A stretch of DNA of 64,000 nt from Novosphingobium sp. (GTDB lineage Bacteria; Pseudomonadota; Alphaproteobacteria; Sphingomonadales; Sphingomonadaceae). Made by a program: the position numbers and the translations under genes. Below the pieces are notes generated by a model. It had not been told where the DNA came from. It made no database searches and saw nothing but the letters and a program-made list of their open reading frames with translations. Location of the stretch: positions 62,001 through 126,000 of the forward strand of contig JAGHZR010000008.1 of NCBI GenBank assembly GCA_017745295.1, read 5' to 3'. Positions 1-64,000 of this stretch are shown here, piece after piece; the first letter of the stretch is position 1; every line of letters begins with the position of its first letter.

Positions 1-91
1 CGTGGGCCTGCTGCTGGCGATCACGCGGCGCAACCCGTTCATCAAGCGCGAGAAGTTCTCGCTCCGCGCCGTTGGAGACTTTTCTTCATGA
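1..91 (+). CDS. ftsW: FtsW, C-terminal end only (partial at window edge)
   Basis: Only the last 29 codons (frame from base 2) and the TGA stop at 89-91 are present. The translated tail reads VGLLLAITRRNPF and then a basic stretch, which fits the end of the last membrane helix and the cytoplasmic tail of FtsW/RodA SEDS glycosyltransferases. FtsW polymerises lipid II at the division septum. The stop overlaps the murG start as ATGA, so the two are probably translationally coupled, and ftsW-murG is the usual order in this cluster. The name rests mainly on position, because too little protein is visible for a motif-based call. Confidence 0.7.
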   Translation, partial: VGLLLAITRRNPFIKREKFSLRAVGDFSS

Positions 92-1299
92 GTTCGGCCG
101 AAAAAGGCTCGGTAAGCCGCCATTACGTCCTCGCCGCGGGCGGGACCGGCGGACACCTCATTCCCGCTTTCGCGCTCGCCGCCGAACTGGACCGGCGCGG
201 CCACCACGTCGCGCTCATCACCGACGAGCGCGGCGCGGCGATTCCCGGCAAGCCCGACTATCTGCCCGCCCATGTCCTGCCGCAGGGCCGCATCGCGGGG
301 AAGAACCCGCTGAACTGGCTCAAGGGCCTCAAGGGCATCCTGTCGGGCCGCGCCATGGCGCTGCGCCTGTTCGAGAGCTTCCAGCCGACCGCCGTGGTCG
401 GCTTCGGCGGCTATCCCGCGCTGCCGACGATGCTGGCGGCGAATTCCGCGAAGATCCCGACGATCCTGCATGAGCAGAACTCGGTGCTCGGCCGCGTGAA
501 CCGCTATTTCGCGGGCAAGGTGAACGCCATCGCCACGGCCTTTGCGCAAGTGGACCGGCTCGATGCGAAGTATGCCGACAAGGTCACGCTCGTCGGCAAT
601 CCGGTGCGTGACGAAGTCCTGGCCCTGCGCGAGGCGCCGTTCCCCGAATTCGGCGAGGACAGCCTGCTGCGCATCCTCGTGACCGGCGGCAGCCAGGGCG
701 CGCGGGTGCTTTCGGAAGTCGTGCCGGACGGTCTCGCCATGCTGCCCCCGGCGCTGCGTTCGCGGCTTCAGGTGATCCAGCAGTGCCGGGCGGAGGATAT
801 CGAAGCCGTCCGCGCGCGCTATGCCGGTCACGGCATCCCCGCCGAACTCGCGACTTATTTCGAGGACATGGCGGAGCGGCTTGCCGGTGCGCACTTGTTC
901 ATCGGCCGCTCGGGCGCTTCGACGATCGCGGAACTCACCGCCGTCGGTCGTCCCGCGATCCTGATTCCGCTGCCGATCGCCACCGACGACCACCAGGCCG
1001 CCAACACCCGCGAGATCGTCGCGGCAGGCGGCGCCCGTGCGATCCGTCAGGAAAACTTCACCGCGAGCACACTCGCGAAACAGATACAGGCCATGGCCCA
1101 GCATCCCGAAACCCTTGCCAATGCCGCCCACGCCTCGTGGAACTGCGGTTATCCCAATGCCGCCAGCGATCTGGCCGACCTCGTCGAGAGCTTCGGCGCC
1201 GCGCCGATCATGGACGTGATCCGCATGGAGAAGGCCATGCCCGCCAAGAGCGGTGAGGCCCTCGCGAAAAGCAAGCTCGCGAAGGAGTCCGTGCAGTGA
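88..1299 (+). CDS. murG: UDP-GlcNAc:lipid I N-acetylglucosaminyltransferase MurG
   Basis: MurG transfers GlcNAc from UDP-GlcNAc to lipid I on the inner face of the cytoplasmic membrane, making lipid II for peptidoglycan. The 403-residue product has the N-terminal glycine-rich motif [10 protein letters not shown] (about residues 18-27), the middle motif GGSQGA (about 201-206), and the C-terminal donor-binding region with [10 protein letters not shown] and LIPLP. It is about 45 residues longer than E. coli MurG, mostly as a charged C-terminal tail rich in Lys and Ala. The ATG overlaps the ftsW stop (ATGA), and the TGA overlaps the murC GTG start. Another start is unlikely because the glycine-rich loop follows closely. 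Confidence 0.97.
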
Positions 1300-2717
1300 G
1301 GGGCGTCGGCACCGACATCGGCACGATCCACTTCGTCGGCATCGGCGGCATCGGCATGTCCGGCATTGCCGAAGTGATGCACAACCTCGGCTATTCGGTG
1401 CAAGGCTCCGACATTGCCGAGGGCTATGTGGTCGAAGGCCTGCGCGGGCGCGGGATCAAGGTCATGATCGGCCAGTCGGCCGAGAACGTCGAGGGCGTGG
1501 CCGTCGTCGTCACTTCCACCGCCGTGAAGCGCGACAATCCCGAAGTCGTCTATGCGCTCGAAAACCGCATTCCCGTGGTCCGCCGCGCCGAGATGCTGGC
1601 CGAGCTGATGCGGCTCAAGAACACCGTGGCCGTGGCCGGTACGCACGGCAAGACCACCACGACCTCGATGGTCGCGGCGCTGCTCGATGCGGGCGGGATC
1701 GATCCCACCGTCATCAATGGCGGCATCATCAATTCCTACGGTTCGAACGCGCGGCTCGGCGCTTCGGACTGGATGGTGGTGGAAGCCGACGAGAGCGACG
1801 GCTCGTTCCTGCGTCTCGACGGCACGATCGCCGTCGTCACCAACATCGATCCCGAGCACCTCGATCACTACGGCTCGTTCGACAGGGTGAAGGACTCCTT
1901 CGTCGAATTCATCGAGAACGTACCGTTCTACGGCGCGGCGATGCTCTGCATCGATCACCCGGAAGTGCAGGCGATCATCCCCAAGGTGCGCGACCGCCGC
2001 GTGGTGACTTACGGCTTCTCGGCCCAGGCCGACATTCGCGGCGAGAACGTCACCCCGATTCCCGGCGGCAACCGCTTCGACGTGGCCCTGCGCCAGCGCG
2101 ACGGCTCGTTCCGCCGGATCGAGGGCATCGAACTGCCGATGCCGGGACGCCACAACGTCCAGAACGCACTCGCCGCCGTGGGCGTGGCGGTGGAGATGGG
2201 CTGCTCGGATGAGTGTATCCAGACCGGTTTCTCGAAGTTCGGCGGGGTGAAGCGCCGGTTCACCAAAGTCGGTGAAGTCGAAGTCGAGGGCGGTGTCGTG
2301 ACCGTGATCGACGACTATGGCCACCACCCGGTCGAAATCCGCGCCGTGCTCGCTGCCGCGCGCGAGGGCGTGCGCAATCGCGTCATCGCCGTGGTCCAGC
2401 CGCACCGCTTCACCCGCCTGCGCGACCACATGGAAGACTTCGAAGGCGCCTTCAACGACGCCGACGTGGTCTATGCCGCGCCGGTCTACGCAGCGGGCGA
2501 GCAGCCGATCGAAGGCGTCGATTCTGAGCACATGGTCTCGGGCATGAAGGCGCGCGGCCACCGCTCGGCGCAAGTCGTCTCCGGGCCGGATGCGCTGGCG
2601 GACGTGCTGGCAGGTTCGATCCAGCCGGGCGACATGGTGGTCTGCCTCGGCGCGGGCGATATCACCAAGTGGGCGGCAGGGCTGGCCGACGCGATCCGGG
2701 CACGGAGGGCAGGGTGA
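1296..2717 (+). CDS. murC: UDP-N-acetylmuramate--L-alanine ligase MurC
   Basis: MurC is the ATP-dependent cytoplasmic ligase that adds L-alanine to UDP-MurNAc, the first residue of the peptidoglycan stem peptide. The 473-residue protein has the N-terminal Rossmann motif [12 protein letters not shown], the Mur-ligase ATP loop GTHGKTTTT (about 112-120), the central-domain region [11 protein letters not shown], and the C-terminal ligase-domain sequence VIDDYGHHP. The length is normal. The GTG start at 1296 overlaps the murG stop by four bases (GTGA). The stop is followed by a 136-bp insertion of short repeats before murB, the only real break in an otherwise overlapping murG-ftsA series. Confidence 0.97.
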
Positions 2718-2746
2718 GCGGCATCGTCACGCCTCGTCCATGTGCT

Positions 2747-2857
2747 TCGACCCTTCGACAGGCTCAGGGCTCAGCACGAGCGGGTTTTTACGTGTCTCGT
2801 GAAAGCTCGCTCATCCTGAGCCTGTCGAAGGATCATCCTGAGCCTGTCGAAGGATGA
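2747..2857. repeat. Cluster of three CCTTCGACAGGCTCAGG repeat units between murC and murB
   Basis: One 17-base unit lies on the plus strand at 2752-2768. Two inverted copies, CCTGAGCCTGTCGAAGG, lie at 2815-2831 and 2837-2853, 22 nt apart. The first and second copies could form a long stem. Units of this type (TTCGACA[AG]GCTCAGG) are common dispersed intergenic repeats in proteobacterial genomes. A related, much longer palindrome occurs at 54074-54170 in this window. The last unit ends one base before the annotated murB ATG. Confidence 0.85.
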
Positions 2858-3768
2858 TGGACGTGGCGCAACCTCACCTCCCGGACGTGCAGGGCAAGTT
2901 GAAGGCCGACGCGCCGCTGGCGCCGCTCGTCTGGTTCAAGTCGGGCGGGACGGCCGAGTGGCTGTTCGAACCGAAGAATCTGGCCGACCTGCAAGGCTTC
3001 CTGCGCGATCTCGATCCCTCGGTCCCGGTCATGGCACTGGGCCTCGGCTCGAACATGATCGTGCGCGACGGCGGCGTTCCCGGCGTGGTGATCCGCCTCG
3101 GCAAGGCTTTCGCCAAAGTCTCCCGCGTCGATGAGGTCACGCTGGAATGCGGCGGCGGCGCCAGCGGCATTCTCGTCTCTTCGACCGCGCGCGACAACGG
3201 CATTGCCGGGGTCGAATTCCTGCGCTCGATCCCCGGCACCGTCGGCGGTTTCGTGCGGATGAACGGCGGCGCTTATGGCGGCGAGGTCAAGGATGTGCTG
3301 ATCGACTGCGATGTGGTCCTGCGCGACGGTTCGCTGGTGACGCTGGGCAATGCGGACCTTGGCTATACCTATCGCCACTCCGAATTGCCCGACGGCGCCG
3401 TGGTCGTTGCCGCGCGCTTCAAGGGCCGCGCGGGCGAGCCTGACGCGATCCAGGCCGAGATGGACCGCATTTCCGCCAGCCGCGAGGCCAGCCAGCCGCT
3501 GCGCAGCAAGACCGGCGGCTCCACCTTCAAAAACCCCGAAGGCCACAAGGCCTGGCAGCTCGTCGATGAAGCCGGATGCCGCGGCCTGACCCTCGGCGGC
3601 GCGCAAGTGAGCGAGAAGCACACCAACTTCCTGCTCAACGTCGCCGACGCCACCAGCAGCGATATCGAGGCCCTGGGCGAAGAAGTCCGCCGCCGGGTCA
3701 AGGAACAGTCGGGCGTGACGCTCGAATGGGAAATCCAGCGGGTCGGACGATCCGCAGAGAAGAAGTGA
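2854..3768 (+). CDS. murB: UDP-N-acetylenolpyruvoylglucosamine reductase MurB
   Basis: MurB is the FAD/NADPH enzyme that reduces UDP-GlcNAc-enolpyruvate to UDP-MurNAc in the cytoplasm. The 304-residue sequence has the FAD-binding segment GLGSNMIVRDGG (about 64-75), the EFLRSIPGTVGG motif of the family, the active-site serine motif GGSTFKNP, and a C-terminal Glu in EWEIQRVG that fits the catalytic acid. It is a short type I-like MurB. Three starts are possible: ATG 2854, ATG 2857 and GTG 2863. The GTG has the best-spaced ribosome site (AAGGA at 2850-2854, 8 nt away), and that AAGGA belongs to the upstream repeat. The stop overlaps the ddl start. Confidence 0.95.
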   Translation: MMDVAQPHLPDVQGKLKADAPLAPLVWFKSGGTAEWLFEPKNLADLQGFLRDLDPSVPVMALGLGSNMIVRDGGVPGVVIRLGKAFAKVSRVDEVTLECGGGASGILVSSTARDNGIAGVEFLRSIPGTVGGFVRMNGGAYGGEVKDVLIDCDVVLRDGSLVTLGNADLGYTYRHSELPDGAVVVAARFKGRAGEPDAIQAEMDRISASREASQPLRSKTGGSTFKNPEGHKAWQLVDEAGCRGLTLGGAQVSEKHTNFLLNVADATSSDIEALGEEVRRRVKEQSGVTLEWEIQRVGRSAEKK

Positions 3769-4733
3769 GTGATCCAGTGACCCTCTCCAAACTCCACGTC
3801 GCGGTCCTGATGGGCGGTTGGTCGAACGAGCGGCCGGTCTCGCTGATGAGCGGCGAGGGCGTGGCCAAAGCGCTCGAGTCCAAGGGCCACAAGGTCACCC
3901 GCATCGACATGGACCGCGATGTCGCGCTGCGCCTGTCGGAGGCGAAGCCGGATGTCGTGTTCAACGCGCTCCACGGCGCGCCGGGCGAGGACGGCACGGT
4001 GCAGGGCATGATGGACCTGATGGGCCTCACTTACACCCATTCGGGCCTCGCCACTTCGGTCATCGCCATCGACAAGGAATTGACCAAGCAGGCGCTGGTC
4101 CCGCACGGCATCCCGATGCCCGGCGGGCGCATCGTCGAGAGCGCCGAAATCCACGAGCGCGATCCGCTGCCGCGTCCCTATGTGTTGAAGCCCGTCAACG
4201 AAGGCTCGTCGGTCGGCGTCGCCATCGTCACCGATGAGGGCAATTACGGCAATCCCGTGGCCAAGGACGCCAAGGGCCCGTGGCAGGAATTCGACCGCCT
4301 GCTCGCCGAGCCGTTCATCCGCGGCCGCGAACTGACCACCGCCGTGATCGGAGACCGCGCCCTGCTGGTCACCGAACTCAAGCCCAAGTCGGGCTTCTAC
4401 GACTTCGACGCCAAGTATACCGACGGCATGACCGAACACGTCTGCCCGGCGGAAATCCCCGACGAGATCACCGCGGCCTGCAAGGACCTCGCGCTGCGCT
4501 CCCACCAGTTGCTCGGCTGCAAGGGCACCAGCCGCGCCGACTTCCGCTGGGACGATACGCAGGGCGTCGAAGGCCTGTTCCTGCTGGAGGTCAACACCCA
4601 GCCGGGCATGACCCCGCTCAGCCTCGTCCCCGAACAGGCGCGTGCCTGCGGTATGGAATACCCCGATCTCGTGGAGGCGATTATCGCTGAAGCGCTTGCC
4701 GACGCCGGAAAGGTCGCCAAGGGGGGCAAATGA
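3765..4733 (+). CDS. ddl: D-alanine--D-alanine ligase
   Basis: Ddl joins two D-alanines with ATP to give the dipeptide that MurF attaches to the peptidoglycan precursor. The ATP-grasp protein (322 residues from GTG 3765) shows LMGGWSNERPVSL near the N terminus, NEGSSVGV in the ATP-binding domain, the omega-loop Tyr in KSGFYDFDAKY, and FLLEVNTQPGMT at the metal and substrate site. The ORF track opens at 3576, inside murB, which is not credible. GTG 3765 overlaps the murB stop by four bases (GTGA). GTG 3777 is an alternative. The stop overlaps the ftsQ ATG. Confidence 0.95.
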   Translation: MSDPVTLSKLHVAVLMGGWSNERPVSLMSGEGVAKALESKGHKVTRIDMDRDVALRLSEAKPDVVFNALHGAPGEDGTVQGMMDLMGLTYTHSGLATSVIAIDKELTKQALVPHGIPMPGGRIVESAEIHERDPLPRPYVLKPVNEGSSVGVAIVTDEGNYGNPVAKDAKGPWQEFDRLLAEPFIRGRELTTAVIGDRALLVTELKPKSGFYDFDAKYTDGMTEHVCPAEIPDEITAACKDLALRSHQLLGCKGTSRADFRWDDTQGVEGLFLLEVNTQPGMTPLSLVPEQARACGMEYPDLVEAIIAEALADAGKVAKGGK

Positions 4734-5707
4734 GCCAGACGATCCGGCGCAAGCCGAAGACAGCGCGAAAGGCCGCAGCGGCCCGGAACACCAAGGCCAA
4801 GGTGCGCCAGGCCAAGGCGACGAGCGGCACGGCCGTCGACACGGTGATGAGCTGGCTGCCCTTCACCGAGGAGCAGCTTCACAAGATCTTCCTCGTCGCC
4901 ATTCTCGGCGGTGCGGGGCTGCTCATCTGGGTCGTCGCCAATGCGGCGGGCGTGCCGATGCTGGCGGGCAAGCAGTTCGCGCAAGTGGCTGCCGATGCCG
5001 GGTTCGAGGTCAAGCGCGTCGAAGTGCGCGGGGTGAAGAACCTCAATGAGTTGAAAGTCTACGAAAAGGCGCTGGCCGAGCGCGACCGGGCGATGACCCA
5101 GGTCGATCTCGACGGGCTGCGCGGCGAATTGATGGGCCTCTCGTGGGTCAAGGACGCGCGCGTCTCGCGCCAGCTGCCCGACACGCTGGTGATCGACATC
5201 GTCGAGCGCGCGCCCCATGCGGTGCTGCGCAAGGCCGACCGCTTCGTGCTGATCGACGAGACCGGGCAGGAGCTTGAGGCGATCAACCGCAAGGACGCCA
5301 AGGGCAAGCTGATCGTCTCCGGTCCCGGCGCCGGGCAGCAGGTGACGCAGCTCGGGCACTTGCTGGAAGCCGCGCCCGCGCTCCAGCCGAAAGTGCAGGA
5401 AGCCGAATGGATCGGCAACCGCCGCTGGAATCTGACGTTTCAGACCGGGCAGGTGCTGGCCCTGCCGGAAGGCGACACCGAATCGGCGAGCGCGCTCGTC
5501 ACGTTCGCAAGGCTGGACGGTACCAATCGGCTGATCGGCGGCAAAGTGACGGCGATCGACATGCGCGCGAAGGACCGCATCTACTTGCGGGTGCCCGACG
5601 GCGAAGGACAGGAATTGGCGATGAAGGCGGGGGCAGTGCCGCATACGGGTGCAGAAGCGAGCGGGGCCACGGCGCCCACGACCGCCGTTGCGGCGGAGGA
5701 ACAGTAA
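4730..5707 (+). CDS. ftsQ: Cell division protein FtsQ
   Basis: FtsQ is the bitopic membrane protein that links the cytoplasmic Z-ring to the periplasmic FtsBL/FtsWI synthase. The 325-residue protein has a basic cytoplasmic tail (residues 1-50, rich in K, R and A), one membrane segment at about 52-71, a POTRA domain (about 85-160, with the VKRVEVRGVKN strand), and a periplasmic beta domain with the SWVKDARVSRQLPDTLVIDIVER signature. The C-terminal 20 residues are low-complexity Ala/Thr. The ATG overlaps the ddl stop (ATGA), and its TAA shares one base with the ftsA ATG (TAATG), so ddl-ftsQ-ftsA are probably co-translated. Confidence 0.93.
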   Translation: MSQTIRRKPKTARKAAAARNTKAKVRQAKATSGTAVDTVMSWLPFTEEQLHKIFLVAILGGAGLLIWVVANAAGVPMLAGKQFAQVAADAGFEVKRVEVRGVKNLNELKVYEKALAERDRAMTQVDLDGLRGELMGLSWVKDARVSRQLPDTLVIDIVERAPHAVLRKADRFVLIDETGQELEAINRKDAKGKLIVSGPGAGQQVTQLGHLLEAAPALQPKVQEAEWIGNRRWNLTFQTGQVLALPEGDTESASALVTFARLDGTNRLIGGKVTAIDMRAKDRIYLRVPDGEGQELAMKAGAVPHTGAEASGATAPTTAVAAEEQ

Positions 5708-6987
5708 TGGCGCCCCCTCGCATCACCCGCGTGTTCGGCGCGGTCAATATCGGCTCCTTCCGCATTTCCGCGATCGTCGCGGGCATGTCGGAAATGGGCG
5801 ACATGATCGTGCTCGGCTCCGGCCACCGCGCCAGCCAGGGCATCAAGCGCGGCTATGTCACCGACATGGCCGCGGCGACCTATGCGGTGCGCGACGCCAT
5901 CGACCGCGCCGAGAAGATGGCCGACACCAGTGTGTCGAAAGTCTGGATCGGCTGCTCGGGAGCGGGCCTTGCCAGCCGCATCGACCAGTTCGATGCCGAG
6001 ATCGGCGGTCGCCGCATCGAGCAGGAGGATATCGACCAGCTGCTGATCTCGGCGCGCGAGGTGATCCAGCCGGACGGGCGCATGGTGCTCCATGCCCAGC
6101 CCGCGCAATATCGCCTCGATGGCGCCCACGGTGTCGGTAATCCCACCGGGCTTCATGCCGAGCGGCTCGGCGTCGATATCCATATCGTGCTGGCGGACGG
6201 CGCCCCGATCCGCAACCTGACCGAGGCGGTGCAGTGCGCGCATCTGGAGGTCGAGGCGGTGGTCGGCTCCCCGATTGCGGCGGGGCAGGCCTGCCTCTCG
6301 CCCGAGGAGCGCGATCTCGGCGTGGCGCTCGTCGAATTCGGAGCGGAAGTCACCAATGTCGCGGTCTATTCGCATGGGCTGCTGATCGACATGATCTCGA
6401 TCCCGATGGGCTCGGCGGATATCACCGATGCCGTCGCCTCGGCCTTCGGCATCCGCCGCTTCCAGGCCGAGCGTCTGAAGTGCGTGAACGGCTCGGCCAT
6501 CGCCAGCCCGCACGACCACCGCGAGATGATTCCCGTCAATGCCCCCGGCGAGGAGGGCACCGGCCCGATCGCCCGTCATGCCGACGACAAGAACCGCATT
6601 CCCCGCGCCGAACTGATCGGTGTCATCACCGGCCAGCTCGGCATCCTGATGGAAGAGATCAACAAGGCGCTCAAGCTGATGCGCTTCAACGCCCAGCGCG
6701 GCAAGCAGGTGGTCTTCACCGGCGGCGGCGCGGAACTGGTGGGACTGGCCGACTATGCGCAGGCCGCGCTCGGCAAGCCGGTGCGGATCGGCCGGGTGCC
6801 GCATCTCTCCGGTCTGGCCGAAGCCCACGTAAAACCGGGCTTCTCGACGCTGGCGGGCCTCGTGCTCTATGCCGCCGCCGACCCCATCGATATCCGCACG
6901 TTCGGCAAGAACCGTCAGGGTACAGTACGTTACAGCGGGCTGGGCGTAGTCAATCGCGTCTATAGAGCCTTGAGGGAATACTTTTGA
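5707..6987 (+). CDS. ftsA: Cell division protein FtsA
   Basis: FtsA is the actin-like ATPase that tethers FtsZ filaments to the inner membrane. The start ATG 5707 overlaps the ftsQ stop; the longer track ORF (from 5407) runs into ftsQ and is discarded. The 426-residue protein has the phosphate-1-like segment FGAVNIGSF at the N terminus, the 1C/SHS2 region, the phosphate-2 motif VVFTGGGAELVGLADYA near residue 340, and a C-terminal segment (VNRVYRALREYF) that looks like the amphipathic membrane-targeting helix. The usual Asp of the first phosphate motif is Asn here (AVNIGS), so the ATP contact may differ. Confidence 0.95.
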   Translation: MAPPRITRVFGAVNIGSFRISAIVAGMSEMGDMIVLGSGHRASQGIKRGYVTDMAAATYAVRDAIDRAEKMADTSVSKVWIGCSGAGLASRIDQFDAEIGGRRIEQEDIDQLLISAREVIQPDGRMVLHAQPAQYRLDGAHGVGNPTGLHAERLGVDIHIVLADGAPIRNLTEAVQCAHLEVEAVVGSPIAAGQACLSPEERDLGVALVEFGAEVTNVAVYSHGLLIDMISIPMGSADITDAVASAFGIRRFQAERLKCVNGSAIASPHDHREMIPVNAPGEEGTGPIARHADDKNRIPRAELIGVITGQLGILMEEINKALKLMRFNAQRGKQVVFTGGGAELVGLADYAQAALGKPVRIGRVPHLSGLAEAHVKPGFSTLAGLVLYAAADPIDIRTFGKNRQGTVRYSGLGVVNRVYRALREYF

Positions 6988-7083
6988 GCACTTTGGCAAG
7001 TCGTGCAATTCCTGCGACGCGAACGCCGCGATTGGCGGGAATTGGCGGTTTCGCCTGTGGACAACAGTACCGCGCGCTTTGCC

Positions 7084-7150
7084 TTGACAGAGGCAGCCGT
7101 GCAATCAGGCTAGTCAAGATAATTTTCTTCGCGCACGTGCCTGCCAGGAG
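7084..7150 (+). promoter_or_regulatory. Candidate ftsZ promoter and ribosome-binding site
   Basis: The 169-bp ftsA-ftsZ gap is the first long non-coding space since murB. It holds a perfect -35 hexamer TTGACA at 7084-7089, but no clear -10 hexamer at standard spacing. A strong Shine-Dalgarno AGGAG lies at 7146-7150, six bases before the ftsZ ATG. A separate ftsZ promoter is common in alphaproteobacteria; here it is inferred. Confidence 0.4.
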
Positions 7151-7156
7151 AACGAA

Positions 7157-8704
7157 ATGAGCATCAACATCGGACCGCCGGCGATCGAAGAGCTTCGTCC
7201 GCGGATTGTCGTCATCGGCGTAGGCGGTGCGGGCGGCAACGCCATCGCCAACATGATCCAGGCCCAGATAGAGGGCGTGGACTTCGTCGTCGCCAATACC
7301 GACGCCCAGGCGCTCAACAACTCGATCGCGGAAACGCGCATCCAACTCGGTCCGGAAATCACCCAGGGTCTCGGCGCCGGTGCGCGTCCGGAAGTGGGCC
7401 GTGCCGCTGCAGAGGAAACCATCGAGGACATCGAGCGCCTGCTCGAAGGCGTCCACATGGTCTTCATCGCCGCCGGCATGGGCGGCGGCACCGGCACCGG
7501 CGCCGCACCGATCATCGCCCAGGCCGCGCGCGCCAAGGGCGTGCTGACGGTCGGCGTGGTTTCCAAGCCGTTCATGTTCGAAGGCACGCGCCGCATGCGC
7601 TCGGCCGACGCCGGTATCGAGGAGCTGCAGAAGCACGTCGATACGCTGATCGTCATCCCGAACCAGAACCTGTTCCTGGTCGCCAAGGCGGACACCACCT
7701 TCAAGGAAGCCTTCTCGCTTGCCGACGAAGTGCTCCAGCAAGGCGTGCGCTCGATCACCGACCTGATGATCATGCCGGGCCTCATCAACCTCGACTTCGC
7801 CGACGTCCGCTCGGTCATGGGCGAGATGGGCAAGGCGATGATGGGCACGGGCGAGGGCGAAGGCCCGAACCGCGCGCTCGAAGCCGCCGAACGCGCCATA
7901 GCCAACCCGCTGCTCGACGGCGTTTCGATGCAGGGCGCCAAGGGCGTCATCATCTCGATCATCGGCGGCGACGACATGAAGCTGCTCGAAGTCGACGAAG
8001 CCGCGAACCATATCCGCGAACTGGTCGATCCCGATGCGAACATCATCTGGGGCTCGGCGTTCAACCCGGACCTCCAGGGCAAGATCCGCGTCTCGGTGGT
8101 TGCCACCGGCATCGAACAGACCACCGAAATGGCCGAGATCGCGGCGCGTCCGCTGAACCTCAGCGCCTCGCGCGGCCCGGTCCGCCCGATGGTATCGCGT
8201 CCGGTGCCCAGCGCGCCCGCGCCGCTCGTCACCCCGGCTCCGGCCGTGGCGATCCCGCAGGCGCCTGCTGCTTCGGTCTCCGAGCCGTTCGAACTCTCGA
8301 CCCCCGCTTCCGAGGCGGCCGAGCAGCCGTTCGAACTCGAACTCGGCGCCAGCGAGGAAGTCGAGCCGGAAGCGCCGGTCGCCTACGCCGGTCTGCGCAG
8401 CAGCCAGCCGCTCGATCTCGGTGCGCCCCAGCAACCGGCTGCACGCCCGCAGGACGAACTGCTGCTGAACGGCAACCAGCACGCCGAGCCGGAAGCGCCG
8501 ATGCGCGCGCCTGCGCCCAGCCAGCCTGCAATCAGCCAGCCTGCCCCCGCTCCGGCCCGCCCGGTCGGCGGCGGCTCCACGCTGTTCGAGCGCATGACCA
8601 GCCTCTCGCGCCCCAAGCCCGCTCCGGCGGAGCCTGCCGGTGACGAGGACGACAGCGCGTCGATCAGCATCCCGCGCTTCCTCGGGCGGCAGAACAATCA
8701 GTAA
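7157..8704 (+). CDS. ftsZ: Cell division GTPase FtsZ
   Basis: FtsZ is the tubulin-like GTPase that forms the Z-ring at midcell. The protein has 515 residues. The GTPase core (about 1-320) shows the [10 protein letters not shown] nucleotide loop (21-30), the tubulin signature GGGTGTG (109-115) and the T7-loop NLDFADV. A Pro/Ala/Glu-rich disordered linker of roughly 180 residues follows. The protein ends in [14 protein letters not shown], which matches the conserved C-terminal peptide (IPxFLRxQ-like) that binds FtsA and other partners. The long linker makes it larger than E. coli FtsZ (383), as is usual in alphaproteobacteria. A strong terminator follows at 8793. Confidence 0.98.
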
Positions 8705-8792
8705 GCGGGACGGGTGGTGATGCGCGCATTGCTGCCCGTTTTCGCAAGGTTCAGGATCGGCGCGCCATAGGCGCGACCGGTCGATTTCCAGC

Positions 8793-8823
8793 AAAGGCCC
8801 GATCCCGTCGGGCCTTTGTCTGT
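8793..8823 (+). terminator. Rho-independent terminator after ftsZ
   Basis: A perfect 10-bp stem, AAAGGCCCGA / TCGGGCCTTT, with loop TCCCG, is followed by GTCTGTTT. It lies 89 bp after the ftsZ stop and ends just before the next gene, so it closes the division cluster. Confidence 0.8.
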
Positions 8824-8843
8824 TTGAAGAGGTTTTTCGGTTC

Positions 8844-10961
8844 GTGCGGCTACGTCAGAGGGTTTCGAGCAAGTGGCTGGCTTCGGCAGCTGCCCATGTT
8901 GCGCTCGCCGTTCCCGCCGCAAGTTTCGCGGTCGCTTTCGTGGCGACACCGGCCTCAGCCGCGCCCGTGGTTCAGGCGCTGCCCAGCGCGGACCAGACGA
9001 AGCTGAATGCGGCGCTGGCCCGTCTCGGCCGCGACCCGCGCGACGTTTCCGCCCTGATCGATGCCGGCGATGCGGCCCGCAGGCTCGGCGATTTCGATGC
9101 CGCGATCGGCTTCTATCGCCGCGCCGACGAGATTTCCGCCGGGAATGCCCGCGTGAAGGCGGGGCTCGCGGCCTCGCTGGCGCAGAGCGGCGATCCGGTG
9201 GCGGCGCTGCCGCTCTTCGCCGAAGCCGAGCGGGCCGGGGCCAGCCCCACCAGTCTGGCCGCCGATCGCGGCCTTGCCTACGACCTCGTTGGGGATAACG
9301 CGACGGCGCAGCGCTATTATGCGATGGCGCTCGGCGGTGCGAGCGACGAGGACGTGCGCATGCGGCTGTCGATCAGCCAGGCGATTGCCGGGGATGCCCA
9401 AGCCGCCGAAACCACGATCATGCCGCTGCTCCGCAAGCAGGACAAGCCGGGCTGGCGCACGCGCGCCTTCGCGCTGGCGATCGCGGGGGATACCAAGCAG
9501 GCGGTCGAGGTGTCCAACACGATCCTGCCGCCGCAGCTTGCCCAGAACATCGCCCCCTACTTGCGTTACATGCCGCGCCTGACCCGTGCGCAGCAGGCGG
9601 CGGCGGCGAATCTCGGCAAGTTCCCGCGTGCCTCTGAAATCGGTCACGACGATGCCCGCATCGCCGCCTACAAGCCGGTGCAGGTCGCGAGCGCGGATGC
9701 CAATCTCGTTCCGCGCGGCGAGGCGCTGGGCAGCGGCAAGGCACCGGAGCGGCCTGCGCGCACCACGCGGACCGGCAGCGGAAGCAAGGCAGGTGCGAAG
9801 ACAGGCCCAAAGACAGGCCCAAAGACAGGCGGGGCGTCGCTCGCGGCGGCCGATCCCTATCGCCTTGGCGGCACGCGCACGACGCGCTCCACGTCCAGCG
9901 CCGCGAAGGCACCGGAACCGGCCCGCGTCGCCCCGCCCGAGCCGAAGCCGACCATCGAGCGTGATGGCACGACCGGCGAACTGCCGCCGCTCGCGAGCGC
10001 GGCTCCGACCACGACGCCTGCATCGTCCCCGGTTCCAGTCTCGACTTCGGCGCTTGTCGCGGCCAAGCCTGCGACCACGTCGCCGGCCGCAGCCTCGTCG
10101 CTGCCGCCGGGCTTCGATCCGAAAGCCGTCGGTGCGGCGCCGGTTCACACGGCGGCTGCGTCGCCTCTGAGCAGTGGCGCTGCACCGGGCTTCGATCTGG
10201 CCCGTTCCGTTCCGACTCAAGGCGCTCAGGCAACGCCTGCTTCGGCTTCGGCGGCGGTGACGCCCACCCCCACGCCCACGCCCGCGCCCGTCCCGGCGGC
10301 GATCGTGCCCGCCGAAAAGCCGCCCGAGCCAGGCGCGCAGCAGCTTTCGCTGGCGCAGATCTTCGCCGATATCGGCAAGCCGACGATGCAGAGCATGCCT
10401 GCCTCCGGCGCCGTCGATATTCGCCAGATCGAACCGGCCCGTCCCGCACCGCCGAAGATCGTCCTGCCCAAGCCGGAACCGGAAGCACCCAAGCCGGCCG
10501 ACTCCAAGACGAAGCCGGACCCCAAGGCCAAGGCCGGCACCAAGGCAGAGGCCGACGACGAGGACAAGCCCGCCGGAAAGGCTGCTCCCAAGACCAGGGC
10601 GGAAATCGCCAAGGCCAAGGCGGAAGCCGCCAAGGCAGAGGCGGCCAAGGCGGCCAAGGCCAAGAAGCCCGCGCCCCCCTCGCACCCCAGCCGGATCTGG
10701 GTGCAGATCGGCGTCGGGCGCGACAAGGCCGCGATCGCCTTCGACTGGCGCCGCTACAACAAGCAGGCTCCGGCCCTTTTCAAGGGGCGCGAGCCTTACG
10801 TCAGCGAGATGGGGCGGACCAACCGCATCCTGATCGGTCCTTTCGCGACGCAGAAGGCGGCCAGCAGCTTCATGGCCGATGCCAAGAAGCAGGGCTTTTC
10901 CGATGCCCTGCCGTGGACCAGCCCCGCCGGGCAGGTCGTGGACGCGCTTTCCGCAAAGTAG
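8844..10961 (+). CDS. Exported TPR and SPOR-domain protein
   Basis: This is a predicted periplasmic protein of 705 residues with three parts. First comes an N-terminal export signal ending near ATPASA. Next are helical repeats of TPR type (about 45-270; GDFDAAIGFYRRADE, RVKAGLAASLAQSGD). A long low-complexity Pro/Ala/Lys linker (about 280-615) then leads to a C-terminal SPOR domain (about 620-705, starting RIWVQIGVGRDKAAIAFDW). SPOR domains bind denuded peptidoglycan at the septum, so a division or wall-remodelling role fits its place after ftsZ. The linker holds tandem KTGPKTGP units and an AEAAKAEAAK helix. The GTG start is the only one that keeps the signal. The exact function is unknown. 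Confidence 0.85.
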   Translation: MRLRQRVSSKWLASAAAHVALAVPAASFAVAFVATPASAAPVVQALPSADQTKLNAALARLGRDPRDVSALIDAGDAARRLGDFDAAIGFYRRADEISAGNARVKAGLAASLAQSGDPVAALPLFAEAERAGASPTSLAADRGLAYDLVGDNATAQRYYAMALGGASDEDVRMRLSISQAIAGDAQAAETTIMPLLRKQDKPGWRTRAFALAIAGDTKQAVEVSNTILPPQLAQNIAPYLRYMPRLTRAQQAAAANLGKFPRASEIGHDDARIAAYKPVQVASADANLVPRGEALGSGKAPERPARTTRTGSGSKAGAKTGPKTGPKTGGASLAAADPYRLGGTRTTRSTSSAAKAPEPARVAPPEPKPTIERDGTTGELPPLASAAPTTTPASSPVPVSTSALVAAKPATTSPAAASSLPPGFDPKAVGAAPVHTAAASPLSSGAAPGFDLARSVPTQGAQATPASASAAVTPTPTPTPAPVPAAIVPAEKPPEPGAQQLSLAQIFADIGKPTMQSMPASGAVDIRQIEPARPAPPKIVLPKPEPEAPKPADSKTKPDPKAKAGTKAEADDEDKPAGKAAPKTRAEIAKAKAEAAKAEAAKAAKAKKPAPPSHPSRIWVQIGVGRDKAAIAFDWRRYNKQAPALFKGREPYVSEMGRTNRILIGPFATQKAASSFMADAKKQGFSDALPWTSPAGQVVDALSAK

Positions 10962-11130
10962 ACTGGCCGCGAAGTAAGGCAGGCTCGGTTCGCCCCGACT
11001 GCCTGTCGTCCGGCCTTATCCACATCCTGTTAACAGGCTAGTGGAGTTTTGCGCAGGCGATCGCGTGTCCCGGATTGTGCTTGCCCCCCTTGGCAAAGCA
11101 TCCATGCCTCCGTCGCGTCGCGGAGGGCAA

Positions 11131-11649
11131 ATGTCGGAAATCATGAGAACGGTACAGGACGACATTGGCCGAGAGGACGAATCCGCTCCGATCGAGATGC
11201 TGGCGTCGCTGTTCGAAGCGCGCGACTGGGCCTTCGAATATGCGGGCGAGGACGAGATCTCGGCCGAAGTGAAGGGCGCCTGGGCGACCTACCAGATCCA
11301 GGCGATCTGGCGGGTTGAGGACCGGGTCCTGCAACTGCTCTGCCTGCCCGACATTCGCATCGCCGACAGCAAGCGGCAGGCGATGTTCGAGGCGCTGGCG
11401 CTCATCAACGAGCAGATCTGGGTCGGCCACTTCGACACCTGGTCCAGCAGCGGCGTGGTGCTCTATCGCCACGGGCTGATGCTTGGCGAGGACGGACTGC
11501 TCGGCCCCGGCCAGGCGCAGACCGTGGTCGAGGCCGCGATCGAGGAATGCGACCGCTTCTACCCGGTGTTCCAGTTCATCCTCTGGGGCGACAAGACCCC
11601 GACCGAGGCGCTGGCCGCCGCCATGATCGACGCTGCCGGAGAGGCCTGA
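11131..11649 (+). CDS. YbjN-domain protein
   Basis: The product is a 172-residue cytoplasmic protein of the YbjN family, which has a fold resembling type III secretion chaperones and no settled biochemical role. The sequence shows an N-terminal domain (PIEMLASLFEARDWAFEY) and a conserved centre (QAIWRVEDRVLQLLCLPDIRI), with no signal or membrane segment. The ORF track begins at 11041 with a GTG, but ATG 11131 has GGAGGG just upstream; ATG 11143 is a possible alternative. It is followed 96 bp later by proC on the same strand. In many alphaproteobacterial genomes a ybjN-like gene precedes proC; this is from memory. Confidence 0.8.
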   Translation: MSEIMRTVQDDIGREDESAPIEMLASLFEARDWAFEYAGEDEISAEVKGAWATYQIQAIWRVEDRVLQLLCLPDIRIADSKRQAMFEALALINEQIWVGHFDTWSSSGVVLYRHGLMLGEDGLLGPGQAQTVVEAAIEECDRFYPVFQFILWGDKTPTEALAAAMIDAAGEA

Positions 11650-11745
11650 ACTGGTCCCCTCACGGCCGGTCCCATTGGGTCTTGGCAGCCTTCGGGCGCT
11701 CGCCTAAGCGCGTGATCGCATACGAATTCGCGCAAGGGGAATGAC

Positions 11746-12555
11746 ATGAACCGCTTTGGAAACATCCTTCTGGTCGGTTGCGGCAACATGGCCGGTGCCA
11801 TGCTCGAAGGCTGGCTGAAGGGCGGCATGTCGCCTTCGGCATTCACCGTCGTCGATCCCCGCCGCGAAAGCGTGCCGGAAGGCGTCACCCTGCTGCGTGA
11901 ACTGCCGCGGGAAGGGCGCTTCGATGCCGTCATGCTTGGCATCAAGCCGCAGGGTCTGGACGAGGCGGCGCCCGCCATCGCCCCGTTGGTCGGCCCGGGC
12001 ACGGCGCTGTTCTCGATCCTTGCAGGCGTCGAGTTCGACAGCCTGGCCGCGCGCTTCCCCGAAGCTGGGGCCATCGTGCGGATCATGCCCAATCTCGCCG
12101 CTGCCATCGGCAAGTCGCCGATCGCGCTCGATGCGCGGGGGCTCGACGAGACCGGCCGCGCGGCGGTCACGGCGATGATGGCGCATCTCGGCACGCCCGA
12201 GTGGCTGGCGCGCGAGGACCTGTTCGATTCCGTGACTGCGCTTGCGGGCTGCGGCCCGGCGTTCGTCTACCGCTTCATCGATGCGCTGGCAGCGGGCGGG
12301 GTCGCGCTTGGTCTGGAAGAAGGGCAGTCGCAGCGCCTTGCCGTGGCGATGGTGGAAGGCGCGGTGCAGCTGGCCTCGGCCTCGCCGTTCTCGCCGGGCG
12401 AACTGGCCGACAAGGTCGCCAGCCCCGGCGGCTCGACCCGCGCGGGCATGAACGTACTCGATGCGGGCGAAGCGCTCGCCCGTCTGATCGCCGCGACGAT
12501 GGCCGCCTCGCGCGACCGCAATGCCGAAATGGCGGCCGAAGCGCGGAAGGCCTGA
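11746..12555 (+). CDS. proC: Pyrroline-5-carboxylate reductase
   Basis: ProC reduces 1-pyrroline-5-carboxylate to L-proline with NAD(P)H, the last step of proline synthesis. The 269-residue protein starts with a Rossmann fold (NILLVGCGNMAGAMLEGWL) and has the family core IVRIMPNLAAAIGKSP and the C-terminal signature LADKVASPGGSTRAGMNVLD, which forms the substrate-binding dimer interface. The ATG at 11746 follows CAAGGGGA by six bases. proB, the first enzyme of the pathway, lies about 6 kb downstream at 17844 and not in an operon with proC. Confidence 0.96.
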   Translation: MNRFGNILLVGCGNMAGAMLEGWLKGGMSPSAFTVVDPRRESVPEGVTLLRELPREGRFDAVMLGIKPQGLDEAAPAIAPLVGPGTALFSILAGVEFDSLAARFPEAGAIVRIMPNLAAAIGKSPIALDARGLDETGRAAVTAMMAHLGTPEWLAREDLFDSVTALAGCGPAFVYRFIDALAAGGVALGLEEGQSQRLAVAMVEGAVQLASASPFSPGELADKVASPGGSTRAGMNVLDAGEALARLIAATMAASRDRNAEMAAEARKA

Positions 12556-12697
12556 AGCAGGTCGCTGCGTTTTTCGGCATTTTTACATTTTGACACAAAG
12601 TCTAGCCTGCGGTTTTTCTTGAAATCGCGGGCTTGCGAGACGATATTCCTCCTGTCCGGGCACCGCATTTCGCTGGTGCCCGCCAAAGGAGTTTGAA

Positions 12698-13438
12698 ATG
12701 GCGAATTGGAACGACCCCCAGCCCCGCACGGGCTTCGGTGCGTCTCCGAGCCTTGACGGACGCGAAGCCGGCCGGGCCACGTATGACGCGGGTCTGCGCA
12801 GCTACATGCTGTCCATCTACAACTACATGGCCTCGGGCGTGCTGCTGTCGGGCATCGTGGCGGTGCTCTTCGCGAATTCTGGCATGGCGGTGCAGGTGCT
12901 CAGCACCCCGCTGCGCTGGGTGATCATGCTGGCGCCGCTCGGCTTCGTGCTGGCGATGAACTTCGGCCTGAACCGGATGAAGACCTCGACCGTCCAGATG
13001 CTCTACTGGGGCTTCTGCGTGGTCATGGGCCTGTCGCTCTCGGCGATCTTCCTGGTCTTCACCGCGACGTCGATCGCGACGACGTTCTTCGCGACCGCTG
13101 CCGCCTTCGCAGGCCTCAGCCTCTACGGCTACACCACGAAGAAGGATCTGTCGGGCTTCGGCACCTTCCTGATCATGGGCCTGGTCGGTATCCTTGTGGC
13201 GATGGTCGTCAACATCTTCGTCGGTTCGACGGTGCTCCAGCTGGCCATCTCGGTGCTCGGCGTGCTGATCTTCGCGGGCCTTACCGCCTACGACACGCAG
13301 ATGCTCAAGAACCAGTACGCGCAGCTTCGCGGCACCGAATTCCTCGGCAAGGCCGTGGTGATGGGTGCGCTCAGCCTCTACCTGGACTTCATCAACATGT
13401 TCCAGTTCCTGCTGAGCTTCCTGGGCGATCGCCGTTAA
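12698..13438 (+). CDS. Bax inhibitor-1 family membrane protein (YccA/YbhL-like)
   Basis: This 246-residue integral inner-membrane protein of the BI-1/TMBIM superfamily has about seven hydrophobic helices after a polar N-terminal region of about 35 residues. The family signature is visible near the C terminus (FAGLTAYDTQMLKNQY), with the Asp residues that form the pH/Ca2+-sensing pair in BsYetJ-type proteins. Bacterial members interact with FtsH proteolysis or carry Ca2+; which applies here is not known. The ATG is preceded by AAAGGAG. A TTGACA at 12590 may be part of its promoter, though I see no good -10. A strong terminator follows. Confidence 0.9.
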   Translation: MANWNDPQPRTGFGASPSLDGREAGRATYDAGLRSYMLSIYNYMASGVLLSGIVAVLFANSGMAVQVLSTPLRWVIMLAPLGFVLAMNFGLNRMKTSTVQMLYWGFCVVMGLSLSAIFLVFTATSIATTFFATAAAFAGLSLYGYTTKKDLSGFGTFLIMGLVGILVAMVVNIFVGSTVLQLAISVLGVLIFAGLTAYDTQMLKNQYAQLRGTEFLGKAVVMGALSLYLDFINMFQFLLSFLGDRR

Positions 13439-13467
13439 TCCACGGTTTTTTGATCGGGAAACAGGAT

Positions 13468-13503
13468 ATGCCCGGTGCGATTCGTCGCACCGGGCATTTT
13501 CAT
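13468..13503 (+). terminator. Rho-independent terminator after the Bax inhibitor-1 family gene
   Basis: A perfect 13-bp stem, ATGCCCGGTGCGA / TCGCACCGGGCAT, with a stable TTCG tetraloop, is followed by TTTTCATT. It lies 30 bp after the stop codon and is one of the clearest terminators in the window. Confidence 0.9.
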
Positions 13504-13579
13504 TGGAGTCGAGTCGCGATAGAATCCCGGCCATTGTAAGAACTGGGCTGAAATCGGCCTGAGCACTGGAGTTCCCGGG

Positions 13580-14320
13580 GTGGTAAACCTGAAGAATAGA
13601 GGCCTGCTGCGCGGTCTCTCGCTGATGACGGGCTCGCTCGTTGCACTGCTCTCGGGCTGCGGTCCCAAGGAAGTCGCTGTGGCACCGCCGCCGCCGCCGC
13701 CCGTCGTGGTGATCCCGCCCCGGCCGATGCCGCCGCTCGGCGCCTCGCCCAACATGGTGGTTCCGGCGCTGGCGGTTGACGGTTCGCGCCGCACGGTCAA
13801 CACCGGCGTTTCCTCGGCCCAGACGGTCTGGAACCTGCGTTCGGCCTACAATGTGGCGGCGCTGAACTGCGTCGGCCCGCAGTACGAGCCGATCCTGGCG
13901 GGCTACAAGGACTTCCTGAAGAAGCACCTGAAGTCGCTGACCGCGGCGAACAAGGCCTTGGATAAGGAATTCAAGACCCGTTACGGCGCCAAGTCCGTGC
14001 GCGAGCGGGAATCCTACCAGACCCAGGTCTACAACTTCTTCGCGCTGCCGCCGGTCGTTCCGGCGCTCTGCAACGCGGCGATGGGGCTTTCGGTCGATCT
14101 TCAGGCGGTGCCTGCCGGTCAGCTCGATGGTTTTGCCGTGACCGGTCTCGCCAAGGCGGAGGCTCCGTTCAAGGAGTTCTTTAACAGCTACGACCAGTAC
14201 CGCGCCGACCTCGCCGCCTGGGAATCCCGCTACGGTGCCGGTGCCACGGCGGGTGCACCTGCCCCGACCACGCCGGTGGCCGTCGCTCCCAGCCTCGGCC
14301 AGCAGGCCTCTTCGCGCTGA
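13580..14320 (+). CDS. Predicted lipoprotein, function unknown
   Basis: I do not recognise this 246-residue protein. It starts with a short lipoprotein signal ending in the lipobox LLSGC (Cys27), then a run of six prolines and a Pro/Val-rich spacer of about 25 residues. The predicted helical domain (about 75-220) contains TVWNLRSAYNVAALNC and two conserved-looking cysteines, and a Pro/Ala/Thr tail follows. The Pro-rich spacer after the lipid anchor suggests a tethered periplasmic or outer-membrane protein that reaches through the wall. The GTG start has CTGGAG eight bases upstream. It stands alone between a terminator and a tRNA. Confidence 0.75.
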   Translation: MVNLKNRGLLRGLSLMTGSLVALLSGCGPKEVAVAPPPPPPVVVIPPRPMPPLGASPNMVVPALAVDGSRRTVNTGVSSAQTVWNLRSAYNVAALNCVGPQYEPILAGYKDFLKKHLKSLTAANKALDKEFKTRYGAKSVRERESYQTQVYNFFALPPVVPALCNAAMGLSVDLQAVPAGQLDGFAVTGLAKAEAPFKEFFNSYDQYRADLAAWESRYGAGATAGAPAPTTPVAVAPSLGQQASSR

Positions 14321-14467
14321 GCCGTCGCCCGCGGGAAGGCTCGCCCCAAGCACTCCCGCGAGGTCCGCGAATTTGCGGGCACTTCATTTTTGCTCTTTCA
14401 TGGGGAAGAGCACTTCGCTAAGGGAGCGCCTCGCAGAGCGCCTTGCGCCTTGCGAAAATACTGGAAC

Positions 14468-14543
<76 letters not shown>

Positions 14544-14586
14544 GTATATAAGGATTGATGTATGTCCGGCCCCGCGCCGGGCATCA

Positions 14587-14617
14587 CCCGGCCCGAGACA
14601 TGGCCGGGTTTTTTGTT
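14587..14617 (+). terminator. Rho-independent terminator after tRNA-Ala
   Basis: A 7-bp stem, CCCGGCC / GGCCGGG, with an 8-nt loop is followed by TTTTTTGTTT. It sits 44 bp after the tRNA and 115 bp before obgE. Confidence 0.85.
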
Positions 14618-14732
14618 TATCTGCGATGCGCCGCTTTTCCCGCGGCGCAAGGCACTGGAAGAGAGCCGGTGCCGCCGCGGCGATGCCATCGCCAGCCCAT
14701 TTCAGCTCTCAGGATTGCCGGAAGCCAGACAC

Positions 14733-15788
14733 ATGCATTTTCTCGACCAGGCCAAGATCTACATCCGTTCGGGCGGCGGCGGTCCGGGTGCGGTATCCTT
14801 CCGGCGCGAGAAGTACGTCGAGTACGGCGGCCCCGACGGCGGCAACGGCGGCAAGGGCGGTGACGTGGTGTTCGAGGCCGTGGCCGGTCTCAACACGCTG
14901 ATCGACTTCCGCTACACCCAGCACTTCAAGGCCCCGCGCGGCGGCCACGGCATGGGCAAAAACCGCAACGGGGCGGCGGGCAAGGATCTTGTCATCAAGG
15001 TCCCCGTCGGCACCCAGATCATCGACGACGAGGACCGCGAGACCGTCCTGGCCGACCTTACCGAGGCGGGTCAGCGGGTCGTGCTGCTCGAAGGCGGCAT
15101 GGGCGGACGCGGCAATGCCAGCTACAAGACCAGCACCAACCGCGCCCCGCGCCAGCACCAGCCGGGCATCGCCCCGCAGGAGCTGTGGGTCTGGCTGCGC
15201 CTCAAGCTGCTGGCCGACGTCGGCCTCGTCGGCATGCCGAATGCGGGGAAGTCGACCTTCATCAACAAGCTGTCGAACACCAAGGCCAAAGTCGGCGACT
15301 ACGCCTTCACCACGCTGCGCCCGCAGCTTGGCGTCGTCACCCACAAGAACCGCGAATTCGTGCTGGCCGACATTCCCGGCCTGATCGCGGGCGCTGCCGA
15401 CGGCGCGGGCATCGGCGACCGCTTCCTCGGCCATATCGAGCGCTGCCGCGTGCTCGTCCATCTCATCGACATCTCCAGCACCGACCCGGTCGAGGCGATG
15501 CAGATCGTCGAGGAAGAGCTGGAGGCCTATGGCGAGGGGCTTGAGGACAAGCCGCGTCTCGTCGCGCTCAACAAGATCGACCTCGTGGACGATGCCCTGG
15601 CGGCGGACTACGCGAAGGAACTGCTCAAGGCCGGTGCCGACGAAGTGTTCCCGATCTCGGGCGCGACCGGCAAGGGCATGTCGAAACTGCTCGACGCGGT
15701 GATCGACTATCTCCCCGCCGCCACCGTGACCGAGCGTCCCGAAGGCGAGCGCGAGGAAGCCGACGACAAACCCTGGTCGCCGATCTGA
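14733..15788 (+). CDS. obgE: Obg-family GTPase ObgE/CgtA
   Basis: ObgE is a GTPase that binds the 50S ribosomal subunit and links ribosome assembly with growth and stress. The ORF extends upstream to 14562, but the conserved start MHFLDQAKIYIRSGGGGPG begins at ATG 14733, with GGAAG eight bases before it. The 351-residue protein has the glycine-rich Obg fold (1-158, several GGxGG turns) and then the G domain with GMPNAGKST (P-loop), DIPGL (G3), NKID (G4) and SGATGKG (G5). It lacks the long C-terminal OCT domain of some homologues and ends in an acidic tail. rpl genes, its frequent neighbours, are not adjacent here. Confidence 0.96.
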   Translation: MHFLDQAKIYIRSGGGGPGAVSFRREKYVEYGGPDGGNGGKGGDVVFEAVAGLNTLIDFRYTQHFKAPRGGHGMGKNRNGAAGKDLVIKVPVGTQIIDDEDRETVLADLTEAGQRVVLLEGGMGGRGNASYKTSTNRAPRQHQPGIAPQELWVWLRLKLLADVGLVGMPNAGKSTFINKLSNTKAKVGDYAFTTLRPQLGVVTHKNREFVLADIPGLIAGAADGAGIGDRFLGHIERCRVLVHLIDISSTDPVEAMQIVEEELEAYGEGLEDKPRLVALNKIDLVDDALAADYAKELLKAGADEVFPISGATGKGMSKLLDAVIDYLPAATVTERPEGEREEADDKPWSPI

Positions 15789-15800
15789 GCTGATACGTAA

Positions 15801-15834
15801 GCGCGGGCGGCGCAAGCCGCCGCTCGCCTTTATT
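15801..15834 (+). terminator. Probable terminator after obgE
   Basis: The hairpin GGCGGC-GCAA-GCCGCC, with further partial pairing outside it, is followed by CTTTATT. It begins 13 bp after the obgE stop. Confidence 0.55.
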
Positions 15835-15884
15835 CGGTTGCGTTTCAAAGCCATGTTGGCAGGCCCGGTGGTCCTCGCTAGACC

Positions 15885-16787
15885 ATGGCGATGACGCTCA
15901 TGAAGACGCTTCTTGCCGCCGCGCTGTTCCTGTCGCCAACCGCCGCTTTCGCGCAGGAGACGCCGCAGGAGGTTTCCAGCAAGCCCATCGCGCTCGGCAC
16001 CAGCTACCAGCTTCATTCCGCCGTGCTGGATGACACCCGCGAACTGAACGTCTGGCTGCCGACCGGCTACGAGAAATCGCAGGATCGATATCCCGTCGTC
16101 TATCTGCTGGACGGCGGGCTGGATCAGGACTTCGTCCATATCGCCGGCCTCGGCAATCTCGCCTCGCTCAGCTGGACTTACGGCCCGATGATCGTGGTCG
16201 GGGTGCAGACGAAGAACCGCCGCGCCGAACTGACCGCGCGGCCCACCGATCCGCGCTACCTTTCCGCCTTCCCCGAGAGCGGGGGCGCCGACAGGTTCCG
16301 CCGGTTCCTGCGGCAGGAAGTCGTGCCTTTCGTCGAAGCGCGCTTCCGCACCGGAGATCGCCGCGCGATCATGGGCGAATCGCTGGCCGGGCTGTTCGTC
16401 GTCGATACCCTGCTCAAGGACCCGACGCTGTTCGGCGACTATATCGCGATTAGTCCCAGCCTCTGGTGGGACGACCGCCGCCCGCTCGCCGATCTCGCCC
16501 GCACCGCCCGCGTGAAGGACATGACCAAGGCGCGGCTCTATCTCGCGGTGGGCGACGAGGGCGGCACCATGCAGGACGGGATCGACCGCCTTCGCACTTT
16601 CCTCGAAGCGCAGCCGCCCGAGCGCGTCAGCTTGCGCTACGACGATTTCAGCAAGAGCGCCTCGCACGCCACCGTCTATCACCAGGCGGCGGAAGACGCG
16701 CTGCGCTGGCTCTATCCGGCCCCGCCCTACGAAGGCGAGGGCACCCCGTGGTTCATGATCGAGGGCGCCCAGCCGCCGCAGAAATAG
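15885..16787 (+). CDS. Exported alpha/beta-hydrolase, putative esterase (esterase D/Fes-like family)
   Basis: This 300-residue secreted or periplasmic hydrolase has a Sec signal ending at TAAFAQ-E. The body matches the putative-esterase family (PF00756 type): RELNVWLPTGYEKSQDRYPVVYLLDGG near the start, the nucleophile elbow GESLAG (Ser at about residue 167), and a late conserved His in SASHATVYH. Members cleave short esters, siderophore trilactones or polysaccharide acyl groups; the substrate here cannot be read. Internal ATG 15900 (MKTLLAAALFL) is an equally good start for the signal. It has no operon partner, since the EamA gene downstream is 40 bp away with its own start region. Confidence 0.8.
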   Translation: MAMTLMKTLLAAALFLSPTAAFAQETPQEVSSKPIALGTSYQLHSAVLDDTRELNVWLPTGYEKSQDRYPVVYLLDGGLDQDFVHIAGLGNLASLSWTYGPMIVVGVQTKNRRAELTARPTDPRYLSAFPESGGADRFRRFLRQEVVPFVEARFRTGDRRAIMGESLAGLFVVDTLLKDPTLFGDYIAISPSLWWDDRRPLADLARTARVKDMTKARLYLAVGDEGGTMQDGIDRLRTFLEAQPPERVSLRYDDFSKSASHATVYHQAAEDALRWLYPAPPYEGEGTPWFMIEGAQPPQK

Positions 16788-16827
16788 GGGCGCAAAAAAC
16801 TACTGCCGCGTCCACGCCGGCGAAGCT

Positions 16828-17781
16828 ATGGGGCGGCGCATGAACACTATCGCTCCCCGCAAACCGGTCGACGGCAAGGCCGCGCTGCTCATGCTCGGCC
16901 TTTGCGCGATCTGGGGCATGCAGCAGACCGCGATCAAGGCCGCCGCCGCGGACATGGCGCCGGTCCTCCAGATCAGCCTGCGCTCCGGGATCGCGGCGCT
17001 GTTCATCGCCGCGCTGGTCTTCATACGGAGCGAGGGCCATGCGCTGCGCGGCGGCACCTGGAAGCCGGGCGCGGCGATCGGCGCGCTTTTCGCGCTCGAA
17101 TATCTGTTCATGGGCGAGGGGCTGCGCTTCACCAATGCCTCGCACATGGGCATCTTCCTCTACACCGCGCCGATCTTCACCGCGCTGGGCCTCCATTTCG
17201 GCCTGGCCGAAGAGCGCCTGAGTCCGCTGCAATGGCTGGGCATTGTCACTGCGTTCGGCGGGGTGGCGGTCTCGTTCCTTGGCGGCGCGGGAAGCGGGCC
17301 TGCACGCGGCACCGCCTGGATCGGCGACCTCATGGGCATCGGCGCCGGCGCGGCCTGGGGCGCGACGACGCTGACCTTGCGTTTCTCCCGCCTCTCGCAG
17401 GCGCCGAGCAGCGTGACGACGCTCTACCAGCTGCTCGGCGCCTTCGTGCTGCTGGGCCTGCTCGCGCTCGCCACCGGGCAGACCGGGGTGACGATGACGC
17501 CGCTGCTGGGGCTGAGCATGACCTTCCAGATCGTCTTCGTCTCGCTGATCAGCCTGCTGGTCTGGTTCGGCATGCTGCGGGTCTATCTCGCCTCGCGGCT
17601 CGGCGTGCTCTCGTTCATGACGCCGCTGTTCGGCGTGGTCTTCGGCGTGGTGCTGCTGGACGAGCGGCTCGAACCGGCCTTCATCGGCGGCGCGATCATG
17701 GTGATAGCGGGCATCCTGCTGGTCAGCGGCCACGAGATGTTTCGCGCCCGGCAGGCGCGGCGCATCGCTTCGGCGCCCTAG
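16828..17781 (+). CDS. EamA-family (drug/metabolite) transporter
   Basis: This 317-residue inner-membrane permease has ten predicted hydrophobic helices in two repeated halves, the arrangement of the EamA/DMT superfamily. The first EamA repeat (about 12-145) has the usual opening AALLMLGLCAIWGMQQTAIK, and the second (about 160-295) ends LAGI-type with GAIMVIAGILLVSG. Such proteins export amino acids, nucleobases or metabolites; the substrate is unknown. ATG 16828 and ATG 16840 are both possible. Nearby proB might suggest amino-acid handling, but this is a weak hint. Confidence 0.85.
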   Translation: MGRRMNTIAPRKPVDGKAALLMLGLCAIWGMQQTAIKAAAADMAPVLQISLRSGIAALFIAALVFIRSEGHALRGGTWKPGAAIGALFALEYLFMGEGLRFTNASHMGIFLYTAPIFTALGLHFGLAEERLSPLQWLGIVTAFGGVAVSFLGGAGSGPARGTAWIGDLMGIGAGAAWGATTLTLRFSRLSQAPSSVTTLYQLLGAFVLLGLLALATGQTGVTMTPLLGLSMTFQIVFVSLISLLVWFGMLRVYLASRLGVLSFMTPLFGVVFGVVLLDERLEPAFIGGAIMVIAGILLVSGHEMFRARQARRIASAP

Positions 17782-17843
17782 GATGCGCTTTCGCAAGCGA
17801 ATGCTTTCCCCGAATCGGCAACTGTCCTAGAGGCTCGGCTTCC

Positions 17844-18974
17844 ATGCCTGTATCGCGCCTTTCCGATCTCTCCGACAGAACCCTCGCACCCCGCCTCGTC
17901 ATCAAGGTCGGCTCGGCGCTGCTCGTCGGCAAGGAGGGCGTGCGGCGCGCCTGGCTGACCGCGCTGGTCGCCGAGATCGCCGCAGCCCGCGCGCGCGGGC
18001 AGGACGTGATCGTCGTCTCCTCGGGCGCCATCGCGCTGGGCGCGGCGACGCTGGGGCTGGAAAAGGGCGGGCGCGGCTCGCTGGCCGATGCGCAGGCCGC
18101 CGCCGCCGTCGGCCAGATCGCGCTGTCCGGGCTCTGGGCCGAACTGCTCGGCAGCCATGGCCTCACCGCCGCGCAGATGCTGCTGACGCTGGACGACCTC
18201 GAGGATCGCCGCCGCTACCTCAATGTTACCGCCACGCTGACCCGCCTGCTCGATGCGGGCGCGGTGCCGGTCATCAACGAGAACGATTCGGTCGCGACCC
18301 AGGAAATCCGCTTCGGCGACAACGACCGCCTCGCCGCCCGCGTCGCCCAGGCCGCGCAGGCGAGCGCCGTGCTGCTGCTCTCCGATATCGACGGCCTCTA
18401 CGATCGCCACCCCAAGGAGCCGGGCGCCCGGATGATCCCGGTGGTTGAGGGTGTCACCCCGGAAGTCCACGCCATGGCCAGCACCGAATCGAACTCCGGC
18501 ATGGGGTCGGGCGGCATGGTCTCGAAATTGCAGGCCGCCGAGATCGCCGAACTCGCGGGCATCTGCCTCGTCATCGGCAACGGCCAGCACGAGCGCCCGG
18601 TGGCGCGGATCATCGGCGAAGGCATCGGCACGCTGTTCCTGCCGCGCCGCCGCGCAGGCGCGCGCAAGGCCTGGCTCGGCGGACGGCTGCGGCTCAAGGG
18701 CAGCATCCATGTCGACGCCGGTGCCGCCGCCGCCCTCATGCGCGGATCGAGCCTGCTCGCCAAGGGCGTGACCGGGGTGGAAGGCCATTTCGAGCGCGGC
18801 GATCCCGTCGCCATCGTCGATGCCGAGGCCCGCGTCGTCGCCCACGGCCTTTCCGAATACCACGCGGGCGAGTGCGCCGCGATCCGGGGCCTGCACTCCA
18901 GCGAGCAGGCCGAAGTGCTCGGTTATTCGCCCCGTTCATCCGTGGTGCATCGCGATCAGCTTGTTCTGAAATGA
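17844..18974 (+). CDS. proB: Glutamate 5-kinase
   Basis: ProB phosphorylates L-glutamate to gamma-glutamyl phosphate, the committed step of proline synthesis, and is usually feedback-inhibited by proline. The large track ORF from 16902 overlaps the EamA gene in another frame. The family start begins at ATG 17844 (LAPRLVIKVGSALLVGKEGV). The 376-residue protein has the amino-acid kinase domain (1-265; SSGAIALG, VINENDSVAT, FGDNDRLAARVA, SGMGSGGMVSKLQAA) and a C-terminal PUA domain (about 285-370). Its stop overlaps the ATG of the following epimerase gene (ATGA). proA is not next to it. Confidence 0.95.
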   Translation: MPVSRLSDLSDRTLAPRLVIKVGSALLVGKEGVRRAWLTALVAEIAAARARGQDVIVVSSGAIALGAATLGLEKGGRGSLADAQAAAAVGQIALSGLWAELLGSHGLTAAQMLLTLDDLEDRRRYLNVTATLTRLLDAGAVPVINENDSVATQEIRFGDNDRLAARVAQAAQASAVLLLSDIDGLYDRHPKEPGARMIPVVEGVTPEVHAMASTESNSGMGSGGMVSKLQAAEIAELAGICLVIGNGQHERPVARIIGEGIGTLFLPRRRAGARKAWLGGRLRLKGSIHVDAGAAAALMRGSSLLAKGVTGVEGHFERGDPVAIVDAEARVVAHGLSEYHAGECAAIRGLHSSEQAEVLGYSPRSSVVHRDQLVLK

Positions 18975-19894
18975 TGGAATTCGATTACCCCACCATCGCG
19001 CTGACCGGAGCCACCGGCTTCGTCGGCCAGTCGCTGCTCGATGAAGCCGTCGCCGCCGGATACAATGTCCGCGCGCTCACCCGCCGCGAGCAGGAACCGC
19101 GCGAGAACGTCACCTGGGTCCGCGGCGAACTGCGCGACACCGCCTCGCTTTCCGAACTGACGCGCGGGGCCGAGGCGATCCTGCACGTCGCGGGCGTCGT
19201 CAGCGCGCCCGACGCCGCCGGATACGAGGCGGGCAACGTCACCGGCACGCTCAACGTGATCGAGACGGCAGTGGCCAAGGGCATCCGCCGCCTCGTCTTC
19301 GTCTCCTCGCTCTCCGCCCGCGAGCCGGGGCTGTCGGCTTACGGCGCCTCCAAGGCCAAGGCCGAGAAACTCCTGCGCGCCAGCCCGCTCGACTGGACCA
19401 TCGTGCGCCCGCCGGCGATCTACGGCCCGCGCGACCGGGAGATGTTCGAACTGTTCCGCGCCGCGCGCTGGGGTCTGGTGCCGGTGCCGAAAGGCGCGGC
19501 CTCTATGATCCACGTCGAGGACCTCGCGCGCCTGCTCGTGGCGCTGATTCCGGGCGGCGAGGACGTGACCGGCAAACTCTTCGAACCCGACGACGGCAAG
19601 CCGCTCGGCTGGGACAATGCCGAGATGGCCCGCGCCATCGGCACCGCCGTCGGCCGCCGCGTGCGGGTGTTCACCCTCTCGCCGGGGGCGCTGGACAAGG
19701 CGGCGAAAGTGGACCGGTTCCTGCGCGGCGACGGGGCGAAGATGACCGCCGACCGCGCCGGGTATCTCAGCCATCCGGACTGGGTGGTCGGCGCGGAGGC
19801 GGCGGTGCCCGCCTCGATCTGGGAACCGCGCATCGATACGCGCGATGGGCTGCGGGCTACCGCCGAGTGGTATCGGGCTAGCGGGTGGCTTTGA
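18971..19894 (+). CDS. NAD(P)-dependent epimerase/dehydratase family protein
   Basis: This is a 307-residue extended short-chain dehydrogenase (SDR). It has the NAD(P)-binding motif TGATGFVGQ close to the N terminus and AEAILHVAGVVS in place of the DxxD region. Instead of the usual YxxxK it has SAYGASKAKAE, where Y and K are four residues apart, so the catalytic pair is present. Such proteins act on nucleotide sugars, quinones or small carbonyl compounds, and complex I assembly/NDUFA9-like members look similar; no substrate is evident. It starts with ATGATG, the first overlapping the proB stop, so the two are coupled. The gene is followed immediately by the first copy of the three-copy intergenic element. 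Confidence 0.85.
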   Translation: MMEFDYPTIALTGATGFVGQSLLDEAVAAGYNVRALTRREQEPRENVTWVRGELRDTASLSELTRGAEAILHVAGVVSAPDAAGYEAGNVTGTLNVIETAVAKGIRRLVFVSSLSAREPGLSAYGASKAKAEKLLRASPLDWTIVRPPAIYGPRDREMFELFRAARWGLVPVPKGAASMIHVEDLARLLVALIPGGEDVTGKLFEPDDGKPLGWDNAEMARAIGTAVGRRVRVFTLSPGALDKAAKVDRFLRGDGAKMTADRAGYLSHPDWVVGAEAAVPASIWEPRIDTRDGLRATAEWYRASGWL

Positions 19895-20090
19895 AGAAGT
19901 AGGAAGTCCTGGGGGATGATCCCCCAGACCCTCGGAATTTCGACTTTGTGCGCTACCTATCCGTAGTGCGCTCCTTGCGGCGCAGCCAATAAGTCTCCCG
20001 ACACAGCCATGGGTGCGCTACCGAGTTGGCCCGCGTGACCTAGACGGTATTGGGGGTGCAGGGGGGCTAAGCTCCCCTGCTTTTCTTTTT
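19895..20090. repeat. Dispersed ~190-bp intergenic element, copy A
   Basis: This stretch fills the space between two convergent genes (epimerase and fahA). It matches copies B (28180-28358, inverted) and C (56711-56896). It starts with the near-perfect palindrome CTGGGGGAT-G-ATCCCCCAG (19909-19927) and contains the shared core CAGCCAATAAGTCTCCCGAC. It ends with GCAGGGGGGC-TAA-GCTCCCCTGC (20058-20080) followed by TTTTCTTTTT. No ORF is carried. The end hairpin should terminate the proB-epimerase transcript. Confidence 0.9.
20058..20090 (+). terminator. Rho-independent terminator within element copy A
   Basis: A 10-bp stem with one G-U pair and loop TAA is followed by TTTTCTTTTT. It lies 163 bp after the epimerase stop and directly abuts the fahA stop on the other strand. 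Confidence 0.85.
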
Positions 20091-21407
20091 CTACTTCAAG
20101 GAAACCGCTGCCTGCACCACCCCTGCGCAGGGCCCGAACCCGATCGAAACCGCGCCCTCGGCCACGAACCGGCCCGAGAGCGTGAGTTCGTCACCATCCT
20201 CCAGGAACGTGCGCGTCTCGCCGGTCGGCAGCGTCACCTTTTCGCGGCCCGAGCGGGTGATCTCCATCAGGCTGCCTTGCGAACCGTCCTCGGAGCCGGA
20301 GATCGTGCCGGTGCCGAGCAGGTCGCCGGGGTTCATCTCACAGCCGTTGGAGGCGTGGTGCGCCACCATCTGCGCGATCGTCCAGTACATGTTGCCCGCC
20401 GGACCATGGCTGAGGCGCTGGGCGGGGACACCTTCGCCGCGCATCCTTGCGGTGCTGAGGCTGACTTCGAGGTCGAGCGAGAGCGCACCTTGGCGCTGGT
20501 CGGTCTCGTCCCAGAGGTAGGGCAGGGGGCGGGGATCGCCTGCGGGGCGCGGGGCCTGCGCCATGCGGAACGGTGCGAGCGCCTCCATCGTCACGATCCA
20601 GGGCGAGACGGTGGTGAGGAAGTTCTTGGCAAGGAACGGCCCGAGCGGCTGATATTCCCAGGCCTGCACGTCGCGAGCCGACCAGTCGTTGAGCAGCGTC
20701 ACGCCCGCGATGTGATCGAGCGCCTTGTCGATGGGGATCGGTTGGCCGAGCTGGTTGCCCTGCGCCATCCACACGCCGAGTTCCAGTTCGTAGTCCAGTC
20801 TTCCGATCGGGCCGAACGAGGGCGCGTCCGCGTCGGGGGCCTTGGTCTGGCCGTTCGGGCGGATCACCGGGGCGCCGCTAGGGCGCACGGTCGAGGCGCG
20901 GCCGTGGTAGCCGATGGGGACGTGCTTGTAGTTGGGCAGCAGCGGATTGTCGGGGCGGAACAGCTTGCCGATATTGGTAGCGTGGTGGATGCCGACGTAG
21001 AAGTCGGTGTAATCCGCGATCCGCGCGGGCAGGTGGAGCGTCGCCTCGGCCATCGGTACGAGCAGCGGTTCGACTTGCGCACGCTCGGCGGCGCCTTCGA
21101 CCAGCAGCGCGGAGACGCGGCGGCGCAGGGCGCGGCGCGGACCGGAACCGAGGGCAAGCAGCGGGTTGAGCGTCTCACCCGAACCGGCGCGAGCGGCATC
21201 CAGTGCCTCTCCTTCGAGCAGCCCGGATGCGGCAAGCGCGGCGAGGTCGAGGATATGATCCCCGATGGCCACGCCGCCGCGCGCGGTTTCGCCGGGGCGG
21301 GAGAACACGCCGAGCGGCAGGTTCTGGATCGGGAAATCGCCGTGGCCATTCGCACTTTCCACCCAGGATCGCAGCGCGGCGTCATGGGTTTCGTCGATCA
21401 GGGCCAT
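20091..21407 (-). CDS. fahA: Fumarylacetoacetase
   Basis: This enzyme hydrolyses fumarylacetoacetate to fumarate and acetoacetate, the last step of tyrosine and homogentisate catabolism. The 438-residue protein has the N-terminal SH3-like domain (ending near residue 120) and the beta-roll catalytic domain with DYTDFYVGIHHATNIG, KHVPIGYHGR, YELELGVWM and NDWSARDVQAWEYQPLGPF, which carry the metal ligands and catalytic His. The track ORF adds six residues, but ATG 21407 has GAGGAG six bases upstream on the minus strand. Neighbouring hmgA or maiA genes are not visible, so it is not in a complete tyrosine operon here. Confidence 0.96.
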   Translation of the reverse strand: MALIDETHDAALRSWVESANGHGDFPIQNLPLGVFSRPGETARGGVAIGDHILDLAALAASGLLEGEALDAARAGSGETLNPLLALGSGPRRALRRRVSALLVEGAAERAQVEPLLVPMAEATLHLPARIADYTDFYVGIHHATNIGKLFRPDNPLLPNYKHVPIGYHGRASTVRPSGAPVIRPNGQTKAPDADAPSFGPIGRLDYELELGVWMAQGNQLGQPIPIDKALDHIAGVTLLNDWSARDVQAWEYQPLGPFLAKNFLTTVSPWIVTMEALAPFRMAQAPRPAGDPRPLPYLWDETDQRQGALSLDLEVSLSTARMRGEGVPAQRLSHGPAGNMYWTIAQMVAHHASNGCEMNPGDLLGTGTISGSEDGSQGSLMEITRSGREKVTLPTGETRTFLEDGDELTLSGRFVAEGAVSIGFGPCAGVVQAAVSLK

Positions 21408-21478
21408 GGGGTTCTCCTCTTCCATTCGTGCTTGGCGTTATGCCTGGAGCGCATCTCTAGCCGCTTGAAATGGCGGCG

Positions 21479-22216
21479 TCACGGCTCCTCTTGCACATCG
21501 TCCCAGCCTTGCGTTTCGGTCATGACGAAAGGCACGGGATCGCCGCGCGCATCGCGGGCGGGGCGGAAACGGAAGCGTTCGGTGATGGCCCGACAGGTCT
21601 CGCCGTCCACGTCCGGCCTGCCGCTGGAGGTGATGACGGTGCAGCCGCTGACCCGGCCGTCCACGCCGATGCGGTAGCGCACGGTGATCTGCGCGCCGCG
21701 GCGCGCCTTGCGCAAGTCTGCCGGAAGGTCGGAGAAGCGGATGCGTCCGGCGGTCTGGCGCGGGTAGGCGGCGACACCGGCATTGCGACCAGTTCCATCT
21801 CCCATACCTCCGCCGCCGGTTCCTTCGCCGTCACCGCCCGCGCCGCTGCCGGTCCCCGCCGCGCCCGCGCCTTGCGCCGATTGCGCGCCCTCGCCGGGGC
21901 GCGGCGCGGCGAGGATCGGGGACGTGACCGGCAGGACGATGCGCGGCGGCGGCGCGACGATGGGGGAGGCCTCGGCCTTGCGGCCTTCCGGCGCGGCACG
22001 GTCCTTGGGCGCCGGCGCGGATTTTTCCGGAAGGGGCCGCTCGGGAGGGGCGGGCGGTGGCCGGTCCGGTTTTGTCGTGACGGCGGTCAGCACCGCGCGG
22101 GCGGGGAGGAACGGCAGGTTCACGCGCAGCCCCAATCCCAGCGCGACCAAGCCGCCGCCGACGATAGCCGCCGAAGCGAGGGCGGACAGCAGCCGGTCTC
22201 GTCGCGGCACTTGCAA
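21479..22216 (-). CDS. TonB-like energy-transduction protein
   Basis: The protein resembles TonB, which uses the proton motive force to open outer-membrane receptors. It has one N-terminal membrane segment (about 8-28), a Pro-rich periplasmic spacer (PPPAPPERPLPEKSAPAP), a Gly-rich region, and a C-terminal TonB domain with ITVRYRIGVDGRVSGCTVITSSG and CRAITERFRFRPA. The track ORF opens far upstream without a good start. A TTG at 22216 follows AGGAG by nine bases and gives 245 residues starting LQVPRRDRLL. ExbB and ExbD genes are not adjacent, so this is probably an accessory TonB. It is divergent from glsB. Confidence 0.8.
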   Translation of the reverse strand: MQVPRRDRLLSALASAAIVGGGLVALGLGLRVNLPFLPARAVLTAVTTKPDRPPPAPPERPLPEKSAPAPKDRAAPEGRKAEASPIVAPPPRIVLPVTSPILAAPRPGEGAQSAQGAGAAGTGSGAGGDGEGTGGGGMGDGTGRNAGVAAYPRQTAGRIRFSDLPADLRKARRGAQITVRYRIGVDGRVSGCTVITSSGRPDVDGETCRAITERFRFRPARDARGDPVPFVMTETQGWDDVQEEP

Positions 22217-22341
22217 GCCTGTGTTCTCCTGTACCGTATCCGGACCTCTTCGGAAAAAAACAAGTGGAGACCATGAAGGCTCCCGCCCGGCTCGAAGGCG
22301 GGCGGCTGCGGCACGCTGCGATAAATGGTTAGCCGCAGGGC

Positions 22342-22366
22342 GGAACCTTGAGTTCACAACGTCGTT
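22342..22366 (+). promoter_or_regulatory. EcfG-type stress promoter upstream of the GlsB/YeaQ gene
   Basis: A perfect match to the alphaproteobacterial EcfG consensus: GGAAC at 22342-22346, 16 nt, then CGTT at 22363-22366. It lies 36 bp before the ATG of the GlsB/YeaQ gene and points towards it. Confidence 0.75.
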
Positions 22367-22401
22367 ACTCTGCCAACGACACATTTTGCGGAGAAACGGC
22401 A

Positions 22402-22671
22402 ATGACTCTACTTCTCATTCTCCTCGTCGGCGGCGTCATCGGCTGGCTCGCTTCGATCGTGATGCGGACCGATGCGCAGCAGGGTATTTTCCTGAACGTG
22501 GTCGTCGGCGTGGTCGGCGCACTGATCGCGGGCCTGCTCATCACCCCGCTGATCGGCGGTGCGCCCATCACCAGCGGCGCTTTCGACATCATGTCGCTGT
22601 TCGCCTCGTTCCTGGGCGCGGTGGTGCTGCTGGCGATCGTCAACCTGTTCCGTCGCGGTTCGATCCGGTAA
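22402..22671 (+). CDS. GlsB/YeaQ/YmgE family small membrane protein (stress-associated)
   Basis: This 89-residue inner-membrane protein has three hydrophobic helices and the glycine-rich family pattern GGVIGWLASIVMRTDAQQG...NVVVGVVGALIAG. The transglycosylase-associated (PF04226) family is often part of general stress regulons, but its molecular role is unknown. The start ATG 22402 has GGAG eight bases upstream; the track ORF from 22348 includes the promoter and is too long. The perfect EcfG motif at 22342 suggests control by the general stress sigma factor encoded at 25-30 kb. The next gene, a small lipoprotein, follows 95 bp later and may be co-transcribed. Confidence 0.88.
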   Translation: MTLLLILLVGGVIGWLASIVMRTDAQQGIFLNVVVGVVGALIAGLLITPLIGGAPITSGAFDIMSLFASFLGAVVLLAIVNLFRRGSIR

Positions 22672-22766
22672 AAGGACGGCTCGCGGCTCCGGTCGGGGTC
22701 GCCAAGGAGGCTGGCGCGTCCTCCAAACCCGAACGCGCCCTTTTAACAGGGATAAGGAAGCCTGAC

Positions 22767-23054
22767 ATGAAAGCCATGAACACTTCGCGTCTTGCCATGA
22801 TCGCTGTCGTCGCCGCCGGTTCGCTGGGCCTTGCGGCCTGCAACAACAAGGCCGACGACGCCACCGAGAAGCAGGCGGACGCCGTCGAGCAATCGTCCGA
22901 TGCCGCTGCCGATGCCATGCGCGACCAGGCGGACATGATGACCGGCGCGGCTTCCGAGGCCGTGGACGAGAAGGCCGATGCCGTCGAGGCGGCGGGCAAG
23001 GCCAAGTCGGACGCCCTGGAAAACAAGGCGGACGAGATCAAGAAGCAGAACTGA
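22767..23054 (+). CDS. Small Ala/Asp-rich lipoprotein
   Basis: This 95-residue predicted lipoprotein was missed as a separate ORF because the track frame runs on from upstream. It starts at ATG 22767 with AAGGA eight bases before. The signal MKAMNTSRLAMIAVVAAGSLGLAAC gives lipobox LAAC (Cys25). The mature part is a highly charged Ala/Asp/Glu/Lys helix (repeated ADA, EKADAVE units) with likely coiled-coil or LEA-like character and no recognised domain. It may belong to the stress response with the GlsB gene upstream; this is inferred from position. A strong hairpin follows. Confidence 0.8.
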   Translation: MKAMNTSRLAMIAVVAAGSLGLAACNNKADDATEKQADAVEQSSDAAADAMRDQADMMTGAASEAVDEKADAVEAAGKAKSDALENKADEIKKQN

Positions 23055-23089
23055 TCGTTCGCCTGCAATCCCCTTGCAGCGAAACCCGG

Positions 23090-23122
23090 AAGGATGGCGG
23101 TCTCCGCCATCCTTCTTGCGTT
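23090..23122 (+). terminator. Terminator hairpin after the small lipoprotein gene
   Basis: A perfect 12-bp stem, GAAGGATGGCGG / CCGCCATCCTTC, with a 3-nt loop is followed by TTGCGTTG. It lies 36 bp after the stop codon. Confidence 0.75.
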
Positions 23123-23346
23123 GTGGGCAGGCTTCGGGGCAACGAGGCGGCCTACCGCACCGGCCGATGGGACGGGCAAGCCGCGCTATCGCATTTACAA
23201 TCAAAATCCCGCCAATAGATGCTTGAATTGTCGGGCAAGAGGGCAGACATAGCCCCGGAAACAAGATGCCCCAGTTCGATGCGCGCCCCGTCTTCCCGCG
23301 GGGTGCGTGGTCCAAACCTTCGATAACCTGAAACAGGAAGACAGCC

Positions 23347-23949
<603 letters not shown>

Positions 23950-23987
23950 TCCTTCAGTCGCCGCAAGGCTGACATGACCCGCTGAAC

Positions 23988-24021
23988 GGGCCGGGTCGCG
24001 CTGCAAGGCGCGATCCGGCCC
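23988..24021 (+). terminator. Long hairpin after sodB, possible terminator
   Basis: A 14-bp stem, GGGCCGGGTCGCGC / GCGCGATCCGGCCC (one G-U pair), with a 6-nt loop lies 39 bp after the sodB stop. It has no U-tract, so factor-dependent termination or mRNA 3'-end protection is as likely. Confidence 0.5.
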
Positions 24022-24059
24022 TCGGCATTTCCGGCATCTTCTTTTTCAGGACATTCACT

Positions 24060-24926
24060 ATGGATATCGGCTTCATCGGTCTCGGCGCGATGGGCAGCGC
24101 CATGGCGCGCAATCTCGCGGCGGCGGGGCATCGGGTACGGGCATGGAACCGCTCGGGCGGCGCGGTGGAAGGCGTCGAGATGGTCGCCACCCCCGCCGAG
24201 GCCTTCGCCGGCGACGCGGTGTTGACGATGCTTTCTGAAGACGGCGCGATCCGCGAAGTCCTGCTGGACAGCGGCGTGCTCGATGGGGCGCCGGAGGGCG
24301 TGGTTCATCTCGTCTGCTCGACGATCTCGGTCGCCTTCGCCCGCGAACTGGTGGAGCGCCACGAAGCCGCCGGCGTAGGCTATCTCTCGACCCCGGTGCT
24401 GGGTCGTCCGGACGTGGCGGCGGCGGGCCAGCTCAACGTGATTCTCGGCGGTCCGGCCGAACATGCGGCGCGGCTGGAGCCGGTCTTCGCCGCGATCGCC
24501 GGCAAGGTCTGGGACATGGGCGAGGACGCTACCGTCGCCAATGCCGCCAAGATCGCCTGCAACATGATGATCACCATGGCTATCGAGGGCATGGCCGAGG
24601 CGGTCGTGCTGACCGAGGGCAAGGGCCTCCCGCGCGAGAAGTTCTTCGAGCTGATGCTGGGCACCCTGTTCGGCAGCCGCGTCTATCAGAACTATTCGGG
24701 CATCATTGCCGAACGCACGTACGAGCCGGGCTTCAAGGCCGTGCTCGGTCTCAAGGACCTGCGCCTCGCGCGCGAACTGGCGGCGGAGACCGCGACGGGC
24801 ACGCAAGGCAGCCTGCCGATGCTTGACGCAGTCCACGCCCGCATGGGCGAGGCGATCGCCGCAGGCCATGCCGACCGCGATTGGGGTGTGATGGCGGAAT
24901 ATACCATCGACACGGCGCGGGGCTGA
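24060..24926 (+). CDS. NAD(P)-dependent oxidoreductase of the 3-hydroxyisobutyrate dehydrogenase family
   Basis: This 288-residue cytoplasmic protein of the beta-hydroxyacid dehydrogenase class has an N-terminal Rossmann motif DIGFIGLGAMGSAMARNLA, the substrate-loop-like segment STPVLGRPDVAAAGQLNVILGG, and an all-helical C-terminal domain with the catalytic Lys in NAAKIACNMM. Related enzymes act on 3-hydroxyisobutyrate, tartronate semialdehyde, imines or glyoxylate/succinic semialdehyde. The exact substrate is not evident, and there are no valine-degradation genes beside it. It stands alone between sodB and a terminator shared with the convergent ecfG operon. Confidence 0.88.
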   Translation: MDIGFIGLGAMGSAMARNLAAAGHRVRAWNRSGGAVEGVEMVATPAEAFAGDAVLTMLSEDGAIREVLLDSGVLDGAPEGVVHLVCSTISVAFARELVERHEAAGVGYLSTPVLGRPDVAAAGQLNVILGGPAEHAARLEPVFAAIAGKVWDMGEDATVANAAKIACNMMITMAIEGMAEAVVLTEGKGLPREKFFELMLGTLFGSRVYQNYSGIIAERTYEPGFKAVLGLKDLRLARELAAETATGTQGSLPMLDAVHARMGEAIAAGHADRDWGVMAEYTIDTARG

Positions 24927-24931
24927 GTGGG

Positions 24932-24970
24932 AAGCGGGGCCTCCGCCTTGGCGAAGCCCCGCTTGTTCTT
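24932..24970. terminator. Bidirectional terminator between the oxidoreductase gene and ecfG
   Basis: The stem AAGCGGGGC / GCCCCGCTT (24932-24940 / 24956-24964) with a small inner hairpin is followed by GTTCTTG on the plus strand. It separates convergent genes. Confidence 0.65.
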
Positions 24971-24993
24971 GCGGCCAAACGAAACCCCGGCAC

Positions 24994-25596
24994 TCAGCCC
25001 GGACGGTGTTCGCTCACTTCCAGCAATTCCGCCTCGCCGTTGAGCATCCGTGCCAGGTCGGCGCGGGCGCGGGCGACCCTGCTTTTCATCGTCCCGATCG
25101 GACAACCGGCGATATCCGCCGCTTCCTCGTAGCTGAAGCCCGAGGCGCCCACGAGCAGAACGGCCTCGCGCCGCTCGGGCGCCAGCTTCTGCAGGGCCGT
25201 TTCCATGTCGCCGAGGTGCAGGGGGCCTTCCTGGTCCGCCTCCATCACCAGCATCCGTTCCACCGCGCCTTCGTCGAGGTCGGTCTGGCGCCTGCTCTTG
25301 CGCAGTTCGGACAAGTAATGATTGCGCAGAATCGCGAAAGTCCAGGCGCGCATGTTGGTGCCCGCCGTGTAGCGGTCCCGCGCGGTCCAGGCCTTGATCG
25401 CGGCTTCCTGCACGAGATCGTCGGCGAAATCCGGTCGGCCCGAAAGCCCGCGGGCGAAAGCGCGCAAATGGGGAAGCACCGTCAGCAATTCGCGGCGGAA
25501 CGATTCGTCCTCGGGGCGCGGGATTCTGGGGTCGGGGCGCCGGTCGGCTGCGGATGGCCGGTCCGTGCCGGGGGCGGAAGCCTTGGCGTCAGGCAT
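24994..25596 (-). CDS. ecfG: EcfG-type ECF sigma factor (general stress response)
   Basis: This sigma factor of the EcfG (ECF15) group directs RNA polymerase to general stress promoters once NepR is removed by PhyR. The 200-residue protein has sigma region 2 (about 38-100; HLRAFARGLSGRPDFADDLVQEAAIKAW and AWTFAILRNHYLSELRK) and region 4 (about 130-185; LAPERREAVLLVGASGFSYEEAADIAGCPIGTMKSRVARAR). It lies downstream of nepR and overlaps it by 8 nt (25589-25596), the classic arrangement. A second EcfG-like sigma factor is encoded at 29693, so the cell has at least two. Confidence 0.93.
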   Translation of the reverse strand: MPDAKASAPGTDRPSAADRRPDPRIPRPEDESFRRELLTVLPHLRAFARGLSGRPDFADDLVQEAAIKAWTARDRYTAGTNMRAWTFAILRNHYLSELRKSRRQTDLDEGAVERMLVMEADQEGPLHLGDMETALQKLAPERREAVLLVGASGFSYEEAADIAGCPIGTMKSRVARARADLARMLNGEAELLEVSEHRPG

Positions 25597-25813
25597 CGTC
25601 CGCCCCGTCCAGCTTCTTGAGAAGATCCCTGAAGCTGTCCGGAAGCGGTTCGTCCACCACGGAGTTGTAGAGCTTCCTCAATCCCCCGGCCCAACCCGGT
25701 TCGCCGTCCCTGCGCACTTCGGGCGGCAGGCCTGGATTCGCCGAATCGCCCCCTCCCTGGGCGCTCAGGCGTTCCCCGCCATGTCCTTTGGATTGATTCA
25801 ACTTAGACTCCAT
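25589..25813 (-). CDS. nepR: Anti-sigma factor NepR
   Basis: NepR is the small anti-sigma factor that holds EcfG inactive and is itself captured by phosphorylated PhyR. The 74-residue protein has a disordered polar N-terminal half and the conserved two-helix core GGLRKLYNSVVDEPLPDSFRDLL, which matches the LR-x2-Y-x2-V-x2-EPLP-x2-F pattern of the family. It precedes ecfG with an 8-nt overlap, so the anti-sigma and sigma factors are co-translated. The likely promoter is the palindromic EcfG site at 25944-25970, which would give autoregulation. The ATG is at 25811-25813. Confidence 0.92.
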   Translation of the reverse strand: MESKLNQSKGHGGERLSAQGGGDSANPGLPPEVRRDGEPGWAGGLRKLYNSVVDEPLPDSFRDLLKKLDGADDA

Positions 25814-25943
25814 CGCAACCTGGACACTTGCTTGCTGGCCGGGAGCGGGTCAAGAGTCATGCTGCAACCGCGTTGCAGCGCCGTCGAAGGCAGACCGATC
25901 CACTGTCCTATCGCCGGCCAGGCAACCGAACGTCGTTTTCGTT

Positions 25944-25970
25944 GGAACAATTGAGGTCGGTCTTGGTTCC
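25944..25970. promoter_or_regulatory. Palindromic, possibly bidirectional EcfG promoter between nepR-ecfG and the CHASE-HWE kinase
   Basis: The sequence GGAAC-N17-GTTCC reads the same on both strands. Each strand therefore shows GGAAC-N16 followed by xGTT (tGTT towards nepR, gGTT towards the kinase), which fits the EcfG -35 and core -10, although the first base of CGTT is missing. The -35 of one direction is the -10 of the other. Confidence 0.6.
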
Positions 25971-26030
25971 CTCAGCTACAAAGTCTTGTCCCGGCCTGCC
26001 TCGCAATCTGCCTCGCGAAGGGTTCGGAGC

Positions 26031-27746
26031 ATGGCGATGCTCCTGAGAAAAGATGCGGTTCGGCTGAAATGGCGTGGATTTCCGGTGATTGACCAGGCTC
26101 TGCTCGACAGGGTGCAGAAGCAGGCGTGGTTCCACAAGTATCCGCGCGGCTGGCCATTCCTGCTGTTCATCATCGCGTCCATCACCACGGCCGTCTCGGT
26201 CATGGCGATCGAGCGGGCGGACCGGCAGACCCGTCAGGTCGAACTGGACCGCAACCTCACGGAAATCTCTTCGGCATTGCAGCGCCGCGCAACCGAGAAC
26301 ATCGCGTTGCTGCGCGCCGGCGCCGCGCTCTTCGCCACGCAGGAGCAGGTGAGCGCCGCACAGTTCCGCTCCTTTGCCGAGGATCTTCAGGGCAAGGGTG
26401 ATCTCTACGGCTCGCTCGGCATGGGCTGGGCGCCACTGGTACAGGTCGACCGTGTGACCAGTCTGGAACTGTCGATCCAGGGCACAGAGCGCCCCGATTT
26501 CCTGATCTATCCGCGCCCCGACTATTCCCGGCGCTATCTGGCGCCGATCGTCTACCTCGAACCCGACGACGGCACCAACCGGGCGGCGATCGGCTACGAC
26601 ATGCTGTCGGAAGATGTCCGCCGTGCCGCGATGGAGCGGGCGATGAAGGTCGGCAAGCCGGTCGCCTCGGGCAAGGTCCATCTCGTGCAGGACGTGGGCA
26701 ACAAGCAGCAGACGCCGGGCTTCCTGATCTACATGCCGGTGATCGCGCCGCGTTCGGGCGGGCAGGTGAAGGGCTTCGTGTTCAGCCCGTTCCGCGCCGA
26801 GACCTTCCTGGAATCGGCCAGCGAACTCTATCGCAACAACAATATCGACGTCGCGGTCTACGACGGTTCGGTGGAGCCGGACCGGCTTCTGGCCGAGCGC
26901 CGCGCCGAAGGCTCCGCCGGGCCGCAGATGGAGCGGCGAATCGACCTCGGCAGCCATACCTGGGTCGTCGTCATCAGCGACCGCAAGAGCGGGGTGCTCT
27001 CTACCGCCTCGCGAATCACCCTGTTCTTCGGCGCGCTCGCCTCGCTGATGGTCATGGCGATCGGACGGCTCATCACCCGCCGCGCCGCCGAGGACCGCAT
27101 GGTGCTGGAATGGCTCCAGAGCCAGTCGGCGATCCGCAACTCGCTCACTCGCGAGCTGAACCACCGCGTCAAGAACACCCTGGCCAACGTGCTGTCGATC
27201 GCCGCGCTCACCCGCCGCCGCGCCACCGATATCGACGATTTCACCGAGAGCCTCACCGCCCGCATCCGCGCGCTTTCCGCCACCCACGACCTGTTGTCCC
27301 AGTCGGACTGGACCCACGCGATTCTCGGCGATGTCGTGCGCTCGGAACTGGCGCCCTACATGGAGGGCAACGAGAGCCACGTGGAACTCTCCGGTCCGGA
27401 GATCCGGCTGGCGCCCAACGATGCCATGTCACTGGGCCTCGCGATCCACGAACTGGCCACCAATGCCGCGAAATACGGCGCGCTGAGCGCCAGCGGCGGA
27501 TGCATCCACGTCAACTGGACGCTGGTCCGCCCCGACCTTGCCGAGCTCGACTGGCGCGAGGAAGGCGGCCCGCCGGTGCGCGAACCCACCAAGCGAGGCT
27601 TCGGCCGCGACCTGATCGAGAAGATTGTGGCGCACGAGCTGAAGTCCGAAGTCGATCTCCGGTTCAAGCCGGAAGGCGTCGAATGCCGCCTCAAGGTTCC
27701 GGTACGCGCCAGCCGCGAATTTGCGCTGCGCACGGAGCGCCGATAA
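26031..27746 (+). CDS. CHASE-domain HWE-family sensor histidine kinase
   Basis: This is a probable input kinase for the general stress response, phosphorylating PhyR. The 571-residue membrane protein has one helix at about 41-60, a periplasmic CHASE-type sensor (about 80-300; the YLEPDDGTNRAAIGYDML core is typical of CHASE), and a second helix at about 329-349. The cytoplasmic kinase has ELNHRVKNTL (His378), HELATNAAKYGAL in the N-box and DWREEGGP, the WxE feature of HWE kinases, and GFGRDLIE. HWE/HisKA_2 kinases with periplasmic sensors (Pak type) activate PhyR in sphingomonads. It is divergent from nepR-ecfG. ATG 26031 and 26037 are both possible. Confidence 0.88.
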   Translation: MAMLLRKDAVRLKWRGFPVIDQALLDRVQKQAWFHKYPRGWPFLLFIIASITTAVSVMAIERADRQTRQVELDRNLTEISSALQRRATENIALLRAGAALFATQEQVSAAQFRSFAEDLQGKGDLYGSLGMGWAPLVQVDRVTSLELSIQGTERPDFLIYPRPDYSRRYLAPIVYLEPDDGTNRAAIGYDMLSEDVRRAAMERAMKVGKPVASGKVHLVQDVGNKQQTPGFLIYMPVIAPRSGGQVKGFVFSPFRAETFLESASELYRNNNIDVAVYDGSVEPDRLLAERRAEGSAGPQMERRIDLGSHTWVVVISDRKSGVLSTASRITLFFGALASLMVMAIGRLITRRAAEDRMVLEWLQSQSAIRNSLTRELNHRVKNTLANVLSIAALTRRRATDIDDFTESLTARIRALSATHDLLSQSDWTHAILGDVVRSELAPYMEGNESHVELSGPEIRLAPNDAMSLGLAIHELATNAAKYGALSASGGCIHVNWTLVRPDLAELDWREEGGPPVREPTKRGFGRDLIEKIVAHELKSEVDLRFKPEGVECRLKVPVRASREFALRTERR

Positions 27747-27807
27747 CGAAAACTTAGGTGATTCGCCCTTAGAGATGAACGATTGTTCATCCGGGAGGGG
27801 TGGGTAA

Positions 27808-28176
27808 GTGGAATCACGAGGCTGGGATCGGCGCATCGTCGACAAGAAAATCGAATGCCGGGAGGCGGGACTTAACGGTCCGGTCTTCCTCTACGACCTG
27901 TCGGCCGGAGGCTGCATGGTCGAATTCGCCGGGGACGCCCCGGCTATCGGCGCACAGATCGAACTGGAACTCTGCCGCGAACAGCGGGCGAAAGGGGAAG
28001 TGGTCTGGCAGGCTGCCGGCTGCGCAGGCGTGCGCTTCCTCGCCCCGGTCCACGACGCCGTGGTGCGCTATCTGGGCTTCCAGCCGCCGCCGTCAGAGGA
28101 AATGCCGCGCGACCACTTCGGTCGTCTGCTGCCGCCTATCGATGCCGGGGAGCGGCGGTTGGGGCGTCGGCATTGA
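27808..28176 (+). CDS. PilZ-domain protein
   Basis: This 122-residue cytoplasmic protein is made up almost entirely of a PilZ-type domain, which commonly binds cyclic di-GMP. The N-terminal DRRIVDKKIECR takes the place of the RxxxR motif, and YDLSAGGCMVEF holds the [D/N]xSxxG motif, although the spacing and arginines are imperfect, so c-di-GMP binding is uncertain. Related short PilZ proteins in sphingomonads are common and uncharacterised. The GTG start at 27808 follows GGGAGGGG. It lies 61 bp after the CHASE-HWE kinase gene, possibly in the same transcript, and converges on phyR across element copy B. Confidence 0.75.
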   Translation: MESRGWDRRIVDKKIECREAGLNGPVFLYDLSAGGCMVEFAGDAPAIGAQIELELCREQRAKGEVVWQAAGCAGVRFLAPVHDAVVRYLGFQPPPSEEMPRDHFGRLLPPIDAGERRLGRRH

Positions 28177-28179
28177 AGG

Positions 28180-28358
28180 GTGGAAGATGGTAAAACAGGG
28201 GGTCAACACCCCCTGCACCCCCGATACCGTCCAGGTCACGCCTCGCCTATCCGTAGCGCGCCCATGGCTGCGCCGCGAGGTGCGCGCTACGGATAGGTAG
28301 CGCGCGAGGTAGGCATTCCGAGGGTCCGGGGGATCATCCCCCGAAATCTACTTCTTCC
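28180..28358. repeat. Dispersed ~190-bp intergenic element, copy B (inverted)
   Basis: This copy fills the gap between the convergent PilZ gene and phyR, inverted relative to copies A and C. On the minus strand it begins near 28358 with the CGGGGGATGATCCCCCG hairpin and ends with CAGGGGG-N6-CCCCCTG followed by TTTTACC, placing the U-tract end after phyR. It contains a perfect 16-bp inverted repeat, CCTATCCGTAGCGCGC (28246-28261) with its complement at 28282-28297, which is decayed in copies A and C. It lacks the AATAAGTCTCCCGAC part of the core. Confidence 0.88.
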
Positions 28359-28361
28359 TTG

Positions 28362-29156
28362 TTACCCGAGCGGCTTGCTCGACCCAAAGAACAACGCCTG
28401 ACTGATCGCCGCCCGCACGGTGGCTTCCTGGAACGGCTTGGTGACGAGGTAGGTCGGTTCGGGCCGTTCGCCGGTGAGCAGGCGTTCGGGGTAGGCGGTG
28501 ATGAAGATCACCGGCACGTCGCCGAACTTCAGCAGGTCTTCCACCGCTTCGATGCCCGAGCTGCCGTCGGCCAGCTGGATGTCGGCGAGGACGAGTCCGG
28601 CGGGGGAGCGTTCGAAGATGTCGAGCGCCTGGGCGTGGGTGGCGGCGGTGCCGACGACGCGGTGGCCGAGGTCGCTGACGAGGCCTTCGAGCTGCATCGA
28701 GATCAGCGGTTCGTCCTCGATGATAAGCACGTCGGTCGTGCTCTCGCCTTCGATTTCGAGCACGGCCTGGGTCACCAGCGCATCGACGTCCTCGGGCGAG
28801 ACGGCGAGGATCTGGGCGGTATCCTCGCGCGAGAATTCCTCCACGGTGGTCAGCAGCAGGGCCTGGCGGTGCGTGGGGGCGATCGTGGCGAGGCGCGTCT
28901 GCGCCGCCTGTTCGTGGCGGCCGCCTTCGCTGTTCAGGCCCGGTTCCTCGATATGGCCGGTCGCCCAGATGCGGGTGAAGGCGGCATAGAGGGCGGCGCG
29001 GCTGCGAGCGATATCGTCGCGCAGCACCTTGTCGGCCAGGGCGGCTTCCAGCGTGGCGCGCACATACGTGTCGCCGGACTGCTGGGAGCCGGTGAGCGCG
29101 CGCGCGTAGCGGCGAAGGTAGGGCAGTTGGATGGCGATCTGGTCGGAGACGGACAT
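28362..29156 (-). CDS. phyR: General stress response regulator PhyR (sigma-like plus receiver)
   Basis: PhyR is the partner-switching regulator of the alphaproteobacterial general stress response. When its receiver is phosphorylated, its sigma-like domain binds NepR and frees EcfG. The 264-residue protein has an N-terminal sigma2/sigma4-like domain (about 1-130) without the DNA-binding residues of true sigma factors. Its C-terminal receiver has acidic E147/D148, phosphoacceptor Asp192 in VLADIQLADG, Thr220 and Lys240 in VTKPF. ATG 29156 follows AAGGAA; the longer track ORF is not needed. It is convergent with the PilZ gene and divergent from the second sigma gene. Confidence 0.94.
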   Translation of the reverse strand: MSVSDQIAIQLPYLRRYARALTGSQQSGDTYVRATLEAALADKVLRDDIARSRAALYAAFTRIWATGHIEEPGLNSEGGRHEQAAQTRLATIAPTHRQALLLTTVEEFSREDTAQILAVSPEDVDALVTQAVLEIEGESTTDVLIIEDEPLISMQLEGLVSDLGHRVVGTAATHAQALDIFERSPAGLVLADIQLADGSSGIEAVEDLLKFGDVPVIFITAYPERLLTGERPEPTYLVTKPFQEATVRAAISQALFFGSSKPLG

Positions 29157-29303
29157 CGAAATTCCTTGGATCGTGGGAAGTCTGGCTTCCCGTGTTTTCA
29201 TCGCATCGGTGGCCCGCGCCCCCATCCGACCGGTCATCGATTTCTGACGCCGCAGGAAGGGCAGGGCAACCTCAAAATTTTTCGCCAGCCGCCGGTTGTT
29301 CCG

Positions 29304-29328
29304 GGAACCAACGCGGGAGGCCCACGTT
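29304..29328 (+). promoter_or_regulatory. Distal EcfG-type promoter upstream of the second ecfG gene
   Basis: GGAAC (29304-29308), 16 nt, CGTT (29325-29328): a perfect EcfG consensus. It points into the hairpin-rich non-coding stretch that begins about 365 bp before the ecfG2 start, so it may drive an sRNA or a long leader. Confidence 0.7.
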
Positions 29329-29339
29329 TGCTCCATGTC

Positions 29340-29430
29340 ACCACTGGCTCCCCCACCCCCCGCAAACCGGTGGTGACCCGATCCCGGAGGCCTCCGTTCA
29401 CCGCAGAGTGGACGGAGGCCTCAAAGTTTA
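29340..29430 (+). ncRNA. Candidate stress-induced small RNA or structured leader
   Basis: The stretch directly downstream of the perfect EcfG promoter at 29304 folds into two hairpins, the second a perfect 11-bp stem with a 14-nt loop. No ORF of more than 19 codons with a ribosome site is present. The end is not defined, because the last hairpin is not followed by a clear U-tract. It could instead be the 5' leader of ecfG2. This is inference from promoter and structure only. Confidence 0.3.
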
Positions 29431-29618
29431 CGGACGGGGGTTGTTCCCACGATGAACGGAAAAAAGTTTCTCCGCATTTTTGACCCGCACCTTGGTCATG
29501 ACGCCGGATGATCGCGCGCAGGCCTCGTTCTGTCTTGTATTGAACGCACGGAATCGCTGAAAACTGCGGCAAACCGTTGGAACATTTTCAGGTAAGGCAC
29601 TGCGCCGGAGCGGTTTGG

Positions 29619-29644
29619 GGAACTTTGTGTGCATTAGTCGCGTT
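29619..29644 (+). promoter_or_regulatory. Proximal EcfG-type promoter of the second ecfG gene
   Basis: GGAAC (29619-29623), 17 nt, CGTT (29641-29644), 48 bp before the ATG at 29693. This perfect consensus implies that the second sigma gene is itself under EcfG-type control (positive feedback). Confidence 0.78.
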
Positions 29645-29692
29645 TGCCAATTCGACGGGTCCTGGAACGGGATCAGCCAAGGAGGGAACGCA

Positions 29693-30382
29693 ATGACCGC
29701 AGCAACCGAAACCAGCGCCGGTGCCATCGCAGCAACCGGAATGCAGCAGGGTGCGGCACAGGCCGGGGAAGTGGCAACTCTCAGCGACCGGGATTTCAAG
29801 CGCGCACTCGCCGATGTGGCGCCGCACCTTCGCGCTTTCGCGCGCGGCCTGTGCGGCTGCCGCGATCGTGCCGACGATCTTGCGCAGGAAGCGATGCTCC
29901 GCGCCTGGGCCGCGCGCGGCCGTTATGCCGCCGGGACCAACTTCAAGGCCTGGACTTTCACGATCCTGCGCAACCACTTCTACAGCGAGGCCCGCCGCGC
30001 CCGCTTCCACGGCGAGTACGACGAACTGGCCGCCGAACGCATTTTGCGCGCGGAAGCGAGCCAGGAGAGCGCCATCGAGCTGGCCGACGTGCTCCGCGCG
30101 CTAACGGCCATTCCCGAAACCTACCGCGAGGCTCTGATTCTTGTGGCGGCGGGGAACCTGTCCTACGAGGAAATCGCCCGGATCTGCGGCATCGCCCTCG
30201 GCACGGTGAAGAGCCGCATCTGCCGCGCTCGCGCGATGCTGTCCAAGGTCATCGAATCCGGCCAGCTTCCGGATTTCCGTCACAACTTCGTGCTGTCCGG
30301 AGACGCCATCGACGCGTTCTTCGCGGAACTGGTCAAGATCGCCAATGTTACCGACGAGCAGGACGATGCCGTCGCGGCGTGA
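29693..30382 (+). CDS. Second EcfG-type ECF sigma factor
   Basis: This 229-residue paralogue of the sigma factor at 24994 has an N-terminal extension of about 35 Ala/Thr/Gly-rich residues, region 2 (HLRAFARGLCGCRDRADDLAQEAMLRAW, AWTFTILRNHFYSEARR) and region 4 (IPETYREALILVAAGNLSYEEIARICGIALGTVKSRICRARAML). A C-terminal tail of about 45 residues (DFRHNFVLSGDAIDAFFAEL) is absent from EcfG1. The strong AAGGAGG ribosome site favours ATG 29693 over the track start. No nepR lies next to it, so it must share NepR or act as a second, differently controlled general stress sigma, as seen in genomes with several ecfG copies. Its promoter is a perfect EcfG site. Confidence 0.88.
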   Translation: MTAATETSAGAIAATGMQQGAAQAGEVATLSDRDFKRALADVAPHLRAFARGLCGCRDRADDLAQEAMLRAWAARGRYAAGTNFKAWTFTILRNHFYSEARRARFHGEYDELAAERILRAEASQESAIELADVLRALTAIPETYREALILVAAGNLSYEEIARICGIALGTVKSRICRARAMLSKVIESGQLPDFRHNFVLSGDAIDAFFAELVKIANVTDEQDDAVAA

Positions 30383-30444
30383 TGCAACAGGGCGCCCTCG
30401 CCTGAGGCGGGGCGCATGACAGGGACGGATGTGTCTTGGGTGCG

Positions 30445-30870
30445 ATGACGGCAAATTCCTCTCGTGGTGCGGCCAAAGTCCTCATCGTCGAGGACGAATT
30501 CCTGGTGGCGCTACAACTCGAAGACATTCTTTCCGACGGCGGACATGCGGTGCTCGGCACTTTCCCCGATGCGGCTTCTCTGGCCGCCTTGGGGGAAGCG
30601 CCGGATGTCGCGCTTGTCGATCTCAACTTGCGGGACGGGCTGACCGGTCCCGCAGTCGCGCGCGATCTCGCAGGACGCTTCGGCGCGCGGGTCATCTACG
30701 TCACCGCCAATCCCGGCCAGATCGACAAGCCTGCGGCGACGGCAGTGGGGATCGTGCAAAAGCCGTTCTCGCGCCAGGCGATCCTTTCGGCCATCGCCTA
30801 TGTTCTGGCGGGCTGCCCGGACAGTGCGCGCCCGGCCGAGCTGGAACCGGTGGCAGTCTCCGGCGCCTGA
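30445..30870 (+). CDS. Single-domain response regulator
   Basis: This 141-residue receiver-only protein has all key residues: acidic E16/D17 in VLIVEDEFL, phosphoacceptor Asp59 in VALVDLNLRDG, Thr87 and Lys106 in VQKPFS. It has no output domain. Stand-alone receivers beside phyR and HWE kinases (SdrG and related proteins in Sphingomonas) modulate phosphate flow in the general stress response, and this one may do the same. It does not show the FATGY motif used to define the SdrG (FAT GUY) group. A TTG at 30436 is another possible start. It follows the second ecfG gene by 62 bp, possibly in one transcript. Confidence 0.82.
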   Translation: MTANSSRGAAKVLIVEDEFLVALQLEDILSDGGHAVLGTFPDAASLAALGEAPDVALVDLNLRDGLTGPAVARDLAGRFGARVIYVTANPGQIDKPAATAVGIVQKPFSRQAILSAIAYVLAGCPDSARPAELEPVAVSGA

Positions 30871-30932
30871 CCTTTTTCTCTCAAGGCTTTTTAGGGTGCC
30901 CCTGCGTTCCGGGTTTCGTCCAGAGACTCAAA

Positions 30933-30964
30933 GGGGCGCGAAGGGGCTGGCCTTCGCGCCCCCC
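30933..30964. terminator. Hairpin between the convergent response regulator and GSP26-like genes
   Basis: A perfect 12-bp stem, GGGGCGCGAAGG / CCTTCGCGCCCC, has loop GGCTGG. On the minus strand it is followed by TTTGAGTCT, so it may terminate the GSP26-like transcript. It has no U-tract on the plus strand. Confidence 0.6.
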
Positions 30965-30995
30965 GGGAGCACGGTTCGCGCGGTCGACGAGGGAT

Positions 30996-31460
30996 TCAGA
31001 CCGCGCCCAGTTCGTGCTCGCCAGCTTTTGACGGATCGATCGTGCCACCGGTCGCCAGCTTGAACAGGCCGGTGATGCCCACGTCCGATGTCCAGACTTC
31101 GGCATCGTCGATCTCGAAGCGCAGCATGACGATGGCGGGATCGGCCTTGCCCTTGGGGAACCACGCCTCGACGGCGTTGCTCCAGTGCTTCTCGCGCACC
31201 GCAAGGTCGGTTTCCTCGACCAGGGTTCCGGCGAGGCAGGCGAAGACGTCGTGACCCTTGGTCATGACCTGTCCCATCGCCCGGCCGCCGCCGCCGATGC
31301 GGTTGTCCCGCTTGCAGAAGAACCACACGGCATGGTGCGCGTCGCGGTCGAGCAGGGCCGTCATCGGCTCGGCATGGCCATGCGCGGCATCGAGCTTGAT
31401 CATCATGAACGGACTGGCGGCGAAAGCTTTCCAGAACCTATCGCGTACGTGGCTTTCCAT
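30996..31460 (-). CDS. Pyridoxamine 5'-phosphate oxidase-fold general stress protein (GSP26-like)
   Basis: This 154-residue cytoplasmic protein has a split-barrel flavin-binding fold of the general stress protein 26 type. It starts at ATG 31460 with AGGAGG nine bases upstream, and the track start adds 15 spurious residues. Visible family features are FWKAFAASPFMMIKL near the N terminus, the HAVWFFCKRDN strand, and AWFPKGKADPAIVMLRFEIDDAEVW at the C terminus. Members bind FMN or FAD and are often stress-induced, but have no firm reaction. The perfect EcfG promoter at 31491-31516 on the minus strand places it in the general stress regulon. Confidence 0.86.
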   Translation of the reverse strand: MESHVRDRFWKAFAASPFMMIKLDAAHGHAEPMTALLDRDAHHAVWFFCKRDNRIGGGGRAMGQVMTKGHDVFACLAGTLVEETDLAVREKHWSNAVEAWFPKGKADPAIVMLRFEIDDAEVWTSDVGITGLFKLATGGTIDPSKAGEHELGAV

Positions 31461-31490
31461 GGCAGGTCTCCTCCTGATCGTTAACCAAGC

Positions 31491-31516
31491 AACGCCGCCG
31501 GACATGCGGATGTTCC
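31491..31516 (-). promoter_or_regulatory. EcfG-type promoter of the GSP26-like gene
   Basis: On the minus strand GGAAC (31516-31512), 17 nt, CGTT (31494-31491): a perfect consensus, 31 bp before the ATG at 31460. It lies between the GSP26-like gene and the hemerythrin stop codon. Confidence 0.78.
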
Positions 31517-31532
31517 CGGATGCGATCAGCGG

Positions 31533-32015
31533 TTAGTCCCGTTCGTCGCCGGGCTTCTGCTCGGCCGCCAATGCCAGTTCCTTGGGCTTGCGCTTCTCGA
31601 AGGTCCTGGCGATCTCGCGCTCGGCCTCGGCCGAAAGCGACTTCGCGGCGGTAGGGAACATCTCCTCTTCCTCCTCGTCGATATGGTGGAGGTAGCGGTG
31701 GCGCATGTCCTTGAATTTCATCAGCCAAGCGCCCGAACCCATGTCGATGTCGAGCAGTTCGCCGAGGAAGTCGTCGATCTCCTTGTGTTCGGAGACGGAA
31801 TGGCGCGCCTCGTCACGCAAGTCCGGATCGGCGAGCATCGTCGCATAGAGCGCTTCTTCCTCCGCCGCCGCATGGGCCTGGAGTTCGCGGCGCAGCGCCT
31901 CGAACAGTTCGCGGCGTTCGGGACTGTCGCCCTGCGTCTCGCCCAAGCGGGCAAGCATGTCGCGGTGGCGGTCGTGGTCGGCCTTGAGGTCCTTGAAGAT
32001 ACGGGCATCTGCCAT
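31533..32015 (-). CDS. Hemerythrin HHE-domain protein
   Basis: This 160-residue four-helix protein of the hemerythrin-like (HHE cation-binding) type carries candidate iron ligands: DHDRHRDML, HAAAEEEALY, SEHKEIDDFL and RHRYLHHIDEEEEEMF. Such proteins bind a di-iron site and have been linked to oxygen, nitric oxide or peroxide handling; the role here is not fixed. ATG 32015 is chosen because the track ORF runs back through the upstream region. A perfect EcfG promoter lies 38 bp upstream (32053-32078, minus strand). Together with the neighbouring GSP26-like gene it forms a stress-effector pair, each with its own promoter. Confidence 0.9.
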   Translation of the reverse strand: MADARIFKDLKADHDRHRDMLARLGETQGDSPERRELFEALRRELQAHAAAEEEALYATMLADPDLRDEARHSVSEHKEIDDFLGELLDIDMGSGAWLMKFKDMRHRYLHHIDEEEEEMFPTAAKSLSAEAEREIARTFEKRKPKELALAAEQKPGDERD

Positions 32016-32052
32016 GGTGTCGCTCCTGTCTGGGGCTGTTCTATGCACAAGC

Positions 32053-32078
32053 AACGGCTGCCCCGGCGCGCCGGTTCC
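32053..32078 (-). promoter_or_regulatory. EcfG-type promoter of the hemerythrin gene
   Basis: On the minus strand GGAAC (32078-32074), 17 nt, CGTT (32056-32053). The perfect consensus points at the hemerythrin start 38 bp away, and it lies in the divergent space shared with topoisomerase IB. Confidence 0.78.
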
Positions 32079-32147
32079 ATTCGGTCGCCTGCCCGCCACA
32101 ACTTCGCGCCGGATCGTGCGTTTCCATCGGACAGATGTTTTGGAGCC

Positions 32148-33179
32148 ATGATGCCGCGCCTCACTTTCACCGAAGCAAACGAACCGGGGATCACCCGCAA
32201 GGCGATCCGGCGCGGCGGGGCACGCCCAGGCAAAGTGACGCCCGTGAAATGGGCCTACTTCGATCCGGACGGCGACCGCATCAAGGACCGCGACGAGATC
32301 GACCGGCTCAATCGCATCGCCCTGCCGCCCGCCTATGTCGACTGCTGGTTCTCGCCTGATCCCGAGGCGCACCTGCTGGCCACCGGCTTCGATGCGCGCG
32401 GGCGCAAGCAGTACCGCTATCACCCCGACTGGCGTGCCGACCGCGATGCCCGCAAGTTCGACCGCTGCGCCGCCTTCGGCCATGCCCTGCCTGGCCTGCG
32501 CCAGCGCGTGGCCGAGGACCTCGCGCTGTCGCGCCTGTGCCGCGAGCGGGCGGTGGCCTCGGTGGTCGCCCTGCTGGACAGCGCGGCGATGCGCATCGGC
32601 AACGAGCGTTATGCCCAGCAGAACCGCAGCTTCGGCGCCACCACCCTTCGCGGCCGCCATGCGACGCTCAAGGGCCGCACCCTGAAGCTGCGTTTCCGCG
32701 CCAAGCACGGCAAGCTGCGCGAGGTCCTGTCGAGCGACCGCGCCCTCGTCGCCTGCGTCCGCAAGATGCAGGACCTGCCGGGGCAGCACCTGTTCCAGTA
32801 CCTCGATGAGGATGGCTGTGCCTGCCCGGTCGGCTCGCAGGAAGTGAACGACTACCTTCACGAGACGATGGGCGAGGACTTTTCGGCCAAGGATTTCCGT
32901 ACCTTTGCGGCGAGCGCCCTGGCTTTTGCGCGGATATGGCGGGAGCCGGAGGTGACGCTGAAGGCGATGCTGGAGGATGTCGCCGAGCATCTCGGCAATA
33001 CGCCGGCGATCGCGCGCAAGTCCTACGTTCACCCGGCGCTGATCGCCTTCGTGCGAGGGACCGAGCCGGTGCCCGATCTGCCGGAAAGCCTGCCGCGCCG
33101 CACCCGTTGGCTGGCGGGTGAGGAGCGGGGACTGATCGCCTTTCTGGAAGCCGCGCCGCCTGCGGCGAGTTGGGGGTGA
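32148..33179 (+). CDS. DNA topoisomerase IB
   Basis: This is a poxvirus-type topoisomerase IB, a monomeric enzyme that relaxes supercoils through a 3'-phosphotyrosine link. The 343-residue protein has an N-terminal beta domain (WAYFDPDGDRIKDRDEIDRLN...), the conserved GRKQYRYHP with catalytic basic residues, RIGNERYAQQNRSFGATTLRGRH, and the catalytic Tyr in IARKSYVHP near residue 295. ATG 32148 and ATG 32151 are adjacent, and the second is better spaced from GGAG. The gene is divergent from hemerythrin. Such topoisomerases are found in stress regulons of some alphaproteobacteria, but I see no EcfG motif on its strand. Confidence 0.9.
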   Translation: MMPRLTFTEANEPGITRKAIRRGGARPGKVTPVKWAYFDPDGDRIKDRDEIDRLNRIALPPAYVDCWFSPDPEAHLLATGFDARGRKQYRYHPDWRADRDARKFDRCAAFGHALPGLRQRVAEDLALSRLCRERAVASVVALLDSAAMRIGNERYAQQNRSFGATTLRGRHATLKGRTLKLRFRAKHGKLREVLSSDRALVACVRKMQDLPGQHLFQYLDEDGCACPVGSQEVNDYLHETMGEDFSAKDFRTFAASALAFARIWREPEVTLKAMLEDVAEHLGNTPAIARKSYVHPALIAFVRGTEPVPDLPESLPRRTRWLAGEERGLIAFLEAAPPAASWG

Positions 33180-33246
33180 AAGGGCGGGGGCGACGGGCTA
33201 TTGGTCGGCGGGCAGGGGGCCGTTTCCATTTGTCATCGTGCTTCGC

Positions 33247-35808
33247 TCAACCCCGCTTGAGCCGCCCGATCGCCGCGCGCACCTCGCGTTCGCCGTAAGG
33301 CTTGGTCACGACCGGTACGCCCTTGAACGCGCCGGACATCAGCGAGCGTTCGCCATAGCCGCTGGCGAAGATGAACGGCACGCCGCGCGCCAGCAGGGCC
33401 TGTGCCACCGGCTCGCTGGTATCCTTGCCGAGATTGACGTCGAGCATCGCGAAGGACACCCCGCCGCTCTCGACGAGGGCCATGGCGGAAGCGACCGCGC
33501 CTTCGATCCGGCAGTCGTTGAAGCCGAGGCCGCGCAGCACGTCTTCGGCCTCCATGGCGATGATGACGTTGTCCTCGACGATCAGCGCGATCCCGTCCTG
33601 GAGCGTTCCGGCCAGATCCGCCGCTTCCGGCACCGGGGGCGCGGGGCGGTCCTCGGAAGGGCTGGGCGTCTCGAAGCTGGCGATATGGTCCGCCGGGATC
33701 AGGAACAGCGCCTTCATGCCCTCCGGCGGATAGATCACCGAGGCCGAGCCGCCGAGTTCGTGGGGGATCGTGCGCTCGATGATGGTGGAGCCGAAGCCAC
33801 GCCGGGTCGGGGTCTTCACCGGAGGACCGTCCGACTCGCGCCAGTCGATCTCCAGCGAGCCGTCGTCGCCGCGATCGAGCGTGACCGTCACCGTTCCGCG
33901 CGAGTCCGAAAGGGCGCCGTACTTGCAGGAATTGGTCATCAGCTCGTGGAACACCAGCGCCAGCGTGGTGAAGGCGCTGGGGGCGACGAGCGCGTCGGGA
34001 CCGTCGATCACCACCCGCTCGGCACTGTCGCTGACATAGGCGGCGGTCTCGGTGCGGATCAGGTCGTAGAGCGAGGACGGCGTCCAGTCCTTCTGCGTCA
34101 CCTGGTCGTGGGCGCGGGCGAGGGCATGGATGCGGCTGCCGACGATCTCGGCGAATTCGTCGATCGTGCTGGCGCCTTCCTTGCTCTGGGTGACGAGGCC
34201 GCGGATCAGGTTGAGGATGTTGCGCACGCGGTGGTTGAGTTCCGCGATCAGCATGTCCTGCTGGCGCGTCGCCTGCTCGCGCTCGACATGGGCGGCATCG
34301 GCCAGGCGCAGGACGACTTCGAGCAGGGTGACGCGCAAGGCATCGGCGGCGAGCGTCTCTTCCTCGGTCCAGGGGCGGGACTGGCCGCGCCGCTCTTCCT
34401 TCCAGATCTCGAAGCTCTTGCGCGGGGTCAGGCGCGGGCCGTTGGGGCCGAGTTCGATGGCCTTTTCCGGATTGCCGGCCCAGTTCACCTCGCGCAGCTG
34501 CTCGCGGCGGAACAGCACGATATAGTCGCGCGGGCTGCGGCTGACCGGCAGCGCGAGCAGGCCCGCGGCGCGGTCCGCCCATTCGGCGGCCGGGGCGTAG
34601 ACCGCCGCGATCGTGTCGGTGGACCAGACGGTGCTGGCGCCCGCAGTGTTGAGGAAACGGGCCAACTCGGAGAATTGCGCCTCGCTGGGCGTCGAGCCGT
34701 GGCTGACGAAGCGCCCATCGACCCAGCCGATGATCCCGTCGAAGGGAATGACGCGCCCGATCGATTCCGAGAAGTCCTCGAAGGCCTCCAGCAGCGAACC
34801 CCCGGCGGCAACGCGCGACATCATCTCGTCGTGAAGACGCATCGAGGCCGAGCGCTGCTCCAGCGCGAAGTCGGTTTCCTTCTGCTCCAGCAGATAGGCG
34901 AAGAACTCGCCGAACAGCTCGCTGGCGGTGCGCACGGAATAGGAGAGCGTCAGCGGCGAATAGTGGTGGCAGGCCATCAGCCCCCAGAGCTTGCCGCGCC
35001 GCATGATCGAGACCGACATCGACGCCTTCACGCCCATGTTGCGCAAGTATTCGACGTGGATCGGCGAAACCGCGCGCAGGCCCGACATAGACAGGTCCAG
35101 CGGATCGCCGTTGGGATCGGTGACCGGATGGATCGGCACCGTCGGGTCGTTCACGTCGCTGATGATGCGCAGCATGTTGCGGGTGTAGAGCCGCCGCGCC
35201 TGGGCGGGAATGTCGGAGGCGGGGAAGTGCATGCCCTTGAAGCTGTCCACCATGCCGTTGAGGCTCTCGGCCACGACTTCCCCGGCGCCGTCGCCTTCGA
35301 AGCGGTAGACCATGACCCGGTCGAACCCGGTCAGCCCGCGCAAGTGGCGAGCGGCGCTGGCGCAGAGCTGCTCGATCGAGGTGGACTGGCGCAGCCGGTC
35401 GATCATCGGACGCACGTAGCTGACGAAATCGCGGCGACGCCCGCCTTCGTGCGGTTCGATCTCCAGCACGTAGGAGCGGCCGGAGACGTGGATCGCCATG
35501 TCGAACAGGCGCCCGTCGCCGCGCAGGTCCACTTCGAACACGCGCTCCACCGTGCTGGCGCCGCCCAGCACCTGCAGGCGGGTGCGCACGTCGTGCATGG
35601 CGTCGGGCGAGAGGAACTGCATGGCAGGCAGGCCCACCATGTCGCGTGCGGGGGCGCCGAACAGTTCCTCGCAATTGAGCGAGACGTGGTTGATGATCCA
35701 GTCGCTGGAGAACGAGAGCAGCCAGCCGAAGCTCTGGATGCGGCCGATGATGTGGATCGGCTCGAGATCGCAGGTGCTGAGGTCTACCTGGTGCACGCCG
35801 TCAGCCAC
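33247..35808 (-). CDS. Bacteriophytochrome: PAS-GAF-PHY, HWE kinase and C-terminal receiver
   Basis: This 853-residue cytoplasmic red/far-red light sensor and hybrid kinase has several parts. The PAS domain has Cys13 in TCDLEPIHI, the biliverdin-attachment position. The GAF domain contains PASDIPAQARRLY (196-208) and MACHHYS (His281 region), which surround the chromophore, and a PHY domain spans about 330-510. The kinase has AELNHRVRNILNL (His526), HELMTNSCKYGAL and DWRESDGP, so it is of the HWE type. The receiver (740-853) has Asp790 and Lys836 (VTKPYG). Phytochrome-HWE kinases can feed light signals into the PhyR pathway. The GTG start follows a GGAAAG. No heme oxygenase gene is adjacent. 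Confidence 0.92.
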   Translation of the reverse strand: MADGVHQVDLSTCDLEPIHIIGRIQSFGWLLSFSSDWIINHVSLNCEELFGAPARDMVGLPAMQFLSPDAMHDVRTRLQVLGGASTVERVFEVDLRGDGRLFDMAIHVSGRSYVLEIEPHEGGRRRDFVSYVRPMIDRLRQSTSIEQLCASAARHLRGLTGFDRVMVYRFEGDGAGEVVAESLNGMVDSFKGMHFPASDIPAQARRLYTRNMLRIISDVNDPTVPIHPVTDPNGDPLDLSMSGLRAVSPIHVEYLRNMGVKASMSVSIMRRGKLWGLMACHHYSPLTLSYSVRTASELFGEFFAYLLEQKETDFALEQRSASMRLHDEMMSRVAAGGSLLEAFEDFSESIGRVIPFDGIIGWVDGRFVSHGSTPSEAQFSELARFLNTAGASTVWSTDTIAAVYAPAAEWADRAAGLLALPVSRSPRDYIVLFRREQLREVNWAGNPEKAIELGPNGPRLTPRKSFEIWKEERRGQSRPWTEEETLAADALRVTLLEVVLRLADAAHVEREQATRQQDMLIAELNHRVRNILNLIRGLVTQSKEGASTIDEFAEIVGSRIHALARAHDQVTQKDWTPSSLYDLIRTETAAYVSDSAERVVIDGPDALVAPSAFTTLALVFHELMTNSCKYGALSDSRGTVTVTLDRGDDGSLEIDWRESDGPPVKTPTRRGFGSTIIERTIPHELGGSASVIYPPEGMKALFLIPADHIASFETPSPSEDRPAPPVPEAADLAGTLQDGIALIVEDNVIIAMEAEDVLRGLGFNDCRIEGAVASAMALVESGGVSFAMLDVNLGKDTSEPVAQALLARGVPFIFASGYGERSLMSGAFKGVPVVTKPYGEREVRAAIGRLKRG

Positions 35809-36159
35809 GCAGGGCGCTTTCCGTCCGAAGCATGGCCGGGTTGGCTTTCAGGGCAGTCAGGTCCTCGGTCCGCATCGCTCGTTTCGCCTAGAATTGGGAA
35901 TAACTACAGGCGGTTGGACGCGCTCGCCGTAACGCGCAAGCCCCCCGCTCAAGGGACCACAACTCCGGCGCCAGAGAAATGTTCCTGAGGAACGCTTTAG
36001 CAACCTCGCGCCCTTGCGTCTGTTCACTTCTGTACGCTGACGACGGGAACCGCAAGCGGTCTGCCGCATTGTTGGCGTTGCGGCGCCGTTTCGGCGTGGG
36101 AGAATGGCGCCGGTCCGGCGCGGGAGAATTCGGTGCGGAATTTCAGGGAGCCGGTGAAG
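35809..36159. other. 351-bp divergent intergenic region between the phytochrome and Crp-type genes
   Basis: No gene is seen. It contains GTTCC-TGA-GGAAC (35981-35993), of which the minus-strand half could be an EcfG -35. A 14-nt direct repeat, CGGCG[CT]GGGAGAAT, occurs at 36092-36105 and 36116-36129, just before the Crp-type gene, and could be an operator. Confidence 0.5.
35961..35985 (-). promoter_or_regulatory. Weak EcfG-like promoter of the phytochrome gene
   Basis: On the minus strand GGAAC (35985-35981), 16 nt, aGTT (35964-35961). It differs from the consensus at the first base of CGTT and lies about 150 bp upstream of the phytochrome GTG start. Confidence 0.35.
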
Positions 36160-36888
36160 ATGGCGTCACAGACCAGCCAGGAGCAAAGCGATCTGCTCGC
36201 GGTGTTGCGTCCGGGCGACTTCGCCCTGCTCGAACCCCATCTGAGCGAAGTGCAATTGCGTTCCGGCGAGGTGATCTATCATCCGGGCGACCAGGTGGAC
36301 TACTGCTACCTGCCGCGCGGTGCGTCGATCTGCTCGTTCTTCGTCGAGCTCGACAGCGGCATTTCGGTGGAGACGATCCTGGTCGGGCGCGAGGGCGCGC
36401 TGGGCGGCGTGGTCAGCCAGGGCAGCCTGCCCGCCTATGCCCGCGCCAATGTGCTGCACGGCGGCCTGTTCTGGCGCATTCCCACCCGCCAGCTGGATGA
36501 GGTGAAGGAGGGGGTGCCGACGATCGCCGGGCTGTTCGCCCGCTATGCCGACTGCATGATGGCCCAGGTGTTCCAGTCGATTGCCTGCAACGCCGTCCAC
36601 ACGATCGAGGAGCGCGCGGCCAAGTGGCTGGTCGCGGCGGTCGACCGGATCGGGCGCAACGACGTGACGATGACGCAGGAGCAACTCGCCTCGATGATGG
36701 GCATCGGCCGCAGCTATGCCAGCCGCGTGCTCCAGCGCTTCAAGCGCGACGGACTGGTGCGCACCCGGCGCGGCGGCATCGCCGTGGTCGATCGCGGGAG
36801 CCTCAAGGCCAAGGCCTGTTCGTGCAACGATCACGTCGCCGCGCATTTCGAAAAGGTCCTGGCCGGGGTCTATCCCGAGGTAGGCTGA
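36160..36888 (+). CDS. Crp/Fnr-family transcriptional regulator
   Basis: This 242-residue regulator has an N-terminal cyclic-nucleotide-binding-like domain (about 15-130; SGEVIYHPGDQVDYCYLPRGAS) and a C-terminal winged helix (about 165-220; MTQEQLASMMGIGRSYASRVLQRFKRDGLVRTRRGGIAVVD). It has no Cys cluster of Fnr type at the N terminus, and the cAMP-binding Arg/Ser pair is not evident, so the signal is unknown; it resembles the Crp-like regulators common near stress genes. ATG 36160 has GGGAG nine bases upstream. A REP-like palindrome follows. Confidence 0.88.
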   Translation: MASQTSQEQSDLLAVLRPGDFALLEPHLSEVQLRSGEVIYHPGDQVDYCYLPRGASICSFFVELDSGISVETILVGREGALGGVVSQGSLPAYARANVLHGGLFWRIPTRQLDEVKEGVPTIAGLFARYADCMMAQVFQSIACNAVHTIEERAAKWLVAAVDRIGRNDVTMTQEQLASMMGIGRSYASRVLQRFKRDGLVRTRRGGIAVVDRGSLKAKACSCNDHVAAHFEKVLAGVYPEVG

Positions 36889-36902
36889 ACTTCCCCAAAT
36901 TT

Positions 36903-36980
36903 CGTCACTGCGAGCGTAGCGAAGCAATCCGGAGCGTCGTGGGCCGGACTCTGGATTGCGTCGCTGCGCTCGCAATGACG
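36903..36980. repeat. REP-like palindromic intergenic repeat
   Basis: Two arms of about 30 nt, CGTCACTGCGAGCGTAGCGA... and ...TCGCTGCGCTCGCAATGACG, face each other with few mismatches and form a long hairpin of the GTCATTGCGAGCG type. Repeats of this kind are widespread between genes in alphaproteobacterial and other bacterial genomes. It lies 14 bp after the Crp-type gene and may act as its terminator. Confidence 0.8.
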
Positions 36981-37057
36981 AAGGGGAGGGGCAAGGCTGG
37001 AAGCGCGAACAGTGCCTGTCGGGGAGGGGGTGGAGACCTTCATCCCCTACGACATCA

Positions 37058-37075
37058 TTGTCGTGAAACCGCCAT
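37058..37075 (+). promoter_or_regulatory. Weak PhoB-box-like sequence upstream of the PhoX-like gene
   Basis: TTGTCGT-GAAA-CCGCCAT resembles two direct Pho-box half-sites (CTGTCAT) with a 4-nt spacer, five of seven bases in each. It lies 84 bp before the ATG. The match is weak and no second box is seen. Confidence 0.25.
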
Positions 37076-37159
37076 CGAACTGACGCGGAAATTGCGCTCA
37101 GTTGCCATGAAGCGCTTTTAGCAACGCCCCTGCGATTGTCGAAAGAACAGGGGCACACC

Positions 37160-39628
37160 ATGACTGAAGGGCTTCCCGCCAACGGCTATACCGATGGCGA
37201 TGTCGATACCAATTCCACCACCGAACGCTCGCTGGAAAGCATGGCGGCGGAGCGCTATTCGCGCCGTCAGGCCCTGTTCCGGGGCGCCGGTGCCACGACC
37301 ATGGCCTTCATGGGCACGGCCCTGCTGGCGGCCTGCGGCGACGACGACGATCAGGAAGGCGTGTCCGTCAGCGCCGGTGCCAATGCCGCGACCAGCGCGG
37401 GCCGCGTCGTCACCCTGACCGGCAGCCCGGAGAACGGCTACGGCGGCTACCGGACCGGCTGGGCGCAGACTTCGGGCACGACCGTCGAACTGATTGGCTC
37501 CGGCTCGAAAGTGACGTTCATCGCGCCCGCGGTTGCCGCGGCGACCGATCTGGTCTTCACCTTCACCGCCACCGACAGCCTCGGCAAGGCACGCACCGGC
37601 ACCACGACGATACGCGTCTCGCCGGGCGTGCTGGGCTTCACCGCCGTCGCCCATAGCCTGGCGGACGTGGTCAAGGTGCCGACCGGCTATTCGGTGACGG
37701 TGATGACCCGCCTCGGCGATCCGCTCGCCACCGGGGTTTCGGCTTATGTCAACGACGGTTCGGACACGAACTTCGCCCAGCGCATTGGCGACCACGGCGA
37801 CGGGCTGCACTTCTTCGGCCTTGCTGCGGCGGGCGGCCGTGACGACAACAGCTCCACGCGCGGCCTCATGGTGCAGAACCACGAGAACCTGAACGTCCAG
37901 TATCTCCACCCGAACGGCCCGACCAACGTCTCCACCGGCCCGCGTCCCGCCGCAGAGGCGATCAAGGAGATCGAGGCGCACGGCGTTTCGGTGTCGGAAT
38001 ACGTGGATGCGGGCAGCCGCAAGTGGTCCTACGTGCCCACCAGCAGCTACAACCGCCGCATCACCCCGAACACGCCGATGAGCTTCCACGGCCCGGCTGC
38101 CGGATCGGCGATGCTCGTCACTGCCTATTCCACGAACGGCACCGCCGGTCGCGGCACGATCAACAACTGCGCCAACGGCATGACCCCCTGGGCCACCAAC
38201 CTCACCTGCGAGGAAAACTGGGCCGGTTACTTCCGCCGCGATGCCGCCGACGATGCCAAGCGCAGCGTTCGCGAGATGACCGCGCTCGCCCGTTTCGGCG
38301 TGACCAGCCGCACCGGCAACTATGCCTGGTCCTTCGCGGATTCCACCGACTCGACCTACACCAAGTGGAACGCGACGATCACCGGCGCCACGGCGGCGGA
38401 CGACTATCGCAACGAGCCGAACCAGTACGGCTGGGTGGTCGAGATCGACCCCTACGATCGCGCCTCGGCCCCGCGCAAGCGCACCGCGCTGGGTCGCATG
38501 GGCCATGAGGGCGCCTTCGTGCGCGCCGTGAACGGCCAGAAGCTGGGCGTCTACATGGGCGACGACTCGCGCCGCGAATATCTCTACAAGTTCGTGTCCT
38601 CGGCCACGTATGCCGCTGCCGACGCGGCTTCGACCAGCCGTCTCGCCATGGGCGACAAGTACCTCGACACCGGCACGCTCTACGTGGCGAAGTTCAATGC
38701 CGACGGCAGCGGCCAGTGGCTGCCGCTGGTGTTCGGCTCGGTGCCGAACCGTCCGGCAAACGGCTCGACGCCCGAATATGTCTTCGCCGACCAGGCCGAC
38801 ATTCTCGTCAACACCCGCCTTGCCGCCGATGCCGTGGGCGCGACGCCGATGGACCGTCCGGAATGGACGGCAGGCAACCCGGTGACCGGCGAGATCTATC
38901 TCACCCTCACCAACAACAACGCCGCCGGACGCCCGCTGAACGGCACCGATGCCGCCAACCCGCGCCACTACAACGATCCGAAGGGCGCCTCGAAGACCGC
39001 GCAATACGGCAACCCGAACGGCCACATCGTCCGCCTGCGCGAGAACGGCGACACCACCGCCGCCACGACCTTCAAGTGGGACATCTACCTGTTCGGCGCC
39101 GATGCCGCCGATGCCGGGGCCGACGTCAACATCTCGGGCTTGACCGCCGACAACGACTTCTCCAGCCCGGACGGCGCCTACTTCTCGCGCGCCACCAACC
39201 CGGCGGGGCAGTTCAACCCGGTGCTCTGGATCGAGACCGACGACGGCGCCCTGACCGATCGCACCAACTGCATGCTGCTGGCGGCGATCCCGGGGCGTGT
39301 CGGCGACGGCGGTGCGAAGACGATCACCAATACCGGCTCGAACGGGGCCACTGCCACCCAGGCGACCGTGGTCGGCGCTCCGGCGACGGCGGCGAACCTG
39401 CGGCGCTTCCTGGTCGGCCCGGTCCAGTGCGAGATCACCGGCATCGACTCGACCCCGGACGGTCGCACGCTCTTTGTCGGCATCCAGCATCCCGGTGAGG
39501 ACGGCACTCCGACGGCGCCGTCGAGCCACTGGCCCGACAGCCAGACCGGCACGCCCGCCGCGTCCGTGCGCCCGCGTTCGGCAGTCATCGCGATCACCAA
39601 GGATGACGGGGGTGTTGTCGCTCTGTGA
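37160..39628 (+). CDS. PhoX/DUF839-family exported protein (possible alkaline phosphatase)
   Basis: This 822-residue exported protein of the DUF839 family includes the Ca2+/Fe3+-dependent alkaline phosphatase PhoX. The N-terminal half-signal SRRQALFRGAGATTMAFMG followed by LLAACG suggests Tat export and then lipid attachment. The mature protein contains the family blocks LMVQNHENLN, NNCANGMTPWATNLTCEENWAGYF (the Cys and Glu residues surround the PhoX metal site) and GRMGHEGAFV. Phosphatase activity is likely but unproven, since several DUF839 proteins have no known reaction. ATG 37160 follows AGGGG. The 3' end runs into an odd tandem repeat (39605-39688). Confidence 0.85.
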   Translation: MTEGLPANGYTDGDVDTNSTTERSLESMAAERYSRRQALFRGAGATTMAFMGTALLAACGDDDDQEGVSVSAGANAATSAGRVVTLTGSPENGYGGYRTGWAQTSGTTVELIGSGSKVTFIAPAVAAATDLVFTFTATDSLGKARTGTTTIRVSPGVLGFTAVAHSLADVVKVPTGYSVTVMTRLGDPLATGVSAYVNDGSDTNFAQRIGDHGDGLHFFGLAAAGGRDDNSSTRGLMVQNHENLNVQYLHPNGPTNVSTGPRPAAEAIKEIEAHGVSVSEYVDAGSRKWSYVPTSSYNRRITPNTPMSFHGPAAGSAMLVTAYSTNGTAGRGTINNCANGMTPWATNLTCEENWAGYFRRDAADDAKRSVREMTALARFGVTSRTGNYAWSFADSTDSTYTKWNATITGATAADDYRNEPNQYGWVVEIDPYDRASAPRKRTALGRMGHEGAFVRAVNGQKLGVYMGDDSRREYLYKFVSSATYAAADAASTSRLAMGDKYLDTGTLYVAKFNADGSGQWLPLVFGSVPNRPANGSTPEYVFADQADILVNTRLAADAVGATPMDRPEWTAGNPVTGEIYLTLTNNNAAGRPLNGTDAANPRHYNDPKGASKTAQYGNPNGHIVRLRENGDTTAATTFKWDIYLFGADAADAGADVNISGLTADNDFSSPDGAYFSRATNPAGQFNPVLWIETDDGALTDRTNCMLLAAIPGRVGDGGAKTITNTGSNGATATQATVVGAPATAANLRRFLVGPVQCEITGIDSTPDGRTLFVGIQHPGEDGTPTAPSSHWPDSQTGTPAASVRPRSAVIAITKDDGGVVAL

Positions 39629-39688
39629 GCGACGGCGGCGATGTTGTCGCTCTATGAGCGACGGCGGGGGCGTCATCGCGCTCTGATC
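39605..39688 (+). repeat. Tandem repeat at the 3' end of the PhoX-like gene
   Basis: Three imperfect units occur: 39605-39630 (26 nt), 39631-39659 (29 nt) and 39660-39688 (29 nt). Each unit reads GAC-GG-GG-...-GT[CT]-[AG]T-GC-CT-TGA and so encodes D-G-G-x-V-[VI]-A-L-stop. The first holds the gene's real stop. The 29-nt period places each copy in a different frame. Confidence 0.75.
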
Positions 39689-39704
39689 GCAAGACCGGAT
39701 GAAA

Positions 39705-39742
39705 GGGAAAGGGCGCGCCTGCGGGTACGCCCTTTTCCATTT
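39705..39742 (+). terminator. Terminator after the PhoX-like gene
   Basis: The stem GGAAAGGGCG / CGCCCTTTTCC (one bulge) with a 13-nt loop is followed by ATTTGT. Confidence 0.6.
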
Positions 39743-39836
39743 GTATCGCAGGGGCGTTGCGGCGGCCCGGTTCTGCGGTGGAACTGGTTCCCACGATGGC
39801 TTAATGAACAGTCCTGTTGATAACAGGAGAGGCCAT

Positions 39837-41264
39837 GTGAACGAGACGGGCACCAAGGCAGGCTTGACCGCGCAGGACATGGACGAGGAACGCCTCGCCA
39901 CCTACCCCACCGCCGCCTTCCTTTCGAGGGACTACCTTCAGGCGGAAAAGCAGCTGCTCTGGCCCAAAGTCTGGCAGATGGTGGAGCGCGAGAGCGACCT
40001 GCCCGATCCCGGCGACTGGATGACCTACGACGTCGCCGACGAATCGATCATCGTCCTGCGCAAGGACGACGGCACGCTGAAGGCCTTCCACAACGTCTGC
40101 CCGCATCGCGGCCGCCAGCTCGTCTCGGTGCCGGACATGCTGCCGGGCCCCAAAAATCCAAATGGGGTGCACGACGTGCGCGGCAACAACCGGCGCAATT
40201 TCATCTGCGGCTTCCACGGCTGGACGTTCGACCTCGACGGAAACAACACCTACATCCTCGACCCGCAGGACTGGCATCACAAGCTGACGCCGGAGATGAC
40301 CTGCCTCTCGGAGGTGCAGGTCGATACCTGGGGCGGCTACATCTACATCACGATGGACCCCGATGCGGTGCCGCTGCAGGAATGGATGGGCCGCGCGGGT
40401 GAGATCCTCGATCACTTCGACCTTGCCGGCATGCACTACAAGTGGCGCCAGTGGGCGATCTACGACTGCAACTGGAAGACCGCGATCGAGGCGTTCCTGG
40501 AACCCTACCACGTCGCCGGCACCCACACGCAGCTGCTCGCCTATGGCGACTACTATGCACTGTCGAAGCAATACGGCCTCCACTCGGTGTCCAGCTACGA
40601 CACCCGCGACAGCAAGTTCCAGATGAGCGAAAGCGCGGGAACCACTCGCGCCGGCAAGGGGGACGACGCCCGCGTCTCTACTTACGAACTGATCCGCGAG
40701 AACTATGAGACGGTGAACTACTCCGCCTCCACCGAAACGCTGGTCAACGCCGCCAGCCGTCTGGTGGACGAACTGCCCGAAACCGCCACGCCGGGCGAGA
40801 TCATCGCCCACTGGCTCACGTCGGCCAAGGCCGACGATGCCGCGCGCGGGGTGGTCTGGCCCGAAGTTCCGCCGGAGATCAAGAAGGAGGGCGGCCTCGC
40901 CTGGGGTCTGTTCCCCAACCAGAACATCCTCCACGGCGAGACGTTCGCGCTCTGCTACCGCGTGCGCCCCTATGGCGACGATCCGGACAAGTGCATTTTC
41001 GAAAGCTATGCCCTCGAACGCTTCCCCGAGGGCGGGGCGCCACAGACCGAGTGGGTCTATGCCGATCCCATCGGCGAGCACTGGGGAGCGGTGCTGGCGC
41101 AGGACTTCTCGAACATGCAGTTCGTGCAGAAGGGCATGAAGTCCTCCGGCTTCCGCGGCCCGCTGCCCAATCCGCATCAGGAGCAGAAGGTCATCAACCT
41201 CCACCGCAACCTGGCGAATTTCATGGACGGCATGGGCGCGCCGACCCGGCTGGAAGTGGAGTGA
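39837..41264 (+). CDS. Rieske-type aromatic-ring-hydroxylating oxygenase, alpha subunit
   Basis: This 475-residue non-heme iron oxygenase would use electrons from separate reductase components to oxidise an organic substrate. The Rieske cluster ligands are Cys88/His90 (NVCPHRG) and Cys124/His127 (ICGFHGW). The catalytic domain has the mononuclear iron site His225/His230 in LEPYHVAGTH. The gap between the two Rieske pairs is 33 residues, about twice the usual 15-18. The substrate is unknown, and no ferredoxin, reductase or beta subunit is adjacent. GTG 39837, with AGGAG seven bases upstream, is preferred to ATG 39804. It converges on the sulfotransferase with only 6 bp between. Confidence 0.9.
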   Translation: MNETGTKAGLTAQDMDEERLATYPTAAFLSRDYLQAEKQLLWPKVWQMVERESDLPDPGDWMTYDVADESIIVLRKDDGTLKAFHNVCPHRGRQLVSVPDMLPGPKNPNGVHDVRGNNRRNFICGFHGWTFDLDGNNTYILDPQDWHHKLTPEMTCLSEVQVDTWGGYIYITMDPDAVPLQEWMGRAGEILDHFDLAGMHYKWRQWAIYDCNWKTAIEAFLEPYHVAGTHTQLLAYGDYYALSKQYGLHSVSSYDTRDSKFQMSESAGTTRAGKGDDARVSTYELIRENYETVNYSASTETLVNAASRLVDELPETATPGEIIAHWLTSAKADDAARGVVWPEVPPEIKKEGGLAWGLFPNQNILHGETFALCYRVRPYGDDPDKCIFESYALERFPEGGAPQTEWVYADPIGEHWGAVLAQDFSNMQFVQKGMKSSGFRGPLPNPHQEQKVINLHRNLANFMDGMGAPTRLEVE

Positions 41265-41270
41265 GCGGAC

Positions 41271-42119
41271 TTACGCCGCGTTTCGCGCGGAGTTCTTCCA
41301 GCGGGAAAGGTCGAGACCGCAGATCGCCTCCAGCGTTTCCACGTCACGGGCGTAGAAGTCCTGGATCTGCTCGCGAAGACCGGGCGCCAGCGGCGGGTAG
41401 GTGATCTCGCGGGCGAGGAGGGAGCGGACGTTCTCGAACATCGCGGTGCCGCGCAGCGGGCGCACCGTGTCCTTGAGCGGGGCCAGCGCCTTGCGCAGCG
41501 GCAGCGGCAGAATGGCGGAACGACTGCTGTTCTCGGTCGCCTGCGCGCGCTCGGGGCGGAACACCGGGGCGACGCCGATATGGTCCGACACCGCTTCGAC
41601 GATCCGCTGCGGCTGCACGGTCACGTCGTCGTAGAGGTAGATCAGGATCTGCTCGCGCGGGAACAGGTCGTACCAGCGGGCGAGATGGCGCGCGTAGAGG
41701 CCGTCCTGCAGGAAGCGCGGATAGGCACTGTCGAGCGAGCGCAGATATTCCTCCGGCGGGCCTTTCACGGTGCCGCGCCGGTAGAACATCTTGTAGTCGG
41801 AATAGGCGCGCTCCACCGGGTTGCGCAGTTGCAGGACCAGCCGGGTCTGCGGCAGGGCGCGGGCGATGCGCTGGGCGGCGAGGGGGTGGGCGAGATAGTC
41901 CGCAGATTTCTCCCCGATCAGCTCCACGCCTTCCGGGCGTTTCGCGAAGAACCTGCCGTACCAGTCCTCGCCGCGATCGAACTGGGCGCTGAAGTAGTGC
42001 GGCTCCGGATCGGGCATGTAGATCGCCGGGTTGTCCTGAAGCCGCGCCTGGATCCAGGTCGTGGCGGCCTTGACCGCGCCGATGACGATGAAGCGGGGTT
42101 GCCAGTCGGGAGCCATCAT
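41271..42119 (-). CDS. Sulfotransferase domain protein
   Basis: This 282-residue cytoplasmic sulfotransferase would move sulfate from PAPS to a hydroxyl or amine on an acceptor. The PAPS 5'-phosphosulfate loop is FIVIGAVKAATTWIQARL, and the 3'-phosphate motif is LQLRNPVERAYSDYKM, as in heparan-sulfate-type and bacterial glycan/lipid sulfotransferases. The acceptor is unknown. Its ATG overlaps the DegT gene stop (ATGA), and with the dehydratase upstream the three genes form one minus-strand operon, so a sulfated surface sugar is a reasonable inference. Confidence 0.88.
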   Translation of the reverse strand: MMAPDWQPRFIVIGAVKAATTWIQARLQDNPAIYMPDPEPHYFSAQFDRGEDWYGRFFAKRPEGVELIGEKSADYLAHPLAAQRIARALPQTRLVLQLRNPVERAYSDYKMFYRRGTVKGPPEEYLRSLDSAYPRFLQDGLYARHLARWYDLFPREQILIYLYDDVTVQPQRIVEAVSDHIGVAPVFRPERAQATENSSRSAILPLPLRKALAPLKDTVRPLRGTAMFENVRSLLAREITYPPLAPGLREQIQDFYARDVETLEAICGLDLSRWKNSARNAA

Positions 42120-43369
42120 TGCGCGCGTGTCTCCATCATCGTCTCTTTCAGAGCGTCGGCCATGCGCAACATGTCCTGTTCGTCCAGCGTATGATCGACC
42201 GGGAACAGCAGCGTCCGGCGGCCGAGATCGACCGCCTGTGCCAGTGCGCCGTCGCGGCGGATCGGCAGGCCGGAAAGGGCATGCTCGCGGCTCATGTCCG
42301 GGCAGGAGCCGCTGCCCGCCGGGATGCCGCGCGCGATCAGGCCCGCCAGCACCGTGCGGCGGCGTTCCTCCACCCGGTCCGCGGGGCCTTCGAGGCGCAA
42401 GGTGAACTTGTACCAGGCATGGCCGATTTCGGCGGGAGGCCGCGGCAGCAGCAGGCCGGGCACTCCGGCGAGGGCTTCACGCAGCGCCCCGGCATTGCGG
42501 CGGCGCGCCTCCAGCCAGCGCGGCAGCTTGCCGAGCTGGCAGCGCCCGAGCGCGGCCTGCATCTCGGTCATGCGGTAGTTCGAGCCGGGGGTGTCGTGGA
42601 TGTAGCGGAACGCGCCCGGCGTACCGGCACCGTCGGTGACTTTGCGGTAGCTCTTGCCGTGGTCCTTGAACGACCAGCCACGCAGCCAGACCTCGTGGTC
42701 GCGCAGCAGCAGCAGCCCGCCTTCGCCGCCGGTCGACAGGATCTTGTCGGTGCAGAACGAGAAGGACGAGGCCGCCCCGAACGAGCCGACCTGCCGCCCG
42801 CGCCAGGTGGCGCCGTGGGCCTGCGCGCAGTCCTCGATCAGGTGCAGGTCGTGATCGTCGCAGATCCGGCCGAGCGCATCCATGTCGCAGGGCCAGCCGC
42901 CGAGATGGACGCAGATCACCGCACGGGTGGCGGGCGTCACCATGCGCGCCACCGAGGCGGGGTCGATGTTCTGGCTGACCGGATCGACATCGGCGAAGAC
43001 CGGCAAGGCGCCGACCGCCAGCACGCAGCTCGCCGTCGCGAAGAAGCTGCGCGCGGGGACGATCACTTCATGCCCCGGCCCGACCCCGAGCGCCCGCAGC
43101 GCCACTTCCAGCGTCAGCGTGCCGTTGGCGAGACACATCCCTTCAGGCATGCCGACGAAACGCGCGAAGTCCGCCGCGAAGGCCCGGTTCTGCTCGCCGT
43201 GGACCAGGGCGTTGACCTTGCCCGATCGCAGGACATGGGCGACCGCCTCGATCTCGTCCGGCTCGTGCCGGGGCCAGAGCGAGCGCACGGCGCGGGGAGC
43301 GGGTTCGCTGCGGAAGGTCTCCGGCGCCGGGGACGAATCCTCGATTCCGGGAAGGCTTGCCAGGTTCAC
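42116..43369 (-). CDS. DegT/DnrJ/EryC1-family sugar aminotransferase
   Basis: This PLP-dependent aminotransferase puts an amino group on keto-nucleotide sugars. The 417-residue protein has ANGTLTLEVALRALGVGPGHEVIVP near the N terminus, the PLP-contact Asp/Gln in LIEDCAQAHGA, and the catalytic Lys in FCTDKILSTGGEGG. The start is set at GTG 43369 because AGGGAG lies nine bases upstream; the TTG at 43387 is inside the ribosome site. Next to a FlaA1/WbpM-type 4,6-dehydratase it most likely aminates the C4 keto group of UDP-4-keto-6-deoxy-GlcNAc, a standard two-step route to 4-amino sugars; this is inferred. Confidence 0.9.
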   Translation of the reverse strand: MNLASLPGIEDSSPAPETFRSEPAPRAVRSLWPRHEPDEIEAVAHVLRSGKVNALVHGEQNRAFAADFARFVGMPEGMCLANGTLTLEVALRALGVGPGHEVIVPARSFFATASCVLAVGALPVFADVDPVSQNIDPASVARMVTPATRAVICVHLGGWPCDMDALGRICDDHDLHLIEDCAQAHGATWRGRQVGSFGAASSFSFCTDKILSTGGEGGLLLLRDHEVWLRGWSFKDHGKSYRKVTDGAGTPGAFRYIHDTPGSNYRMTEMQAALGRCQLGKLPRWLEARRRNAGALREALAGVPGLLLPRPPAEIGHAWYKFTLRLEGPADRVEERRRTVLAGLIARGIPAGSGSCPDMSREHALSGLPIRRDGALAQAVDLGRRTLLFPVDHTLDEQDMLRMADALKETMMETRAQ

Positions 43370-43409
43370 GGATGGTTTCTCCCTCAAGGCCCCCTGTCGG
43401 GCTTTCTTG

Positions 43410-45521
43410 TCAGGCTTTCACGGGTTCGCCGGTGCCCTGCGGGCGGTTCAGGCCGGCGTTCTCGACCACCTCGAAACCGGCACTGCCGCTCGGCACCTTG
43501 ACCAGGGTATGGGTGATCCGCCGCGCCTCGACATGGTCGCCGAGTTCCACCGCGCGGGCGAGCCGGTCGATGCTGCGCGAGATGAAGGGCAGGGGGATCG
43601 GCTTGGACTGCGCCTCGAAGATGCCCTTGATGCCGGAGGGGAGCTGCTCCTCGCAGATGTCGAACAGCTCCTCGTAGAGCTTCTCTCCGGGGCGCAGGCC
43701 GACGAATTCCACCGGCACGTCGATCTCCGGCTGGAGGCCGTAAAGGCGGATCATCCGGTAGGCGAGGTCGACGATGCGCACCGCCTTGCCCATGTCGAGC
43801 ACGAAGATCGTGCCGCGCTGGGAGTTCTGGCTGAGCGCCGCCGAACTGCTCTGGAGGATCAGCTGCACCGCCTCGCGCACGGTCATGAAGAAGCGTTCGA
43901 TATCGGGGTGCGTCACCGTCAGCGCGCGGCCTTCGCGCAGCTGGCGGTGGAACAGCGGGACGATCGAGCCGCTCGATCCCAGCACGTTGCCGAAGCGCAC
44001 GGTCATGAAGCGCGGGGCCTCGGGATCGTCCACCCCGCACATGTCGAGCGCCTGGCTGTAGAGTTCGCCCACGCGCTTGGTCGCGCCCATCATGCCCACC
44101 GGGTTCACCGCCTTGTCGGTGGAGACCTGGACCATGGCCTTGGCCGAGAACTCGCAGACCGCGTCGGCGACGATCCGGGTGCCGAGGATATTGGTATGGA
44201 CCCCGGCGCAGGGATTGGCCTCGACGATCGGCACATGCTTGAGCGCGGCGGCGTGGTAGACGATCACCGGGCGGTGCTTCTCGAACACCCGGCGCACGTC
44301 GTCGCGCTCGCGGATGTTGCAAAGCTCGGGCTGGACGTCGAGGTCGGGGTACTGCTCGCGCAGCTTCATCTCGATGGCGTAGAGGTGGTATTCGCTATGC
44401 TCCACCAGAACCAGCCGCGAGGGGCGGAAGCTGGCGAGCTGCCAGCACAGTTCGCCGCCGATCGTGCCGCCCGCGCCGGTGACGAGCACGCACTTGCCGG
44501 TGATCTGGCTGGTGATCTGCTCGCCTTCCAGCGTGAACTCGCTGCGGCCGAGCAGGTCCTTCACCGAAAGCTCGTCGGGCGAGGCGCCGTGGTTGCGCTG
44601 GAGGATATGGCTCCAGCCATCGCGGATGCGCGAGAGTTCGAGGCCGAGATTGCGCGCGCGCGAGGTCAGCCGCGCCATCTCGCGGTTGGACAGGTCGGTG
44701 CCGTCGTCGCAGGCGATCACCAGCGAGGGGCGGCGGCCTTGCAGTTCCAGCGTCTCGACCGCGTGGGCGAGGTCGTCGTGGCTGCCGAGCACCGGCACGC
44801 TGGCGATCTGTTGCAAGGTGTCGTTGTCGGCCGGGAGCAGGATGCCGGTGACGAAGAAGCTGGGCGTGGTCTCGCGCTTGAGCATCTCGATGATCGAGAG
44901 CACCCAGTCGGGCGAGCCGACCAGGAGGGCGCCGCGCAAGTTCTTGCTGTCGACATGGGCGGGCAGGACCTTGGCGGTATGGGTCAGCTTCTCGCGGAGC
45001 GCACGGCGGGCGCCGCGCACGAAGAACAGCGCGGTCATCGCGAAGAGCCACTGGGCCAGCGCGATGTCGACGAGCTGGCCGCGCTCGGCCCGCACGCCCG
45101 GCACGATCATGATCGCCACCCAGGCGAGCGCGAAGGCCGGAACCGTCAGCATCGCCAGCTGGATCGCGTGGGAAAAGCTGAAGAAGCGCCACGAGCGGCG
45201 ATAGAGTCCGGCGGTGTAGAACACCCCGATCACCACCAGCGCGAAGGACAGGATCGCGCCGAGATGGCCGTCCGACTTGGGGAAGCCGGTCTTGCCGATC
45301 AGCTCGAACGCCAGCGCCAGCGTCAGCGAGAGCACCAGGAAGTCGATCGTCATCAGCACGGTGTTGCGGAAGGTGCGGCGCAAGCTGAACTGCGCCGAGC
45401 CGCCCCGGGAACGCCCGCTCGAACGGCCATTCGCCGATCCCAGCTTGCGCACCCGCAGGAAGCGGTTCCCGGCCCCTGCGGCAACCGTCGCGGTACTGCT
45501 TGGCGTAGCGGCATGGCTCAT
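43410..45521 (-). CDS. Membrane-bound UDP-GlcNAc 4,6-dehydratase-like protein (WbpM/PglF/CapD type)
   Basis: This 703-residue protein of the polysaccharide-biosynthesis CapD family has four hydrophobic N-terminal helices (about 45-200), a first Rossmann-like domain (CoA-binding-like, RGALLVGSPDWVLSII), and a C-terminal SDR domain. The SDR domain has GKCVLVTGAGGTIGGELCWQ and the catalytic stretch STDKAVNPVGMMGATKR, in which Met replaces the usual Tyr of SDR enzymes, as in WbpM and PglF. The product is UDP-4-keto-6-deoxy-GlcNAc. ATG 45521 follows AGAAGG by eight bases, giving a typical length; the track start adds a non-conserved 64 residues. It is the first gene of the operon. Confidence 0.9.
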   Translation of the reverse strand: MSHAATPSSTATVAAGAGNRFLRVRKLGSANGRSSGRSRGGSAQFSLRRTFRNTVLMTIDFLVLSLTLALAFELIGKTGFPKSDGHLGAILSFALVVIGVFYTAGLYRRSWRFFSFSHAIQLAMLTVPAFALAWVAIMIVPGVRAERGQLVDIALAQWLFAMTALFFVRGARRALREKLTHTAKVLPAHVDSKNLRGALLVGSPDWVLSIIEMLKRETTPSFFVTGILLPADNDTLQQIASVPVLGSHDDLAHAVETLELQGRRPSLVIACDDGTDLSNREMARLTSRARNLGLELSRIRDGWSHILQRNHGASPDELSVKDLLGRSEFTLEGEQITSQITGKCVLVTGAGGTIGGELCWQLASFRPSRLVLVEHSEYHLYAIEMKLREQYPDLDVQPELCNIRERDDVRRVFEKHRPVIVYHAAALKHVPIVEANPCAGVHTNILGTRIVADAVCEFSAKAMVQVSTDKAVNPVGMMGATKRVGELYSQALDMCGVDDPEAPRFMTVRFGNVLGSSGSIVPLFHRQLREGRALTVTHPDIERFFMTVREAVQLILQSSSAALSQNSQRGTIFVLDMGKAVRIVDLAYRMIRLYGLQPEIDVPVEFVGLRPGEKLYEELFDICEEQLPSGIKGIFEAQSKPIPLPFISRSIDRLARAVELGDHVEARRITHTLVKVPSGSAGFEVVENAGLNRPQGTGEPVKA

Positions 45522-46006
45522 TGCGTCGACCTTCTCGGCTTTTGTCTGGTCAGGTCCCGGATAGCGCTTCGCCGCCATGCTCTCGTTGCTTCCGGTTTTT
45601 CGGACCGACCCTTGCGGGACCTGGTCGTCGGGGCCGGAAAACAAGCACGGGGCCGCACCCGGCCTCATGGATTCATGATCTATTGACCATTTCCGGGGCA
45701 CGCACTTGTGCATGAAGCCATCAGCCGTAATTGCCGCTCTCCTTGCGAAGGGGGCGCGATTTCGACTGTCGGACAGGGGCCTGATCCAAAGGGAGCGGGC
45801 CGGGCGGCGGCTATCCCGCCCTTAATCGCCGCAAGTCATCTCGAAGGGCTATCAGCCGATTAGTCGGCTTGCGGTCGGCGGTTCGAGGGCCATCATTCAG
45901 GGCGAAGGGATGGGGGCACTTACGCGGGGGCGTGGTGGCTGCCTCACGGCACACCATCCGCACGTCAGGCCGTAAGTCTGGCCGTCAGCCTGGGGCTCGA
46001 TCACGC
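45522..46006. other. 485-bp divergent intergenic region in the glycan locus
   Basis: It lies between the minus-strand dehydratase operon and the plus-strand glycosyltransferase operon. I see no gene. A perfect 6-bp hairpin, AGCCGA-TTAG-TCGGCT (45854-45869), may be a regulator site; no sigma-70 promoter is clear. Confidence 0.6.
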
Positions 46007-47242
46007 ATGAAAATACTCGTCCTTTCCAGCCTGGCCTATTCGCTCACCAATTTCCGGGGCGCGCTGCTGCGGGAGCTGAAAGCGAACGGGCACGAGGTCG
46101 TCGCCATCGCGCCCGACCGGAATGCCGCCGTGGAGCAGGACCTCGCCGCCTGGGGCGTCGCCTTCCGCCTCGTGCCGATGGCGCGCACCGGCACCAATCC
46201 GCTGAAGGACGCGGCGCTGCTCTCCGCTTATGTGAAGCTGATGATGGCGGAAAAGCCGGACCTCGTGCTGGCCTATACGCAAAAGCCGATCATCTACGGC
46301 GGGATTGCCGCGCGGATGCTCTGCGTGCCGCGCTTCTTCGCGCTGATGTCGGGCCTCGGCTATGTCTTCAGCGAGGACAGCAAGGCGCGCAAGGGCCTGC
46401 GCTGGGCGGTGACGCGGCTCTACCGCGAATCGGTGCGCCGGGCGCGCGGGGTCTTCGTGTTCAATGCCGATGACCGGCAGGACATGATCGACCTCGGCAT
46501 CGTCACGCCGCGCCAGAACGTGATCCAGGTGCCCGGCTCGGGCGTCGATCTCGACCGCTTCCGCCTCGAACCGTTGCCGCGCGGACGCCTGCGCTTCCTG
46601 CTGGTCGGCCGCCTGATGCGCGACAAGGGCATCTACGAATTCGTCGAGGCGGCGCGGCAGCTCAAGCTCGATCATCCGGAGGTCGAATTCTGCGTGCTTG
46701 GCCATTACGAGCGCGCCAATCCTACCGGGATCGACGAAGTGGAATGCGCCCGGCTGGCACGCCAGTTCCCGGTGCAGTTCATTCCCGGCACCAGCGACGT
46801 GCGGCCCTATCTGGCCAGCAGTTCGGTCTTCGTGCTGCCGTCCTACTACCGCGAGGGCCTGCCGCGCACGATCCTCGAAGCGATGGCGACCGGCCGCCCG
46901 ATCATCACCACCGACATGCCCGGCTGCCGCGAGCCGGTGATCGAGGGCGAGAACGGCTTCCTGGTGGCCCCGCGCGACGTGTCCGCGCTCAAGGCGGCGA
47001 TGCAGCGCTTCATCGAGGCGCCGTCGCTGGTCACGAGCATGGCCGCCCGTTCGCGCGACCTGGCCGAGAAGATCTACGACGTGCGCAAGGTGAACCACCA
47101 GCTGCTCGACGAGATGGACCTCCTGCGCGAACCCTGGAACGAACCGGCGACGATCCGCGCGCAGCCTTCGCCGGAGGGCGGCCTTCCGCCCGAAACCGCC
47201 CCCGTGCGCCGTGCCGGGCCTTCGCGGGCCGTGGCGGGCTGA
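46007..47242 (+). CDS. Glycosyltransferase, GT4-like
   Basis: This 411-residue cytoplasmic or membrane-associated retaining glycosyltransferase would build a surface polysaccharide or lipid-linked glycan. It has the two Rossmann domains of GT-B enzymes: an N-terminal acceptor domain with LSSLAYSLTNFRGALLRELKANGHEV, and a C-terminal donor domain with RFLLVGRLMRDKGIYEFVEA and EGLPRTILEAMATGRPIITTDMPGCRE, which has the GT4 EX7E pattern. The N-terminal segment resembles WcaA/Rfa-type lipid-linked transferases (MSGLGYVFSED). ATG 46007 has only a weak ribosome site. It begins the plus-strand arm of the glycan locus. Confidence 0.88.
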   Translation: MKILVLSSLAYSLTNFRGALLRELKANGHEVVAIAPDRNAAVEQDLAAWGVAFRLVPMARTGTNPLKDAALLSAYVKLMMAEKPDLVLAYTQKPIIYGGIAARMLCVPRFFALMSGLGYVFSEDSKARKGLRWAVTRLYRESVRRARGVFVFNADDRQDMIDLGIVTPRQNVIQVPGSGVDLDRFRLEPLPRGRLRFLLVGRLMRDKGIYEFVEAARQLKLDHPEVEFCVLGHYERANPTGIDEVECARLARQFPVQFIPGTSDVRPYLASSSVFVLPSYYREGLPRTILEAMATGRPIITTDMPGCREPVIEGENGFLVAPRDVSALKAAMQRFIEAPSLVTSMAARSRDLAEKIYDVRKVNHQLLDEMDLLREPWNEPATIRAQPSPEGGLPPETAPVRRAGPSRAVAG

Positions 47243-47259
47243 GAAGCGGGAGCGGGGCA

Positions 47260-48165
47260 ATGCGGGCTGTCGTGATCGGGGCCGTGGGGAGCACCCAGGT
47301 CCTCGTGGAAGAACTCACCGCCGCGGCGGACTGGGACCTGACCATGGTCGGAACCCTGCCACCCGAACTCCACGGGCGCCATTCCGACCTCGTGGACATG
47401 GCGCCGTTCGCCGAGCGGGCCGGGGCGCAGTTGTTTGCCATCGCCCGGACCAACGATGCCGACGTGCTCGAACGGGTCCGCGCCGAGCGGCCGGACTATG
47501 TCTTCGTGGTCGGCTGGTCGCAGATCGTCGGGCCGGAGTTCCTGTCGATCGCCGCGAAAGGGGCGATCGGCTATCACCCGGCGCCGCTGCCGCGCCTGCG
47601 CGGGCGGGCGGCGATCCCCTGGACGATCCTGCTGGACGAGCCGATCTCGGCCTCCAGCCTGTTCTGGATCGCCGAAGGCACCGACGACGGCGACATCCTC
47701 GCCCAGCAGTATTTCCACCTCGCCCGCGACGAAACCGCGCAGGGCCTCTACGACAAGCACATGGACGCCCTGCGCGCGATGCTGCGCACGGTGCTGCCCC
47801 GGCTGGCATCGGGCGAGCAGCCGCGCGCGGTGCAGGACGAGCGCTACGCCACCTGGGCGACCAAGCGCACCCCCGCCGACGGCCTGATCGACTGGCGCGA
47901 TCCGGCAGTCGCCATCGACCGTCTCGTCCGCGCGGTGGGGCGGCCCTATCCGGGCGCCTTCACCCATGTCTCCGGGCGCAAGCTGACGGTCTGGGCCACC
48001 CGCCCGGTCGGCGGCGGCGAGCGGCATCACGCTATTCCGGGGCAGATCATGGCCAGCCGCGACGGCATCCTGACCGTGCAGACCGGCGCGGGCCTTCTCG
48101 AACTGACCGACTGGGAGCTTGCCGAGGGCAAGCCTCCGGCCCTCCATGCCGTGCTGAAAGGATAA
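47260..48165 (+). CDS. Formyltransferase-fold protein, probably sugar N-formyltransferase-like
   Basis: This 301-residue protein is related to methionyl-tRNA and sugar formyltransferases, which use N10-formyl-tetrahydrofolate. It has the N-terminal Rossmann-like half (MRAVVIGAVGSTQVLVEEL), the catalytic segment YHPAPLPRLRGRAAIPW and DDGDILAQQYF with His and Asp, and a C-terminal OB-like part. The Asn that precedes the catalytic His by two in classic formyltransferases is Gly here (GYH). It lies 17 bp after the glycosyltransferase and is followed directly by a PIG-L deacetylase, suggesting that an amino sugar is deacetylated and then formylated. The track ORF starts upstream; ATG 47260 has GGGAG. 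Confidence 0.82.
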   Translation: MRAVVIGAVGSTQVLVEELTAAADWDLTMVGTLPPELHGRHSDLVDMAPFAERAGAQLFAIARTNDADVLERVRAERPDYVFVVGWSQIVGPEFLSIAAKGAIGYHPAPLPRLRGRAAIPWTILLDEPISASSLFWIAEGTDDGDILAQQYFHLARDETAQGLYDKHMDALRAMLRTVLPRLASGEQPRAVQDERYATWATKRTPADGLIDWRDPAVAIDRLVRAVGRPYPGAFTHVSGRKLTVWATRPVGGGERHHAIPGQIMASRDGILTVQTGAGLLELTDWELAEGKPPALHAVLKG

Positions 48166-48168
48166 CCG

Positions 48169-48852
48169 GTGCCTCTCGATCACTATGGAAAGGTGCTGGT
48201 CGTCGCGCCGCATCCCGATGACGAGATCCTCGGCTGCGGCGGCACGATGGCGCGCATGGCGGCGGCGGGGATGGACGTGCAGGTCGTGGTCGTCACCAGC
48301 GGACGGCCTCCGGCGTTCTCGGAAGAGGGCGTGGCCAAGGTCCAGGCGGAGATGCGCCGGGCGCACGCGCATATCGGCGTCAGCGAGGTGCACATGCTGG
48401 ATTTTCCGGCGGCCTCGCTCGATATCGTGCCTGCCGCCGAACTCAATGCCGCGCTGGGCCGGGTGGTGCGCGCGGTGCAGCCGGACACGCTCTTCGTGCC
48501 GTTCCTGGGGGACATCCACCAGGACCATCAGCTGGCGTTCCTCGCCGCGATGGTCGCCGCCCGCCCGCGTGACCGCACGGTGCCGACGCGGGTGCTCGCC
48601 TACGAGACGCTGTCCGAGACCAACTGGTACGCGGCGCCGCTGACCCCGCCGTTCGTGCCGAACGTCCACATCGACATTGCCGCAACCCTGCAACGCAAGC
48701 TCGATGCCTTCGCGATGTTCGAAAGCCAGCTCCGCGACTTTCCCGACGAGCGCTCGCTCATCACCATCGAGGCGCTGGCCCGCCTGCGCGGATCGACGGT
48801 GTTTTCCGAAGCCGCCGAGGGCTTCGTGCTGGTCCGCGCGATCGAGCGCTGA
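48169..48852 (+). CDS. PIG-L/LmbE-family deacetylase
   Basis: This 227-residue zinc-dependent amidohydrolase removes N-acetyl groups from sugars or related molecules. The family motif APHPDDEILGCGGTMA (His and Asp zinc ligands, catalytic Asp) lies at about 14-29. The second ligand region is DIHQDHQLAFLAAMVA, with the third His inside it. GTG 48169 follows AAAGGA and starts three bases after the formyltransferase stop, so the two are coupled. The likely substrate is an N-acetylhexosamine unit made or carried by this locus; this is inferred from the neighbourhood. Confidence 0.9.
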   Translation: MPLDHYGKVLVVAPHPDDEILGCGGTMARMAAAGMDVQVVVVTSGRPPAFSEEGVAKVQAEMRRAHAHIGVSEVHMLDFPAASLDIVPAAELNAALGRVVRAVQPDTLFVPFLGDIHQDHQLAFLAAMVAARPRDRTVPTRVLAYETLSETNWYAAPLTPPFVPNVHIDIAATLQRKLDAFAMFESQLRDFPDERSLITIEALARLRGSTVFSEAAEGFVLVRAIER

Positions 48853-49827
48853 AGTCCGCCCGGCGCAACGGATTTCCGTCCGAAAACGCGGTGTCGCCTA
48901 AATAACGCCCGGCTACTCCCCGGCTTCCGGCAAGCATAACTCCGGATTATTCGGGAGGTATTTCCCTGTATAGTGGGTGAATACTTTTCCTGAGATATCG
49001 CGGACGCTTCACCGTTGGTCGCATAGGCGGCCTTTCGCTGCGCCGTGAACGGGAACAGCCGTGTCACAAATGGCAGTCAGGTTAGCTTACTAAATAAGCG
49101 AAGCTGTTCGGCGCGTTTGCCCCATACCGCAGTGCCGCATAATCCGGCGATCGAATCCCGATGCCCGCTGCGGATCTGCTCGAATCGACTGTAATGGAGA
49201 CATGAATTTCCTCGCGCCGGCCCGCCTGTAGCGGGCGGCGCAGTCGATTGCAGGGAAACGGCGAGTCGCACCGCGGAAATCCTCGCTTTGCAGGGAATCG
49301 GGCAGTGCCGATGGCTGGGGGAAAGTTGAAGCCGATTCACCTTGCCGGACGGTGTCTCACAAGGGGGTAGCTAACTTCCGTAAGTTAACCGTTTGAAAAA
49401 CGATAACTTAATCCGGTAACTACCTCTTTCGAGGTAGAGTGTACCAGAATTATACGTTCGACTCCCGCAAGCCGAGAATGAAAATTTGGAAACCCTGGTT
49501 ATCTCACTGATCATAGGGGGAATTCGGAAAGCTCGTAATGACTGTTTCGGGGCTCAATTGCACCAAGGCGCCCCCTCGACTTGAAGACGAGGATATGTTC
49601 TAAGATGATCTACCTAAGGAGTGGGTGGAAATAGGGGGCATACAAAGGGGGCTCGCCATTTCTGGCACGGTCATCCGGCGATTGTCGTTGATTTTCTGAT
49701 ATGGGATTTCCTTAGGTGAAATCCTTGGCCGATCCGTCCTGCGCATCCGCACGACGAACTCTGCCCTAAAAAAATGAAAAAAAGAAAATGGGTCGTCCGT
49801 ATTTCCGTTATTCAGGAGAGAAAGACG
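48853..49827. other. 975-bp AT-richer intergenic region before the LuxR-type regulator
   Basis: This is the longest non-coding stretch in the window, and visibly less GC-rich than its surroundings. Small inverted repeats occur: TAACTT-CCGT-AAGTTA (49372-49387), CTACCTC-TTTC-GAGGTAG (49420-49437) and GGATTTC-N7-GAAATCC (49704-49724). The 8-mer ACCTAAGG (49612-49619) reappears inverted at 49710-49717. A short minus-strand ORF (49077-49340) is not convincing. Confidence 0.55.
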
Positions 49828-50568
49828 ATGTCGACTTTTGATGAAGTGTCCGTGAGCATTGTCGGTTTCAACTCCCTCGTCAGGGAAGGGATCTGCAAGA
49901 TCCTCGACAAGTGTGAATTCAAGTGCACCCGGTTCTTCAAGGACTGTGACGCGGTGCTCAGCGACAGTGACATGCCGCCGGTGGGCCTCACGGTTTTCGA
50001 CATGGGAACCTGCGGCGACCTGCTCGAATGCCTTCCCGCCATGAAGGAACGCCATCCGCAGATGCGGGCGGTGCTGCTGACCGACGAATTCGACTTCGGC
50101 CAGATGGTGGAAGCCTTCCAGCTCGGCGCCCATGCCTTCCTGCTGAAGGAAATCGGCTCCGAACCGCTGATCGAGTCGCTGCGATTGGTTAACCAGGGCG
50201 AAAAGGTATTGCCGAGCGCGCTGCTGCAGCACCTGCCGCAGAAGCAGATCATCGCCGAGGGCAAGGCGGAAGTGCAAGTCCAGCTCAGCGAACTGCTCTC
50301 CGAACGCGAGATCGACACGCTGCGCTGCCTGGTCATGGGCTATCCCAACAAGGTGATCGCCTATCGCCTCGATATCAGCGAGGCGACCGTGAAGGTCCAC
50401 GTCAAGGCGATCCTGCGCAAGCTGATGGTGCAGAACCGCACCCAGGCGGCGATCTGGGCGGTCAACCAGGGTCTCATCACCCATGGCGGCGAGTTCCGCG
50501 AGACCGCGGACTACGTGCCGGTCGAGGAAACCGTCCGCGCACCGGTGGCGCTGGCGATCGCCCGCTGA
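49828..50568 (+). CDS. LuxR-type (NarL/FixJ-like) regulator with a degenerate receiver
   Basis: This is a 246-residue transcription factor. The N-terminal half has receiver-like pattern (VSIVGFNSLVREGICKIL, LTVFDMGTCGDLLECL, FLLKEIGSEPLIESLRLV), but the acidic pair that normally follows the first strand is replaced by GFN; only a single Asp and the late Lys remain. It may thus act without phosphorylation. The C-terminal HTH is a clear LuxR domain (LSEREIDTLRCLVMGYPNKVIAYRLDISEATVKVHVKAILRKL). ATG 49828 follows AGGAGAG by seven bases. The long region upstream and the nearby surface-glycan genes suggest it controls exopolysaccharide or surface properties; this is inference. Confidence 0.85.
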   Translation: MSTFDEVSVSIVGFNSLVREGICKILDKCEFKCTRFFKDCDAVLSDSDMPPVGLTVFDMGTCGDLLECLPAMKERHPQMRAVLLTDEFDFGQMVEAFQLGAHAFLLKEIGSEPLIESLRLVNQGEKVLPSALLQHLPQKQIIAEGKAEVQVQLSELLSEREIDTLRCLVMGYPNKVIAYRLDISEATVKVHVKAILRKLMVQNRTQAAIWAVNQGLITHGGEFRETADYVPVEETVRAPVALAIAR

Positions 50569-50593
50569 AACGGGCGACGGGGCAAGAAACAGG

Positions 50594-50620
50594 GGGCCGG
50601 CCGATATCTCGGCCGGCCAC
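50594..50620. terminator. Hairpin between the convergent luxR-type and FGE genes
   Basis: A perfect 10-bp stem, GGCCGGCCGA / TCGGCCGGCC, with loop TATC separates convergent genes (stops at 50568 and 50633). It has no U-tract on either side. Confidence 0.6.
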
Positions 50621-50632
50621 TGGAACAGGGTT

Positions 50633-51613
50633 CTACTTTTCCCGCACGACGCAGCGGAAACCGATATGCGTCGTAGCCGTGTCGATCATTTCGGGATGGC
50701 GCGCGGCAGGGCGATAGCGCTGGCAATAGTTCGCCGCGCAAAGATGCGATCCGCCCTTGATGACCTTGCGGCCGATCTTCACCAGCGGCTGGGACGGGTC
50801 GAAGCTCTCCTTCAGCTTGGCGCCCTTCGGATTGCTGATCGCGCAGCACGAACTTCCGGACTTCTTCGGCGCCTCGGGACGCTCGGACCACCAGTCCCGC
50901 GTCCATTCCCAGGTATTGCCGATCATGTCGTAGAGGCCGTAGCCGTTGGCCGGGAAGCTGCGCACCGGCGACGTGCGTTCCCATCCGTCGAGGCACTGGT
51001 TGGCGAAGGGGAACAGCCCCTGCCAGTAGTTCGCCATCATCCGCCCCTCGGGCGCGAGTTCGTCGCCCCAGGCATAGTCCGCGTCATCGAGGCCGCCCTT
51101 GGCCGCGAATTCGAACTCGGCTTCGGTCGGCAGGTCCTTGCCCGCCCATCTGGCATAGGCCTCGGTATCGGCGTAGGCGACGTGGACGACGGGATGATCC
51201 CAGAGATCGAGCGCCTCGACATCGCTGTCCGGGCCCAGCGGATGGCGCCAGTCCGCGCCGAATTCGAAGTTCCACCAATTGGCGGGATTGGCGGTATCCA
51301 CCGGGGTCGCGGTCTTGCGGAACACCAGCGATCCGGCCTGTGCCATCTCCGGCGGCATGCCGGGATAGTCCTTGGGGTCGGGCGCGATCTCGGCCACGGT
51401 CGTATAGCCGGTCGCTGCGACGAAGCGGGCGAAGTCGCGGTTGGTGATGGGCGCTTCGTCGATCCAGAAGGCATCGACCGAGACGCGCCGCAGCGGCGCT
51501 TCCTCCGGGTAGAAGTTTTCCGATCCCATCGAAAAAGTGCCGCCCGGCACGCGGATCATGCCGCGCAGGCGTTCGCTGCCTTCGGCCGAAGTCGGGGGCA
51601 GGGTCTCGGTCAT
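50633..51613 (-). CDS. Formylglycine-generating enzyme (SUMF1/FGE family)
   Basis: This enzyme converts the active-site Cys of sulfatases to formylglycine using copper and oxygen. The 326-residue protein shows the FGE-sulfatase fold: GGTFSMGS, FWIDEAPITNRDFARFV, PVVHVAYADTEAYARWAGKDLPTEAEFEFAAKGG, GNTWEWTRDWW, and near the C terminus GGSHLCAANYCQRYRPAAR, where the two Cys correspond to the copper-binding catalytic pair. This makes it a true FGE rather than one of the Cys-lacking ErgI-like relatives. ATG 51613 has GAGAGGA upstream. No sulfatase gene is in the window, so its target lies elsewhere. Confidence 0.9.
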   Translation of the reverse strand: MTETLPPTSAEGSERLRGMIRVPGGTFSMGSENFYPEEAPLRRVSVDAFWIDEAPITNRDFARFVAATGYTTVAEIAPDPKDYPGMPPEMAQAGSLVFRKTATPVDTANPANWWNFEFGADWRHPLGPDSDVEALDLWDHPVVHVAYADTEAYARWAGKDLPTEAEFEFAAKGGLDDADYAWGDELAPEGRMMANYWQGLFPFANQCLDGWERTSPVRSFPANGYGLYDMIGNTWEWTRDWWSERPEAPKKSGSSCCAISNPKGAKLKESFDPSQPLVKIGRKVIKGGSHLCAANYCQRYRPAARHPEMIDTATTHIGFRCVVREK

Positions 51614-51706
51614 TCCAGGTCCTCTCAGTGGATCTCCGCCCTCTCTAGGGTCGCTTCGATCCCGCGCCAAATGCGTAATTCGAAAGCAAGGGGATCGGCC
51701 TGAACC

Positions 51707-53023
51707 TTACCCGAGTTCCTTTTCCTTCTCCGCATAGAGACGCTCCAGTTCGGCGCGGCTCTTCTTCTCGGCGGCGGTCTTGAGCTGGCCGCAGGCCGCA
51801 TCGATGTCGCGCCCGCGCGGGGTGCGTACCGGGGCCGAGATACCGCCCTTGAACACGATGTCCGAGAAGGCCCTGATCCGCTCCGGTGTCGAGCATTCGT
51901 ACTGCGCGCCCGGCCAGGGGTTGAACGGGATCAGGTTTACCTTGGCGGGAAGGTCGTACTTCTTCAGCAGGCGGACGAGTTCGTGCGCGTCGGCGTCGCT
52001 GTCGTTCTTGTCCTTGAGCATCACGTATTCGAACGTGATGCGTCGCGCGTTCGAGGCACCCGGATAGTCGGCGCAGGCCTGGAGCAGGTCCTCGATGCCG
52101 TACTTCTTGTTGACCGGCACGATCTCGTCGCGGACGTCCTTGGTCACCGCGTGGAGCGAGACCGCCAGGTTCACGCCGATTTCCTCGCCGCAGCGGGCCA
52201 TCTGCGGGATCACGCCCGAGGTCGAAAGGGTAATGCGGCGCTTCGACAGGGCCAGGCCGTCACCGTCCATGACCAGCTTCAGCGCATCGCGCACATTGTC
52301 GAAATTGTAGAGCGGCTCGCCCATGCCCATCATCACGATGTTGGTGAGCAGGCGGCCGTCCGACGAGTAACCGCCTTCCTCGTCGTCGCTGTCGGCGCCA
52401 TCCACGCCGTCCCCGAAGGCGAAGTCCATGCGGCCCTTGGGCCATTCGCCCAGCGTATCGCGCGCCAGCATGACCTGGCCGACGATCTCGCCCACCGTCA
52501 GGTTGCGCACGAGGCGCATCGTGCCGGTGTGGCAGAAGCGGCAGTTGAGCGTGCAGCCGACTTGCGAGGAGACGCAAAGCGTGCCGCGATCCGCATCGGG
52601 GATGAACACCATCTCGAAGTCGTGCGCGTCCGCCGTGCGCAGCAGCCACTTGCGGGTGCCGTCGCTGGAATGCTGGGCCTCGACGATTTCCGGGCGGCCG
52701 ATCACGAAGCGCTCGGCGAGCCAGGGGCGCATGGTCTTGGCGATGTCGGTCATCGCCTCGAACTCGGTGACGCCGCGGTGGTAGAGCCAGTGGTAGACCT
52801 GCTTGGCGCGCAGCTTGGCGGCCTTGGCGTCGAGACCGGCGCTTTCGAACAGTTCCGCGATCCGCTTCTTCGGCAGGCCGATCAGGTCCAGCCGGCCGTC
52901 CTCGCGCGGGGTCACGCCCTCCACGAGGTTCGGGCGGGGCACCGGCACGGGGTCGATATGGCCCGGGATCGGCATCGGGGCAGCGCCGTTGGCGCCGGGA
53001 AGGGTCTGGGTCGCGTCTGTCAT
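51707..53023 (-). CDS. rlmN: 23S rRNA/tRNA adenine-C2 methyltransferase RlmN (radical SAM)
   Basis: RlmN methylates C2 of A2503 in 23S rRNA and of A37 in some tRNAs by a radical SAM mechanism. The 438-residue protein has an N-terminal accessory domain ([23 protein letters not shown]), the [4Fe-4S] motif [27 protein letters not shown], the resolving-Cys regions [15 protein letters not shown], and [11 protein letters not shown]. It is longer than E. coli RlmN owing to an N-terminal stretch of about 35 residues and an acidic insertion ([12 protein letters not shown]) after the cluster. ATG 53023 starts the conserved reading. No partner genes are evident. Confidence 0.95.
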
Positions 53024-53290
53024 GATTGGGCGGCCATATAGTGCATTCGCGGCCAAAACGGAAGATGCGCGCGCAGAGGTGCCCGCGCGAACCCCGCGAC
53101 AGCCCTTGGAGTTCCCGCCGCCGGGCGCTCGCCGGGGGCGCTCCGTCGATCAAGTGTGACAGAAAAACATCAGCATTTTCGTTGTGTTAGGTTCAGGAAA
53201 CCGACCACGTATGACGAACATTTGACCAGTCCGGACGGGCCGGTCGCCGAAACGGATGCCCGCCGAAAAGAACAAGGAATGGAGCATCAC

Positions 53291-53959
53291 ATGAAGAACA
53301 TTCTCGTCTGCCTCGCCGCCGGTTCGGCACTCGCCTCGGTCCCCGTCATGGCGCAGGACACCGGCCCCGCGCAGCCTTTCTCGGGCTTCCACGTCGAGGC
53401 GCTTGCCGGTTACGACGTGACCAAGGCCGGCAGCAGCGTCGATGACGACGTCAATGTCGACAACGACCAGTCGATCGACGGCTTCGCCTACGGTGTCGGC
53501 GCGGGCTACGACTTCCGCTCGGGCAACCTGGTCTTCGGTCCCGAGGCCGAAGTGACCTGGTCCACCGCCAAGACCAAGTTCAACAATGGCGATTTCGAGG
53601 GCTTCGGCATCGGCAACGTCAAGACCAACCGCGACCTCTACGTCGGCGCCCGCCTCGGCTATGTCGTCACGCCGACCACGATGGTCTACGCCAAGGGCGG
53701 CTACACCAATGCCAAGTTCGACGTGCGCAGCACTTTCGGCACCGTCGAGACCAACCGCGACATCGACGCCGACGGCTGGCGCATCGGCGCGGGCGTGGAG
53801 CAGGCAGTCACCAACAACGCCTTCGTGAAGCTCGAATATCGCTACTCGAACTACAGCAAGGGTGAGATCGACTACACCGGCGACATTCCGGACGGCACCC
53901 GCTTCAACCTCGACACCGACCGTCACCAGGTCATGGTCGGCGCTGGCGTGCGCTTCTGA
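53291..53959 (+). CDS. Outer-membrane beta-barrel protein (OmpA-like porin family)
   Basis: This 222-residue protein has a Sec signal (MKNILVCLAAGSALASVPVMA-Q) and an eight-strand-type barrel: alternating aromatic and polar residues in GFHVEALAGYDV, FAYGVGAGYDF, LYVGARLGYVVTPTTMVYAKGGYT, WRIGAGVEQAVTNNAFVKLEYRYSNY, ending in the C-terminal strand HQVMVGAGVRF with the terminal Phe needed by the BAM complex. It fits the small Omp25/OmpW/OmpA-like porin group common in alphaproteobacteria; pore activity is not known. GGAG six bases before ATG 53291 favours that start over ATG 53279. A U-tract terminator follows. Confidence 0.85.
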   Translation: MKNILVCLAAGSALASVPVMAQDTGPAQPFSGFHVEALAGYDVTKAGSSVDDDVNVDNDQSIDGFAYGVGAGYDFRSGNLVFGPEAEVTWSTAKTKFNNGDFEGFGIGNVKTNRDLYVGARLGYVVTPTTMVYAKGGYTNAKFDVRSTFGTVETNRDIDADGWRIGAGVEQAVTNNAFVKLEYRYSNYSKGEIDYTGDIPDGTRFNLDTDRHQVMVGAGVRF

Positions 53960-53978
53960 GCGAGCGACGAATGCGGAA

Positions 53979-54010
53979 GAGGGCGGGGACGAAAGTTCCC
54001 GCCCTTTTTC
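53979..54010 (+). terminator. Rho-independent terminator after the outer-membrane protein gene
   Basis: The 10-bp stem GGGCGGGGAC / GTTCCCGCCC (one G-U) has tetraloop GAAA and is followed by TTTTTCG. Confidence 0.88.
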
Positions 54011-54073
54011 GTGGGCGCGCAAGGGCGGCTGCCAGACCAATCACTGTCCCTACGTCCAACCCCTAAGCGCCCA

Positions 54074-54170
54074 CCTCCCACTCCGCTCAGGCTGAGCTTG
54101 TCGAAGCCCCCCGCGGCGTGGCGCTGTGGCTCCCATCCTTCGACAAGCTCAGGATGAGCGGAGTGGGAGG
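54074..54170. repeat. 33-bp inverted repeat of the TTCGACAAGCTCAGG family
   Basis: The left arm (54074-54106) and right arm (54138-54170) are reverse complements over 33 bases with two mismatches, around a 31-nt spacer. The core CTTCGACAAGCTCAGGATGAGCGG belongs to the same family as the units near murB (2747). The right arm ends 42 bp before the stop of the convergent minus-strand gene at 54213. Confidence 0.88.
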
Positions 54171-54212
54171 CCGAGAGCGGGAAACTGCGGAACGGACACC
54201 CGCGACCGTGCG

Positions 54213-54722
54213 CTATTGCAGCTTGGCGCAGCCGATCAACGCGGCATCCATCGCCGAGGCAGCGCCCGAGAGCGCCCAGGCATTGACGAAGCGCCGCCCC
54301 TGCCGGTCCCGCGCGGTGACGGTCATGCGGGGAGCCGAGCGCATGGCGGCGACGATGGCGGCATTGTCCTTCTCGTCCCGCCCCCAGGCATCGCCTTCGC
54401 CCGCTGCAAGAACGAAGCGCTGCCCGCTCAGCGAAAGCGTGACTTGCGCCCCCTGCGCCAAGCGCCGCGAAAGCCGGAAATGCACCTGCCCCCGCGCCCC
54501 GCGCCGGGGCCAGGTGCCTATCGCCGCGAAAGGTTGATACTCGCGCGCCGCCGTGTTGGGCTCGGCCATGGCGATGGCATAGCAGCGCGGGATCACCGGA
54601 TCGCGAAACGCGCCCCAGCCTGCGTAGATACCCAGACTCTCGCGGGCGAGCGCGGGTGCAGCGGGCAGCGCAATGAGGCAGCCCGCAATCGTCAGGGCAA
54701 GTGCAGGGAATCGGAAAGTCAC
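54213..54722 (-). CDS. Exported hypothetical protein
   Basis: I do not recognise a named family with confidence. The 169-residue product starts with a signal (VTFRFPALALTIAGCLIALPAAPALA) and continues as a mature domain of about 140 residues with two cysteines (PRCYAIAM and ALIGCAKLQ at the very end), which could form a disulfide. The central part (GQVHFRLSRRLAQGAQVTLSLSGQRFVLA) is beta-rich. It weakly recalls IalB-type invasion-associated proteins, but this is not firm. The GTG start overlaps the greB stop (GTGA), so it is probably translated by coupling. Confidence 0.7.
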   Translation of the reverse strand: MTFRFPALALTIAGCLIALPAAPALARESLGIYAGWGAFRDPVIPRCYAIAMAEPNTAAREYQPFAAIGTWPRRGARGQVHFRLSRRLAQGAQVTLSLSGQRFVLAAGEGDAWGRDEKDNAAIVAAMRSAPRMTVTARDRQGRRFVNAWALSGAASAMDAALIGCAKLQ

Positions 54723-55204
54723 CGGACCGGGTACTCGATCTCCATGACTTCCCATTCCTTCTCGCCCGAGGGCAGGCGGACCATCTTGAGGTCGCCCACG
54801 GCGGCGCCGCGCAGGGCGCGGGCGAGGGGGGCGCTCCAGCCGATCAGGCCTTTCGCCGCGTCCTGCTCGTCGTCGCCGACGATGGTCAGCGTCTTGTGGA
54901 CGTCGTCCTCGTCGGCGATCGTCACGGTGGCGCCGAAGAAGACCTTGCCGCGCTCGGTCTGGTCGGCCGGGTTCACCACCCGCAGCGCCTTCATCCGGCG
55001 CGCGAGATAGCCGAGTTCGCGGTCGATCTCGCGCATGCGCTTGCGGCCGTAGAGATAGTCGCCGTTCTCCGAACGGTCGCCGTTGCCCGCCGCCCAGGAG
55101 ACGATCTCGACGATCTCCGGGCGCTCCTTGCCGAGCAGGTGGTCGTAGCGGGCGCGCAGTGCGGCCATGCCTGCGGGCGAAATCGGAGGACCGGACAGTT
55201 TCAT
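54719..55204 (-). CDS. greB: Transcription elongation factor GreA/GreB family (GreB-like)
   Basis: Gre factors insert a coiled-coil into the secondary channel of stalled RNA polymerase to provoke cleavage of backtracked RNA. The 161-residue protein has the N-terminal coiled-coil (about 10-80; SPAGMAALRARYDHLLG, AAGNGDRSENGDYLYGRKRMREID), with the acidic tip residues in GDRSENGDY, and the C-terminal FKBP-like domain (KVFFGATVTIADEDDVHKTLTIVGDDE). Its basic patch and tip resemble GreB (YLYGRKR) more than GreA. ATG 55204 has AAGGA upstream. It is followed by the coupled exported protein gene. Confidence 0.9.
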   Translation of the reverse strand: MKLSGPPISPAGMAALRARYDHLLGKERPEIVEIVSWAAGNGDRSENGDYLYGRKRMREIDRELGYLARRMKALRVVNPADQTERGKVFFGATVTIADEDDVHKTLTIVGDDEQDAAKGLIGWSAPLARALRGAAVGDLKMVRLPSGEKEWEVMEIEYPVR

Positions 55205-55337
55205 GGCCTGATCCTTATAAAGCATTTCCCCAGACGCAAAGCCCCGGCCAAGTCCTCCGCCACCTTCTCCACCACCTTGCACCGGCGCTATTAGTCCGAC
55301 AAAAGAGCGGCCTAAGAATTGGGAGCAAGGACAGATC

Positions 55338-56711
55338 ATGGAATTTTCACGCCGTATCGCGTTGCTCGCCGCCGCTTCCGCGCCGCTGGCCGGGTTCGCC
55401 GCAAGGGTGGGTGCGCAAGTCGCTGGTCCTTCGGCTGCCCTCGAACCCGCCCCCGGCGCCGCGCTTGCGCCGCGCCCGCCGATGGGCTGGAACAGCTGGA
55501 ACAGCTTTGCCGGGACCATCACCGAAACACAGGCCCTCGAAACCGCCGCGATCATGCGCGAGAAGCTGCTGCCCTTCGGCTACGACGTCTTCACCGTCGA
55601 TATCCAGTGGTACGAGCCGGAGGCCAAGAGCTACACCTACAACGCCAACCCGGTCCCGGCGCTCGACGCCCATGGCCGGGTGATCCCCGCCCCGAACCGC
55701 TTCCCTTCGTCGAAAGGCGGGAAGGGCTTCGCGCCGCTCGCCGCCAAAGTCCACGCCATGGGCATGAAGTTCGGCATCCACGTCATGCGCGGCATCCCGC
55801 GCCACGCCGTGAAGCTCAACCTCCCCGTGCTGGGCACCAGGCTGCGCGCGCAGGACATCGCCGATACCTCCAGCGTGTGCTCCTGGAACCCCGACATGTA
55901 CGGCGTCGACATGAGCAAGCCCGGCGCCCAGGAATACTACGACAGCGTGTTCCAGCTCTACGCCTCCTGGGGCGTCGATTTCGTCAAGATGGATGACATG
56001 AGCCGTCCCTACGACGCCCACGCGCCGGAGATCGAGGCCGCCGCCAAGGCCATCGCCCGCTGCGGCCGCCCCATGGTGCTGAGCCTCTCCCCCGGCGAAA
56101 CCCCCGTCCTTCGCGGCGCCCACGTCCGCCAGCACGCGCAGATGTGGCGCATCTCCGACGACTTCTGGGACGAGTGGGCGCAACTCCACGCCCAATTCAC
56201 GCGCCTCGAAAACTGGACGCCGTTCCGCGGCCCCGGCTCCTGGCCCGACGCCGACATGCTCCCCCTCGGCCGCCTCGCGCTGGGCGACCGCGACACCCGC
56301 TTCAACCCCGACGAACAGCGCACGCTGATGACGCTCTGGTCGATCGCCCGCTCGCCGCTCATCATGGGCGGCGACCTGCGCCACCTCGACGCACCGACAC
56401 TGGCGCTGCTGACCAACCGCGAAGTGCTGGCGGTGAACCAGTCGAGCACCGACAATACGCCGCTGTTCCTTGACGACGGCACCAAGGTCTGGACGGCGCG
56501 GGCCGAGGGCAGCACGGATCGCTACGTGGCGCTGTTTAACGTGTCCGACCAGCCGCGGGAGGTGAGCGTGGCGCTCTCGTTGCTTGGTCTCGGTGGCAAG
56601 GCGTCGGTGCGCGATTTGTGGGAAGGAAAGGACCTTGGCGTCGTCGAAGGGCGCGTTTCGGTGCGGCTTGCTTCGCATGGGGCAGGGTTGTTCAGGGTGA
56701 AGAGCATTTAA
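55338..56711 (+). CDS. Glycoside hydrolase family 27 (alpha-galactosidase-like)
   Basis: This 457-residue exported glycosidase is likely to cleave alpha-galactosides or related sugars. The N-terminal signal SRRIALLAAASAPLAGF is Tat-like. The catalytic barrel starts PPMGWNSWNSFAG (49-61), a GH27 hallmark. It has the nucleophile Asp in DFVKMDDMSR (about 219) and an acid/base Asp in RISDDFWDEW (about 274). A C-terminal beta-sandwich (about 365-457) follows. Substrate specificity cannot be told from reading (alpha-galactosidase, N-acetylgalactosaminidase or arabinopyranosidase). ATG 55338 follows AAGGA. It is followed by element copy C. Confidence 0.88.
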   Translation: MEFSRRIALLAAASAPLAGFAARVGAQVAGPSAALEPAPGAALAPRPPMGWNSWNSFAGTITETQALETAAIMREKLLPFGYDVFTVDIQWYEPEAKSYTYNANPVPALDAHGRVIPAPNRFPSSKGGKGFAPLAAKVHAMGMKFGIHVMRGIPRHAVKLNLPVLGTRLRAQDIADTSSVCSWNPDMYGVDMSKPGAQEYYDSVFQLYASWGVDFVKMDDMSRPYDAHAPEIEAAAKAIARCGRPMVLSLSPGETPVLRGAHVRQHAQMWRISDDFWDEWAQLHAQFTRLENWTPFRGPGSWPDADMLPLGRLALGDRDTRFNPDEQRTLMTLWSIARSPLIMGGDLRHLDAPTLALLTNREVLAVNQSSTDNTPLFLDDGTKVWTARAEGSTDRYVALFNVSDQPREVSVALSLLGLGGKASVRDLWEGKDLGVVEGRVSVRLASHGAGLFRVKSI

Positions 56712-56896
56712 GGAGGAAGTCCTGGGGGATGATCCCCCAGACCCTCAAAATGTCAGCGTCGCGCGCGGCTTGACGTTCTGCGCTCTCTGCGGCGCAGCCA
56801 ATAAGTCTCCCGACGCGACCATGGGCGCGCAACGGATAGGCTGGGCGTGACCTGGACGGTATTGGGGTGCAGGGGTGTTAACCCCTGCTTCTTCCC
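56711..56896. repeat. Dispersed ~190-bp intergenic element, copy C
   Basis: This copy fills the gap between the convergent GH27 and lytic transglycosylase genes, in the same orientation as copy A. It begins with CTGGGGGAT-G-ATCCCCCAG (56722-56740), has the core CAGCCAATAAGTCTCCCGAC (56796-56815), and ends with GCAGGGGT-GTTA-ACCCCTGC (56869-56888) followed by TTCTTCCC. It is closest to copy A along its length. Confidence 0.9.
56869..56896 (+). terminator. Terminator hairpin within element copy C
   Basis: A perfect 8-bp stem, GCAGGGGT / ACCCCTGC, with loop GTTA is followed by TTCTTCCCTT. It should end the GH27 transcript. Confidence 0.7.
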
Positions 56897-56912
56897 TTAA
56901 CCTTCCAAACCT

Positions 56913-58889
56913 TCACCCCGGCGCCCGCTTCCCGATCAACTGCGTAAGCGGCGTACTCCCGCGATAGCCCGACTGGGTCGGATACATCGACTCATAGACC
57001 ACGGCGTTCTCCAGCACGCGCTGGATATAGTTCTTGGTCTCGTAGATCGGGATCTGCTCCAGCCAGTCGATCCAGTCGACTGCGCCGGTGCGGGGGTCGC
57101 CGTTGGCCGCCAGCCACTTGTTCACATTGCCTGCGCCTGCGTTGTAGGCGCCCACCGCCAGCGGCAGCGAGCCGCCGAAGTAGTTGCGCATGCGGGTGAA
57201 GTAGGCGTCGCCGAGGCGGATGTTGTAGGTGGCGTCGCTGACCAGCTGGTTCTGGTCGTAGGCGAGGCCGAGCTTGCCCGCCTGTTCGCGCGCGGTGGCG
57301 GGCATGAGCTGCATCAGGCCGCGAGCTCCGGCGTGGCTGAGTGCGTTCTGGGCGAACTGGCTCTCCTGCCGGGTGAGGGCGTGGACCATGGCGAAGTCGG
57401 CGCCCGGCGGCATGGGGATCAGCGGGTAGGCGATCTGGCCGAAGTCCTGGTAGCCGTCGCCGTGGGCGCTCTGGCCGAGGATCACGGCAAGGTCGCGGCG
57501 GCCGATGTCGCGGGCGAGTTCGGCGACGAGGACGTGGTCGCTCTCGCTCTGGGCCTGGTCGGAGATTTCGCGGAAGAACTGGACGGTGGTGCGCCAGTCG
57601 CCGTCGCGGGCGACGTCACGCACGGCATTGGTCAGCGGCTTGGCGAAGAAGGCGCTGCGTTCGGCCTGTGTCGGCACGCCGCGTGGGCGGGTGTCGAGGT
57701 CGGGCAGGGGGCGGCCCAGCCGTTCGAGCGCGAGCTGGCCGTAGAAGTAGTGCGGATAGGCGGCGGCCATCTGGAAGTAGCGGTTGGCGCCCGCAGTGTC
57801 CCCGGCCTTGGCGAGCGCGCGGCCTGCCCAGTAGAAGCCCTTGGAGCGGGTGCCCGGCGTTTGCGCGGCGGCGCCGTAGCGGTAGAACAGCGGCGCGGCG
57901 CGGCGGGCGTCGCCCAGTTGCCAGAGCGCCTTGGTGCCGCCCAGCCAGACGAGCGTGGTATAGTCGTCGCGCAGGCGGAACGAGAGCTGGCTGATGTCGG
58001 TGCCGGGGGCGAAGGCGTCGTCGATGCCGCCGGCGATCCGCACCGCCGAATCCGCGCCCGCGCCCTTGGCGGCGGTGAGCAGTTCGCGCACCCACTTCTC
58101 CGGCTCGGGCACCGGCGTCGTCAGGGTGGGGCGATTGGACAGGAGGGCGATCTCGGCGGGCAGGTTGCCGCTCTTGCGGGCCTGCACGGCGCGGGCGTAG
58201 ATATAGCCCGCGTCGGCGTTCATCTGCGGGGTCAAGGTCAGGCCCAGCGTGCCGGGGGGCGAGCCTTGCAGCATCGTCAGCCGCTCCATGAACAAGGCGC
58301 GGCGCTCGGCGGAGACGAAGGAGATCTGCCGCTCGGCTTGCGCGGTCTCGCCCTGCCAGAGCAGGCGGTCCATGCGGGTGTCGTGGTCGGCTGTGGTGAG
58401 GGCGCCGCGATATGTCGCGAGGATCGCTGCCTCATCGCTCGGCGCCAGAGTGCCGCCGCGCCAGGCGGCGAGGGCGCGCTGTTGGGCTTCGGGGCGGCGT
58501 AAGGTGGTCAGCGCCGTGGCATAGCGCCCGGCGGCCTGGTTCGAGAGCGGCGGATAGCGGGTGAAGAACGCGACCACGGAATTGGCGTCGGGCGACTGGC
58601 TCACCAGCGCGCGCTCGGCCGAACCGCGAATCTTGTCGGCCTGCGGATAGCCGGGATAGGTCAGCAGAAAGCTGGAATAGCTGCCGAAATCGAACCCGTC
58701 CGAGGCCACGAGCTGGCGCCAGCGGTCGATCGACTGGTGGACGGCCATGTCGTGCGACTGCATGGAACGCGCCTTCGCAAGGTCCCATTCGCGGCCGTCC
58801 TGAGCGGCTGCGGGGGTCCCGAAAGCGATGCCGAATGCGGCGGTCGAAGCAAGCAAGACGAGGGGGGCAACACGCTGCATGCTGGACAT
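56913..58889 (-). CDS. Soluble lytic murein transglycosylase (GH23, Slt-like)
   Basis: This periplasmic enzyme cuts the MurNAc-GlcNAc bond of peptidoglycan to give 1,6-anhydro ends. The 658-residue protein has a signal (MQRVAPLVLLASTAAFGIAFG), a long alpha-helical superhelical domain (about 60-460) like the doughnut of Slt70, and a C-terminal catalytic domain. The catalytic domain has the Glu509 motif LTRQESQFAQNALSHAGARGLMQLMPATA and the AYNAGAGNVNKWL signature. The start is set at ATG 58889 (ATG 58880 also possible); the track start adds 21 residues with no signal character. It is divergent from dapA, 80 bp apart. Confidence 0.92.
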   Translation of the reverse strand: MSSMQRVAPLVLLASTAAFGIAFGTPAAAQDGREWDLAKARSMQSHDMAVHQSIDRWRQLVASDGFDFGSYSSFLLTYPGYPQADKIRGSAERALVSQSPDANSVVAFFTRYPPLSNQAAGRYATALTTLRRPEAQQRALAAWRGGTLAPSDEAAILATYRGALTTADHDTRMDRLLWQGETAQAERQISFVSAERRALFMERLTMLQGSPPGTLGLTLTPQMNADAGYIYARAVQARKSGNLPAEIALLSNRPTLTTPVPEPEKWVRELLTAAKGAGADSAVRIAGGIDDAFAPGTDISQLSFRLRDDYTTLVWLGGTKALWQLGDARRAAPLFYRYGAAAQTPGTRSKGFYWAGRALAKAGDTAGANRYFQMAAAYPHYFYGQLALERLGRPLPDLDTRPRGVPTQAERSAFFAKPLTNAVRDVARDGDWRTTVQFFREISDQAQSESDHVLVAELARDIGRRDLAVILGQSAHGDGYQDFGQIAYPLIPMPPGADFAMVHALTRQESQFAQNALSHAGARGLMQLMPATAREQAGKLGLAYDQNQLVSDATYNIRLGDAYFTRMRNYFGGSLPLAVGAYNAGAGNVNKWLAANGDPRTGAVDWIDWLEQIPIYETKNYIQRVLENAVVYESMYPTQSGYRGSTPLTQLIGKRAPG

Positions 58890-58969
58890 TTTGGGAAAAG
58901 GCTCCTTATCAGGCGCTGAACATCGGGTCCGTCGGGCTCGATCATTGAACATCCGGTGAGGTAAAGTCC

Positions 58970-59851
58970 ATGTTCTCGGGTTCCATTCCAGCGCTTGTTA
59001 CACCGTTTCGCGACGGAGCGTTCGATGAACAGGCCTTTCGGCGACTCGTGGACTGGCAGATCGAATCGGGGTCCTCGGCGCTCGTTCCCTGCGGCACGAC
59101 CGGCGAAAATTCGACGCTTTCGAACGCCGAGCACCACCGCGTCATCGAACTCTGCGTCGAGCAGGCGGCGGGCCGAGTGCCAGTGATCGCCGGCTGCGGC
59201 AGCAACGATACGATGAATGCGCTGCTGCACATGAATTTCTCCAAGAAGTGCGGCGCCTCCGCCGCGCTGCTGGTGGCGCCGTATTACAACCGGCCGAGCC
59301 AGGAAGGGTTGCTGGCGCATTTCACTTATCTGGCGGAAAACAACGACCTGCCGATCGTGCTCTACAATGTGCCCGGCCGTACCGTCACCGACCTGCTGCC
59401 GGAAACCGTCTGCGAACTGGCACGCCGCTTCCCCGATCGCTTCATCGCCATCAAGGACGCCAGCGGCGATCTCAGCCGCGTGACCGACCACCGCATGGGC
59501 ATTGGCAAGCATTTCGTGCAGCTCTGCGGCGACGACGAGCTGGCGCTGCCGTTCAACGCGGCGGGCGGCGTCGGCTGCATCTCGGTGACGGCCAATGTCG
59601 CGCCGAAGCTCTGCGCCGAGTTCCAGGCGGCCTGCGCCGCCAACGATCTGGAGGAAGCGCGCCGCCTCAACGACCTGCTCTATCCGCTGCACTACGCGAT
59701 GTTCGAGGACAGCTCGCCGGGACCGTGCAAGTACGCGCTGGCGCAAGTCCACGACTGGATCGAGAACGAACTTCGCCTGCCGCTGGTGCCGTGCAGCGAC
59801 AAAGCCCGCACCGCCGTGGACGAAGCGCTGGTCCACGCCGGACTGGTCTGA
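58970..59851 (+). CDS. dapA: 4-hydroxy-tetrahydrodipicolinate synthase
   Basis: DapA condenses pyruvate with aspartate semialdehyde, the first step specific to lysine and diaminopimelate, needed for protein and peptidoglycan. The 293-residue TIM-barrel protein has the full active site: Thr43/Thr44 in PCGTTGENSTL, Tyr107 region in APYYNRPSQEG, Tyr132/Arg137 in LYNVPGRT, and the Schiff-base Lys162 in AIKDASGD. It has the normal family length. A strong palindromic hairpin follows 12 bp after its stop. Confidence 0.96.
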   Translation: MFSGSIPALVTPFRDGAFDEQAFRRLVDWQIESGSSALVPCGTTGENSTLSNAEHHRVIELCVEQAAGRVPVIAGCGSNDTMNALLHMNFSKKCGASAALLVAPYYNRPSQEGLLAHFTYLAENNDLPIVLYNVPGRTVTDLLPETVCELARRFPDRFIAIKDASGDLSRVTDHRMGIGKHFVQLCGDDELALPFNAAGGVGCISVTANVAPKLCAEFQAACAANDLEEARRLNDLLYPLHYAMFEDSSPGPCKYALAQVHDWIENELRLPLVPCSDKARTAVDEALVHAGLV

Positions 59852-59863
59852 AAGTGAATATGC

Positions 59864-59897
59864 CGTCGTCCCGGACCTGATCCGGGACGACGTTTAT
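59864..59897. terminator. Palindromic terminator after dapA
   Basis: A perfect 12-bp stem, CGTCGTCCCGGA / TCCGGGACGACG, with loop CCTGA is followed by TTTATAGG. The CCGGA...TCCGGGA palindrome is also a common dispersed intergenic repeat type. It lies between convergent dapA and the S9 peptidase, so it can serve both. Confidence 0.75.
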
Positions 59898-59907
59898 AGG
59901 CCGGCCC

Positions 59908-61878
59908 TCACTCCGCCGGATTGTTCTTTTCTACGAAGCGCACGGCCTCAGACAGCATGCGCTTGCGCGTTTCCTCGCGCGACAGCCAGTGGTCTTCGCC
60001 CGCCAGCGTGACGAATTCGTAGGGCTTGCGGGCGTCCTTTAGCGCATCGGCCATGACCTGGCTCTGCTTGTAGCCGACGACCGTATCGTCCTTGCCGTGG
60101 ATCAGCAGCACCGGCGCATCGGCGCGCGCGGCGAAGCGGCGCGGTGACACGTCGTCGTAGGCCTTGGGATCGCCGAGCTGCTCGCGCAGCGCCTTGGTGA
60201 GCATCTTCGAATCGCCGCTTTCGCGGATGTCGGTGGAATACATCAGCCTGAGATCGGCGACGCCCGCCACCGAAACCGCGCAGCGGTAGAGCCCCTGTTG
60301 CAGGGTGACACCGGCCAGCGCCGCATAGCCGCCATAGCTCGCGCCGACGATGCAGGCGCGCTTCGGATCGACGATGCCCTGCTTGGCCAGTTCGGCGAGA
60401 CCGTCCGAAATGTCGGTTTGCATCTTGCGGCCCCACTGGCCGTCCCCGGCATGGCGGAAGGCATCGGTGCGTCCGGTCGAGCCGCGGAAGTTCGGCTGGA
60501 ACACCGCATAGCCGCGCGAGGCGAAAGCCTGCGCCCACCAGTCGAACTCGGCCTTGTCATGCGCGGCGGGGCCGCCGTGGGGCAGCAGGATCACCGGCAG
60601 GTTCTTCGCCTCGCGGCCGGGCGGCAGCGTCAGGATGCCGTCCATATCGAGGCCGTCCTGCGCCTTGTAGCCGACGACAGAGATCGACCCGACCTGGTCC
60701 GGCGGGATATCGGCGCGTTCGTAGCCGATCGGATCGGCACGCTTGGCGCGCACATCGACCAGATACCAGGTGCCGCTGTCCTTGTTGCCGGTGGTGCGCA
60801 CCAGCACTTTCGCAAAGTCCGGCGTCCAGTCGATCAGGTGCGCCTCGCGGCCGGAAAAGGCCTTGAAGATGCGGGTGATGGCGCTTTGATGGGCAGGATC
60901 GTCCATGACCGTCTGCGGCGTCTCGCCCTGCGTGCGATAGCCGACCATGTCGCCGCTGCTGCGATCGACGAAGAGGCGCTCGATGCCGGTGTCGTAGAGG
61001 ATTTCCCGGGCTTCCCCGCCCGCCAGTGGCACTTCGAACCAGCGCGATTCGCCGTCCTCGTCCTCGATCGCGTAGACCGCGGTGGCGCCGCCCTTGCCGA
61101 ACGCGATCAGGCTGACATTGCCGGTCGGATCGACCCCGCGCGCCAGTTCCGCCCCGCGCGGGACATTGATCTTCCAGGTGCCGGTCGCTTCCGAGATGTC
61201 GAGGGTCACCGCAACGTTGCCGCTGCGGTCGACCAGCCAGTCGCGGTAATGGTTTTCCGCTGGGGGCTGGGCGAGGACGCGGGCGCGGTTGGTCTTGAGG
61301 TCCACCGCATAGAGTGTGGAGCGGCCATGGCGCCAGCGCGGCTGGCTGCCTTCGACATCGAGCGCGATGCCGCCGAAATAGCCGACCGTGCGGCCGTCGA
61401 TCGTGCGAATGCCGTAGCGACCGCGCGTGGTCTTGGCGATGGCCTGGTTCTTCGCGAAGACCATGCCCGATTCGCCGCCCGGCTTCAGGGGCAGGATGAT
61501 CGTGCCGTTCATTTCGTACTTGGCGGCGGTGAAGCCGAACAGCGGCACCGTGGCGCTGTTGGTAAGCAGCACGGTGTCGTTGTCCGCCCATTCGATCGCG
61601 CGGACCTTGGTGGTTCCGGACGAGGCATTCAGCACGACTTCGTTGTTCCTGAGCACGATGACGCGCCGCTCGCCGCCCATGTGGGTGACGCTGGCGATCG
61701 AGGTGCCGTCCGGCGAAAGCGCGGCATCCTCGACTTGCGGCAGTTCGCCATAGGCATCGAGCGGCGGCGGCGGCGATAGTGGCGGCGAGGCCGGGCCGGG
61801 CGCGGCCATGGCGGCGGTCACGATGGATTCGGCAATCAGCAAGGCGGCCGGAAGAGCCGACCGAAGTTTCAGGCGCAC
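59908..61878 (-). CDS. Exported prolyl-oligopeptidase-family (S9) peptidase
   Basis: This serine peptidase has 656 residues: a signal (PAALLIAESIVTAAMA-A), an N-terminal beta-propeller (about 45-390), and an alpha/beta-hydrolase domain (about 400-656) with the catalytic triad Ser514 in GASYGGYAAL, Asp597/598 in HGKDDTVV and His630 in GEDHW. S9 members (acylaminoacyl or dipeptidyl peptidase-like) degrade short peptides in the periplasm. The GTG start has a GGGGGAAA region upstream. It converges on dapA and is divergent from smpB. Confidence 0.9.
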   Translation of the reverse strand: MRLKLRSALPAALLIAESIVTAAMAAPGPASPPLSPPPPLDAYGELPQVEDAALSPDGTSIASVTHMGGERRVIVLRNNEVVLNASSGTTKVRAIEWADNDTVLLTNSATVPLFGFTAAKYEMNGTIILPLKPGGESGMVFAKNQAIAKTTRGRYGIRTIDGRTVGYFGGIALDVEGSQPRWRHGRSTLYAVDLKTNRARVLAQPPAENHYRDWLVDRSGNVAVTLDISEATGTWKINVPRGAELARGVDPTGNVSLIAFGKGGATAVYAIEDEDGESRWFEVPLAGGEAREILYDTGIERLFVDRSSGDMVGYRTQGETPQTVMDDPAHQSAITRIFKAFSGREAHLIDWTPDFAKVLVRTTGNKDSGTWYLVDVRAKRADPIGYERADIPPDQVGSISVVGYKAQDGLDMDGILTLPPGREAKNLPVILLPHGGPAAHDKAEFDWWAQAFASRGYAVFQPNFRGSTGRTDAFRHAGDGQWGRKMQTDISDGLAELAKQGIVDPKRACIVGASYGGYAALAGVTLQQGLYRCAVSVAGVADLRLMYSTDIRESGDSKMLTKALREQLGDPKAYDDVSPRRFAARADAPVLLIHGKDDTVVGYKQSQVMADALKDARKPYEFVTLAGEDHWLSREETRKRMLSEAVRFVEKNNPAE

Positions 61879-62067
61879 TGTAGATTTCCCCCGTTTGTTC
61901 CCGACTATTCAAATCGGCGGGGTGCTTTGGCAAGGGCAATCTCCGGCACCGTCGCGGTTAAAATCCTTTTATGCCGACGGTCCGACCACCGATCGTTCAC
62001 GGCATGACGAAATCGCGCAAACGGGGCGTTTCCTTTTTGCGCGCGAATCCCTACATGCCGGGACATC

Positions 62068-62550
62068 ATGGCACGTCCGCAGCACAAGACATTCGACAAG
62101 CACAAGAGCGTCGCGGAAAACCGCAGGGCCCGCTTCGAGTACCACATCGAGGAAACCTTCGAGGCCGGCATCGCGCTGACCGGCACCGAGGTGAAATCGC
62201 TGCGGTTCGGCGAAGGCTCGATCGCGGAGGCCTACGCCGAGGTCAGGAACGGCGAATGCTGGCTGGTGAACTCCAACGTACCGGAATTCAGCCACGGCAA
62301 CCGCTACAACCATGTGCCCAAGCGACCGCGCAAGCTGCTGCTGCATGAGCGGGAAATCTCCCGCCTCCAGGGTTCGGTGGAGCGCAAGGGCATGACCCTG
62401 GTGCCGCTGTCGATCTACTTCAACGGCCGGGGCCGCGCGAAAGTCGAACTGGCGCTGGCCAAGGGCAAGAACGCGGCGGACAAGCGCAGCACCATCAAGG
62501 AACGCGACTGGAAGCGGGAGCAGGGCCGCATCCTGCGCGAGCACAAGTGA
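62068..62550 (+). CDS. smpB: SsrA-binding protein SmpB
   Basis: SmpB binds tmRNA and brings it to stalled ribosomes in trans-translation. The 160-residue protein has the OB-fold core with [53 protein letters not shown], and the C-terminal basic tail [22 protein letters not shown] that enters the decoding site. The ATG at 62068 has weak ribosome-site support, but the conserved N terminus begins there. Its stop overlaps the DUF2062 GTG (GTGA). No ssrA gene was noticed in the window. Confidence 0.96.
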
Positions 62551-63143
62551 GCGCGCTGCTGCACCGGCTGGGTGCCTGGCTGCACGGCCAGATGCCCACC
62601 CATGCGCAGCTTGAGGCGAATCGCTTCACGGCGCCCTTCACGCGCCGCCCGGAACTGTTCCGCTTCACCCGCCGCTCGGTGCCGCGCGGCGTGGCGGTGG
62701 GCATGTTCATCGGCATCTTCGCGCTGATTCCCGGCGTCCAGATCGTCGGCGCGGCGCTCATGTGCGTGCCGTTTCGCGGCAATATCCCGCTCGCCGCCGC
62801 GATCACCTTCATTTCCAATCCGGTGACGACGCTGCTCATCATCCTGCCGCTGGCGGTCGCGATCGGCAACAGCTTCGGCTACCACGCCGACATCGCCACG
62901 GTGGAGGCCATGGTGCGTGAAGGCGCGGGGCTTGCGCAGTGGCGAAACTGGCTGCTGTCGGACACCGCGCCCGCCGTCGTCATCGGCCTGTTCATCCAGT
63001 CGGTCGTCGCCGCTTTCGTCAGCTATTTCCTGACGATCTGGTTCTGGCGCTACTGGATCGGGCGCAAGCACCGCGCCCGCCGCCACCGCGCGGCGGCGGC
63101 TGCAGTGGCGGCGAAACCCGCCGATACGGAAGGAATTGCATGA
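62547..63143 (+). CDS. DUF2062-domain membrane protein
   Basis: This 198-residue inner-membrane protein has three to four hydrophobic helices ([84 protein letters not shown]) and a basic C-terminal tail (RKHRARRHR). The DUF2062 family has no firm function. The GTG start overlaps the smpB stop, and the stop overlaps the ATG of the next PAS protein (ATGA), so smpB, DUF2062 and the kinase are translated as a chain. Confidence 0.85.
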
Positions 63144-64000
63144 AGGCAGGCCAGCGGGAGCGGGAAGCGGGCGAGGTCATGGCGGCGGGTAAAATCGGCG
63201 GTCTTTCCGATACCGCCGTCGTCGGCATCGCGCTGGTGCTCAGCGCCGGGCTGGTCTGGCTGGTCAGCGGTGACGGACTGCTCACCGCGATCCTCACCGG
63301 CACGCTGCTGGTCTTCGCGGGTCTCGCCTGGATGGTCGCCAATCGCCGGACCGAGGCCGCCGACGTGGAATTCGCCCAGCCCGACTGGTCCGTCACCGTC
63401 GCCGCGATCGACCGCGCCGACAGTGCCATTGCCGTCACCGACCGCGCCGGGCGTCTCGCCTGCGCCAATGCCGGTTTCGAGCAGTGGTTCGGCACCGCCA
63501 GCCCGCCGCCGCGCCTGCCGGTGGGCGATGCCGCGATGGAACGCCTCACGGAAGCCGTCCGCGCCGCCTGGCGCGACGGCCATGCCCGCACCGAGTTGCG
63601 CACCGAAGGCGATATCCCGGCCGACTGGCGGGTGGAGATCCAACGCTCGGGCCGGGGCGACGACTTTCTCGTCTGGCGCTTCCAGCCGGTCAATTCGGTC
63701 GATCTCGTGGGCGAGATGGTCCGCCAGATCGACGGAAAACTCGGCAAGGGCCTCGCACGGGCCGGCATCTCGGCGGCGGTGGTCGATCCCGACGGCATGA
63801 TCCGCGCCGCCAGCGCCGGTTTCTCCCAGCGCGCCGCCGGCGATGCTCTCGCCGACATGACCGGCCTCGATTTCGTCTCGCTCATCAGCCAGGAGGAAGG
63901 CGAGCGCATCGGCTGGGCGCGCGACGCCGGGCGCGGCGGGCCGCTCGTACTCTATCACGTCCCGATTGCCGATCCCGATGCGCCGGGCGAACCCGATCCC
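63140..64000 (+). CDS. Membrane PAS-domain signalling protein, N-terminal part (possibly CckA)
   Basis: The ORF runs off the window end, so 287 residues are visible. Two N-terminal hydrophobic helices (about 25-45 and 48-67; VVGIALVLSAGLVWLVS, LLTAILTGTLLVFAGLAWMV) are followed by PAS-like domains (from about 88, AIDRADSAIAVTDRAGRLACANAGFEQWFG, and again from about 210, ARAGISAAVVDPDGMIRAASAGFSQ). Two helices, then PAS repeats, suit the cell-cycle hybrid kinase CckA, which often follows smpB-DUF2062 in sphingomonads, but the kinase and receiver parts are outside the window, so the name is a guess. The ATG overlaps the DUF2062 stop (ATGA). Confidence 0.6.
   Translation, partial: MKAGQREREAGEVMAAGKIGGLSDTAVVGIALVLSAGLVWLVSGDGLLTAILTGTLLVFAGLAWMVANRRTEAADVEFAQPDWSVTVAAIDRADSAIAVTDRAGRLACANAGFEQWFGTASPPPRLPVGDAAMERLTEAVRAAWRDGHARTELRTEGDIPADWRVEIQRSGRGDDFLVWRFQPVNSVDLVGEMVRQIDGKLGKGLARAGISAAVVDPDGMIRAASAGFSQRAAGDALADMTGLDFVSLISQEEGERIGWARDAGRGGPLVLYHVPIADPDAPGEPDP

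Follow-up and report, generated by a model that had tools for sequence, protein, structure and literature searches.

The window analysed here, that is, the whole stretch of 64,000 nucleotides, contains three gaps of 185–201 bp between tail-to-tail genes, each filled by one copy (A, B or C) of a non-coding element about 185–195 bp long; sequence comparison within the window unites the three copies in one family. The copies, their parts and the genes that enter them are listed below, with the basis of the assignments in brackets.

18971..19894, + strand: gene of the NAD-dependent epimerase/dehydratase family, entering copy A from the left (gene call, Pfam)
19895..20090, + strand: copy A, complete, occupying the entire gap that separates the stop codons of two convergent genes
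19909..19927, + strand: hairpin 1 of copy A, CTGGGGGATGATCCCCCAG (base pairs and a compensatory T-A/C-G change across copies)
19928..20057, + strand: central imperfect palindromic rod of copy A (folding of copies)
19983..20002, + strand: conserved apical core of copy A, CAGCCAATAAGTCTCCCGAC (alignment)
20058..20080, + strand: hairpin 2 of copy A, GCAGGGGGGCTAAGCTCCCCTGC (folding, terminator site prediction)
20081..20090, + strand: T-tract of copy A, TTTTCTTTTT, for the gene entering from the left, the canonical tail of an intrinsic terminator
20091..21425, − strand: fumarylacetoacetase gene, entering copy A from the right (gene call, Pfam)
27808..28176, + strand: PilZ domain protein gene, entering copy B (gene call, Pfam)
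28180..28358, − strand: copy B, inverted in the window, lacking 21 bp of the apical core, with a nearly perfect rod left
28196..28215, − strand: hairpin 2 of copy B, CAGGGGGTGTTGACCCCCTG, then TTTT (sequence)
28327..28343, − strand: hairpin 1 of copy B, CGGGGGATGATCCCCCG (sequence)
28362..29156, − strand: PhyR-type response regulator gene, entering copy B (gene call, Pfam)
55482..56711, + strand: alpha-galactosidase (melibiase) gene, entering copy C (gene call, Pfam)
56711..56896, + strand: copy C, complete
56722..56740, + strand: hairpin 1 of copy C (sequence)
56869..56888, + strand: hairpin 2 of copy C, short variant GCAGGGGTGTTAACCCCTGC (sequence, alignment)
56913..58889, − strand: lytic transglycosylase (SLT domain) gene, entering copy C (gene call, Pfam)

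Copies A and C are 80% identical over 186 bp, and copies A and B are 74% identical, with the 21-bp segment absent from B; the stop codon of the alpha-galactosidase gene overlaps the first base of the reported copy C. Alignment confirmed the proposal of an earlier note that the three copies share ends, spacing and core (the core missing in B) and constitute one family, and Pfam matches support the gene pairs that place all three copies tail to tail. The placement of the copies given in that note also stands, but its reading of the sequence has been amended: copy A has TGACCTAGACGGTATTGGGG and copy B has TGACCTGGACGGTATCGGGG. The gap in copy B has the shape of a deletion between two CAGCCAT direct repeats and looks like the result of slippage between them; the same 21-bp segment is also absent from another copy, L038.

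The anatomy of the element was derived from an alignment of 40 copies and from the folding of 28 complete copies, carried out without a shuffle control. RNAalifold applied to a mixed alignment of 36 sequences drops most of the rod because the length variants of hairpin 2 are misaligned, and the 28-copy alignment was preferred. The general plan comprises hairpin 1, a long imperfect palindromic rod, hairpin 2 and a T-rich tail, with the end hairpins flanked by GTCC/GACC and GGTGC/TTTT. The consensus of hairpin 1 is C[T/C]GGGGGATGATCCCCC[A/G]G; of the 28 copies, 15 close it with T-A and 12 with C-G, which represents a double change. The rod contains an outer stem, ACCCTCG..TGTC / GAC.GTA.TGGGGGT, and inner arms that read ACCTATCCGT / ACGGATAGGT in the consensus; the apical core CAGCCAATAAGTCTCCCGAC served as a search pattern. 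The stem of hairpin 2, GCAGGGG..CCCCTGC, is kept in all sequence versions (GGCTATGCT, TGTTAA, CGATGG and TGTTGA).

The right end of copy A, where the G+C-rich GCAGGGG...CCCCTGC hairpin is followed by the T-tract, is a canonical terminator-like site with the features of an intrinsic terminator, so that the hairpin and U-tract described earlier at one end of the element agree with the prediction. Hairpin 2 was matched by pattern in 34 of the 40 copies, with a mean of 4.7 T in the first eight tail bases, and hairpin 1 in 32 copies, with a mean of 3.1 T in eight tail bases. The left end thus also carries a hairpin, but its outward tail on the − strand (GACTTCCTACTTCT in copy A) is pyrimidine-rich and not a true T-run; no terminator site was reported on the − strand at copy A. 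With few T residues, the left end may act as a weak terminator. Since the right tail is canonical and the left one merely pyrimidine-rich, the right-end terminator is firm as far as sequence goes, and termination in the opposite direction is only probable.

A BLAST search with one copy against its own genome (4.84 Mb, 44 contigs), as the earlier note had proposed, revealed 42 matches corresponding to about 40 dispersed copies; the best non-self match has E = 3e-65, and the similarity within the family is far beyond chance. To assign the gene context, genes were called from codon usage, with the window as the training sequence. Convergent gene pairs flank 29 of the 40 copies, ten lie between codirectional genes and one, L036 (called from sequence only), lies between divergent genes; convergent spaces make up 17–19% of the intergenic space, and the excess of the element in them is significant (p~1e-13). 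The codirectional copies occur in both orientations (six and four), and most of them abut the stop of the upstream gene. A stop codon is faced by 68 of the 80 element ends, and the median distance between it and the hairpin core is 14 bp. The remaining 12 ends face a start codon, always at a distance of at least 44 bp. A further set of 39 loci, mainly from genome G005 and partly from G115, G066 and G075, includes 33 convergent ones. The suggestion that the element always lies between convergent genes therefore holds for the three window copies and becomes a strong preference genome-wide, while its non-coding nature is well supported by the stop-to-stop placement.

A scan of the genus found matches at E<=1e-4 in 25 of 196 Novosphingobium genomes. 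Near-complete copies are present in about ten: G000, which is the genome carrying copies A, B and C, G066 (N. lindaniclasticum LE124), G075 (N. panipatense P5:ABC), G113, G096 (Novosphingobium sp. ST904), G097, G005 ('Sphingomonas' sp. IC081), G115, G050 and G007. The numbers of matches are 34 in G005, 37 in G115, 35 in G066, 22 in G075, 13 in G113 and 10 each in G096 and G097. Other Novosphingobium species contain elements of the same plan with different middles (hairpin - ACCCC..TTA.TGTC ... GACAGTAATGGGGGT - hairpin - tail). The family is limited to a single Novosphingobium clade. Among 401 genomes of the bacterial family (96 genera), a single match outside the genus was found, in a MAG labelled Porphyrobacter; this match was counted as contamination because the MAG is 6% contaminated and the flanks are 85–92% identical to N. 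lindaniclasticum contigs. The matching loci (L085 and L089, MAG Porphyrobacter sp. BIN49, G514) lie among Novosphingobium-like genes on the contig, which is likely mis-binned. Carriage by plasmids or phages was rejected, with no similar DNA in either collection, and no published Novosphingobium repeat of this kind was found in the literature searched. On the G005:C1 sequence (3,910,009 bases) the copies are unevenly spread (Rayleigh p~0.004), being dense at 2.5–3.4 Mb and absent between 1.19 and 2.25 Mb; the copy-free stretch is located roughly opposite hemE at 3.48 Mb, a gene possibly close to the origin.

Matching of the copy flanks to large blocks of G066, G075 and G097, plus extra loci, revealed gene pairs with the element in some alleles (filled) and without it in others (empty). 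The locus of copy C is filled in G066, G075, G096 and G097, is filled with an internal deletion in G113, and is empty in G005, G115 and G050. Many sites are occupied in several species, so much of the family is old. In empty alleles, the same two genes mostly lie about 7–90 bp apart, and the spacers usually contain ordinary hairpin terminators, which are unrelated in sequence and differ from species to species; any trace of the native terminator is usually missing from filled alleles. At L004, the sequence up to and including the native A-tract AAAAAAGTGAAAG is common to the filled allele of G000 and the empty allele of G113, and nearly so to the empty allele of G075; after AAAAAAGTGAAAG, the empty alleles continue with a native hairpin or other sequence and the filled allele with hairpin 1, and the element therefore seems to have appropriated the T-tract that belonged to the terminator of the opposite gene. 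Copies are also lost: internal deletions were found in G066 at L013, in G097 at L014 and in G113 at copy C, and only a remnant is left in G075 at L016. In several species, the middle has been deleted or replaced while the hairpins and tails remain, which suggests that the ends matter more than the middle.

MITEs have terminal inverted repeats of 15–30 bp, like those of degenerate IS, and usually a target duplication. The element could be a MITE-like non-autonomous transposon, moved by a lost or absent transposase acting on the inverted ends and inserting mostly behind stop codons, with later deletion of the native spacer and with termination being incidental. It resembles MITEs in size, in its non-coding nature, in its palindromic ends (imperfect inverted hairpins) and in the dispersal of copies of fixed length; in addition, the copies at L002, L026 and L029, as well as that at L004 on its left side, sit behind the T-tract of a retained native terminator, and the L222 site, with the element in G005 and without it in the close strain G115, is one clear case of presence and absence. 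However, no target-site duplication was found in the filled/empty pairs examined, and at L004 the native sequence has been replaced rather than interrupted, while both a duplication of 4 bp (CTAG) and a precise empty site were found for a genuine MITE in the same data. Unlike MITEs, the element also has no IS parent among the own-genome matches to the 196-bp query (a search that misses diverged parents and those of other strains), as these matches include neither an autonomous IS with the same ends nor a larger element with both ends around an ORF. Finally, a further process would be needed for the mosaic copies and the non-orthologous sequence at orthologous loci described below. The missing duplications and the lack of an IS with the same ends speak against simple transposition, which we regard as unlikely, though conceivable; the description of the element in the earlier note as a non-autonomous mobile element was not borne out by the pairs compared, by the own-genome matches or by a search for RAYT, whereas the check for empty sites proposed there did reveal such sites.

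The comparison of G005 and G115, where the flanking genes are 97–99.7% identical, is indicative of exchange between copies. The element pairs L233/L056, L238/L148 and L244/L248 are 98% identical, like their flanks, apart from a 45-bp deletion in the L244/L248 pair. The pairs L239/L252 and L240/L155, however, are only 87% and 88% identical, and 20 of the 22 differences between L240 and L155 fall in the left half (p = 4e-5); some copies are patchworks between two close strains. No donor of the converted patch was found for L155 of G115, the best matches outside the locus being 84–94% identical. Non-orthologous sequence also occupies orthologous loci in more distant genomes: in only 9 of 27 cases is a copy of G066 or G075 closest to the G000 copy at its own locus, which ranks as low as 28 despite clearly orthologous flanking genes. 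As same-locus copies are seldom nearest relatives, vertical descent alone should not explain the pattern, and conversion or repeated replacement can; independent insertions at hot spots or allelic exchange with unsampled strains could also produce such a mismatch.

Allelic exchange might even be the only process at work now, with old filled and empty alleles passed on by homologous recombination of the flanking genes and with no movement between loci. The breakpoints of different alleles do fall at gene ends, and the element sites are largely common to the close strains G005 and G115 and to G096 and G097; on the other hand, the patches within elements between flanks 98–99.7% identical are a poor fit, and the original spread to about 40 loci is not easily explained, which makes this account rather improbable.

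The explanation towards which we lean, with modest confidence, is that the element is a clade-private dispersed terminator cassette, which takes the place of native terminators and whose copies evolve by converting or replacing one another ectopically; the 11 of 40 copies located outside convergent spaces count against it. Transcription of a gene entering from the left would proceed through the rod and end at hairpin 2 and the T-tract, and that of a gene entering from the right would end at hairpin 1 and the pyrimidine tract; as each direction would stop within the element, one element would serve two convergent genes, whose 3' untranslated ends would overlap and be complementary. An arriving copy would replace the native terminator of the gene pair and not merely adjoin it. 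Resident copies would exchange sequence with other copies or be overwritten by them, through ectopic gene conversion or repeated replacement, and the family would thus stay alike while the gene neighbourhoods diverge; copies would disappear through internal deletions, with a hairpin and a tail left over. The termination activity is a prediction, and for the same-locus pattern we infer conversion rather than repeated insertion. The spreading terminator module, tolerated where it is harmless, that had been suggested as the other possibility agrees well with the occupation of about 40 loci, the replacement of native terminators and the polymorphic presence between species.

Another possibility is a duplicated structured regulatory or antisense RNA, in which the rod, transcribed in both directions, would be the functional part and termination would be secondary. 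The long conserved rod with its conserved apical core would suit such a role, and complementary 3' ends are expected from convergent transcription; nevertheless, a search of Rfam 15 was negative at both the gathering and the permissive level (at best E = 0.29, to an unrelated sRNA), a promoter-like site was not found near copy A, and the middles have been lost or replaced in several species with hairpins and tails kept, all of which leaves this reading very improbable. It is scarcely credible that the element is a REP-type repeat (a REPIN/BIME-like hairpin pair) moved by RAYT or another IS200-like transposase, even though two inverted hairpins surround a spacer and the 3'-end placement is that of GTAG/CGTC REPs, including those of Sphingomonas wittichii (PMC3733652), since Y1_Tnp (PF01797) was matched in none of nine genomes, carriers included, while the control genomes scored, and since a length of about 185 bp and end hairpins without a GTAG or CGTC tag contrast with units of 20–40 bp.

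REPs of the GTAG and CGTC superfamilies are single palindromes of 20–40 bp, one end of which bears the GTAG or CGTC tag; in the convergent spaces of S. wittichii and P. entomophila, no more than 20 bp separate most copies from each of the two ORF ends, and the stop codon is frequently provided by GTAG units (PMC3733652). The element resembles these repeats in being palindromic, intergenic, presumably transcribed, close to ORF 3' ends and often convergent, and differs from them in its length, two untagged end hairpins, long rod, tails and lack of RAYT, the gene expected in the genome for GTAG types. By description, it is similar to ERIC and to other MITE-like interspersed palindromes, such as RUP, NEMIS, Bcr1, YPAL and Nezha (listed in PMC3733652), which are non-coding, 70–300 bp long, located near coding sequences and able to form a long secondary structure. 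The element departs from REPs in size, tag and transposase and from MITEs in the duplication; of the earlier concern that it might be a known REP/MITE family, the REP part fails on tag, size and, in the nine genomes searched, RAYT, and no named repeat family fitted among those tested. Like the uptake-signal terminators of Neisseria and Pasteurellaceae, it is a dispersed repeat apparently co-opted as a gene-end terminator hairpin, but those are repeats of 9–11 bases in about a thousand or more copies (PMC1852404), while the element is a module of about 185 bp in tens of copies and is not known to function in uptake. Stable stem-loops concentrate at 3' ends and in convergent spaces, where they are able to stop both genes (PMC1590033); the hairpins of the element are found in the same places, whereas ordinary bidirectional terminators consist of one short hairpin, unrelated from locus to locus, as in the empty alleles here. 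The element is a variant among interspersed palindromic repeats rather than a system of a new kind.

It has long been asked how short palindromic repeats that have no transposase can spread and yet remain alike. For REPs, Higgins et al. suggested gene conversion in 1988 (cited in PMC3733652). Conversion in REPs is hard to see; here it is made directly testable by two chromosomes of about 98% identity, in which some element pairs are unchanged and others are patchworks, and by the gene pairs that have a filled allele in some species and an empty one in others. If copies overwrite one another, the stop signal of a gene would often not be inherited with the gene. Tentatively, and as a possibility rather than a probability, terminators might constitute a self-homogenising repeat family, in which a double-terminator cassette spreads without a transposase via non-allelic recombination and takes the place of native terminators at gene ends, the stop signal being inherited independently of the gene. 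The data suggest a modular exchange of terminators within this clade; dozens of genes, among them phyR in the window, whose family functions as a general stress-response regulator, would be affected in their read-through and 3' ends.

Several other repeats were encountered at the element loci. Two of them, CGTCATTGCGAGCG.. and CGTCATCCCCGCGAAGG.., look like CGTC REPs, and in G084 and G085 (L067, L069), where relatives of the element are about 275 bp long, the apical loop of their rod contains a CGTC-type repeat, CGTCATTGCGAGCGTAGCGAAGCAATCCAG. The REP-like sequence CCCTTCGACAAGCTCAGGA is located exactly in the loop of hairpin 1 at L018 (G000) and at L225, L228, L237, L239, L242 and L244 (G005), and the related TTATCCTGAGCTTCGCCGAAGGG in the loop of hairpin 2 at L034 and, slightly changed, at L259; such repeats appear to insert into terminator loops. 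The same repeat as in the hairpin loops, CTTCGACAAGCTCAGGATGAGCGG, is found in the window at 54074–54170 (an inverted pair) and at 2808–2833. A palindromic MITE of about 255 bp, GTCGTAAACTCATAAACGGCACCATCGAGG...CCTCGATGGTGCCGTTTATGAGTTTACGAC, has inserted into the element at GTGACCTAG^ACGGTA, where CTAG is duplicated as the target site; it occupies L241:1336-1590 (G005:C1:3763830-3764085) and also occurs at L231, L237, L250 and L251. As it is present in G005 and absent at the same site of G115 (L246), it has moved recently. At the convergent site of L222, G115 has an unrelated palindromic repeat, CGTCATCCCCGCGAAGGCGGGG, instead (L245), and in G005 the upstream gene apparently takes its last residues and stop codon from the end of the element. 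About 1 kb of other DNA, probably an insertion sequence, splits the copy at L247 (G115:C1:2192706-2193725).
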